DNA of 40,254 bases from Spirochaetales bacterium (GTDB lineage: Bacteria; Spirochaetota; Spirochaetia; JAIPGG01): the NCBI GenBank assembly GCA_021736255.1, contig JAIPGG010000016.1:1-40254 (forward strand). The letters are read 5' to 3'. Position 1 is the first letter of the stretch. Every line of letters begins with the position of its first letter. The notes beneath the pieces are model-generated. The model did not search any database. It saw nothing but the letters and a program-made list of their open reading frames with translations, and was not told the DNA's origin. Positions 1-40,254 of this stretch are shown here, in pieces. The translations under genes and the position numbers were made by a program.

Positions 1-284
1 ATTCCGGCTTCTTTCGTGTTCCGTTCGAGGGAGCTCATCATGGTTTCGATGAGCTGGTCATCATAGGGACGCTTGCGGGTATCGGTAGGCACGATGTGAT
101 CGACCGTAGCAAAGGTGCGTTCCGGATGGGCCACCTTCAAACCCCGTTCGGCCAACATACCGAAGGCCTGGGGAGAAGTCACCTCATGAATGAGGTGCAA
201 ACCAATAAGCAACTGATCCTGACCGCTGGGCAACCTGCGCACCCGGTGACGGTTCCATACCTTTTGAAAGAGTGTTTCTGCCAT
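1..284 (-). CDS. leuC: 3-isopropylmalate dehydratase large subunit, N-terminal part (cut by window edge)
   Basis: The visible N-terminal 94 residues carry the group I LeuC pattern: [10 protein letters not shown] at the start, [16 protein letters not shown] near residues 26-41 and [11 protein letters not shown] near residues 57-67. LeuC with LeuD isomerises 2-isopropylmalate to 3-isopropylmalate in leucine synthesis and uses a [4Fe-4S] cluster. The cluster cysteines lie beyond the window. The ATG is the first start after an in-frame TGA, and the ribosome binding site in front of it is weak. The gene lies 70 bases downstream of acnA on the same strand, so both aconitase-superfamily genes may be co-transcribed. 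Homoaconitase is a possible alternative, but the HEVTSPQAF block is typical of LeuC. Seen: sequence and truncation. Known: family role. Inferred: co-transcription. Confidence 0.88.
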
Positions 285-354
285 GACGGAGCATCATAGC
301 ATATACTGCATATTGCTCCAAGCCATACACAGCCGGCAGGATCTTTTCCGGAGG

Positions 355-3156
355 CTACTCCAGTCGTTCCGCCAGACTGTACTGAAGAATTCCGCCGGAG
401 GCAAGATAACCGAGCTCGACTACAGAGTTGACCATGGCCGTTCCCTCGATCTCAAAACTGTCCCCCTCCGGACGGGTGACCCGAATCATCAACCGCTGCC
501 TCGGCTCGGTTACCGGAGGTACACTGAAGGTTTCTTCTCCGCTAACCCCGAGACTCGACCAATCCGAATCAATGGAAACCGGCAAAACCCCCATTCCGAC
601 CAGATTACTTCGGTGAATCCGTTCAAAGCTCTCGGCTATCACCGCCGAAACTCCCAGCAGCGCCGTTCCCTTGGCCGCCCAATCCCGAGAACTGCCCATA
701 CCGTAATCCTTTCCGGCCAGGACTACCAGATCTTCACCCCGGTCGAGGTAGCTGCGGGAAGCTCGGAAAATGGTGGTCTCCTGTTTTTCCGGGAAAAGCA
801 GGGTATAGCCCCCTTCCACCCCGGGAACCAGAAGGTTTCGAAGACGGATATTGGCAAAGGTCCCCCGGATCATCACTTCGTGATTTCCCCGGCGAGAACC
901 GAAGGTGTTGAAATTCTCCCGGCTAATCCCCCGTTCGAGGAGCCATTTTCCGGCATCCCCTTCCGGTGGTATTGCCCCTGCAGGAGAGATGTGATCGGTA
1001 GTCACCGAATCCCCGAGCAAAGCAAGCACCCTGGCAGCGGTAACCGGTCCGCTTCCCGGCACCTGCGAACGGACGGCCGGCGCATCGAAGTCCTCGAAAA
1101 AGGGCGGTTTCCTGATATAGGTGGACTCATCCCTCCAGGTAAACTGCAGGGGTTTCCGGGAATTCTGCACCGCTTCCTTGTCCTCCGGCTCCTTTTCCCG
1201 GCCCAGAGCCTCCCAGCGGGGGCCTGCCTCGTATGCCGCATCATAGGCGGCCACCATATCTTCCGGCCGGTAGTAATCGGAAAGACAATTGTCGAGTTCT
1301 TCTTCTGAAGGCCAGAGATCGGCAAGCATCACCGCCTTTCCGTCGGAGGCAAAGGCAACCGGCTCGTGTTCCAGGTCCCTGAGGACCGTTGCCGCAAGGG
1401 CATAGGCCACCACCAGGGGCGGAGAGGCCAGAAAGTTCGCGCTTACCTCGGCATGAATCCGTCCCTCGAAATTCCGGTTCCCCGAAAGCACGGAAGCTGC
1501 CTCGAGTCCCTCCTCCCGGATACGCCGGGAAACATGCTCCGGCAGGGGCCCGCTGTTTCCTATACACGTAGTGCAGCCGTAACCGACGACGTTGAATCCG
1601 ATTTCCTCCAGATAATGCAAAAGCCCGGCCCGTTCGAGGTAGGCGGTTACAGCCCGGGAACCGGGTGCAAAGCTCGTCTTTACAAAATCCGGCGGTTTTA
1701 CTCCCGCCTCGACTGCCCGTTTGGCTACTAGAGCGGCGGCGAACATGAGCCGGGGATTCGAGGTATTCGTACAACTGGTAATGGCCGCGATGACAACTGA
1801 GCCGTTGTCGAGCTGCCTACCTGCATCCTCTTCGTGTGATGGTGCTTTGGCAGACCCCGTTTCAGGCCGGCTCGATCTCTCCGTGCCTTGGCCGGAACCC
1901 CCATGCTGTCTCGAGGAATCGCTGCCTGAAAGCTCTGCCCGGGTTTGAAAAAACTCTTGGTAAACTACCGGCAGATCTGCAAGCCCCACCCGGTCTTGCG
2001 GGCGTTTCGGGCCGGCAAGGGAGGGTACGACCTGCGAGAGATCGAACTCCATCACGTCATTATACTGCGGTTCTCCGGCCTCGGGACCTCGGAAAAGCCC
2101 CTGCGCCCGGGTATAGGCTTCGACAAGATCGATCTGTTCTTTCGATCTGCCGGTCTCCGCCAAATACTCGAGCGTTCGCCCGTCCACCGGAAAGACTGCT
2201 GCGGTTGCGCCGAACTCGGGGCACATATTTGAGAGGGTTGCTCTGTCCGGAACAGAAAGAAAACTCATGCCGGGGCCGGTGAACTCGAGGAACAGCCCCA
2301 CCACTCCCCGTTCGCGCAGCTGCTCGGTAAGGGTGAGAACAATATCGGTAGCGGTCACACCCGGCCGGGGAGAACCGGTCAGGCGGATCCCTAAAACCTC
2401 GGGAACCGGTACAAACACCGGCTGTCCCATCAGACCGGCCTCCGCTTCGATCCCTCCGACTCCCCATCCGAGAACACCGATGCCGTTGATCATCGTGGTA
2501 TGCGAATCGGTACCCAAAACCGTGTCGGGAATAAGGAGCTCTTCTCCACTGTCGAGTTTTCGCCGCCCTACTACGTCCGCGAGAAACTCCAGGTTCACCT
2601 GGTGGCAGATTCCCCTGGCGGGGGGGATCACCTTGAAGTTGTCGAAGGAACCAGAAGCCCACTGTAAAAGTTCATATCGCTCGGCGTTCCGCTGATATTC
2701 GCGATCGGTATTCTTTTCGAGGGCATCAGGACCGGCGTAATAATCCACCTGCACCGAATGATCGATAACGAGCGCTACAGGCAGCTGGGGCTGAAGCCCT
2801 GCAGGATCCCGGCCGGCCTCTGCATAGGCATCCCTGAGAGCCGCAAGGTCCACTACCGCAGGAACCCCCGTAAAGTCCTGCATTAGAATCCGTGCAGGAA
2901 GAAAGGGAAGCTCCGGCAGAGCACCAAACAGCATGCTGCGGCCGGACGTTTCGGCGGCGGTGGGGCTGCCGGTCTGCTTGATCTCTGCTCCAGGTCCGCC
3001 CTCCATCGACCCGCTTCGCAGCTGGTACTCCAAAAGGATCAGCTCGGTTACCGGAAAGGACTCGGCCGAACGCCCTTCGGGCAGCCCGGCCGAAACAGGT
3101 ACATATCGATAGGTCCGTCCTCCCGCCTGGAGGGAGGCAGTGTTCTGCATACTCAT
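355..3156 (-). CDS. acnA: Aconitate hydratase (AcnA/IRP type)
   Basis: Aconitase isomerises citrate and isocitrate in the TCA cycle using a [4Fe-4S] cluster. The signature GTDSHTTMING and the three cluster cysteines are visible: one in SCTNTSNP (about C462) and two in GYGCTTCIGNSG (about C528 and C531). The C-terminal swivel domain carries GDSVTTDHISPAG and GSSRDWAAKGT. About 930 residues is slightly longer than the usual 890. The excess is mostly a Ser/Gly/Glu-rich hydrophilic stretch just before the SCTNTSNP block (about residues 410-450). The open frame extends upstream into clpB, but that part has no family resemblance. ATGs at 3168, 3156 and 3150 are all possible starts and none has a strong ribosome binding site; 3156 is a compromise. 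It follows clpB and precedes leuC on the same strand. Confidence 0.95.
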   Translation of the reverse strand: MSMQNTASLQAGGRTYRYVPVSAGLPEGRSAESFPVTELILLEYQLRSGSMEGGPGAEIKQTGSPTAAETSGRSMLFGALPELPFLPARILMQDFTGVPAVVDLAALRDAYAEAGRDPAGLQPQLPVALVIDHSVQVDYYAGPDALEKNTDREYQRNAERYELLQWASGSFDNFKVIPPARGICHQVNLEFLADVVGRRKLDSGEELLIPDTVLGTDSHTTMINGIGVLGWGVGGIEAEAGLMGQPVFVPVPEVLGIRLTGSPRPGVTATDIVLTLTEQLRERGVVGLFLEFTGPGMSFLSVPDRATLSNMCPEFGATAAVFPVDGRTLEYLAETGRSKEQIDLVEAYTRAQGLFRGPEAGEPQYNDVMEFDLSQVVPSLAGPKRPQDRVGLADLPVVYQEFFQTRAELSGSDSSRQHGGSGQGTERSSRPETGSAKAPSHEEDAGRQLDNGSVVIAAITSCTNTSNPRLMFAAALVAKRAVEAGVKPPDFVKTSFAPGSRAVTAYLERAGLLHYLEEIGFNVVGYGCTTCIGNSGPLPEHVSRRIREEGLEAASVLSGNRNFEGRIHAEVSANFLASPPLVVAYALAATVLRDLEHEPVAFASDGKAVMLADLWPSEEELDNCLSDYYRPEDMVAAYDAAYEAGPRWEALGREKEPEDKEAVQNSRKPLQFTWRDESTYIRKPPFFEDFDAPAVRSQVPGSGPVTAARVLALLGDSVTTDHISPAGAIPPEGDAGKWLLERGISRENFNTFGSRRGNHEVMIRGTFANIRLRNLLVPGVEGGYTLLFPEKQETTIFRASRSYLDRGEDLVVLAGKDYGMGSSRDWAAKGTALLGVSAVIAESFERIHRSNLVGMGVLPVSIDSDWSSLGVSGEETFSVPPVTEPRQRLMIRVTRPEGDSFEIEGTAMVNSVVELGYLASGGILQYSLAERLE

Positions 3157-3217
3157 AAACCGTATCATGCCGGAGGGGAGCCGGCTTTGCAAGGGGCGTT
3201 TTACCGGAAAACGTGAT

Positions 3218-5794
3218 CTACTTTTTCTCGAACTCCAGCCCCTCGTCGCCGGTACGAACCTTGACTGTCGAACCATCGGGAATTTCCCCTGCAAGCATCT
3301 GCTTTGCCAGGGGGTTTTGCAGATGGTTCTGGATACTGCGCTTGAGCGGCCTGGCCCCGAAGGCAGGATCAAAACCTGCATCGGCGATGAACTTGCGTGC
3401 CCTGTCGTCGAGTTCGAGGGTTATACTGTGCTCATCCAGCCGTTTTTGCAGACGGGATATCTGAATATCCACGATCTTTTCGAGCTGTTCCCTGTCTAAA
3501 CGGTGAAAGGTAATAATCTCGTCGAGCCGGTTCAAAAACTCAGGCTTGAAGGTCGATTTGAGCAGATTGTCGAGTTCCCCTCCGATCTCGTCGAGATTCT
3601 CGGTACGCAATATCAGGTCGCTGCCGAGGTTGCTGGTCAGGATGATGATGGTGTTGCGGAAATCGACGTTTCGCCCCTGACCGTCGGTGAGCCTTCCTTC
3701 ATCCAGCAGCTGCAGAAGTATGTTGTACACATCAGGATGTGCCTTCTCGAACTCGTCGAAGAGAACAATCGAATAGGGACGGCGGCGGACCGCCTCGGTG
3801 AGCTGGCCGCCCTGGTCGTAACCGACATAGCCTGGAGGCGCACCGATGAGGCGGGAAACCGAGTGCTTCTCCATATATTCGCTCATATCGATCCGGTTCA
3901 TCGCCCGTTCATCGCTAAAAAGAAAATCAGCCAAGGTGCGGGCGAGCTCGGTTTTTCCAACACCCGTCGGCCCGATAAAGAGAAAGGTGCCGAGGGGGCG
4001 ATTTTCATCACCAATACCGGATTTGTTTCTGCGGATTGCATCCGCTACCGCACGGATGGCCTCATTCTGACCGACAACCCGGTTGGAAAGGGTGTCCTCG
4101 AGCTGGAGGAGTTTTTGGAGCTCGGAACTCATCATCTTGGAAACAGGAATCCCGGTCCATGTGGAAACCACCCGGGCAATGTCCTCATCCGAGACCTCTT
4201 CCCGCAGGAGACTGCCGCTCTGCTGCAATTCTTCGAGCCGGACGGACTGATCTTCGAGTTCTTTTTGGGCCGCAGGGATCTTCCCGTGCTGAATTTCGGC
4301 GGCACGGTTGAAATTACCCTCGCGCTCGGCCCGTTGCTCCTCGTGATGCAGCTCTTCGAGTTCCTGTTTGAGCCGGCGGATATCATCAATGATTCCCTTT
4401 TCGTTCTGCCACTGAAGATGCATGGCATCACGCTTGCTTCTGAGGTCCGCAAGGTCCTTCCGGATATCCTTGAGACGTTCCTCGGAGGCCTCGTCGCTCT
4501 CCTTGGTCAGGGCCTGTTCCTCGATGGTGAGCCGGGTAATTCTCCGCTCGATCTGGTCGAGCTCTATTGGCTGGCTCTCGATCTCCATCTTGAGACGGCT
4601 CGCCGCCTCGTCCACCAGGTCAATGGCCTTGTCCGGCAGAAACCGGGAAGTTATGTAGCGATGGGAGAGAGTCGCCGCCGCAATAAGGGCCTCGTCCTTG
4701 ATACGCACTCCGTGGTGGACCTCGTAGCGTTCCTTCAATCCCCGGAGAATACTGACGGTGTCCTCGACCGAAGGCTCGCCGGTGAAAACCGGCTGGAAGC
4801 GCCGTTCCAATGCGGCGTCTTTTTCGATGTGTTTTCGATACTCATCGAGGGTTGTCGCACCGATGGCCCTGAGGTCTCCTCTTGCCAGGGCAGGCTTGAG
4901 AAGGTTGGATGCATCCATCGCCCCTTCGGCGGCTCCTGCTCCGACAAGGGTGTGGAGTTCATCGATAAAAAGGACGATTTTCCCTTCGGATTGAGAGATC
5001 TCGTGAATAACCGCCTTGAGCCGCTCTTCGAATTCGCCGCGGAATTTGGCCCCGGCAACGAGTGCTCCGAGATCGAGGGCGAGAAGCCGCTTTTCTTTAA
5101 GCGATTCGGGAACATCACCCGAAACGATCCTGCGGGCCAGGCCCTCAGCGATCGCCGTTTTGCCTACCCCCGGTTCACCGATCAGGACGGGGTTGTTCTT
5201 GGTCCTGCGGGAGAGCACCTGCATAACCCGCCGAATTTCATCGTCCCTTCCGATGACAGGGTCGAGCTTTTCCTTTCGTGCAAGGGCGGTCAGGTCACGG
5301 CAGTAGCGGTCGAGCGCCTGGTAGCGGTTCTCCGGATTCTGATCGGTAACCCGCTGATTACCGCGAATCTGCTGGAGGGACTGCAGGATGGCGTCTCGGC
5401 TCACCCCTGCATCCTTGAGAATATCTGCGGCAGGTCCTTTGTTTTCGATCAGGGCAAGAAGAATGTGCTCGGTACTGACGTACTCGTCTTTGAGCTTCTC
5501 CGCTTCTGATTCTGCGGTGGTGAGCACCTTTGCCGTTGCCGGAGCAAGGGCCGCCTGAGCAGTCTCTCCGTAAGCTCGCGGCTTGCCGTCGAGGGCCTTC
5601 TCTACCGTGCTGATTATTGCAGAAAGCGATACCCCGAGCCGTTCCATAAGAGGAGGAACTACTCCTCCCTCCTGTTTGAGCAGGGCTAGAAGGAGATGCT
5701 CGGGTTCGAGATTTGCATGATTATATTGACGGACTTGCGTGTCTGCGTCCGCTAGTATTTCCTGGGCTTTTACCGTGAATTGATCAAATCGCAT
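3218..5794 (-). CDS. clpB: ATP-dependent disaggregase ClpB
   Basis: ClpB is a cytoplasmic AAA+ hexamer that, with DnaK, pulls polypeptides out of aggregates after heat or oxidative stress. At 858 residues it matches the family length (E. coli 857). Domain order is complete: N-domain repeats (1-145), first ATPase with GEPGVGKT (206-213) and Walker [11 protein letters not shown], the coiled-coil middle domain (about 400-530), second ATPase with GPTGVGKTE (near 605), and the C-terminal domain. The middle domain separates it from ClpA and ClpC. The ATG is preceded by AGGTGTATAGGT. A sigma-70-like promoter lies just upstream, and no CIRCE element (TTAGCACTC-N9-GAGTGCTAA) is seen, so HrcA control is not indicated. 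The opposite strand is open for long stretches, which is a compositional shadow. Confidence 0.98.
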
Positions 5795-5829
5795 ACCTAT
5801 ACACCTGTTTCGTTGTTTATTTTAAGTAT

Positions 5830-5858
5830 AAGATACGAAGGCCCGGAACAATCGTCAA
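5830..5858 (-). promoter_or_regulatory. Putative sigma-70 promoter of clpB
   Basis: On the minus strand TTGACG (5858-5853) is followed after 17 bases by TATCTT (5835-5830). Predicted transcription start is near 5823, giving a leader of about 28 bases that contains the clpB ribosome binding site. An overlapping TATACT slightly downstream could also serve as a -10, but its spacing from TTGACG (22) is poor. Confidence 0.5.
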
Positions 5859-5873
5859 CGAATATTGGAGAGC

Positions 5874-5896
5874 AGCCGCAGAGTTCAGCAGCGGCT
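5874..5896 (-). terminator. Possible 3' hairpin after the DUF3783 gene
   Basis: AGCCGC and GCGGCT form a six-base-pair stem with an 11-base loop immediately after the DUF3783 stop codon. No T-run follows on the minus strand, so it is at best a weak or factor-dependent end, or an mRNA 3' stabiliser. Confidence 0.25.
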
Positions 5897-5897
5897 C

Positions 5898-6140
5898 TTA
5901 TTGTCCTTTCTCCTGTCCACCGGGCGGGTTTTTCCGCATGTATTCGTGCTCCTCTCGAACCTCGGAAATAAGATCTTTCACCGTCCACTCAATGTTGTTC
6001 GGAGTGGACATGCTGAAAGCGATTCCCGCAGGATCGTCGGTAACCTGTTTGACGGCCCGCATGATCCGGACAGCCTGATCCTGGTTGAATCCATGGAGAA
6101 AGACAATTCTCTGGTCGTCACTGTTTTCCGTATCAGCCAT
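5898..6140 (-). CDS. DUF3783-domain small protein
   Basis: An 80-residue protein whose core (IVFLHGF near the N-terminus, then GIAFSMSTPNNIEW and KDLISEV) resembles the DUF3783 family of short bacterial and archaeal proteins with no established function. The frame is open further upstream, but the ATG chosen here overlaps the 3' end of avtA by eight bases (ATGGCTGA), a typical translational-coupling arrangement, and the upstream part is antisense-quality sequence. The C-terminus is hydrophilic (EEHEYMRKNPPGGQEKGQ). No signal peptide or membrane segment is seen. It is probably made in the same transcript as avtA. The family assignment rests on remembered motif resemblance and is moderately sure; no function is proposed. 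Confidence 0.75.
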   Translation of the reverse strand: MADTENSDDQRIVFLHGFNQDQAVRIMRAVKQVTDDPAGIAFSMSTPNNIEWTVKDLISEVREEHEYMRKNPPGGQEKGQ

Positions 6141-7386
6141 GAAGTTTCTGAGCCTCCTCTGCAATAATTTCGATACCTCGACGCACATCCTCTTCGGCCT
6201 GTCCGTAATTGATCCGGATGCACTGATTGCGGTGTTCCCATTCCTCCTCCAGGCCATAAAAAAAGAACTGACCAGGTACCACGATCACCCCTCGTTTCTT
6301 CAGTCGTTCATACAGTTCGGATACCGGAACACGCAAATTCTTGAACCAGATCCAGAGGAAAATAGCTCCCTCGCTCTTATGAACCGAGTAATCGACTCTT
6401 CCCTCGAAGAATTCGTCGATCCACGACAGCGCCTTATTCGCCTTTTGCTTATAGTAAGGACGGATAATATCTTTGCTGATGCGGAGAATTTCACCGTTTT
6501 TCAAAAGTGGTGTTGTAATGACCTGCCCGACACTGCCGGTAGCAAGGCTCATGACAGCGTTCAGAGATGAGAGGGCATCGATTACCGGCACGTCGGCAAC
6601 GATTATGCCGGTTCGGGAAGCAGGGAGCCCTAACTTCGAGAGACTCATCCCGAGAATAATATGGCGGTCCCAGACCGGTTTTACCTCTTCGAAGATAATG
6701 CCGGGAAAGGGTACTCCGTAGGCATTATCAATAAAGAGAGGCAGCTCCCGATCGGCGGCAACACTGCTGAGGGCGGAAATCTCAGAGTCGGTCAGCACAT
6801 TTCCCGTCGGATTAGTCGGCCGGGAAACACAGAGAGCGGCAATGTCGTCGCCGATCTCCAGATTATCCAGGTCTACCCGATATTTGAAGCGGTGTTCCTC
6901 GAACTCATCGATCACAGACCGACGGGAAACAAAAAACCCTGCCTCGGAGGGCTGGTCCGCGTACCCTACATACTCAGGAGTGAGGGGGAAAAGCACCTTC
7001 CGGAGCTTTCCGGCGCTGTCCTGGCCGGCAAAAAGGGTGAAGAGGTAGTAAAAAGCGCTCTGGCTTCCATTGGTTACGGCTATGTTCTCCGGCCCGACAG
7101 CCCAGCCGTAGCGCTCCGACAGCATACCGGCCAGTGCCTCGAGAAAGGCCTTGTTTCCCTGCGGGCCGTCATAATTGGCAAGCATCCGTTCGAACTCATC
7201 ACCGGCAGCAAGTATCTCTTCCATCCGGCGGCGCCAGATCTCGTTGACTTGGGGAATATGAGCCGGGTTGCCCCCGCCGAGCATATAGACCTTGTCCGTT
7301 CCCTGCAGAGCCGCTCCTAGATCATCCATAAGGGCAAGAATGCCCGATTTTGAGGTGTACTTTTCTCCGATTCTCGAAAATCTCAT
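6133..7386 (-). CDS. avtA: Valine--pyruvate aminotransferase
   Basis: This PLP-dependent fold-type I aminotransferase of 417 residues aligns along its whole length with E. coli AvtA, which exchanges the amino group between valine and pyruvate/alanine. Shared blocks include MLGGGNPAHIP (35-45), NYDGPQG (71-77), VTNGSQSAFYYLF (104-116), CVSRPTNPTGNV (186-197), IDNAYGVPFPGIIF (219-232) and MSLSKLGLP, where K251 is the expected PLP lysine. The C-terminal IRINYG block supplies the carboxylate-binding arginine. The start ATG is preceded by GAGGATGGTGAAG, and a TATAAT hexamer lies about 27 bases upstream of the start on the minus strand. It reads into the DUF3783 gene with an eight-base overlap and is divergent from the binding-protein operon. 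leuC lies a few genes away, but a shared pathway unit is not shown. Confidence 0.95.
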   Translation of the reverse strand: MRFSRIGEKYTSKSGILALMDDLGAALQGTDKVYMLGGGNPAHIPQVNEIWRRRMEEILAAGDEFERMLANYDGPQGNKAFLEALAGMLSERYGWAVGPENIAVTNGSQSAFYYLFTLFAGQDSAGKLRKVLFPLTPEYVGYADQPSEAGFFVSRRSVIDEFEEHRFKYRVDLDNLEIGDDIAALCVSRPTNPTGNVLTDSEISALSSVAADRELPLFIDNAYGVPFPGIIFEEVKPVWDRHIILGMSLSKLGLPASRTGIIVADVPVIDALSSLNAVMSLATGSVGQVITTPLLKNGEILRISKDIIRPYYKQKANKALSWIDEFFEGRVDYSVHKSEGAIFLWIWFKNLRVPVSELYERLKKRGVIVVPGQFFFYGLEEEWEHRNQCIRINYGQAEEDVRRGIEIIAEEAQKLHG

Positions 7387-7473
7387 TGCGCTTCACCATC
7401 CTCAATGTATGGAATTATACTACGGCGAATTCCCTTGATTCCGCAAGCGGAAACAAAAAAGAAACATACTTTC

Positions 7474-7503
7474 TTGAGAAAACTGCAAAACATCCTGTAT
7501 AGT
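7474..7503 (+). promoter_or_regulatory. Putative promoter of the sensor binding-protein operon
   Basis: TTGAGA and TATAGT are separated by 18 bases. The -10 ends only 11 bases before the start codon at 7515, so a start near 7510 would exclude the GTGGAGA ribosome binding site from the transcript. Either the message is nearly leaderless or the true promoter lies further upstream. Confidence 0.35.
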
Positions 7504-7514
7504 GGAGACAATCT

Positions 7515-8549
7515 ATGCTGAAGTCCGGATTCCGAAAAGGAATACTCTTTACTGTTGTGCTCTTTGTTCTGGGAGGAGCAGCGGCTTTCTTCTTTTTCAC
7601 AGGAACCGATTCACCGGATCTTCCAAGGGAATCAAACCCTCAATTGGAAATCCTTTTCATGCCCGGAAGAGACAACCCCTTATATTATTCTATATATGAA
7701 GGAGCCCAAAACGCTTCCCAAGAACGGAACATCAATCTAAGTTTAGCACCATTCCATGATTCCTGGAACAGCCGCTCACAAACAGAGCAACTCGTCGAAT
7801 ACGTCAATCAAACCAATCCAGATTGTTTGATCATATCTCCCGCCTCATCTACGGAACTGATTAAACCACTCAAAACCGTTTTCAAGGCCGGTACCGAAGT
7901 AATTACTGTAAACACCCCCCTGGGTGACGGGAATTACTCAAAAGAGTCCGAATGGGCTTTTCCTATAACACACATAGGTTCCGACAACACTCTGGGGGGA
8001 AGGAAGGTCGCATATTATTTATCACAGATAACAAATAAAAAAGGACACATATCAATATCAACGAGCAAACCAGATATTTCTGCTTTTGAGAGTCGTGTTC
8101 ATGGTTTTTATTCAGGCATATCAGGATTTCCAAGCATGAGGGTTGTCAGCATTGATTACAATTACCTAAATAGAAAACAGGCGTTTCAGCAAACAATATC
8201 AGCTCTGCAAACATATCCCTCGCTTTCTGCGATATTCGGTACGGATATTGTAAGTTCCAAAGGTATAAACGAGGCCATCAAATCCACAGGGATGACCGGT
8301 GTTTCAAAGGTACTTCTCTGGGGTGCTCTTCCTCAATTCGTTGAATCTATTGAAACAGGTCTGGCTGATGTCGTGGTCGCACAAAAACCCTATGAAATGG
8401 GATATGAAGCAGTAAAGTCGGCATATACCTATTTATATGAAAAGAACCCGGTCCCGAAACGGATTGTTACCGGGATCACTTTGATTACTCCGGACAATCT
8501 TCATGACCCATCGATAAAACAATGCATCTACCGCGAGAGCATGCCATGA
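7515..8549 (+). CDS. Membrane-anchored periplasmic sugar-binding-like protein (sensor accessory)
   Basis: A 344-residue protein of the periplasmic-binding-protein type 1 fold (RbsB/LuxP-like). The N-terminus has a basic start and a hydrophobic run at about residues 9-30 without a lipobox cysteine or clear signal-peptidase site, so it may remain membrane-anchored. Family features follow: ILFMPGRDNPLYYSIYEGAQ, then NPDCLIISPASS, THIGSDNTLGG and a C-terminal MGYEAVKSA. It is not next to transporter genes; instead its stop overlaps the histidine kinase start by ATGA. That suggests it presents ligand to the kinase, like LuxP with LuxQ, rather than feeding a permease. Ligand unknown. The gene is visibly AT-richer than the acnA-clpB side. 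Seen: fold motifs and overlap. Inferred: sensing role. Confidence 0.85.
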   Translation: MLKSGFRKGILFTVVLFVLGGAAAFFFFTGTDSPDLPRESNPQLEILFMPGRDNPLYYSIYEGAQNASQERNINLSLAPFHDSWNSRSQTEQLVEYVNQTNPDCLIISPASSTELIKPLKTVFKAGTEVITVNTPLGDGNYSKESEWAFPITHIGSDNTLGGRKVAYYLSQITNKKGHISISTSKPDISAFESRVHGFYSGISGFPSMRVVSIDYNYLNRKQAFQQTISALQTYPSLSAIFGTDIVSSKGINEAIKSTGMTGVSKVLLWGALPQFVESIETGLADVVVAQKPYEMGYEAVKSAYTYLYEKNPVPKRIVTGITLITPDNLHDPSIKQCIYRESMP

Positions 8550-10702
8550 GACTGTTCAGCCGCACTCTGATACTTTTTCTTGGTGTTATTGTTATTCAAT
8601 CGCTTCTAACTTTCCTGTTAATAGACAATGTGATAAGCACAGTAAATCAAAAGGATGCTCAGGATGAACTCTATTTTGAAGCAACAACCGTTGATGTTCG
8701 TTTCCATCAGGCCAAACGAGATATGTGGAACGGCCTCGTTCGTATTAAGAGATCAGTGCTGATTCGCGAGTTTCTTTCGACTCATCCTGATGCAGTTATG
8801 TCTATCGACTTTAGAAAAATACTCAGAGAGGTCTTGGACTCAGAGAGCATTGATTGGCTGAGATTTCGGAAATACAACAATACAAATATCACTCAAACCG
8901 AAGTCTCTAACCTCAACAGGGATATCATTGCCTTTGATGCGACAATTATTCCACCTCATGATTTTACTTTTAACACCAATTATCAACGGTGGCCTATTCT
9001 CAGAGTAACTTCACAACAGGGAAAATCTTATCTCGAAGGAACCTTGCTCCTGCCGGGAAAGGGTTCCGAGGTCTGGGCAATCCATGCAATACGTCACTTG
9101 AATTCAAACTTTTTCCGTACGCTTACAGAAACTCCGACGACAAGAGTCCAGCTGTATGTGAATAATACGATTCAAGGATCATCCAGCGCTCATGCAGATT
9201 CCATCGTAGACAACCTACCGAAATTCGAGTCTCCCCCGCAGTATTCACTCTATAAGCATAGGCTTGATTCCAAGCAGTGGAACATTGATTATAAAAGAGT
9301 TGCCCCTGAAATCACACTCGTAACTCTGGTCCCCAATGATAAATACATTAAACGGAAGGAACTTGTTCTGTCCAATCTAATTTGGGTTTCGACACTCAGC
9401 GCTCTGGTGGCAATCATTCTCGGATTGGTTTTCAGTCGTCATATAACTATGCCCGTGAGGAAAGTCCTGCACGCTATAAATGAAGTCGAATCCGGTAAAT
9501 TGGAAACTTCTTTGGAAACGAATTCCATTTACGAATTCACCGAGCTCTCTCGAGGTTTCAATTCGATGACAGCAACACTGAAAACCGACCGAGATGAAAT
9601 GCGGTCCTATGTCGAAAAGATCACTGAACTCAAGGAGTACAATGAGACGATAATTGATTCTATTGGTTCTTCACTGCTTATTGTCGGTAGGGGGAATATC
9701 ATTGAAGATGCAAATGATCGTTTGTTACGGCAATTTTCTCTGGAAGCTGAATCAGTGAAGGGCGCTTTGGTTAATACATGTTTCCCGCTCATTTTTGATT
9801 CTGAATTGATGGATAAACTGACAAGAATTCGCCATGGAAAATTACAAGAAGTATCCGAAAAAAAGATTCGGGAAGGAGAAAACATTTTCGAGATCAAAAT
9901 TCAGCCCCTTCAGAAGCGGAAAAAAAATTCTGAAAGACAGGCGGTTGTCAGTATCGATGATATCAGCAAGGAACAGGAACTGGAAGAAAAGATCTACCAA
10001 GCGGAAAAGCTTTCTTCCATCAGCATTCTTTCGGCCGGCGTAGCCCATGAAATGAACAATCCACTTACCTCAATCCTATCGAACGTTCAGCTACTCATTG
10101 ACGAGGCAGAAGATAACGACCTGAAAGAGCCCCTTCAGTGGATCGAGCAAGAAACCCAGCGAATGCGCCGGATAATCAAGGACCTGCTGGATTTTTCCGC
10201 GGAAGAAAGAGATTTTCAGAAGACAATTCGAGATAAAGATATTATTGAAAAAACCATACAGCTGCTATCCTTTTCAACAAAGAAAAAAAAAGACATACGC
10301 TATTCCATAGATATTCCGGATAATCTTCCTTCCATCTACATTAGCTCAGATGAATTAAAGCAAGTCACTTTTAACCTGGTGATCAATTCTATTCAGGCTA
10401 TGGAAACAAGCGGAGAAATCAACATTTCCGCACGAACCTACACTGATAATGATGGCCAGATAATTGATGGCGGGGATGAGTATGTTGAGCTCGTTTTTCA
10501 AGACACTGGAAAAGGAATAGATGAATCCCACCTGAAGAGAATCTATGATCCGTTCTTCACAACAAAACACTCAGGGATCGGAACCGGAATAGGTCTTTCT
10601 GTTGTTTATGGAATAATCAACAAATATCAAGGAACAGTTTCCGTCGATTCAAGAATCGGGAAAGGAACAACTTTTTCTATCGTATTACCAACTTATTCTT
10701 GA
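8546..10702 (+). CDS. Membrane sensor histidine kinase (NtrB-like, HAMP-PAS)
   Basis: A 718-residue two-component kinase. Order: first membrane segment (about 5-27), periplasmic domain (about 28-276), second membrane segment (277-298), HAMP (about 300-352), PAS (about 365-470, containing SIGSSLLIVGRGNIIEDAN), HisKA with GVAHEMNNPL (phospho-accepting H501), and a HATPase domain with NLVINSIQAM, DTGKGID and GIGTGIGLSVV. The AHEMNNPL H-box and G2 layout resemble the NtrB group, which partners sigma-54 activators. The ATG overlaps the upstream stop codon (ATGA) with GAGAG in front; an in-frame start eight codons upstream is less likely. The kinase is followed 12 bases later by the response regulator. 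Its periplasmic domain probably contacts the neighbouring binding protein (inference). Confidence 0.95.
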   Translation: MRLFSRTLILFLGVIVIQSLLTFLLIDNVISTVNQKDAQDELYFEATTVDVRFHQAKRDMWNGLVRIKRSVLIREFLSTHPDAVMSIDFRKILREVLDSESIDWLRFRKYNNTNITQTEVSNLNRDIIAFDATIIPPHDFTFNTNYQRWPILRVTSQQGKSYLEGTLLLPGKGSEVWAIHAIRHLNSNFFRTLTETPTTRVQLYVNNTIQGSSSAHADSIVDNLPKFESPPQYSLYKHRLDSKQWNIDYKRVAPEITLVTLVPNDKYIKRKELVLSNLIWVSTLSALVAIILGLVFSRHITMPVRKVLHAINEVESGKLETSLETNSIYEFTELSRGFNSMTATLKTDRDEMRSYVEKITELKEYNETIIDSIGSSLLIVGRGNIIEDANDRLLRQFSLEAESVKGALVNTCFPLIFDSELMDKLTRIRHGKLQEVSEKKIREGENIFEIKIQPLQKRKKNSERQAVVSIDDISKEQELEEKIYQAEKLSSISILSAGVAHEMNNPLTSILSNVQLLIDEAEDNDLKEPLQWIEQETQRMRRIIKDLLDFSAEERDFQKTIRDKDIIEKTIQLLSFSTKKKKDIRYSIDIPDNLPSIYISSDELKQVTFNLVINSIQAMETSGEINISARTYTDNDGQIIDGGDEYVELVFQDTGKGIDESHLKRIYDPFFTTKHSGIGTGIGLSVVYGIINKYQGTVSVDSRIGKGTTFSIVLPTYS

Positions 10703-10714
10703 CAGAGGTAAGCT

Positions 10715-12130
10715 ATGGATCTCCAAAACAAATTTATTCTTATTATCGACGACGAACCGGGAATACGGATTGCTTTGAGCAAACTTTTTTCTAAATACGG
10801 AGCATCCGTCAGAGTGGCAAAGAACACTACCGAGGCCCGGAATGAACTCGCAAAACTAAAATTCGATGCGGTTATTTTGGATCTAAACTTAGAGTCTGGA
10901 AACGAGGGAATGGAAATACTATCAGAGATCAGGAAAACCGAAGAAGAACTGCCTGTAATATTCATAACCGGATACGGGACTATAGACAATGCAGTGAAGG
11001 CAATGAAGGAAGGAGCTTCCGATTTTATTCTCAAACCAGTTGATAATGTAAACCTGTTAAATCTCGTCAAAAAAAACATCCAATTCACCTCTCTAAAAAC
11101 AGAGAACAAATACCTGCGGGAAAAAATAAACCAGAATCAAAAAACAACAACCTACATCACCCGCAACCAGGAGGTAAAAAACTCGATCTCCATGCTCGAC
11201 AAGGTAAAAAACACAGGAGAATCCATTCTCATAACTGGGGAAAGCGGTGTCGGAAAAGAAGTACTCGCACAGTATATCCATTTCACAGGAAATCGACAGG
11301 ACAAACCCTTTGTTTCAATTAATTGTGCGGCATTGGACGAGAATCTTTTACTCAATGAACTCTTCGGTCATGAAAAGGGAGCATTCACGGGAGCTGATGA
11401 AAGAAAGCCCGGTAAATTTGAAACCGCACACGATGGAACATTGTTCCTCGATGAAATAGGTGAAATGAGCCTGGCTGTTCAAGCGAAATTACTCAGGGTA
11501 CTCGAAGACAATTCCTTTGAGCGGGTGGGCGGGACAAAAAAAATCTCTGTAGATGTCCGAGTTATCTGTGCAACAAATAGAGACATAGAAGAGCATATCA
11601 AAAACGAAAGATTCAGAAAAGATTTATATTACCGCATAAATGTAATCAAAGCACATTTACCTCCCATCAGAGAACGAACGGAAGACATTCGCCCGCTAGT
11701 AGATTTTTTTGTTGAGTATTATGCAAGGGAATACATGAAAACCATCCAGCCTATTGGGGAAGAACAATACCGGATTTTCGAAAGATATTCATGGCCGGGA
11801 AATATCCGTGAATTGAAAAATGTTATCAATCAATCAGTTCTTCTTTCAGAGAATGGGAAATTACACCCGGTACTCCCGGCTAAAACCGAGGAAGAATGCA
11901 CCAACGGTAAAGAAACACAAAGATTTCTCGAGGAGCAGGAAACTCAGAAAGATGAGCTACAAAACATCTCCTCCTTAGCTGATGAAATTAAGAAAATTAC
12001 TTCTTATCACGAGAGAAGAATCATAAAGAGCGCTCTTTATGCAAGCGGCGGAAATAAATCCGAAACATCCCGGAAACTCAACATCACACGGAAGACCCTT
12101 CAAAGTAAAATCGATAAATACAATTTGTGA
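10715..12130 (+). CDS. NtrC-family sigma-54-dependent response regulator
   Basis: A 471-residue activator with three domains. The receiver (about 1-120) shows the acidic pair DD at 12-13, phospho-acceptor D56 in VILDLNLE and the lysine of FILKPVD. The AAA+ domain has Walker A GESGVGKE, the sigma-54 contact loop GAFTGA, Walker B GTLFLDEIGEM and RVICATNRD. A Fis-type helix-turn-helix (GGNKSETSRKLNITRKTLQSKI) closes the protein. The intact GAFTGA loop implies activation of sigma-54 RNA polymerase by ATP hydrolysis. It is co-transcribed with the kinase, and a close match to a sigma-54 promoter lies about 190 bases downstream, in front of the transporter operon, so that operon is the likely target. 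Seen: domains and promoter. Inferred: the regulatory link. Confidence 0.96.
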   Translation: MDLQNKFILIIDDEPGIRIALSKLFSKYGASVRVAKNTTEARNELAKLKFDAVILDLNLESGNEGMEILSEIRKTEEELPVIFITGYGTIDNAVKAMKEGASDFILKPVDNVNLLNLVKKNIQFTSLKTENKYLREKINQNQKTTTYITRNQEVKNSISMLDKVKNTGESILITGESGVGKEVLAQYIHFTGNRQDKPFVSINCAALDENLLLNELFGHEKGAFTGADERKPGKFETAHDGTLFLDEIGEMSLAVQAKLLRVLEDNSFERVGGTKKISVDVRVICATNRDIEEHIKNERFRKDLYYRINVIKAHLPPIRERTEDIRPLVDFFVEYYAREYMKTIQPIGEEQYRIFERYSWPGNIRELKNVINQSVLLSENGKLHPVLPAKTEEECTNGKETQRFLEEQETQKDELQNISSLADEIKKITSYHERRIIKSALYASGGNKSETSRKLNITRKTLQSKIDKYNL

Positions 12131-12135
12131 TCCGC

Positions 12136-12214
12136 TGCAAATACCCGCTGATTATCCGGCTATACAGGTATCTGCATACCCGGCTAAACAATTGATGGAT
12201 ACACAGCTAAGCAG
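12136..12214 (+). promoter_or_regulatory. Candidate enhancer sites (imperfect repeats) for the NtrC-type regulator
   Basis: Imperfect direct repeats related to ATACCCGGCTAAAC occur at about 12141, 12154, 12176 and 12199. The CCGGCTA cores of the second and third copies are exactly 24 bases apart and the fourth is about 23 further on. GGTAT-CTGC-ATACC (12167-12180) is a perfect inverted repeat inside the array. The array lies roughly 110-185 bases upstream of the sigma-54 promoter, a normal distance for an NtrC-type upstream activating sequence. Binding is inferred only. Confidence 0.4.
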
Positions 12215-12319
12215 CACCTTCCTGTTTTGCACACAACAGAAATGAAATAACAAAATTAATTCCTTTTTTTTAAATGATTTATCACAAATTTCAGGCCCCC
12301 TCCCTCTATTCTGGAACTC

Positions 12320-12336
12320 TTGGTACTTTTTTTGCT
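12320..12336 (+). promoter_or_regulatory. Sigma-54 promoter of the ABC transporter operon
   Basis: TTGGTAC, a T-rich spacer and TTGCT fit the -24/-12 consensus (TGGCAC-N5-TTGC). The invariant GG (12322-12323) and GC (12334-12335) are separated by exactly ten bases. Transcription would begin near 12346, leaving a leader of about 27 bases containing AAAGGAGG before the ATG at 12373. The adjacent GAFTGA-containing activator supports the call. Confidence 0.8.
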
Positions 12337-12372
12337 TCTTTAGCCATTAATATTTCTAAAGGAGGATTCGTA

Positions 12373-13350
12373 ATGAAACGAGTACTAGTAATTGCACTGT
12401 TGCTCTGTGTAGTTGCCGCATTTGCGTTTGCCGGAGGTCAGCAGGAAAAGGCTGAAGACGAAAAAATTGAAATCGCCGGCATCATTTTTCAGGACGATCA
12501 ATTTTTCAAGGTAGTCCAAAAAGGAATGCAGAAAGCTGCCGATGAATATGGCGTCGAACTGTTGGAGGGAAACAGTCAAAACAATCAGGATAAAGAGATC
12601 CAGCTTGTTCAGACATACATGGCACGTGGAGTCGATGCCATTTGTATTTCACCATTGTCAGCGACAGCTTCCGTATCTACTCTGAAACAGGCCGATGAAA
12701 AGGGAATTAATGTAGTCACCTATAATTCTCCGCTCGAAGCAGATTTTCCGGTTTCCTACATCAACTCGAGTCAGACTGAACTCGGCGCAACTACTGGAAA
12801 AAATGCACGGGAGTATATTCAGAACGAGCTGGGTGGAGAGGCAAAGGTAGCAACATTGGGATTTAAGGCGCTTCTTCCTGAAATTTCTGATGCTCGAGTA
12901 AACGGATTTCTCGATCAAATCCGGGATCTTCCCGGGGTAGAGATCGTAGCGCAGCAGGATGCCTGGCTCCCCGAAGACGCCGTACAGAGAGCGGGTGATA
13001 TCCTCACCGCAAACCCGGACCTCGACATTATCTATGGGGCTAATGAAGGCGGAACGGTAGGCTCAGTACTTGCCGTAAAGAATGCAGGGAAAGCCGGCGA
13101 TGTTGCCGTTTTTGGTATCGATGTTTCCGAACAGCTTGCTGATTTCTTGTTGGCTGACGACAATATTCTTCAAGCCGTAACCGGTCAGCAGCCGATGGAA
13201 ATTGGATATCAAAGTGTGGAATATGCCGTTAAATCACTCAAGGGAGAATCCGTTCCGGAAACCGTTATCGTTCCCGGCCTCCCCCTTGTTCGCGGAGAAG
13301 AGAAGGCAATTAATGATTTCAAGGATTGGCTTGCTTCGATTACCGAATAA
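12373..13350 (+). CDS. Sugar ABC transporter periplasmic binding protein (RbsB-like)
   Basis: A 325-residue exported solute receptor. The signal peptide MKRVLVIALLLCVVAAFAFA ends at a likely signal-peptidase I site before GGQQE, a pattern frequent in spirochaete binding proteins. The mature protein shows the type 1 binding fold: IAGIIFQDDQFFKVVQKGM, GVDAICISPLSATAS, LDIIYGANEGGTVGSVLAV and a C-terminal MEIGYQSVEYAV. The ATG is fixed by a strong AAAGGAGG six bases upstream; the open frame upstream is ignored because it covers the promoter. It is the first gene of a binding protein, ATPase, permease and methyltransferase operon behind a sigma-54 promoter. The substrate is probably a sugar or sugar-like compound, but it cannot be named. 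Confidence 0.93.
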   Translation: MKRVLVIALLLCVVAAFAFAGGQQEKAEDEKIEIAGIIFQDDQFFKVVQKGMQKAADEYGVELLEGNSQNNQDKEIQLVQTYMARGVDAICISPLSATASVSTLKQADEKGINVVTYNSPLEADFPVSYINSSQTELGATTGKNAREYIQNELGGEAKVATLGFKALLPEISDARVNGFLDQIRDLPGVEIVAQQDAWLPEDAVQRAGDILTANPDLDIIYGANEGGTVGSVLAVKNAGKAGDVAVFGIDVSEQLADFLLADDNILQAVTGQQPMEIGYQSVEYAVKSLKGESVPETVIVPGLPLVRGEEKAINDFKDWLASITE

Positions 13351-13369
13351 TATTGGGTAGTAGTAAAAT

Positions 13370-14878
13370 ATGGAACTCAATTCGAAACTTGAAGCTGTTG
13401 GCTTAACAAAGAAATATCCAGGCACCATAGCTTTAAAAGACTTTTCCGCCGTCTTCGACGGCGGAAAAGTCAATGCAGTCATCGGAAAAAACGGGGCCGG
13501 GAAAAGTACACTAATGAAAATTTTTTCCGGTGCTATCCAGCCTAGCGAAGGTAAAATAAAGATAAACGGTGAGCCGATTATAATCCACGATCCAAGCGAC
13601 GCCTTTCAGAAAGGTATCGGGATGGTATATCAGGAACTGAGCCTTATCCCGGAGCTATCGGTAACCGAAAACATTTTTCTTGGACGATTACCGAAAAAAG
13701 ACCTTTTCGGAAAAAGCGTTATAGATTGGAAACTAGCTTACAAAAAAACTAAGGAAATACTTACATCGATGGAAATTGAAATTGATGTAAAGGTTCCGGT
13801 TCGAAAACTCAGCGTAGGTCAACAGCAACTCGTGGAAATAGCAAAGGCAATGTCATTTTCTCCATCTGTTCTGATTCTAGATGAGCCGACCTCGGCACTG
13901 GCAAAACATGAAACGCAAATGCTGTTTTCCATTATCAGTAATTTAAAGAAACACGGTGTGGCTATTATTTACATCACTCACCGGCTTCAGGAGTTGAACG
14001 AGATTGCAGATACGGTAACAGTCATTCGGGACGGGTTTTTTGTCGGGACGGAGAACATGGAAGATGTTACTCCAGCTAAAATCGTCGACATGATGTTCGG
14101 CGAGGTAGAACAGCGAACACGACCTGAAGATCTCGGTGTTTCTGAAGAAATAATCCTCGAAGTGAAAAACCTTACCCGCCGTCCGGAATTCGAAGATATC
14201 AGTTTTCGGTTGAAACGGGGAGAAGTGCTCGGTATAGCAGGCATGCTCGGTTCAGGCAGATCCGAACTACTGCGTGCAATCTTTGGAGCCGACCCTTACC
14301 AAAGTGGAGAAATCTTGTTCGAAGGGGAATCATTACCTGGACCTTATCATAATTCACCGGCTTTGTGCCGAGATCTGGGTATTGCTATGACCCCTGAGAA
14401 TCGAAAAACCGAAGGACTCATCCTTCCCCTTTCCGTACGACAGAATCTATGCTTGGCCAGCATGAACCAAATCGCCGCGAATGGAATTATCACAATCACT
14501 TTAGAAAGAAAGTATGCCGAAAAGCAGGCACATGCACTGCAAATAAAATATTCAAATTTAGAAGAACATGTCTCTTCTTTATCCGGTGGTAATCAACAAA
14601 AGGTTGTTATCGGCAACTGGCTGAACACCGATCCGAAAGTAATCATCTTCGACGAGCCGAGCCGGGGGATAGACGTCCAAGCAAAGCAGCAAATATTTCA
14701 GATTATGTGGGATTTGAGCAGAAAGAACCTGAGCTCGATTTTCGTATCAACCGAGTTGGAGGAATTGCTGGAAGTGTGTCATCGAATCCTCGTAATGAGG
14801 CATGGACGAATCATACAGGAAGTCTTTCCTGATAATACATCACTCGAACAACTCTACGCCATGTGTATGGAGGCATAA
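13370..14878 (+). CDS. Sugar ABC transporter ATPase, double nucleotide-binding domain (RbsA/MglA-like)
   Basis: A 502-residue cytoplasmic ATPase with two fused nucleotide-binding domains, as in RbsA and MglA. Domain 1: Walker A GKNGAGKST (39-47), signature LSVGQQQLVEIAKA, Walker B LILDEPTSAL and switch histidine in ITHRL. Domain 2: degenerate Walker A GMLGSGRSELL, signature LSGGNQQKVVIGNWL and Walker B VIIFDEPSRGID. A degenerate second P-loop is normal for this family. It lies 19 bases after the binding protein and 6 bases before the permease. Codons 24-34 contain a perfect 15-base-pair inverted repeat with a three-base loop (see separate entry). No strong ribosome binding site precedes the ATG (only GGGTAG), so its translation may be lower than that of the binding protein. 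Confidence 0.95.
   Translation: MELNSKLEAVGLTKKYPGTIALKDFSAVFDGGKVNAVIGKNGAGKSTLMKIFSGAIQPSEGKIKINGEPIIIHDPSDAFQKGIGMVYQELSLIPELSVTENIFLGRLPKKDLFGKSVIDWKLAYKKTKEILTSMEIEIDVKVPVRKLSVGQQQLVEIAKAMSFSPSVLILDEPTSALAKHETQMLFSIISNLKKHGVAIIYITHRLQELNEIADTVTVIRDGFFVGTENMEDVTPAKIVDMMFGEVEQRTRPEDLGVSEEIILEVKNLTRRPEFEDISFRLKRGEVLGIAGMLGSGRSELLRAIFGADPYQSGEILFEGESLPGPYHNSPALCRDLGIAMTPENRKTEGLILPLSVRQNLCLASMNQIAANGIITITLERKYAEKQAHALQIKYSNLEEHVSSLSGGNQQKVVIGNWLNTDPKVIIFDEPSRGIDVQAKQQIFQIMWDLSRKNLSSIFVSTELEELLEVCHRILVMRHGRIIQEVFPDNTSLEQLYAMCMEA
13439..13471 (+). repeat. Perfect 15-bp inverted repeat inside the transporter ATPase gene
   Basis: The arms GACTTTTCCGCCGTC (13439-13453) and GACGGCGGAAAAGTC (13457-13471) are exact reverse complements around a TTC loop. 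In RNA this is a very stable hairpin about 70 bases inside the ATPase reading frame. It could slow ribosomes or block 3' exonucleases and so keep binding-protein mRNA more abundant. The function is inferred; the repeat itself is exact. Confidence 0.9.
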
Positions 14879-14884
14879 AGCATT

Positions 14885-15865
14885 ATGGTGAACGCAAACA
14901 GACTTCAAATAGATTTTCGTCAATACATCATGGAAGCAATTCTGATTGTGATGATTATCATATTCGGAATCTTCGCTCCAGGGTTTTTCAGCATTACTAA
15001 TATGTTAAATATTTTACGAAATGTTTCCATGCAGGGAATTATTGCTTTCGGAATGACATTGGTACTCATATCCGGTGAACTAGATCTCTCCGTCGGCTCG
15101 CATGTAGCCTTTGCCGGCTGCCTTTCGGCATATGTAACACAAGCTCTTTCAGTTGCAGAAAACGGCATGCTTCCTGAAACAGCTGCAATCATTATCGCCA
15201 TGGTGATTGTTCTGATAATCGGCTTTCTTATTGGTGTTTTTATCGGAGTCTTTCGCACCCGATTCAAGGTCCCTACATTCATAACCACATTGGCGCTCAT
15301 GGCCTCACTCTCCGGTGCAGGAAACCTGCTTACTCAGGGATTTCCGATCACACCGTTTCCTGAATGGTATAATTTTTTAGGTGGTGGATATATTTTCGGC
15401 ATTCCATTTCCGGCAATTATCTTTTTAATTGTGTTCTTCTTTATTCATTTTCTTGCAAATTATACCAGTTTCGGTCGTTCCGTGTATTCAATCGGAGGAA
15501 ACGAAGAAGCCTCCCGGCTTTCCGGTATTAAGGTCAAACGAAACAAGATCCTCATTATGGCAATAGTTGCGGTACTTGCTGCTCTGGCCGGCTTATTGAA
15601 CTCTTCACAGATTATGTCGGGTACGGCCTCTACAGCCAGGGGATGGGAACTCGAAATCATCTCTGCAGTCATCATCGGAGGCGTTAGCTTGCAGGGAGGT
15701 TCAGGGCGAGTTTGGGGAACATTTATCGGGGTTATGTTCATCGGTATCATGATCAACGGAATGACGATGCTGAATGTAAGTGAATACTGGCAATACGTAG
15801 TACGAGGTATTCTTATACTCAGTGCAATATTGATAAACCAAATCAAGGAAATGAATACGGAGTGA
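14885..15865 (+). CDS. Sugar ABC transporter permease (RbsC-like)
   Basis: A 326-residue inner-membrane permease of the branched-chain/ribose type with eight or more hydrophobic segments. Family hallmarks are visible: MQGIIAFGMTLVLISGELDLSVGS near residues 49-72, the SIGGNEEASRLSGI loop near 203-216, and EIISAVIIGGVSLQGG near 257-272. The latter two are typical of RbsC-family proteins. The ATG is six bases after the ATPase stop. Only one permease gene is present, which suits the homodimeric channel expected for Rbs-type systems. Co-transcribed with the methyltransferase that begins four bases after its stop. Substrate is not predictable from the sequence. Confidence 0.94.
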   Translation: MVNANRLQIDFRQYIMEAILIVMIIIFGIFAPGFFSITNMLNILRNVSMQGIIAFGMTLVLISGELDLSVGSHVAFAGCLSAYVTQALSVAENGMLPETAAIIIAMVIVLIIGFLIGVFIGVFRTRFKVPTFITTLALMASLSGAGNLLTQGFPITPFPEWYNFLGGGYIFGIPFPAIIFLIVFFFIHFLANYTSFGRSVYSIGGNEEASRLSGIKVKRNKILIMAIVAVLAALAGLLNSSQIMSGTASTARGWELEIISAVIIGGVSLQGGSGRVWGTFIGVMFIGIMINGMTMLNVSEYWQYVVRGILILSAILINQIKEMNTE

Positions 15866-15869
15866 ATCC

Positions 15870-16916
15870 ATGGGAGAAATGACGGGATTGGAACGATGCA
15901 ACGCTGTTCTGGAAGGGAATACACCTGATAGAGTTCCGGTTGTACCGCAAACCTTTATGTTCGCCGCTGAGACTGCAGGATACACCATAGGTGATATCAA
16001 CAACAACGGAAAGAAAATGGCCGAATCTCACAGGATCAGTCAGGAGAAATTCGGATATGACGGATGTGTAATCGACATTGATGATGCTTCGTTAGCCGAA
16101 GCGTGCGGATCGAAAGTCAATTTCTCCAATCCCGAAGAACCGGCCCTTGTGGACGAGAGCGAACCCTTGGTAAACGACTTGCGTGAAGTCCCCGATCTGA
16201 AGCTTCCTGATCCCTATAAAGACGGACGACTGCCTGCCTGGCTCGAGACGACCAACCGGCTAGTAGATATGGTCGGTGATCATGTATTCGTTATGGGAAG
16301 GGCGGATCAGGGTCCTTTTGATCTCCTCAGTTTGATCCGGGGAACCTCCAACCTCATGATGGAATTGATTACCGAAGATCCACAGGTCATATGGAATGCC
16401 CTTGATTGGTGCAGAAAGGCGAATTCTGTTTTTGCAAAGGCCCAAAAAGATGCCGGAGCCCATGCAACCTCGATCGGCGACGCTCTTGCCGGCCCTAACC
16501 TAATCAACCCGGAGATGTACCGTCAGTTCGCCTGGGAACATGAGGTGAATCTCTGTAATGAGGTTCAGGACTACGGTATTCCCTGGAGTCTGCATATTTG
16601 CGGTGATACCAATCCGATTATCGAGGACATGGTCAATACAGGGGCAAAAATACTCGAGGTGGACTGGCAGGTCGATATGAAACGCGCTTCCGAAATCGCA
16701 GGCGATAAATGCGTACTGATGGGCAATATAGACCCGAGCTATCCCCTAGTTCATGGGACACCACAGGAAGTGGAACAAAAAGCCAAAGAGATTATCGAAG
16801 CAACTTCCGGAAAAAACCTGTTTCTCTCGAGCGGCTGTGCAATGGGAAGAAAAACCCCTCCGAAAAACATGAAGGCCATGGTGGCAGCAGCAAAAAAATA
16901 CAGCCGGCTCGTATAG
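15870..16916 (+). CDS. UroD/MtaA-superfamily zinc methyltransferase-like protein
   Basis: A 348-residue TIM-barrel protein of the uroporphyrinogen decarboxylase superfamily. The His-X-Cys of HICGD (H242, C244) and a later Cys in SSGCAM (C323) give H-X-C-X78-C, the zinc-ligand pattern of MtaA/MtbA/CmuA cobamide-dependent methyltransferases rather than true UroD. GNIDP (near 286) is another family block. The start follows GGAG with seven bases spacing, four bases after the permease stop, so it is the last gene of the sigma-54-driven operon. No corrinoid protein gene lies nearby. It probably acts on the imported compound, for example removing a methyl group, but neither donor nor acceptor can be named. 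A second, distant relative lies at 20.2-21.3 kb. Confidence 0.85.
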   Translation: MGEMTGLERCNAVLEGNTPDRVPVVPQTFMFAAETAGYTIGDINNNGKKMAESHRISQEKFGYDGCVIDIDDASLAEACGSKVNFSNPEEPALVDESEPLVNDLREVPDLKLPDPYKDGRLPAWLETTNRLVDMVGDHVFVMGRADQGPFDLLSLIRGTSNLMMELITEDPQVIWNALDWCRKANSVFAKAQKDAGAHATSIGDALAGPNLINPEMYRQFAWEHEVNLCNEVQDYGIPWSLHICGDTNPIIEDMVNTGAKILEVDWQVDMKRASEIAGDKCVLMGNIDPSYPLVHGTPQEVEQKAKEIIEATSGKNLFLSSGCAMGRKTPPKNMKAMVAAAKKYSRLV

Positions 16917-16992
16917 TCTACCCCTGAAACTTCCTCTGATAGCCTTCCCCACTTGCCCGCTTTTGCGGAATCCGGTACCTTCGTATACGGTG

Positions 16993-17021
16993 TTTCGACA
17001 AGAAACCGGAGACCGTCGAAA
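16993..17021 (+). promoter_or_regulatory. Inverted repeat abutting the hisC ribosome binding site
   Basis: TTTCGAC (16993-16999) and GTCGAAA (17015-17021) are perfect inverted arms. The second arm runs directly into the AAAGGAG ribosome binding site of hisC, so pairing would partly cover it. Nothing in the 114-base interval resembles a T-box or a His-codon leader peptide. Regulatory role is speculative. Confidence 0.3.
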
Positions 17022-17030
17022 GGAGTCGGC

Positions 17031-18098
17031 ATGAAGACCCGGAAGGCCCTCGACAGAATGGTTCCCTACAGCGCCGGAGTCAAGCAACCCGGTGCAATAA
17101 AGCTATCCTCGAATGAGAATGTACTCGGCCCGTCACCTGCAGCCGTGAAAGCGGTGCAGGCGCAAATCGACCAGCTCCACTTCTACCCCGACGGCGGCGC
17201 CGCCGATTTTCGCGCCGCCCTTGCCCGACATCTCTCACTGGAACCCGACAGGCTCATATTCGGAAACGGATCGGACGAGCTCATGGTGATGGCGGCAGGT
17301 GCATTTCTCAATCCCGGAGAAACCAGCATTATCGGAGAGCACAGCTTCTCGGAGTACCGCTTTGCCACGCGCCTTTTCGACGGAGAACTCTCCAGTGTAC
17401 CTATGAACGAAGGGGCTTTCGATCTCGAGGGAATGGTCAACGCGGTAAACGGGAGAACCCGGATGATTTTTCTGACCAACCCGAACAACCCTACCGGCCG
17501 ATATATCGGAGAGGCCGAACTGCGCAGTTTTCTCGACCGAATTGCAGAATGGCCGGAGATACTCTGCGTCCTCGACGAGGCCTATTACGACTTCGCCGAT
17601 TCCGAGGATTTTCCCGATAGCCGGCGGCTTATCGACGATTATCCCAACCTGCTGGTTCTGCGTACATTCTCAAAGCTCTACGGGCTGGCAGGCCTGCGCA
17701 TAGGATACGGCATGGCCGGAACCCCGATCATCGCCGCTATGGAAAAAACCCGACAGCCCTTCAACCTGAACAGCCTTGCCCAGGCCGCCGGGGCGGCGGC
17801 CCTGGATGACAGGGACTTCGTCGAGAGAAGCCGGACACTGGTCGGTGCCGGACGCCGGCAGCTCACTGAGGGGTTGAGGGGTTTGGGCCTTACCGTCTAC
17901 CCCAGTCAGGCCAATTTTCTCTGCTTCGACACAGAACGCGATGCCCGCCGGATCTTCGAAGAACTTGCAAAGGAAGGGGTCACGATTCGCCCTCTGGCAT
18001 CTTTCGGCATGGACAGCTGGATTCGGGTCACCGTGGGAACTCGGGAACAGAATGAGTTTTTTCTCGAAGCACTCGGACGGGTCCTGTGCAGCTTCTGA
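17031..18098 (+). CDS. hisC: Histidinol-phosphate aminotransferase
   Basis: A 355-residue fold-type I PLP enzyme that converts imidazole-acetol phosphate and glutamate to histidinol phosphate in histidine synthesis. Diagnostic blocks: KLSSNENVLGPSP (24-36), FGNGSDELM (77-85), TNPNNPTG (149-156), VLDEAYYDF (180-188) and RTFSKLYGLAGLRIGYG, with K215 as the PLP lysine. The ATG preceded by AAAGGAG is chosen over an upstream in-frame start because the family normally begins close to the KxxxxMxPY motif seen here at residues 5-13. It is followed by the prsW-like gene with a 13-base overlap. No other his genes lie in the window. Some HisC homologues act on aromatic amino acids, so substrate is likely but not certain. 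Confidence 0.92.
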   Translation: MKTRKALDRMVPYSAGVKQPGAIKLSSNENVLGPSPAAVKAVQAQIDQLHFYPDGGAADFRAALARHLSLEPDRLIFGNGSDELMVMAAGAFLNPGETSIIGEHSFSEYRFATRLFDGELSSVPMNEGAFDLEGMVNAVNGRTRMIFLTNPNNPTGRYIGEAELRSFLDRIAEWPEILCVLDEAYYDFADSEDFPDSRRLIDDYPNLLVLRTFSKLYGLAGLRIGYGMAGTPIIAAMEKTRQPFNLNSLAQAAGAAALDDRDFVERSRTLVGAGRRQLTEGLRGLGLTVYPSQANFLCFDTERDARRIFEELAKEGVTIRPLASFGMDSWIRVTVGTREQNEFFLEALGRVLCSF

Positions 18099-18775
18099 TC
18101 CTGATCGTTTTTTTGTCTGCAGCTCCTTCCCTGTTCCTTTTGTATTTCTTTGCACGGATCGACCGGAACAAACCTGAACCCTTTCACAGGATTTTTCAGG
18201 TTTTTCTGCTCGGCTTTCTCGCGGTAATTCCTGCCGGCTTTATCGAGGCGGGACTTTCCGCCTTTCTGCCCGGAGAGGTGATCCCCAGAAGTCTGCCGAT
18301 TCTGCGGACGGCCGTCGAGTCTTTTCTTGTGGTAGCGCTGGTCGAAGAGGGAATGAAACTTCTGGTGGTACGCCTATCGGTCTATCGACTCGCTGTTTTC
18401 GACGAGCTGCTGGATGGGATCCTGTACACAGCGGCTGCAGGACTCGGTTTTGCTTTCCTGGAAAACTTTCTCTACGGGATTACCGAGCCCGGGCTCTTAC
18501 TGGTAAGGGGACTGACTGCTGTTCCCCTCCATGCCGCCGTATCCGGCATCATGGGCTATTGGATTGCCCGTGACCGGCTCGGTTACGGCGGGGGAGTTCT
18601 GCGGGGGTTGTTTTTGGCCGTCTTGTTTCACGGGCTGTATAACTTTCTGATACTTGCAGGCAGGCCGCTCTCGCTCCTGTCGGTAGTTCTGACGGCGGGC
18701 CTTGTAATCGGTGTATTTCGTCTTGCCGTACGGGTACGGAACGAGTCTCCAAATCCGGGACTATTCCGGGACTAA
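18086..18775 (+). CDS. PrsW-like intramembrane metalloprotease
   Basis: A 229-residue polytopic membrane protein. Motifs of the PrsW/CAAX-protease-like glutamic membrane proteases are visible: EEGMK (near residues 91-95), FLENFLYG (near 125-132), PLHAAVSGIMGY (near 147-158) and LFHGLYNF near the C-terminus. These supply the Glu and His residues expected to bind a catalytic metal within the membrane. In Bacillus, PrsW performs site-1 cleavage of an anti-sigma factor; whether this homologue does so is unknown. The start is GTG, overlapping the end of hisC by 13 bases, with GGACGG upstream, indicating coupled translation. It converges with the parvulin gene on the other strand. Confidence 0.88.
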   Translation: MQLLILIVFLSAAPSLFLLYFFARIDRNKPEPFHRIFQVFLLGFLAVIPAGFIEAGLSAFLPGEVIPRSLPILRTAVESFLVVALVEEGMKLLVVRLSVYRLAVFDELLDGILYTAAAGLGFAFLENFLYGITEPGLLLVRGLTAVPLHAAVSGIMGYWIARDRLGYGGGVLRGLFLAVLFHGLYNFLILAGRPLSLLSVVLTAGLVIGVFRLAVRVRNESPNPGLFRD

Positions 18776-18782
18776 ACCGGCA

Positions 18783-18810
18783 CCGGAGCCGGGCCCTGTA
18801 TGAGCTCCGG
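18783..18810. terminator. Possible bidirectional hairpin between convergent genes
   Basis: CCGGAGC (18783-18789) and GCTCCGG (18804-18810) form a seven-base-pair GC-rich stem with a 14-base loop in the short space between prsW (plus) and the parvulin gene (minus). No T-run follows on either strand, so intrinsic termination is doubtful. Confidence 0.3.
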
Positions 18811-18851
18811 CCCCGAGTGAATAGTTCCGGTAGTCACACGATAAAAGCGAT

Positions 18852-19889
18852 TTATCCTGCTGCCTGACCGGTTTTATCCTGTTTTTCCGGCTGTTCGATG
18901 TATACCTTGATTTCCGCATTGTTACGCAGACTTTCAACATATTCAGTCTGGGCCTTGTACCGCTTTTCATCAAGAAGATACTTTTTCAAACTGGGAAGCA
19001 CATTCACGAACGGAGTAAGCTGCTCTTCATTATGCTTTGTAACCTTGATGAGATGAAAACCGAAGCTTGTACGGACAATATCACTCACCTCGCCTTCCGG
19101 CAGGGCGAAAGCCGCCTTTTCGAAAGCAGGATCCATCTGTCCACGGTTGAAAAAGCCGAGGTCGCCCCCTCGCTCGCTGCTCGGTCCCTCCGAGACCTCT
19201 TTTGCAAGAGAAGCAAAATCCTCGCCGTTATCTACTCTCTGTTTGATCTGCTCGATCCGTGAACGGGCATCCTCTACCGCTTGCTGGTCGGCATCGTCCG
19301 CAACCTCGATCAGGATGTGCTGTGCCCTGACCTGTTCGGGGATCGTAAAGACATCGGGATGATCATCGAAATATTGCTTTGCCTCTTGATCGGTAACCTC
19401 GAGATCACCCATCACCTCCTGTTCGAGAACGAGCTGATTGATGAGGGTATGCTTAAAATCGGTGAACATCTGGTCTTGATTGATTCCCTGCTTTTCAAGG
19501 GCCTTGTCAAACTCTTCCTCACTGCCGAACCGGTCTTTCAGTTGAGCGATCTGGCCGTTTATCATCTGGTCATCCACTTCGATTTCGAGCTCTTGACTCT
19601 TTTGATAGAGTAATTCTCTGCGTATCAAGTCGTTCAGCGCCTCACTGCGAATAGAGGCCTTGTCTTCTTCGGTTATTTCCCGTCCTTCCCTTTCCAAACG
19701 GAGCTCCATCAGGTGCGCACGCTCGGTCAGGGTTTTCAGGTTTATTGGCGAGCCATTTACCTCGGCTACTGCATCTTCCGGTTCCGTGGGCGTCGTATCA
19801 CAACCGGTGATTGCCATAAGAAAACCGGTGAGCAACACTATCATGATCACCGGGAAAAATTTTTGTTTACTGGATTTCTGCATTTGCAT
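18852..19889 (-). CDS. Parvulin-type peptidyl-prolyl isomerase lipoprotein (SurA/PrsA-like)
   Basis: A 345-residue exported foldase. The N-terminus has a lysine-rich start, a hydrophobic core and the lipobox ITGC with lipidation site C30. A SurA_N-like helical region follows (about 40-175), then one parvulin domain (about 185-280) marked by RAQHILIEV, GGDLGFF, MDPAFEKAAFAL and FGFHLIKV. It would be membrane-tethered in the periplasm and assist folding of outer-membrane or secreted proteins. The first ATG follows GGGGGGAG closely; the second ATG two codons later is an equally plausible start. The single parvulin domain and lipid anchor resemble PrsA, while the N-domain resembles SurA. It is monocistronic and divergent from the tRNA. 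Confidence 0.92.
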   Translation of the reverse strand: MQMQKSSKQKFFPVIMIVLLTGFLMAITGCDTTPTEPEDAVAEVNGSPINLKTLTERAHLMELRLEREGREITEEDKASIRSEALNDLIRRELLYQKSQELEIEVDDQMINGQIAQLKDRFGSEEEFDKALEKQGINQDQMFTDFKHTLINQLVLEQEVMGDLEVTDQEAKQYFDDHPDVFTIPEQVRAQHILIEVADDADQQAVEDARSRIEQIKQRVDNGEDFASLAKEVSEGPSSERGGDLGFFNRGQMDPAFEKAAFALPEGEVSDIVRTSFGFHLIKVTKHNEEQLTPFVNVLPSLKKYLLDEKRYKAQTEYVESLRNNAEIKVYIEQPEKQDKTGQAAG

Positions 19890-19971
19890 TCACTCCCCCC
19901 TTTTCCGGCAATTGAAACATACATACAGGCGTTCAGTAAAGAGCGGAAATTGAGAAAACTCAGCCCTCATG

Positions 19972-20001
19972 TTGACATGCGGGGGGCAACATTTGTATTA
20001 T
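19972..20001 (+). promoter_or_regulatory. Sigma-70 promoter of the initiator tRNA gene
   Basis: A consensus TTGACA (19972-19977) is followed after 18 bases by TATTAT (19996-20001). The mature tRNA begins 11 bases further on, so the precursor would have only a few extra 5' bases. Confidence 0.8.
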
Positions 20002-20012
20002 GTTCACATCGA

Positions 20013-20085
<73 letters not shown>

Positions 20086-20086
20086 G

Positions 20087-20123
20087 AAAAGCCGCAGTAC
20101 CGCAAGGTGCTGCGGCTTTTTTT
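20087..20123 (+). terminator. Intrinsic terminator of tRNA-fMet
   Basis: A 13-base-pair stem (AAGCCGCAGTACC with GGTGCTGCGGCTT, one G-T pair) closes a GCAA tetraloop and is followed by seven Ts. It begins within three bases of the tRNA 3' end. Confidence 0.93.
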
Positions 20124-20202
20124 GGCTGCAGGACGAGATACACTCAGAGCGAGACGCGCAGCTCTGTGCGGCGCAACCAGGGGGGAGCGTAAAACGACGG
20201 GA

Positions 20203-20228
20203 GGCGCCTCTTTCGGGACGGAGGCGCC
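20203..20228 (-). terminator. Possible terminator hairpin downstream of the second UroD-like gene
   Basis: GGCGCCT (20203-20209) and AGGCGCC (20222-20228) form a seven-base-pair stem just past the UroD-like stop on the minus strand. A short TTTT follows only about eight bases later, so it is weak. The remaining 20124-20202 shows no gene or clear signal. Confidence 0.3.
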
Positions 20229-20248
20229 CGGGTCAGCCTATGATGTGA

Positions 20249-21250
20249 TCACGATTCATAGGGAATGGGTTTGCACAGGGCATGGAGATTTTCCGGCGGG
20301 GTCTGCGAGGGGATTTCACAGCCGGCGTTGACCATGAAGGGGTTTCCGACCTTGTGATAATCATCGATGATTTGGTCCCGGATGGCTGCGGGGGTTCCCT
20401 GCATTACACCCTTGACCGGGTCGATATTTCCGGTAATGACGATGTGGTCCGGCAGGGTTTTGCGCACCTTTTCCAAATCCACCATGTGATCCACATCGAT
20501 GATGTCGATCGGAAGCCGGGCAATTCCCGGGAGCAGATGGGTAATATTTCCGCAGATGTGAAGCTTGACATACGCACCGGTCTGCCTGATCGATTCACAG
20601 AGTTTTTCTTCCCTCGGCAGGATGTGGCGTTCATACATTGCCGGAGAAAAGAGGCTTGCCACAGCATCGCCGATTCCGATTGTATCGGCACCGGCACGCA
20701 CCTGCGCCTGAGCGAATCCTATAGCGGTCTCGAGGGAAAGGTCCATCAGTTCATCAACGAATTCTTCGTCATCGACACTGTCCATGAGAAAATTGTTTAT
20801 CCCCCGCAGGTCTCCCGCTTCCGCAGCCGGCCCTTCGACCCATCCGAGGATCGAATACTCATTTCCAAAGCGCTTTTTGTAGGTTTCAACCGCTTGTATC
20901 CTGTCCACCAGCCGTTCGGAGGTGACAGGATCGGGTTTTTGAAGAAACGAAAGGTCTTTTGTTTCGGCAAGCGGCGCCGTACAGCGGGGAGCTCCATCGC
21001 TTTGATAAGAAATCTCTCCACCGAAGGCCGAGGTTTCCCGATAGCTGTCGGAGATAGCGCTTAACTGATCGAAGTCGAAATCTGTGATGCATCGATGATT
21101 TGCTTCCACCAGCACCGAATAATCGGAAGCAAATTCCCCATAATTCGATCCGATGTACTCCGCAGCGAACTGCATCAGGATCGGTATACGGGGTAAGAAA
21201 TCCACCTCTTTTCCCTTGATGATGTTTTCATATCGTTGGCGGCTGTTCAT
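20249..21250 (-). CDS. UroD/MtaA-superfamily methyltransferase-like protein (second copy type)
   Basis: A 333-residue relative of uroporphyrinogen decarboxylase. As in the operon protein at 15.9 kb, the zinc-ligand pattern of cobamide-dependent methyltransferases is present: HICGN (H231, C233) and a later Cys in VNAGCEIP (C311), giving H-X-C-X77-C. GNIDP (about 272) is also shared. The two proteins are clearly diverged, so they are not a recent duplication. Start ATG follows AAAGGAGGGG; a TATACT with a weak TTCAGC 17 bases upstream may be its promoter. It has no co-directional partner close by. Substrate unknown; no corrinoid protein or reactivase is seen in the window. Confidence 0.83.
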   Translation of the reverse strand: MNSRQRYENIIKGKEVDFLPRIPILMQFAAEYIGSNYGEFASDYSVLVEANHRCITDFDFDQLSAISDSYRETSAFGGEISYQSDGAPRCTAPLAETKDLSFLQKPDPVTSERLVDRIQAVETYKKRFGNEYSILGWVEGPAAEAGDLRGINNFLMDSVDDEEFVDELMDLSLETAIGFAQAQVRAGADTIGIGDAVASLFSPAMYERHILPREEKLCESIRQTGAYVKLHICGNITHLLPGIARLPIDIIDVDHMVDLEKVRKTLPDHIVITGNIDPVKGVMQGTPAAIRDQIIDDYHKVGNPFMVNAGCEIPSQTPPENLHALCKPIPYES

Positions 21251-21279
21251 TTTCCCCTCCTTTCCCTATGCCTATTTGT

Positions 21280-21308
21280 AGTATATCTCAATACGTCCAC
21301 GAGCTGAA
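21280..21308 (-). promoter_or_regulatory. Putative promoter of the second UroD-like gene
   Basis: On the minus strand TTCAGC (21308-21303), 17 bases, then TATACT (21285-21280). The -10 is good and the -35 is weak. Confidence 0.4.
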
Positions 21309-21337
21309 CTTAATTGAAAAACTCTTTGTTGTGAAGA

Positions 21338-21739
21338 TTAGTTCCACACCTCGCACGAAAGGCCCGCTATTCCGGAGAAATCTTTATGGTTCAATGTGAC
21401 GAGGGTGCAGCTATGGGCTATTGACGTAGCGGCAATGCAAAGATCAATAACAGGACGCATTGTTCCCGAGCGGATCTGCTCTGCCTGTAAATCTGCATAA
21501 ATTTTCGCTTCATGATAGGTAAACGGGAGAATCGGCAATCTGTTTTTGAGAACATGGGTGTACATTCTTTGTAAAAAATCACTCTGAGATAGTTTGATTC
21601 CTTGTAACACCTCCAGCTCACAAAAAACCGATATGCAGCATGAATTATCACCAACGGCCTTCCACCGGTTTATTACTCCTGTTTGGGGATGCTTTTTCAG
21701 AGGTTGGCTGTAGATTGATGTGTCAAGCAAATACTTCAT
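21338..21739 (-). CDS. vapC: PIN-domain toxin (VapC family)
   Basis: A 133-residue PIN-domain ribonuclease. The expected acidic residues are visible: D6 in YLLDTS, a glutamate in CELEVLQG (E41 or E43), D99 in VIDLCIAATS and D120 in NHKDF. VapC toxins cleave tRNA or rRNA and are neutralised by a bound antitoxin. Its ATG overlaps the stop codon of the upstream antitoxin gene by four bases (ATGA), the usual type II layout. The RNA target cannot be predicted. Confidence in the PIN fold is high; VapC naming follows the family convention. Confidence 0.9.
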   Translation of the reverse strand: MKYLLDTSIYSQPLKKHPQTGVINRWKAVGDNSCCISVFCELEVLQGIKLSQSDFLQRMYTHVLKNRLPILPFTYHEAKIYADLQAEQIRSGTMRPVIDLCIAATSIAHSCTLVTLNHKDFSGIAGLSCEVWN

Positions 21740-22014
21740 TCAGTATGCTCAGGATCTTCGGTTTCGAAGGGCGAATAGAAGGGGTCAACGCGCCTGTCCG
21801 GTTCGAGAAAATCATCTGTATGATCATTGGATTCCAAAAACTCGTCCCGTGCGTTCCAAATCGACGATCCTGTCTTTTGTTCATTTTCCAGCGGAGCTAT
21901 TTGAACAAACGGTTTCCCGCGTCTTGTTATCAACACACTTTCTCCTGTTTGTGCCACATCCTCACATACCCTGGAAAGGTGTGTTTTGATTTCGAAAATG
22001 CCCATTGTTTTCAT
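21736..22014 (-). CDS. Phd/YefM-type antitoxin
   Basis: A 92-residue antitoxin. The N-terminal half matches the Phd/YefM DNA-binding fold (GIFEIKTHLSRVCEDVAQTGESVLITRRGKP), and the acidic C-terminus (about 60-92, rich in Asp and Glu) would wrap the toxin. Start choice is open: GTG at 22017, ATG at 22014 or ATG at 22005. None has a ribosome binding site, and the -10 of the promoter ends only eight bases before the ATG at 22014, so the message may be leaderless from that ATG. A TTAAC-TG-GTTAA palindrome overlaps the -10, consistent with autorepression by the antitoxin-toxin complex. Confidence 0.88.
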   Translation of the reverse strand: MKTMGIFEIKTHLSRVCEDVAQTGESVLITRRGKPFVQIAPLENEQKTGSSIWNARDEFLESNDHTDDFLEPDRRVDPFYSPFETEDPEHTE

Positions 22015-22021
22015 CACGTTT

Positions 22022-22051
22022 ATTTTAACTGGTTAACTAGTCTGTTGTCAA
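22022..22051 (-). promoter_or_regulatory. Toxin-antitoxin promoter with overlapping operator
   Basis: On the minus strand TTGACA (22051-22046), 18 bases, then TAAAAT (22027-22022). The palindrome TTAAC-TG-GTTAA (plus strand 22025-22036) overlaps the -10 and is the best candidate operator for Phd-type autoregulation. The predicted transcript start falls at the start codon. Confidence 0.65.
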
Positions 22052-22079
22052 TTCACTAAAGTTTTTTAACGGAGTTGCA

Positions 22080-22110
22080 TTGCAGACTCCCGGCTTTTGC
22101 TTGTTATAAT
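22080..22110 (+). promoter_or_regulatory. Putative promoter of the hydrogenase-chemoreceptor gene
   Basis: A perfect TATAAT (22105-22110) is preceded 19 bases upstream by TTGCAG. Spacing is one or two bases long. The predicted start near 22117 gives a leader of about 54 bases ending in CGGAGG before the ATG. Confidence 0.5.
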
Positions 22111-22170
22111 TAGAGATTCATGAGAGACTGGCTACCCAATTGTGCATAATCCAACAACTACGGAGGCCCC

Positions 22171-24276
22171 ATGTCCCTCGCTCAAGTAATCAAAGTTGAT
22201 CCAGAAAAATGCGTTAATTGTCACATGTGTATTTCTGTATGTCCGGTAAAATACTGTATCGACGGATCGGGAGACACGGTGGAAATCAATCACGACCTGT
22301 GCATCGGCTGCGGCAGATGTATTTCGGCCTGTACTCATGATGCCCGTTCCTCCATTGACGATTTTGATACAATGATGAACTCTTTAGCTTCCGGAAAAGA
22401 AATAATTGCCATTGTTGCTCCGGCCGCCGCAGCATCCTTTCCGGATGAGCACCTTCATCTAAACGGCTATTTAAAGGATCTTGGCATCAAAGCCTTATTT
22501 GATGTCAGTTTCGGGGCAGAGCTCACCGTCAAATCCTACATAGAATACATAAAAGAGAAACAGCCCGACATGGTTATCGCCCAACCCTGCCCGGCAATTG
22601 TGAGTTATATTGAGCTCTATCAACCCGAACTCCTTCGCTACCTTGCTCCTGCCGACAGCCCCATGCTTCACACCATAAAAATGATTCGCGAGTACTACCG
22701 GGAAAACCGAAACGCAGAAATCGCGGTTATTTCTCCATGCCTTGCGAAACGGCGCGAGTTCGACGCAACGGGGTTGGGAGATTATAACGTAACGATGAAC
22801 TCGCTCCTTGCCTACATTTCCAACAACAAAATCGATTTGCGGTCATATCCAAAAATCGGATTCGACAACCCTCCTGCCGAACGGGCGGTGCTTTTTTCTG
22901 CTCCCGGCGGATTGATGCGTACCGCTGAACGGGAGGTACCTGAAATTGTTGAAACGACCCGGAAGATCGAAGGACCTGCTGTAGTGTACGAGTATTTCAA
23001 AAACCTCCCCGGCCTCCTCCGGAAGGAAATGAATCCTCAACTGATAGATTGCCTGAATTGCGAACTCGGGTGTAACGGAGGACCGGGAACACCGAATCAG
23101 GAGAAGCCGATCGACGAGATCGAATATTACGTGGAAAAGCGCCGGAAAGACATTCAGCGGGAGCTCGGAACCAATCAATCTACGAAAAAGGCCCGAAAAA
23201 CCGTGGGCAAACAGACAACCGAATACTGGAAACCGGATCTGTACAAACGCTCATATACGGACCGAAGCAGCTCATTCGAAATAAAAGAACCAAACGATGC
23301 ACAATTCCAGCAAATATACGAACGCATGCTCAAGTACGAACCGACTGATCACTTGAACTGCGCATCTTGTGGATACAACAGCTGCCGGTCAATGGCGATT
23401 GCCATCTTTAATGAGCTAAATAAACCGGAAAATTGCCACCATTACCAACAGCGGATAATCCAGCACGAATCGGAAAAATTGGCTGAACTCTATCAACACC
23501 TTCACAGGGACCTCAGAGACGGGCAGGAAAATGTGACAAAAATTTATGGCCGAGTGGAAAAACTGCAGAATTCATTAGAGAAACAAACGACCTCTCTTTC
23601 CGAGGGCAGCAGCGCTATAGAAGAAATGACTGCGTCCATCGGAAGCGTTTCAAGCATATCTTCTCAACGCCGGGAACTGTTGCAACAGTTAGAGGAAAAA
23701 GCCCAGCAGAGCGAAACCGAGATGGAAGATACGACTGAAGCAATCAACAATATCAGCAACACGGTGGATAAAATCTCTGAAATGGTTACGGTTATCAACG
23801 ACATTGCCGGACGCACCAACCTGCTTTCAATGAATGCGGCGATCGAGGCCGCTCACGCCGGTTCGGCCGGAAGCGGTTTTGCCGTAGTTGCAGAAGAGAT
23901 CCGAAATCTCGCACACGAAACGGAGGAGAATGCCGATCTCGTGTCCAAGACCCTTCGCGATATAACCGACAAAAGCCGTTCTTCACGACAGACCTTCGAG
24001 ACGACCAACAATACGATAAGCCGGATGGTTTCCGACATTCGCTCGGTATCCGAGAGCATCGAGGAAATCCTGGCTCAAACCACGGAGATGTCGGGTGGAA
24101 GCAGCCAGATCTTGAGCTCGGTACGTGATTTAAAAGAGGCAAACACCGAAGTGATGACCTTTGCTTCCGATGTCGAATCCCTGGCGGGGAAGATCAATAC
24201 GACCATGGAAGAAGCGCTGAAACTCAGCCATAACAATATACAAAAGTTCAACGAACTCACAGAAGACACACAATAG
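22171..24276 (+). CDS. Soluble [FeFe]-hydrogenase-like / methyl-accepting chemotaxis fusion protein
   Basis: A 701-residue cytoplasmic protein with four parts. (1) 2[4Fe-4S] ferredoxin domain: C14, C17, C20, C24 and C44, C47, C50, C54. (2) [FeFe]-hydrogenase-like H-cluster domain (about 75-325), with cluster cysteines C140 in AQPCPA, C190 in SPCLAK, and C294/C297/C301 in [14 protein letters not shown]. In catalytic enzymes the first motif is TSCCPxW; here the proton-relay Cys is Pro. (3) [11 protein letters not shown] Fe-S motif (C397, C400, C405, C422). (4) A chemoreceptor signalling domain with coiled coil and hairpin tip ([18 protein letters not shown], about 547-564). No membrane segment or HAMP is seen. 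It should couple H2 or redox state to CheA/CheW. CGGAGG precedes the ATG. Domains are seen; H2 sensing is inferred, and loss of the relay Cys argues against fast catalysis. Confidence 0.92.
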
Positions 24277-24502
24277 CAGGAATACAGAAGGGGGAGGCCG
24301 ATACCGGCCCCTGCCGCCCGGCGGAGCGGAGGAGCGGAGCCGGAAAAGCGGCAGGGTTCGCCTGCGGTGCCGGGAGGTGTGGTGAAAGACCGGGAGTTTC
24401 CGGCCCAAAAGACGGCCCTCCCGGCGCCGCGGGCGGCCGGGATCGGGCGCGGGGGAAGGCCTTCCCCCGCCCCAGCCTTGAGCGGGTCTATCCCGGGGAG
24501 TG
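24277..24502. other. GC-rich structured intergenic interval
   Basis: This 226-base space between two convergent genes is far GC-richer than its left neighbour and holds three consecutive inverted repeats. The first is CCCTGCCGC (24309-24317) with GCGGCAGGG (24348-24356), enclosing an inner CCGGC/GCCGG pair. The second is GCCGGGAGG (24369-24377) with CCTCCCGGC (24417-24425). The third is a perfect 22-base palindrome GCGGGGGAAGG/CCTTCCCCCGC (24449-24470). No T-run, promoter or convincing coding frame is seen. It could be a structured RNA, a 3' end shared by both genes or a repeat element. Confidence 0.6.
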
Positions 24503-25564
24503 CTAACCTCGGGCGGCAGCAGCCGGTTCCTCGCTGAACTCCGGACGTTCGATCTTCGGTTCGGCGGCGGTCTCGGGGAACTCGGGCAGGTAGCAATAGC
24601 TCGGGTCCTTCTTCTGCTTTTTGTGAATTCGATGGATCAGAGCGAGGACGTGAAAGAGGGTCGGTTTGATCTTCGGGGTGTCGCCGGCCATGAGTTTGTG
24701 GAGCTTTCCCAGGTTGTAGAAGGGAACGGCGGCGTACATGTGGTGCTCGATGTGGTAGTGCATCCGCCAGTAGAGCCACTTGATCAGGGGCGAGGCCTTG
24801 AAGGAGTGGGCGATCACCCGCCAGTCGGGGTTGTTCGGACAGAGTCCGTGGTGCTGAGCAACGCCGGTCCCGTGGCCCAGGTAGGAGAAAAAGAAGTAGC
24901 TGAAGGTAACCGAATAGAGCAGGATCCACAGCTGGAAGTAGATAAAGATGGCTGCGAGGATTGCGTGGCCGATCACCATGATTCGGGCCCAGCGGATCAT
25001 CTTTTTCCGTTTGGGGTCACCTTTGGGGAAAAGGGGTTCCCAGAAAAAGAAGTCGGCATCGCCGTTGCCGAAAAAGTGGGCGATGTTGGTGAACATGACC
25101 ATCTTGAACTTGCCCCAGTCGAAGGTGAACCAGCTCAGGATGGTCCAGAAGCTGTAGGGACCGGTCCCGATAATGACTTCCTTGTCCAGGCCGCGGAAGG
25201 CGGTGAGCTGATGGTGCTTCATGTGGCTCTCGCGGAAGTGGAGATAGTTGTTCCAGGTCAAGAAGCTGAACAGGAGATAGAAGAACTCGTTGATCCATCT
25301 GGTCTTGAATGGGGTCTTGTGGCTGAGCTCGTGGATCGAGGCCTCCATACCCAGAAAGGCCATAAAGCTTCCCTGCAGTACGGCGGTTATCGTCAACAGC
25401 ACCCATTGTTCTCCGAGGAAAAGAAGAACCGATAGGAAAATGAAGGCGGCATAGACCAGGAGAAAACTAAAGGCCTGAAGGAAGCCCTTGAAGTCGCTGC
25501 GGACCGTCAGCTTCTGCATCTCCTCCTTGGGAATCGGGGTTCGGTACCAGGATATGTTCGGCAT
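24503..25564 (-). CDS. Membrane fatty acid desaturase
   Basis: A 353-residue integral membrane di-iron desaturase. All three histidine boxes are present: HELSH (78-82), HMKHH (114-118) and HIEHH (271-275), with a further HGTGVAQHH block (231-239). Hydrophobic pairs at about 35-70, 93-105 and 195-230 give the expected membrane topology. The enzyme introduces a double bond into acyl chains using O2 and an electron donor, so its presence implies at least occasional oxygen exposure. The tail is proline- and glutamate-rich. The ATG follows AAGGAGAG. Exact substrate and position specificity are not readable; beta-carotene hydroxylase-like or other family members are less likely. Confidence 0.9.
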   Translation of the reverse strand: MPNISWYRTPIPKEEMQKLTVRSDFKGFLQAFSFLLVYAAFIFLSVLLFLGEQWVLLTITAVLQGSFMAFLGMEASIHELSHKTPFKTRWINEFFYLLFSFLTWNNYLHFRESHMKHHQLTAFRGLDKEVIIGTGPYSFWTILSWFTFDWGKFKMVMFTNIAHFFGNGDADFFFWEPLFPKGDPKRKKMIRWARIMVIGHAILAAIFIYFQLWILLYSVTFSYFFFSYLGHGTGVAQHHGLCPNNPDWRVIAHSFKASPLIKWLYWRMHYHIEHHMYAAVPFYNLGKLHKLMAGDTPKIKPTLFHVLALIHRIHKKQKKDPSYCYLPEFPETAAEPKIERPEFSEEPAAAARG

Positions 25565-25650
25565 TCAACTCTCCTTCTTATACTGTAGTGAAAGGTTATC
25601 TATTTAGTAATGATAAGCGATATCACAACTGCAAGCAAATTTTTTCCCGT

Positions 25651-28380
25651 TCATCCTGCCGCCTCTTCTGTCCACCTCCGTGCAGAGAGAGCAACCAGAA
25701 GATAGAGGCACACCGCGCCGACAAAAACCAGCCGAAATCCGGCGGTCATTGAAAGGAGGAGCGCCAGGGGGGTGGCAGAGACGGATGCAACGCCGTTGGC
25801 TGCCCACATGAGAGGGACAAAATCCGGATCCTTCGAGCGCATATAGGCAATGCCGGCAGGGAAAAAGACTCCCAACACGAAAGAAACGGGGAAGAGGAGC
25901 GCGAGGGTGAGAGTGAAGCGCCCTGCGGTGGGCATTTCCACTCCGGCCTGCAGCAGGGGGTCGAGTCCGAGAAGATAGACCAGGCCTAGGGCAGCCAGGA
26001 TAAGACCTGCACGCAACACCCTTTGGCCGGGGCGCGGGGCCAACCGATGCTGCAGAGCGCTGCCGCCCCCGGCAAAAACCAGAATCCCCGTGAGCACTGC
26101 AGCCGTAGAATAAACCGGGTCCCCCATGAACTGGGTAAGCCTTTGAATCAACAGAATCTCGAAGAACATGAAGGCAAATCCGATTCCCATAAAGTGAAGC
26201 AGTCCTTCCAGCAGGGACCTCCGGCGGGCCGGGTTCAGGCGGCTTTTCAAGGGATCCTGTTCTCTGCGCCCGCCGCAGGTTCGAGGCGCGAGGCTGCTCC
26301 TGTGCCCGCCGCTTCTGTGTCGATAGAAGAGCATGGGGACCAGTACCAGGACAACCGCCAGGACGGTAACCTCCACAAAGGTCAAGGTAACCACCGCGTA
26401 GCCGAGGTCTATTCGGCGAAACCAGTCGCGCCCGTAACTTTCGGTGTAATTCTCCAGACTGGACCACTTAAAGAAGCTGTGGAAATACGGTTTGTCATCG
26501 GTGGCAGGACGCACGTTATAGACCCAGTCTTCGTAAAAGGTCTCGGGGAAGGTGCCGGCACTGTTGGGTTGCCATTTAGCGGATTCGGAAGCCGGGCCTT
26601 CTAAGCTCCGGTCGGCTCGGGAGGCTTCGCCGGCCTCGAGTATTCGAAGAGCTGCGTGGTGGTAATAGGAATAAGGCTTTCCTTCAGGACCGGGGAGGCG
26701 GTTTCTCTGCTCCCGGCTGCCCCACTGAGTTCCAGGCAGGTAGACGATGTCCAACTGCAGAGGGCCGGCCATCTGTTTGATATGATCCTTGTCATCTTCC
26801 GAGAGAGCCGTCCGCGCAGCAATCGTGGTAACGGCAAGATAATTTCGCATGACAGCGATCTTCGATGCCGCAGGCCGGCCGGATTCCGTCTGATCGACCA
26901 AGGGAGAATCGCGGGGTGCTGTGTTTTCCGTTTGGGCAGGGGCCGACGCGGCCGCGCCCTCGATGCCGGCCGACAGGGTGGAGAGTATCCGGATATTGTC
27001 CCTCGGCGGCAGGTGAATACCACGGGTAACCGCAATGAGTCCGCCTTCAGCAAGGCGGGTATACGCTTCGCCAAAGGCCTCCCGGGTGAGCAGATAGTCC
27101 TGGCTGAGCGATCCCATCGCCCCCGAACCTGCAGGCAACGCCTCCGCTCCTACGAACTGGATAATGTCGAACTCCTTATCGGTTTGCTGCAGGTAGAGCC
27201 GGGGATCCTTTGAAACAACAGTAACGTCGGGGCCCTGATATACCCCGCCGCTTTCGGCTGAGAGCTCCTCCCGCATGAGCCGAATGAGCTGCGGATTCCT
27301 CTGGACAACCGTTATCTTTGAGGCATCGAAGCGCCGGGCAAGCCAAACATTTACCCCGCCGGTTTCCCCTAAAAGCAGAACCCTCGCCCCCGGACGCAGC
27401 CGGTAGGGAATCGACTGAGGAACGGTTTGGAGCACATCGGCCTTGTCATCCGAGTCGATTCTGAATATGGTCCCCGCCGCATTACCGTCGTTGAATAGAC
27501 TGAGTTGAGGCGGCGGAGGTGAACCTGTGGGCGAGGCAAAGAGTGTACTGTGAAGGGTTTGTGCCTCGTAGACATCGATCTGCCCCCGTGGGCCGCAGGT
27601 CCGGGCTACATGCTCGGCGCTCCCCTGCTCTTCGAGGCGCTCGAGCTGAGCTATGTCCTTGTACTGGTCGTATTCGACCCCGCTTTGCCGGGCCTGAAAT
27701 AAACCGCCGGCACCAACAACGATGGCCAGAACAAACCAGATCAGCGCTTTTCGCCGGCTCCGGGCCGGGGATGCTTTGCCTGCGTCGTTCCCGGCGCTCG
27801 CTTCTTCGGAGGCTTCCACCCGCATGTACCGCAGCCACAGCCCGAAGGCGGCAATGCCGAGCAAGGCTAAGCCCTGGGGCAAATCGACGGCGGGGACGAG
27901 AAACAGGGTCCCGACACCTACAAGCGCCCCTACTCCGCTGCCGAAAAGATTAGCGGCATAGAGCCTGCCGGCCTTCCGGGGAAAGCTGCTGAGTACCAGC
28001 CCCACAAAAAGGCCGGCAAAGAAAAAGGGAAGAAACAGTAGGAAAATTTCGAGGGCCATCCGGCCGGCTTGCCCAAAATCATACAGCAGGTACTGCATGT
28101 CGGGCCGGACGGCCATTGCCAGGGGGTAAGAGGCAGCGCTGCTTATGACAAAGAGGCCGATCGCTCGGGCGCCCCACAGTTCGATGTGATCTTTTATCCG
28201 GCTCCACAGGAGGCTCAAGGCGGTTCCGCTTGCGCCGAATCCGAGGAGGGCCGTACCGATAATCAGGTAGGCGAAATGGTAATAGCCGGTAATAGATAGC
28301 GCGCGCAGGAGCACGATCTGCAGGGCAAGGACGGCAGCTGATATAATGGCGATCGATGTCCAGAGTGCCGGGCGTTTCAT
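25651..28380 (-). CDS. Membrane-embedded spermidine-synthase-like protein
   Basis: A 909-residue protein with about seven N-terminal membrane segments (residues 8-185), a soluble Rossmann region (about 250-640) and a C-terminal membrane block (about 685-905). The soluble part has the nucleotide-binding loop VLLLGETGG (334-342) and the FDIIQF strand seen in polyamine aminopropyltransferases. Proteins of this layout are usually annotated as spermidine synthase-like membrane proteins; their activity is largely untested. Two low-complexity stretches occur (about 190-212 and 700-730). The glycine-rich loop has E-T-G-G rather than the usual G-x-G-D-G, so true aminopropyl transfer is uncertain. The start follows GAGGGGAT, 15 bases after the exported isoaspartyl methyltransferase gene, suggesting an operon. 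Confidence 0.8.
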   Translation of the reverse strand: MKRPALWTSIAIISAAVLALQIVLLRALSITGYYHFAYLIIGTALLGFGASGTALSLLWSRIKDHIELWGARAIGLFVISSAASYPLAMAVRPDMQYLLYDFGQAGRMALEIFLLFLPFFFAGLFVGLVLSSFPRKAGRLYAANLFGSGVGALVGVGTLFLVPAVDLPQGLALLGIAAFGLWLRYMRVEASEEASAGNDAGKASPARSRRKALIWFVLAIVVGAGGLFQARQSGVEYDQYKDIAQLERLEEQGSAEHVARTCGPRGQIDVYEAQTLHSTLFASPTGSPPPPQLSLFNDGNAAGTIFRIDSDDKADVLQTVPQSIPYRLRPGARVLLLGETGGVNVWLARRFDASKITVVQRNPQLIRLMREELSAESGGVYQGPDVTVVSKDPRLYLQQTDKEFDIIQFVGAEALPAGSGAMGSLSQDYLLTREAFGEAYTRLAEGGLIAVTRGIHLPPRDNIRILSTLSAGIEGAAASAPAQTENTAPRDSPLVDQTESGRPAASKIAVMRNYLAVTTIAARTALSEDDKDHIKQMAGPLQLDIVYLPGTQWGSREQRNRLPGPEGKPYSYYHHAALRILEAGEASRADRSLEGPASESAKWQPNSAGTFPETFYEDWVYNVRPATDDKPYFHSFFKWSSLENYTESYGRDWFRRIDLGYAVVTLTFVEVTVLAVVLVLVPMLFYRHRSGGHRSSLAPRTCGGRREQDPLKSRLNPARRRSLLEGLLHFMGIGFAFMFFEILLIQRLTQFMGDPVYSTAAVLTGILVFAGGGSALQHRLAPRPGQRVLRAGLILAALGLVYLLGLDPLLQAGVEMPTAGRFTLTLALLFPVSFVLGVFFPAGIAYMRSKDPDFVPLMWAANGVASVSATPLALLLSMTAGFRLVFVGAVCLYLLVALSARRWTEEAAG

Positions 28381-28395
28381 AGTGATCCCCTCGTC

Positions 28396-29349
28396 TTACG
28401 AGGAAGAGTCCTTCTTGCCCTCGCTTGTCTGTTTTTCCTGCGCCTTGCCCTTCTGTGCCTGACCGGTCATCGGAACAAAACGCACCGGCAAGAGATGGTC
28501 GGTTGTTACATCCTCAGGACCATGTTTTTCAACGAGGACCAGGCTTTGCACCTCGTAGGTTCCCCCGATCGGGATGATAATCCTGCCGCCGGCTTTGAGC
28601 TGCTCAACAAGGGGTGGAGGGATGTGACCGGCTGCAGCAGTGACGATAACAGCGTCAAAGGGGGCCTGTTCCGGCCACCCGAAGTAGCCGTCTCCCTGCC
28701 GCAGGTGAATATTCGTGTATCCAAGGCGCCGGAGACGGGCCTCGGCACTTTCGTGCAGTCCTTCAATGATCTCTATGCTGTATACATCTTTCACGATTTT
28801 CGCGAGAACGGCCGCCTGATAGCCGCTTCCTGTTCCCACTTCCAGCACTCGGTCGTCTTCTTCGAGCCCGAGCTTCTCGGTCATAAAGGCCACAATGTAG
28901 GGCTGCGAGATGGTTTGCCCGTGACCGATCGGGAGGGATCGGTCCACATAGGATGAGTCCCTGCGTTGTTCGGGAACGAATTCATGCCGGCGGACGGCCA
29001 TCATAGCCTCGAGTACTGTTTGATCCTGAATGCCCTTTTGCGTGAGCACATCCTGAACCAGGTGTTCTCGCCGGTCACGGTACTCCCCGTTATCTGATGT
29101 GCCGCTCTGACTGTCCTGTGCCTCAGACGGTGAAGCATTGTCTTGATTGCCTGCCTGCTCACTGGATTGCCCTGCTTTGCCGCTTTGGGTATCCGTCTCA
29201 CCGCCCGGTCCCCGGGAATCACCCATTCCCATAGCACTCGTACTCATAGGTGCTGCCGAAAAAAGTAAAAAAACAAAAAGCACGAAAATTTGGGAGAGCG
29301 CGATTTTTTTTGAGGCAAAAAGACGCTGAATTCTGTTACTCGCTCGCAT
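28396..29349 (-). CDS. pcm: Exported protein-L-isoaspartate O-methyltransferase
   Basis: A protein of about 317 residues. The catalytic domain (about 95-300) matches PCMT, which methylates isoaspartyl residues using S-adenosylmethionine to start their repair. Motifs seen: GHGQTISQP (142-150), VLEVGTGSGYQ (168-178) and FDAVIVTAAAGHIPPPL. Unusually, a hydrophobic export signal (about 16-40) and a Ser/Gly/Gln-rich linker (about 43-88) precede it, and a charged Lys/Gln-rich tail follows. An in-frame TTG 13 codons upstream is an alternative start, but neither start has a strong ribosome binding site. Export would place a SAM-dependent enzyme outside the cytoplasm, which is odd. It sits 15 bases ahead of the membrane spermidine-synthase-like gene, which also carries a SAM-type fold. 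Confidence 0.88.
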   Translation of the reverse strand: MRASNRIQRLFASKKIALSQIFVLFVFLLFSAAPMSTSAMGMGDSRGPGGETDTQSGKAGQSSEQAGNQDNASPSEAQDSQSGTSDNGEYRDRREHLVQDVLTQKGIQDQTVLEAMMAVRRHEFVPEQRRDSSYVDRSLPIGHGQTISQPYIVAFMTEKLGLEEDDRVLEVGTGSGYQAAVLAKIVKDVYSIEIIEGLHESAEARLRRLGYTNIHLRQGDGYFGWPEQAPFDAVIVTAAAGHIPPPLVEQLKAGGRIIIPIGGTYEVQSLVLVEKHGPEDVTTDHLLPVRFVPMTGQAQKGKAQEKQTSEGKKDSSS

Positions 29350-29553
29350 TCTATCTCTAGTATTTTGCCTCTTCTCCGGTTCCGTCAAGCATATTCTATC
29401 AAAGCGGGTTCGGCCTATAGCACGTAAAAATGCTTACCGTTCAGCTCGACGGGAATGGAGGGTGTTGATAAAAGAGCATCTCTTGACCAGATGAGGTTCT
29501 TATTAGATTGTGGAAAGCAATTATGTTAATTCCCTCCTGAAAAGAACAAAAGA

Positions 29554-30441
29554 CTACAGGCGATTTCGGGCAAGGCGTGTGACTTCCTCTTCAGCCCCAA
29601 TTCTAACCGCCTCTTCGAGAGCTCGAGCAGCCTTTTCATTGTCACCTTGCTCAAGGCGGGAAATTCCCAAAAGATAGTAAGCAAGCTGCTCTTTGCCCGG
29701 ATTCAGCTTCTCTTGAACCAAAAGGGCAAAGGATTTTTCGGCGTTCGCATAATTATAACTCTCGAGCGACAGCCGACCATTCAATAACAGATAGTCGGAA
29801 TAGACGGAGCTGAAATTCTCCACCTTGTTGTCGCGGAGGACCTTCAGCGCCTTCCCTCTGCTTCCGGCAGCATCGTACGAAGCAGCAAGGTAGTACCAGT
29901 ACGCACTCGAATCATTCAATAGCAAGGGATCTACATCGTTTTCAAGAATTTCTATAGTCTGTTCATATTTTTCAGCTGTGTATGCCTCTACAGCCCTTTC
30001 GAAATTGGCAGTATCCTCATCAACCCAATCAAAGCTTTCCTGCTCCACTGCTTCTGATCCGCGCACCCCCATAACCGTCGTACTGCTGCGGTTGCCTTCC
30101 GCCTCGTCCTTGATCAATCGGTTGAAGATCGAAGCTACAGAGGAACTCTTTTTTTCTGCAGGTCGGTTCGAGGATGAAGAGAGGTTATAGTTCCCAGGTT
30201 TCGAGAAAAGCCGGGTTTCCTGCGGACCGGCAAATTCGGCTATGGTATTGCCGGAAAGTTTTATCGTACTCCCAGGAGGTGCAGAATCCCCTGTCCGGAG
30301 AGGGAGCCATTCCCCGTTTTTTCGAATATCCGCTCGTCCGTCCAGGTAAACTAATTCAAAATTCTGCGCAGAAAGAAACCCTGCGATCAAAAAAAACAAC
30401 AACACCGAGAGGAGAATTCGAATACGCTTCATCTTCTTCAA
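29554..30441 (-). CDS. Exported FecR-like / TPR protein
   Basis: A 295-residue secreted or periplasmic protein. A signal peptide (about 1-25, ending FLSAQ) is followed by a FecR-like beta domain (about 26-90: VYLDGRADIRKNGEWLPLRTGD and PPGSTIKLSG). A Ser-rich linker leads to TPR-like helical repeats (about 145-295). TTVMGVRGSEAVE near residue 125 resembles the end of FecR modules, where GVRGT is common. Such two-part proteins are frequent in spirochaetes; function is not established. No FecI-type sigma factor or TonB receptor is nearby, so iron-citrate signalling is not suggested. The 165 bases downstream hold only weak inverted repeats and no gene. Confidence 0.78.
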   Translation of the reverse strand: MKKMKRIRILLSVLLFFLIAGFLSAQNFELVYLDGRADIRKNGEWLPLRTGDSAPPGSTIKLSGNTIAEFAGPQETRLFSKPGNYNLSSSSNRPAEKKSSSVASIFNRLIKDEAEGNRSSTTVMGVRGSEAVEQESFDWVDEDTANFERAVEAYTAEKYEQTIEILENDVDPLLLNDSSAYWYYLAASYDAAGSRGKALKVLRDNKVENFSSVYSDYLLLNGRLSLESYNYANAEKSFALLVQEKLNPGKEQLAYYLLGISRLEQGDNEKAARALEEAVRIGAEEEVTRLARNRL

Positions 30442-30501
30442 CCCCTTACAGATACTGTGTAGAGCATCGTATTATGAGTATATCACACTTTCCGGTCACA
30501 T

Positions 30502-31119
30502 CTAAAGGATAACAGAAAAAGCACCCGTTAATCGGCTGCTTTCGGTATCAAGCGGTTTTTTCAGGAGCCAGGCAATATTTTCACCGAGCCGTGTCATTGT
30601 TTTAATTCCCTCCGTATCCTTCCGGCAGTCGCCGACATTCCGGGCAATGCCGACATTCCAGTAGGTTGAACCGGGGAGAATCATATCGTTGATAAAGAAA
30701 AACTGATTGATCGATTCGAGGGCGTGTACAGCCCCTGCTCTCCGGGCAACAGCAATACCTGCTCCGACCTTGCGGCTCATAAAGTTCTCACCACCCCGTA
30801 TGGCATACCCGGCGCGGTCGATCAGGGCCTTGGTTTCCGCGGTTATGTCGGAAAAATAAACCGGCGAACCAATAATTACCGCATCGGCCTCTTCCATCTT
30901 GTCTATGCAGTCATTGATAATATCGTCGTCGAAACTGCACCGCCCATCTCCTTCCTCTCTGCATCCGAGGCAGGCGGTACATCCGCGGACCACTTTACCG
31001 GCAAGCGAAACCTGTTCACATTCGATTCCGTCATCCCGAAGGGGCCCGAAGGTGGTTTCGATAAAACAAGACGTGTTACCTTCCGGTCTGGCGCTTCCGT
31101 TGAACGCGACTACATACAT
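30502..31119 (-). CDS. Iron-sulfur flavoprotein / NADPH-dependent FMN reductase family
   Basis: A 205-residue flavodoxin-like protein. The FMN phosphate loop is FNGSARPEGNTS (6-17). A compact cysteine motif C47-x2-C50-x2-C53-x7-C61 matches the [4Fe-4S] pattern of archaeal-type iron-sulfur flavoproteins (Isf), which pass electrons between ferredoxin and other acceptors. GSPVYFSDITAETKALIDR is the usual second flavin-binding block. The ATG follows CAGGAGGAG; the upstream in-frame start is ignored. It is divergent from the nifS-like gene, and an electron-carrier role under anaerobic conditions fits the Fe-S theme of the region, but a partner is not identified. Confidence 0.87.
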   Translation of the reverse strand: MYVVAFNGSARPEGNTSCFIETTFGPLRDDGIECEQVSLAGKVVRGCTACLGCREEGDGRCSFDDDIINDCIDKMEEADAVIIGSPVYFSDITAETKALIDRAGYAIRGGENFMSRKVGAGIAVARRAGAVHALESINQFFFINDMILPGSTYWNVGIARNVGDCRKDTEGIKTMTRLGENIAWLLKKPLDTESSRLTGAFSVIL

Positions 31120-31220
31120 AATCTCCTCCTGATTTGCTGTCTGTTTCACGAGTATACCCTAGAGCTCAGCCACCGTGAAAGGCGGAAACGAGAAAAAACA
31201 CCGGCAGCCCTTTGCTTCTC

Positions 31221-31250
31221 TTGAATTCTTTAGTATTTTGGTCATAATTA
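31221..31250 (+). promoter_or_regulatory. Putative promoter of the nifS-nifU operon
   Basis: TTGAAT (31221-31226), 18 bases, then TAATTA (31245-31250). The leader of about 26 bases contains GAGGA before the ATG. No IscR-type operator is apparent. Confidence 0.45.
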
Positions 31251-31282
31251 TTGGTGAGTATGGATAAAACTCGAGGAATGGT

Positions 31283-32524
31283 ATGAGTACTGAAAAACCG
31301 GAAACTGTCTATTTGGATCATAATGCTACAACCCCCCTGCATCCTGCGGTCAAACAGGAAATGACCGAAGCGATGGAGTTATTCGGAAATCCTTCGAGCA
31401 TGCACGGCTTCGGTAGAGAAGCACGGGCAAATGTGGAACATGCCAGAAAAACGGTAGCCTCGTTTATTGGTGCCGATTCTGCGAACCTGATGTTCACCGG
31501 CAGCGGTTCAGAGGCAAACAACACCGTCCTATCTATTTTTTCCTGCAGCGGAGATTCCTGCAGCACTGGTTCCGGTCGGACAGGGGAAAAAGGGGAAACG
31601 AACAACCGGAAAACCATCATCACTACACGGATCGAACATCCCTGTGTATTGGAAACCTCCCGCTGTCTTGCCGGACAGGGAACCCCGGTGAAATATCTGG
31701 ATGTGGATCGATACGGGAAAATCAACATGGATCAACTCTCCGAGCTTTTAACCGACGATGTAGGCCTCGTTTCAATAATGATGGCAAACAACGAGATCGG
31801 CACTCTTCAGGACATTTCAGAGGCAGCACGGCTGGTGCATGAACACGGTGCTTTGCTGCATACCGACGCTGTACAGGCAGTAGGAAAAATCCCGGTAGAT
31901 GTCGATGACCTCGGAGTGGATTTTCTGAGTATGAGCGCTCACAAGATATACGGTCCGAAGGGTGTCGGCGCTCTGTACGTCAGACCCGGGACCCCCTTTT
32001 GTCCCTTTGTCCGGGGCGGGCACCAGGAGCAGGGACGTCGGGCGGGAACAGAAAACACGCTCGGGATCCTCGGGATGGCCCGGGCGGTACAGATGCGCTC
32101 GGAAGAGATGGAAGATGAACTGCACCGGATACGGGCTCTGCGGGAGCAACTTGTTCGGGGTATAGAGTCTTCGATCGACGATGTCGTCTTCAACGGCCAC
32201 CCGGAGGATTATATACCTCACACAGTAAACGTTTCATTTCCCGGAGCCGAAGGCGAATCTATTCTTCTCTATTTGGATATGGCGGGTATTGCGGTTTCCA
32301 CCGGTTCGGCCTGTGCTTCGGGATCTCTGGACCCGTCCCATGTGCTTCTTGCTACAGGAACGGATGCAGAGAGAGCTCATGGTTCAATCCGCATCAGCAT
32401 GGGAAGGGACACGACAGAAGAACAGATCGGGTATCTACTCGAAGTCCTTCCGCCGGTAATCCGAAAAATTCGCGGAATGTCTACAGCCTACATTGGAGGA
32501 AACACATATGCTCAAACAGGTTAA
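31283..32524 (+). CDS. nifS: Cysteine desulfurase (NifS/IscS type)
   Basis: A 413-residue PLP enzyme that removes sulfur from cysteine and hands it to an Fe-S scaffold. Hallmarks: YLDHNATTPLHP (10-21), GSGSEANN (73-80), IEHPCVLE (117-124), MANNEIGTLQ (167-176), HTDAVQAVGK (193-202), PLP lysine K221 in SAHKIYGPKG, and the catalytic Cys loop STGSACASG (C344). A short Ser/Gly/Cys-rich insertion (about 88-108) is not typical. The next gene, a NifU-like scaffold, starts inside the 3' end (17-base overlap), so the two are co-translated. The gene symbol marks the pairing with NifU; no nitrogenase genes are present, so the role is general or anaerobic Fe-S assembly. Confidence 0.94.
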   Translation: MSTEKPETVYLDHNATTPLHPAVKQEMTEAMELFGNPSSMHGFGREARANVEHARKTVASFIGADSANLMFTGSGSEANNTVLSIFSCSGDSCSTGSGRTGEKGETNNRKTIITTRIEHPCVLETSRCLAGQGTPVKYLDVDRYGKINMDQLSELLTDDVGLVSIMMANNEIGTLQDISEAARLVHEHGALLHTDAVQAVGKIPVDVDDLGVDFLSMSAHKIYGPKGVGALYVRPGTPFCPFVRGGHQEQGRRAGTENTLGILGMARAVQMRSEEMEDELHRIRALREQLVRGIESSIDDVVFNGHPEDYIPHTVNVSFPGAEGESILLYLDMAGIAVSTGSACASGSLDPSHVLLATGTDAERAHGSIRISMGRDTTEEQIGYLLEVLPPVIRKIRGMSTAYIGGNTYAQTG

Positions 32525-33119
32525 CTGGGTATACAGCGATACTTTGAAGGACCACTTCATGAACCCGAGAAATATCCTCGAAACAGACGACACATCCGGA
32601 TTCGACGGAGTCGGGATGGAGGGGAATCTTGCCTGCGGAGATCAGATGATGGTCGCTATCACGGTCAATGCAGAAAAGGAAGTAATAACCGACTGCAAGT
32701 GGAAAACCTACGGCTGCGCCAGTGCGATAGCCAGCACCTCCGTGCTCTCGGAAATGGTCAAAGGCATGACCCTCGAGGCTGCCTTCGATCTTTCACCCAA
32801 AGACGTTACCGCAGAACTCGGCGGTTTGCCGGAGAATAAAATCCACTGCTCTGTGCTCGGAGACAAAGCCCTGCGTGCCGCCATAAACAACTACTTTGAA
32901 CGCAACAACATGCCTGAACGGGTCAGAAAGGAAAAAGCGAAGATTGTCTGCCAGTGCATGAATGTAACCGACCATGAAATCGAGGATGCCGTGCTGGAGG
33001 GGGCTCGAAGCTATGCGGAACTGCAGGAACACACCAAGATCGGCACCGTATGCGGACAATGCCGCTTCGAAAGCGAGGCACTGCTGGAAAAATATATCCA
33101 TCTGCACTTCACCGAATAA
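32508..33119 (+). CDS. nifU: NifU-like Fe-S scaffold with [2Fe-2S] domain
   Basis: A 203-residue protein. The N-terminal IscU-type scaffold domain (about 1-130) carries the three cluster cysteines C43 (NLACGDQ), C70 (YGCASAIAS) and C114 (HCSVLGD). The C-terminal part (about 145-203) is a Bfd/NifU-type [2Fe-2S] domain with CQC (148, 150) and CGQC (182, 185). The third Nfu-type domain of classical nitrogenase NifU is missing. GGAGG eight bases ahead fixes the ATG inside the end of nifS. It builds clusters transiently on sulfur from NifS. The many Fe-S proteins in the window (hydrogenase-like receptor, aconitase, LeuC, iron-sulfur flavoprotein) are possible clients, by inference only. Confidence 0.93.
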   Translation: MLKQVNWVYSDTLKDHFMNPRNILETDDTSGFDGVGMEGNLACGDQMMVAITVNAEKEVITDCKWKTYGCASAIASTSVLSEMVKGMTLEAAFDLSPKDVTAELGGLPENKIHCSVLGDKALRAAINNYFERNNMPERVRKEKAKIVCQCMNVTDHEIEDAVLEGARSYAELQEHTKIGTVCGQCRFESEALLEKYIHLHFTE

Positions 33120-33185
33120 CAGCCGGTGGCAGCACCAGAAGCACAAGGGCTATAACCCGCTGATGGAAGGGTTTAGCGGAAGAAA

Positions 33186-33238
33186 GTGTCAAAAACCAGG
33201 TCCGAGATTTGACACTATTACCTATCAAGCAATACAAT
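33186..33238 (+). promoter_or_regulatory. Promoter of the Cache chemoreceptor with overlapping inverted repeat
   Basis: TTGACA (33209-33214), 18 bases, then TACAAT (33233-33238). The -10 lies seven bases before the ATG at 33246, implying a leaderless transcript. A perfect eight-base inverted repeat, GTGTCAAA (33186-33193) and TTTGACAC (33208-33215) with a 14-base gap, overlaps the -35 and could bind a regulator. Confidence 0.65.
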
Positions 33239-33245
33239 ACGGTTT

Positions 33246-35435
33246 ATGAAGATACGTTCAAAGATTTTTATTCCGATTTTCGCTGTTTTTATCATTTCAC
33301 TCTCTGCTATAATAGGTTATATATTATATCAGGAAGCAATCGCCCTGGAAGAAACCATAACAAACCAAACAACCGAGCTTTCAAAATACGAAAGTGAACG
33401 ATTCGCCACCCTGCTCGACAAAGCATATTATCATGGGCAAAGCCTGGCTCAGTCCCTCCAAACACTGAGCGAAAACCCTGCTTCCCAAAACCGTGAAACA
33501 GCCCTCAGACTTGTACAATCGGATCTGCAGAATTCACCCGAATTCATGGGAACGTGGGTCTGTTTCGAACCGAATGGTTTCGATCGAAAGGACGAAGAGT
33601 TCCAAGGCCAAGACCCATTCACGGAGAACGGGCGCTTTGCCTCGTACTGGTACCGCGTGGATGGAGAGCTTAAATCGATGGCCCTCGAGGATTACCAAAG
33701 TGCACAATGGTATACCCGTGCGAAAAACTCAGGCCGTCCTGTCCTGCTCGATCCTTTCACGTATGAGGTGGAGGGAACATCTGTGCTCATGACTACAATG
33801 GCGTTTCCGATCCGACGAAACGGGGAGGTAATCGGAGTATCAGGGATCGACATTACCCTCGAGAGCTTTCAGCAAATGATAAAAGACGTAACTCCTCTCG
33901 GAACCGGTTACAGCTTTATTGTCTCTGATCAGGGAACAGTAATCGCCCACCCGAAGGAAGATATTATAGCCACCGGCGCCGCCCAATACTTTGAAAAACC
34001 CGAGGATTTCACTCGCGCTCTCGAAGAAGGGGCTGTTTACCGGGAAAAAAAAGAAGCAGTAGGAGGAAGTCAAAGCAACTCCCTTTTTATCATGGTACCA
34101 ATGCAAATAGGCGAGCTGGAAAAAACATGGGGCTTTGGTATATCCGTACCGCTGACCTCCGTTAGAGAAGAAATTCAGCATCTTCTTTTCATAGGAATAG
34201 TCATCGGTATTATCGGTCTAGCGCTCATGACTGCTGTCCTCCTGTATCTTGCCGGCAGAATTGTACGACCTATTCACAGCACAACCGAAATGCTCAGTGA
34301 AATTGCAGAAGGGGCAGGAGACCTTACCCAAAAACTTTCCGTTCAAACCAACGATGAAATCGGGACTCTGGCCGACTATTTCAATACCTTTATGGACTTT
34401 CAGAAGAACCTCATTTCCGATCTCCAGAAAACCACCGAATCGGTGGACAGGGTGAAAAACGATGTTGTCGCAGCTTCTGAAGAAACCTCCTCTTCTATTC
34501 AGGAGATCGGCGCCACAATAGATTCGATCGGTAACCAGGTGGACAGCCTCGACAATAACCTCGACAACTCGGTCAGCGCCGTAGAACAGCTCAACGCAGG
34601 AATAGAAAGCATCGACCAACAAATATCGGAACAAAGCACCATGGTTGAAGAAACCACCTCCGCAGTGAACCAGATAGCCGCCTCCCTGCACAACACCGCA
34701 CGGATATCACAGAACAAACAGGATTCAGCCCAAAAACTCAAAAGTGTTGTAGAAACCGGGAGAAACGATCTTCATACTACAAACGAAGCTGTCAACGAGG
34801 TTACGCACAAACTCGAATCGGTTCAGAATATGAGTTCGGTGATTAACAGCATTGCCTCGCAAACGAACATGCTTTCAATGAACGCGGCTATCGAAGCCGC
34901 ACATGCAGGGGAATCAGGAAAGGGTTTTGCCGTAGTGGCAGAAGAGATACGAAAGCTTGCCGAACAGGCTTCCGACTCCTCAAAGGAAATCACAACAGCA
35001 GTAGAAGAGATTACTCACTCCATCGAGCGGAGCAAAGAATCAACCGGAACCATTACCAACCAATTCGAAGAGATCATGTCCGAGACCGAATCCACAGTCG
35101 AGGCCTTCAACGAGATCAGCTCGAGCCTCAACGAAATGAGTACCGGCAGCGACGAGATCCTCCAGGCCGCTCAAGGACTCAACGACATCACAAGCAAAAT
35201 CAAGGAAAGCTCCGGAGAAATGAAATCCGGTATTTCCGACATCCTCAAAAGCGAAGAGAGTCTCAAGGAGGTTTCCAGTTCCACCCGTTCCGGCATCGGA
35301 GAAATCCGTACCGGCGTCAAACAGATAGTCGAAGCATCGACGGAACTGGTGGAGCTGAGCAGCTCCCTCAACGATATCGTTAACACGATGAAAAGCAAGA
35401 CCGACCAATTCAAGGTGGAAGACTCCGCCGGCTAA
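33246..35435 (+). CDS. Methyl-accepting chemotaxis protein with Cache sensor domain
   Basis: A 729-residue transmembrane chemoreceptor. First membrane segment at about 7-29, an extracytoplasmic double-Cache-like domain (about 35-300, with [17 protein letters not shown] and [12 protein letters not shown]), second membrane segment (about 312-337), HAMP (about 338-390), and a long signalling coiled coil. The conserved tip [21 protein letters not shown] (about 541-561) contacts CheA and CheW. The PxxDPF-type ligand pocket hints at amino acids or small organic acids, but this is not decisive. The ATG has no ribosome binding site, and a strong promoter ends seven bases before it. It converges with the sensor kinase gene with only nine bases between stop codons. 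Confidence 0.95.
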
Positions 35436-35444
35436 CCCGTTTGA

Positions 35445-36409
35445 CTATTCTTCTTCAAGAGGAAATGTGATCGTAAAAACCGGATGAGGCTCTTTTTTTA
35501 CATTGATTGTTCCGTCTATCTGGTCTACGAGCGTTGAAATCAGGCTCATACCGAGACTCTGAGGCGCATGAATATCTATCGTTGCCGGCAAGGCGGGCCT
35601 CTATTCGACATTTCAAGGGTACACTCTTTTGTCGGTCTTTCCTTGCTTACTCCCCGGTTCCTGCCGGTTTCAGGCTCGACAGTTTTTTTGAGTGATACAA
35701 AGAAACTCGGTCTGTTCTCCTCATCTCTTCCATATTTTACTGTGTTCGTTGCGATTTCGTTGACAACCAACCCGAGGGGTATGGCTGTCTTGGTGCGGAC
35801 TTGCAGTTCATCGATGTCCTGTACGAGTTGTCCCGGCGGAAATGCATTTTCACTGAACAACTGATTCAGAATCTCGGAAAGATATGATTTGACATCCATG
35901 TGTGTGACAGTGTTTGACTCGATCAGTTTCTCGTGGACAATCTTTATTGCGTTAATTTGATTGAACAGGTTCGAAAGGTCAATCTTTTCTCCTAGAGAGG
36001 CGTTCTTCAAGTTGATGAGCGATTCTACCATGGCCAGGTTGTTCTTGACCCGGTGATTGAGCTCCTTCATAAGCATTTCTTTTTCTTTCAGCTCCTTCTG
36101 CGAGGTTTGCTGTATGCACCGAATTTTGTAAAATACCGGGCGAAACAGAAGGAGCCCTGTCAGCATTATTACCGAGATGAAGAGGGCTATGAGTTCCGGC
36201 CAGAAAGAGGAAGCAGGATATATCCCGGATTCCAGAATATTTATCAAACTGATGATCCGGCGGACAGCCATAAGGCTTATCGCCGCGCTAACAAACAACC
36301 ACGGCTTAAAAAACCCGGAGGTTCGAACCAAGAGGAGAGCAGTTACAGCAGAGGCAAGCTGCAGGAGAATCGAGATCGAAAGAATTATTGGTACCAGATA
36401 TGTGCTCAT
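35445..36409 (-). pseudogene. Membrane sensor histidine kinase (HisKA_2/HWE-like), frameshifted near the 3' end
   Basis: The main frame gives 277 residues: three or four membrane segments (about 5-95), a HisKA_2-type box ELNHRVKNNLAMVESLINL with H119, and the start of an ATPase domain with LVVNEIATNTVKYG. It stops at 35576, just after SNRGPP. The rest of the ATPase domain (LPATIDIHAPQSLGMSLIS and VDQIDGTI, ending TFPLEEE) continues in another frame to a stop at 35445. A single missing base near 35586-35600, in a run of C and G, accounts for this. It may be a real mutation, a sequencing error or, less likely, programmed frameshifting. The promoter is good (TTGCTT-N17-TATACT with an extended -10). 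No response regulator is adjacent. Confidence 0.88.
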
Positions 36410-36427
36410 TCAACCATACCTGGCGGG

Positions 36428-36456
36428 AGTATACCACTAATATCTCCATAAAGCAA
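36428..36456 (-). promoter_or_regulatory. Promoter of the frameshifted sensor kinase
   Basis: On the minus strand TTGCTT (36456-36451), 17 bases, then TATACT (36433-36428) with TGG immediately before it (extended -10). Predicted start near 36421 leaves a leader of about 12 bases (AGGTATGGTTGA). Confidence 0.65.
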
Positions 36457-36462
36457 TTTAAG

Positions 36463-37212
36463 TTAAGTTTTTTTTAGAATACTCCCCTCGGGATAGAAAT
36501 TTCGTGGTTTTTCTGAAGGAGTCGGGTTAGCCGCCCCGCTTTTTTTCAAGCCGTTCCTGACAAGGAGTTCGAGAAAACCGACAGCAGCTCCGGTAGGATC
36601 GATCACCGGTATTTGGAATCCTTTTTCAGCAGCCGCCTCTTCGACAGAGTGTGCCAGACCGAGCATGCCCGTACAACCGAGCACAACAGCTTCCGCTCCA
36701 TCCTGCGTAACAGCCGCTTCCAGCTGTGAAAGAAGATTCGCTTTCAATGCCGAGGCGTCCGATAGATCGAGAACAGCAATATTTACATACCGAATCGATG
36801 CGAGATTCCCCTCGATCCCCTGTTTCCGTGCCAGGCCGCGAATCATTGGGACAACACTCGGAAGAACTGAGATTACCGTGAATTTGTTTGCCAACACAGA
36901 GGCCGTCAGTACGGCAGGCTGGAAACCGCCTACTACCGGAATTGCAACCATTTCCCGTGCGGCCTCCACTGCAGGATCACCGAAGCAATCAATAAATACA
37001 GCGTCAAAACCATCCTTTTCCGCCTGTACCGCCTTTTCGATAATATCCGGCGCACAGAGCGCCTCGTCAAAGGCGCTCTCAATAGAAGCCGTTCCCTTAT
37101 CGAGATGCTCGATCTCTACCACCGCCTCCGAAGAGACGAACTGTTGCACCTCCTTTTCCACCTCACTATTGAACTGCGTGCTTATTACCGGCAAAATCAC
37201 CTTGATTTTCAT
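36463..37212 (-). CDS. Asp/Glu/hydantoin racemase family protein
   Basis: A 249-residue cofactor-independent racemase. Two catalytic cysteines are visible in the expected settings: C76 in FIDCFGDPAVEAAR and C180 in VVLGCTGML, matching hydantoin racemase (HyuE) and related Asp/Glu racemases. AGGGGGA precedes the ATG; the upstream in-frame codons overlap the permease gene and are not used. It lies 58 bases after an NCS1 permease and downstream of a hydantoinase A-like gene on the same strand, which supports hydantoin or a related cyclic amide as substrate. Maleate isomerase or allantoin racemase are alternatives. The C-terminus ends in a lysine-rich tail that comes close to the kinase promoter. 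Confidence 0.88.
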   Translation of the reverse strand: MKIKVILPVISTQFNSEVEKEVQQFVSSEAVVEIEHLDKGTASIESAFDEALCAPDIIEKAVQAEKDGFDAVFIDCFGDPAVEAAREMVAIPVVGGFQPAVLTASVLANKFTVISVLPSVVPMIRGLARKQGIEGNLASIRYVNIAVLDLSDASALKANLLSQLEAAVTQDGAEAVVLGCTGMLGLAHSVEEAAAEKGFQIPVIDPTGAAVGFLELLVRNGLKKSGAANPTPSEKPRNFYPEGSILKKT

Positions 37213-37270
37213 AGTATCCCCCTGCTTGCATCCAACAACGCAAACGGCCCATTCCGGAAACAGGTCTTCT

Positions 37271-38596
37271 TTACACCTCGACAGACACCCGCTTTCTTGT
37301 TGCAAACATGATGATGAAGTAAACGATTGCCCCCACAATGATCGTATCAAGGGCTGTGACGCTCGTTAACTGTAAGGCCGTATACTGGATGACAAACCCA
37401 AAGGCTGTTCCGACCATCCAGGAGACAAACGGAATGACTCGAAATTTCGGCACATTTTCGATCTCTTCCGCTTTATATTCCTTGTTGCGTTCCGAACGGA
37501 AGAAAAAATAGTCTACAACCATAACAGCCGCCGCCGGGGGAATAAGGATGGCAAGATAGGTCAAAAACATCTGAAACCCGCCGGAGGTGTTGATCCCCAA
37601 CAGGGCAAGCACGGTACCGATTCCGCCGGAGGCAACCGTGATGATCCATTTCTTGAGTTTTGGGAACATTGCATTCAGGGAGAGGGCCCCCGAGTAGAGG
37701 TTGTTGTCGTTGGTGGTCCAGGCCGCGAGAATGATCGTGATAATCGCCAAAACAACCCAGAATCCGGCGTTGTTTTCTATCATGACCTTGGAAAAATCGA
37801 CCTCTCCGCCGGCACCTTTGACCATGATTCCGCCCAGGATAAGAACGAGGGGAAAACCGATTATCATGCCGAAGGCCATCCCCCAGCCCCCTGCGGCTTT
37901 ACTTTTTGCATAGCGGGTTACATCCGGCGCAATAAGCGCCCCGACGATAAAGGAGCCGATTACTACCGAGACAGCAACACCGAAGGGCATAGCTCCCTCG
38001 CCGGTGATCCTGGAAACGGTGGCAAGTGTGGTTTCCCCGCCGTAGACAGATACAATCGTGGCTATGATGATGATCAGCAAAAGCGGTATTGAAACAAGGC
38101 TCAGTTTTTCGATCGCTTTGAATCCGAACATAGCGGTAAGAGTCATGAGGACACCGCCGATGATTTTCAGACTCCAAACAGGCATTGCTCCACCGAGAAC
38201 CATCTGGAGACCTCCGTCTCCCAGACCGGCTACCATGAAACCAAGCTGTACACCGAACCACCCCCACGCGCCGAAGAATAGCGCTATCTGGAAAACGTTG
38301 GCCCCGAAGAGCCCAAAGGTGTACCTTGCAGACAGACCGGTAGACAGCTTCGTATTCGCCCCGATTATTCCGGTAAGAATCGCAATTAAACCGAGTATCA
38401 ATGCCGCAACAATAAACACCCCGATGGAAAAACCGAGCCGAGCAGGACCGGCAACCATCCCGGAAACGAGAAAAGCCGGTAGACATACGGCAATTCCCCA
38501 AAAGATAATCCCAATCTTGAGCCATCCTTTTTGCTCTTTTTCCGGTACGGGAACCGCACCATAATCTTCGAGCAGTGCCTTTGTTTTATCTTCCAT
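37271..38596 (-). CDS. NCS1-family nucleobase/hydantoin:cation symporter (CodB-like)
   Basis: A 441-residue polytopic membrane protein with about 12 hydrophobic segments. Features of the cytosine permease branch of NCS1: GIANT-like GIIGANTKLSTGLSARYTFG near residues 76-95, FGAWGWFGVQ near 108-117, DVTRYAKSKAAGG near 228-240, and AWTTNDNNLYSGALSLN near 297-313. Such carriers bring in cytosine, allantoin or hydantoins with H+ or Na+. The ATG follows AAGGAG. It lies between a hydantoinase A-like gene and a racemase gene, which favours a hydantoin-type substrate over cytosine. An inverted repeat occupies the gap upstream. Confidence 0.92.
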   Translation of the reverse strand: MEDKTKALLEDYGAVPVPEKEQKGWLKIGIIFWGIAVCLPAFLVSGMVAGPARLGFSIGVFIVAALILGLIAILTGIIGANTKLSTGLSARYTFGLFGANVFQIALFFGAWGWFGVQLGFMVAGLGDGGLQMVLGGAMPVWSLKIIGGVLMTLTAMFGFKAIEKLSLVSIPLLLIIIIATIVSVYGGETTLATVSRITGEGAMPFGVAVSVVIGSFIVGALIAPDVTRYAKSKAAGGWGMAFGMIIGFPLVLILGGIMVKGAGGEVDFSKVMIENNAGFWVVLAIITIILAAWTTNDNNLYSGALSLNAMFPKLKKWIITVASGGIGTVLALLGINTSGGFQMFLTYLAILIPPAAAVMVVDYFFFRSERNKEYKAEEIENVPKFRVIPFVSWMVGTAFGFVIQYTALQLTSVTALDTIIVGAIVYFIIMFATRKRVSVEV

Positions 38597-38635
38597 ACCT
38601 TTTTCTCCTTAATCTAATACTGTAATCATTACTAT

Positions 38636-38671
38636 CATCCGGAAGGCATTCATTCACACATCCTCCGGATG
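38636..38671 (-). repeat. Inverted repeat between the hydantoinase-like and permease genes
   Basis: CATCCGGA (38636-38643) and TCCGGATG (38664-38671) are perfect eight-base arms with a 20-base loop. There is no T-run. It could act as an mRNA processing or stability hairpin that sets different levels for the two genes. Confidence 0.5.
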
Positions 38672-38680
38672 GTCTCGGCC

Positions 38681-40240
38681 CTAGCTCGTACGCAAATCTC
38701 CTACCGCTTTGACCCGGAACCGGACGGCATTCGAAGGGAGATAAGCAAGGGGAATCTCCTCCACCTCTACCACTTCCACAGTATCCGCTTCGGCGCCGGC
38801 ATGAACCGCTTCTTCTTTTGCCTCTTGTTTCACCTCTTCGAGAACAACCTCTCTGCCCTTCGTGGCAACATCGTAGACACCGTCGACACTGCCGGAAATC
38901 TGGGCTATAGCCGCTCCAATGGCATTAGCAACCTCGAAGTGATCAGGCTTCATAACGGTATTCGCCCCGGTAAGACTTTCCGGTACAAGAATACTCCCGC
39001 CGCCGACAACGACCACCGGGACATCACCCGAGGTGATCTTCATCTTATCGATAACCTCTTCCACCATGCTTCGGATTTTTCCGATCACTGCAGCGGCATT
39101 GCCGGCATCGAGTCCGGAAACCTTTTTAGCATCACCGAGCTCGGACATTCCGGCTACAACGGCCGCATCGGTAGCAGTAAGTGTTTTTCCTCCGAATATT
39201 TGAGATTCAGAGTGAATCCTGTATCCCACCGATTGAGGCCCTACCCGTACTCCGCCATTTTCGAGCTTCACAATGGATCCGCCCCCCAGACCGATTGCTA
39301 AAAGATCCGGCATTCGGAAATTTGTTCTGACACCTCCCATTTCCACTGCAGCGCTCGATTCACGGGGAAATCCCTGAGAAAGTACACCGACATCCGTTGT
39401 AGTCCCGCCGACATCAACCACAATCGCATCCTTTATTCCCGAAAGGTATGCAGCACCGCGGAGTGAATTGGTCGGCCCCGAGGCTATCGTTAAAACCGGA
39501 TACTTTTTCGCATAGTCAATAGACATAAGAGTACCGTCATTCTGGGTGATAAACAGGTCGGCCTGTACACCGTGGGAACGGAGCACGTTCTGAAAAGAAC
39601 CATAGGCTGTTTCCGCAAGCCGGCGAATTGCCGCATTCAGAATTGCTGCATTTTCCCGCTCTATCAGCCCTATACTTCCGATTTCATGAGACAGCGTAAC
39701 CGGGAAATCCTTTCCGAAGACCTCCCAGGCAGCTTCTTGAACCAGATTTTCCTGTTCTTTGTTCACCGGTGAAAAAACACAGGAAACGGCTATCGCCTGT
39801 GCCCCGTCGTTCTTCAGCGTCTCGAGCGCTTTACGGATTTCTGTTTTATCGGTCTGAGCAATCAGAGCCCCGTTATATTCATATCCACCATGTACTATAG
39901 CGTAGGAGTTGCTGATTGTTTCCGTCATATCCGGCGGCCATTCAATAAACGGAGGAATCGCAAAACCGGAGGGAGCGGAAAGACGAATTACCCCTACCCT
40001 GGCAAGCCCTTTTCTTTCGACGATAGCGTTCGTGGCATGGGTCGTTCCAAGCATTGCATTCTCGATATCGGAAGGACGAACCTTTGACCCGTCAAGGACA
40101 CGTTCAACCGCCTTTTTTATTCCTGAAATAACGTCCTCGGTTGTAGCCTCTTTGCACTTTTCAACAATTGTATTCTTTTCATCGAGAATTACCGCGTCGG
40201 TATTGGTACCGCCGACATCGATCCCAAGTCTGTATTTCAT
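38681..40240 (-). CDS. Hydantoinase/oxoprolinase A-subunit family protein
   Basis: A 519-residue protein of the HyuA family (ATP-dependent hydantoinase, oxoprolinase, acetone carboxylase subunits). The ASKHA-type ATP site is visible: GIDVGGTNTDAV (6-17), VVDVGGTTTDVG (near 283-294) and GLGGGSIV. MLGTTHATNAIVERKG (near 64-79) and TIASGPTNSLRGA are family blocks. Long HyuA proteins have about 700 residues; this is a short form, with a Glu/Val-rich segment near residues 460-495. GAGGAGATAAGG precedes the ATG. It is the first gene here of an operon with a permease and a racemase. A HyuB-type partner is not in the window and may lie beyond the right edge. Exact substrate is uncertain. Confidence 0.9.
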   Translation of the reverse strand: MKYRLGIDVGGTNTDAVILDEKNTIVEKCKEATTEDVISGIKKAVERVLDGSKVRPSDIENAMLGTTHATNAIVERKGLARVGVIRLSAPSGFAIPPFIEWPPDMTETISNSYAIVHGGYEYNGALIAQTDKTEIRKALETLKNDGAQAIAVSCVFSPVNKEQENLVQEAAWEVFGKDFPVTLSHEIGSIGLIERENAAILNAAIRRLAETAYGSFQNVLRSHGVQADLFITQNDGTLMSIDYAKKYPVLTIASGPTNSLRGAAYLSGIKDAIVVDVGGTTTDVGVLSQGFPRESSAAVEMGGVRTNFRMPDLLAIGLGGGSIVKLENGGVRVGPQSVGYRIHSESQIFGGKTLTATDAAVVAGMSELGDAKKVSGLDAGNAAAVIGKIRSMVEEVIDKMKITSGDVPVVVVGGGSILVPESLTGANTVMKPDHFEVANAIGAAIAQISGSVDGVYDVATKGREVVLEEVKQEAKEEAVHAGAEADTVEVVEVEEIPLAYLPSNAVRFRVKAVGDLRTS

Positions 40241-40254
40241 TTCCTTATCTCCTC

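Follow-up and report, generated by a model that had tools for sequence, protein, structure and literature searches.

Background

Signalling by sensory [FeFe]-hydrogenases is called unresolved in papers of 2020 to 2026. Two such enzymes have been characterised. TmHydS from T. maritima (group C/M2f) has a 2[4Fe-4S] domain, an H-domain and a C-terminal four-cysteine cluster, and in it the proton-relay cysteine and both methionines are replaced (PMC10055695); its output is a PAS domain. TamHydS from T. mathranii (group D/M2e) is without an output domain (PMC8163306, PMC10407848, PMC13104023). The relay position is occupied by alanine in both proteins (A131 in TmHydS, A137 in TamHydS; PMC10407848), and the equivalents of M353 and M497 are Gly and Ser in TmHydS and Ser and Leu in TamHydS, a Cx2Cx4Cx16C spacing being given for groups C and D (PMC8163306). 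In TamHydS, 1 atm H2 leaves the C-terminal cluster unreduced, yet alters the secondary structure, and a structural role of the cluster was left open (PMC13104023).

For H2 taxis there is a report from the archaeon Methanococcus maripaludis (Brileya 2013, cited in PMC4266047). In its class description, HydDB labels [FeFe] group C2 'Chemotactic (putative)', with H2 possibly sensed through methyl-accepting chemotaxis proteins (MCPs) (PMC5037454). A survey of acetogens encountered C2 members and then discarded them. Ballor and colleagues reportedly proposed in 2012 that treponemes have H2 sensors, possibly with a role in chemotaxis. Our literature search for H2 chemoreceptors yielded HydDB C2, one passing mention and nothing else.

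A soluble chemoreceptor with a hydrogenase-like sensor

The window analysed here is a stretch of 40,254 nucleotides from a Spirochaetales bacterium. Its positions 22171-24276 (+) hold one uninterrupted frame of 701 codons, and a GGAGG ribosome-binding site was read 4 nt 5' of the ATG (22162-22166, +). We give a probability of roughly 55% to the reading that the encoded protein is a cytoplasmic chemoreceptor for H2 or low-potential redox, in which an H-domain matured by HydEFG feeds into the CheA/CheW array. Cofactor occupancy, ligand, array membership and direction of the response are what we infer from the domains, motifs, modelled fold, helix junction, hairpin tip and genes described below.

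A Pfam search, in which each domain scored above its own curated cut-off, revealed four modules, all encoded on the + strand. The 2[4Fe-4S] ferredoxin domain (22210-22332; Fer4 pair at aa 7-59) has cysteines 14, 17, 20, 24, 44, 47, 50 and 54, all eight invariant in an alignment of 70 relatives. It is followed by the H-domain (Fe_hyd_lg_C, PF02906; aa 76-305, 22396-23085), matched at E 6.7e-32 with 111.5 bits (cut-off 22.1). A match to FeS (PF04060; aa 395-422, E 5.4e-7) marks a C-terminal Cx2Cx4Cx16C [4Fe-4S] site (23359-23436), whose four cysteines (397, 400, 405 and 422) are also invariant in 70 full-length relatives. The MCPsignal domain (PF00015) lies at aa 505-669 (E 2.9e-34). No membrane segment was found in the protein, the highest 19-residue Kyte-Doolittle mean being 1.36. 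This domain order in one frame, like the missing membrane segment, had been proposed in the initial annotation, and both are confirmed by the Pfam search and the hydropathy profile; its proposal of a soluble chemoreceptor whose sensor is an H-domain is supported.

The hydrogenase genes of the organism lie elsewhere: none was found in the window near the receptor gene, which counts against a receptor for H2. An operon link to hydrogenase genes was rejected: around the receptor gene lie a PIN/Phd pair, a desaturase gene and a gene of the URO-D family. Directly upstream and divergent from the receptor gene is the pair of PIN-domain toxin and Phd-YefM antitoxin (21338-22017, -), and the URO-D family protein (20249-21250, -) may be a methyltransferase of the corrinoid type and not a haem enzyme. 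The window further contains a tRNA-Met (CAT) gene (20013-20085, +), a membrane chemoreceptor with dCache_1, HAMP and MCPsignal domains (33246-35435, +), and a probable membrane protein of 909 aa (25651-28380, -) that has no Pfam match at E 1e-5. By eye, the latter appears to carry a spermidine-synthase-like domain between membrane segments.

The H-site and its place among [FeFe]-hydrogenases

All four H-site cysteines are there (C140, C190, C297 and C301). The L1 motif, AQPCPA (22579-22596, +), supplies the ligand Cys140 and has Pro139 at the position of the proton-relay cysteine (C299 of CpI). The L2 motif, SPCLAK (22732-22749, +), contains Ser188 at the M353 position, the ligand Cys190 and Lys193 at the K358 position, and the 12-residue L3 motif including DCLNC (23047-23082, +) contains Leu295 at the M497 position and the ligands Cys297 and Cys301. 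The complete cysteine set and the exchange of the relay cysteine for proline were both noted in the initial annotation and are plainly seen. Together with its fold, the four cysteines make this part of the protein an H-domain. Residues Q138-P139-C140, C190, K193, D293, L295, C297 and C301 are invariant in 70 full-length relatives, and so is the P231-like Pro84; the constancy of the four H-site cysteines, of Pro84 and of the K358-like Lys193 favours the H2-receptor reading. In our literature search we did not find the invariant relay proline described.

The combination of a replaced relay cysteine with Ser for M353 and Leu for M497 matches the pattern of the slow sensory enzyme TamHydS (PMC8163306), with which the window protein also has the Cx2Cx4Cx16C spacing in common, and this speaks for H2 as the input. 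On the other side stand the relay proline, unlike the alanine of both characterised sensory enzymes, and Asp293, which by motif alignment occupies the position of the L3 glutamate E289 of TamHydS. Nor did the literature search find an H-cluster demonstrated for any member of the clade described next, which likewise counts against an H2 receptor.

A phylogeny against the hydrogenase groups, proposed as a check in the initial annotation, was built with rows for groups A, B and C chosen by motif and architecture from named genomes and from the organism's own. The sequences with the QPCP motif formed one clade (support 100/100), separate from groups A (100/100), B (99/85) and C (94/88). When more distant relatives (33-44% identity) were added, several with QPC and some with other outputs, the sensor clade with these relatives was still recovered at 100/100. 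The window protein is outside group A: in place of TSCCP, MPCTAK and E-x-M-x-C it has QPCP, SPCLAK and DCLNC, and the tree splits them at 100/100. Membership in the TmHydS-like group C was rejected, since the protein has MCP as its output and no PAS, has a Pro/Ser/Leu pocket instead of one of the Ala131/Gly177/Ser267 type, and falls in a separate clade. Its residues do agree with group D (Cx2Cx4Cx16C, Ser188 where Ser or Thr is expected at 353, Leu295 for Leu at 497). Group D itself is represented by a single D-like row (L155), whose branch is long and whose placement is not firm.

The QPCP clade likely corresponds to HydDB C2, a match of descriptions rather than of sequences: both tie a sensory-type [FeFe] H-domain to MCPs, and in HydDB the function is putative (PMC5037454). 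The sensor module (aa 1-425) was found at E <= 1e-60 in 87/393 sampled Spirochaetota genomes. GTDB genome contigs hold at least 521 relatives, the best 80 of which come from Spirochaetota, Bacteroidota, Bacillota, Planctomycetota, Ignavibacteriota, Geobacteraceae, Verrucomicrobiota, Acidobacteriota and others. Among 68 relatives searched with Pfam, every one had the H-domain and 59 had MCPsignal, the association that HydDB gives for C2; PAS was present in 7, SpoIIE in 5 and HATPase in 3. MCP fusion is the rule within the QPCP clade. The novelty implied in the initial annotation is not supported: a putative chemotactic class is on record in HydDB and the fusion occurs widely, so that the kind is known though uncharacterised.

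Related H-domain sensors with other outputs include a HATPase protein with a CheA-like look (L113 2757-5492), a hybrid histidine kinase with Hpt (L126 5935-9555), a PAS-SpoIIE protein (L070 3397-6435) and, by eye only, an apparent GGDEF-EAL protein (L230 1701-4274).

That the window gene is an artefact of assembly or gene fusion has a negligible probability. We found no evidence favouring this explanation, and it is excluded because dozens of independent genomes carry the H-domain/MCP fusion, and the organism's own genome has two copies of it.

The modelled sensor is joined directly to a Tsr-like hairpin

An AlphaFold model built with 70 relatives had a mean pLDDT of 89.5, with values of ~90 or higher across the sensor. 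The solved structures at the top of a Foldseek search were the [FeFe]-hydrogenases CbA5H, that of D. desulfuricans, HydABC and CpI, in keeping with an H2 receptor. The signalling part is an MCP hairpin of two long antiparallel helices at aa 423-562 and 564-700 (23437-24270, +). Its first helix begins in the model one residue past Cys422, the final ligand of the C-terminal cluster, and neither a HAMP domain nor a linker was found between cluster and hairpin. This direct junction was not found described in the literature search.

The signalling part aligned without gaps to residues 289-487 of E. coli Tsr over ~199 residues, placing Glu478 and Glu485 on the Tsr methylation positions 304 and 311. 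The CheA/CheW-binding tip (aa 547-580; 23809-23910, +) is of the canonical type in a tip comparison and retains N555, E559, F570, E576, R578 and L580; it departs from Tsr at H562, S565 and S568 (R388, E391 and R394 in Tsr). The protein is therefore an MCP by its signalling domain with a conserved hairpin tip, and the ungapped match of tip and arms supports the H2-receptor reading. Hairpin, tip and methylation-type Glu positions are like those of Tsr and other MCPs; in contrast to those receptors, it has no membrane, periplasmic or HAMP parts, and its sensor is the H-domain.

Maturases, hydrogenase and chemotaxis systems in the same genome

The assembly of the organism's own genome (G000) comprises 133 contigs and reaches 82% completeness. 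HydG, HydE and HydF, for which the initial annotation had advised a search, lie side by side on contig C65 (4150-7825), each above its cut-off. HydA is accompanied on contig C79 by genes resembling NuoF and NuoE and by one for a Rex-like regulator, all named from reading their sequences; this hydrogenase is predicted to be of the HydABC type, a bifurcating-type member of group A. Both loci favour the H2-receptor reading. A fifth H-domain gene, on C93 (L005; 3-461, -), is cut at the contig end, has the look of a group C sensor and begins MKERAIYTEATQC.

CheA and CheW genes are present as well. One CheA gene lies with CheR and CheB on contig C114; the other lies on C31 with CheW, CheB, CheR and MCPs. 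The C114 cluster and the 14 MCP domains scoring above cut-off in this genome agree with a chemotactic role of the H2 receptor. A paralogue of the window protein (L004; 668 aa, 59% identical), also a fused H-domain/MCP protein, adjoins the second Che cluster on C31. Its tip is divergent (IAFNAxLEAxxAG; IAFNAELEASSAG) and is common to the two receptors next to the CheW/CheB/CheR/CheA cluster there. The locus (L187 on C31; 2966-14806) comprises two MCP-like receptors with the divergent tip, CheW, a CheW-like gene, CheB, CheR and CheA-REC, with L004 at its edge.

The tip of the window protein is canonical, like that of most other receptors of the genome. From tips and neighbourhoods, the simplest reading is that the two H-domain receptors may feed two different arrays. 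Such a pairing with two Che systems was not found described in the literature search. The existence of two CheA systems, the divergent tip that the paralogue has in common with the receptors beside the C31 cluster, and the three departures from Tsr in the window protein's tip (His for R388, Ser for E391 and for R394) would also suit a protein whose H-domain senses H2 or redox and whose MCP part serves a non-motility CheA pathway or merely modulates neighbouring receptors. We consider this improbable, as the tip of the window protein resembles those of most other receptors of its own genome.

The sensor in genomes with and without recognised maturases

HydG scored above cut-off in 55 of the 87 sensor-bearing Spirochaetota genomes and was missing in 32; 13 of the latter are at least 99% complete, and G157 and G232 consist of two contigs each. 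HydF was recognised in one of the 32 and not in the other 31. A tblastn search of 2.16 of the ~2.9 Mb of G157 recovered a group B protein as well as the sensor, the latter at 56% identity; in the same 2.16 Mb it found neither HydE nor HydG, and for HydF a short GTPase-domain match only. Persistence of such a sensor in genomes lacking HydG and HydF was not found described in the literature search. The initial annotation had held that a genome lacking HydEFG, combined with a protein that binds no H-cluster, would mean a plain Fe-S redox receptor. The genomic half of this is found in relatives, and the window protein's own genome has all three maturases.

The 32 genomes count against an H2 receptor. 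Along with the G157 search, they lend weight to the explanation that the protein is a redox (or O2) chemoreceptor holding [4Fe-4S] clusters only, in which the H-site would carry a cubane and never [2Fe] and would report ferredoxin or redox state, not H2. The H-site points the same way: in 18 sensors from genomes with HydG and 11 from genomes without, the H-site cysteines, Pro139, Ser188, Lys193, Asp293 and Leu295 are identical in all. Residues that would separate the two sets were sought and rejected, the only shifts being weak (137 A/S, 231 F/Y, 399 S/A and, at 242, Phe more often Tyr) and probably phylogenetic.

Against this explanation stand the HydEFG genes of the window protein's own genome and the co-occurrence of sensor and HydG above expectation (odds ratio 5.5, p 2e-11, kinship ignored). 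Moreover, the maturase gap is not specific to the sensor, because the same genomes retain canonical-looking group A or B hydrogenases: all 32 have at least one other H-domain protein. Scores and motifs class these as group A-like in 13 genomes and as only group B-like in 19, and the motifs were normal in the proteins that were read. Each sensor-positive Spirochaetota genome checked has HydG or another [FeFe] H-domain, which supports the H2-receptor reading. We regard a [4Fe-4S]-only receptor as the main alternative, though a less likely one. The corresponding proposal for the whole QPCP clade is also rather unlikely: its H-domains would be hydrogenase-derived [4Fe-4S]-only redox sensors and not hydrogenases, keeping the cysteine cage without [2Fe] and driving chemotaxis, histidine-kinase and SpoIIE-type outputs via one common junction of C-terminal cluster and helix.

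Canonical-looking group A hydrogenases without recognised HydG were seen in G063, G271, G321, G343, G138, G215, G252, G262, G268, G300, G357, G189 and G245, and HydF in only one of these 13; either the searches missed maturases or maturation there is unexplained. Group B-like hydrogenases of ~485-540 aa with intact motifs (L207-L222) occur in Spirochaetota genomes, mostly of one genus, without HydG and HydF. In HydG-less genomes, either maturation proceeds without recognisable HydG and HydF, or several H-domain proteins work without [2Fe]. The gaps are a puzzle and not a disproof of H2 sensing. Missing HydG and HydF with an unchanged H-site lower the H2-sensor claim for the clade and do not settle it for the window protein.

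Discussion

In the H2-receptor reading, the input would come from the N-terminal 2[4Fe-4S] domain together with the H-domain, which belongs to a distinct sensory clade (QPCP) and is probably matured by HydEFG of the same genome to a slow-turnover H-cluster. This cluster would report H2 or, what amounts to the same, the redox poise of H2/ferredoxin that the organism's own hydrogenase sets. A conformational change may then travel via the C-terminal [4Fe-4S] subdomain directly to the initial helix of the Tsr-like hairpin, and the hairpin would join the main CheA/CheW array, so that swimming is biased by H2 or redox. The proposed order, from H-site event through C-terminal cluster subdomain, helix and hairpin tip to CheA, goes beyond sequence and model. 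That the cluster subdomain caps the signalling helix directly fits a structural relay.

Since one protein chain carries both sensor and output, with the C-terminal cluster as the joint, an H2 or redox input would be directly readable as CheA kinase activity, and genomes free of maturases provide a natural test of the H-site's need for the [2Fe] cofactor.
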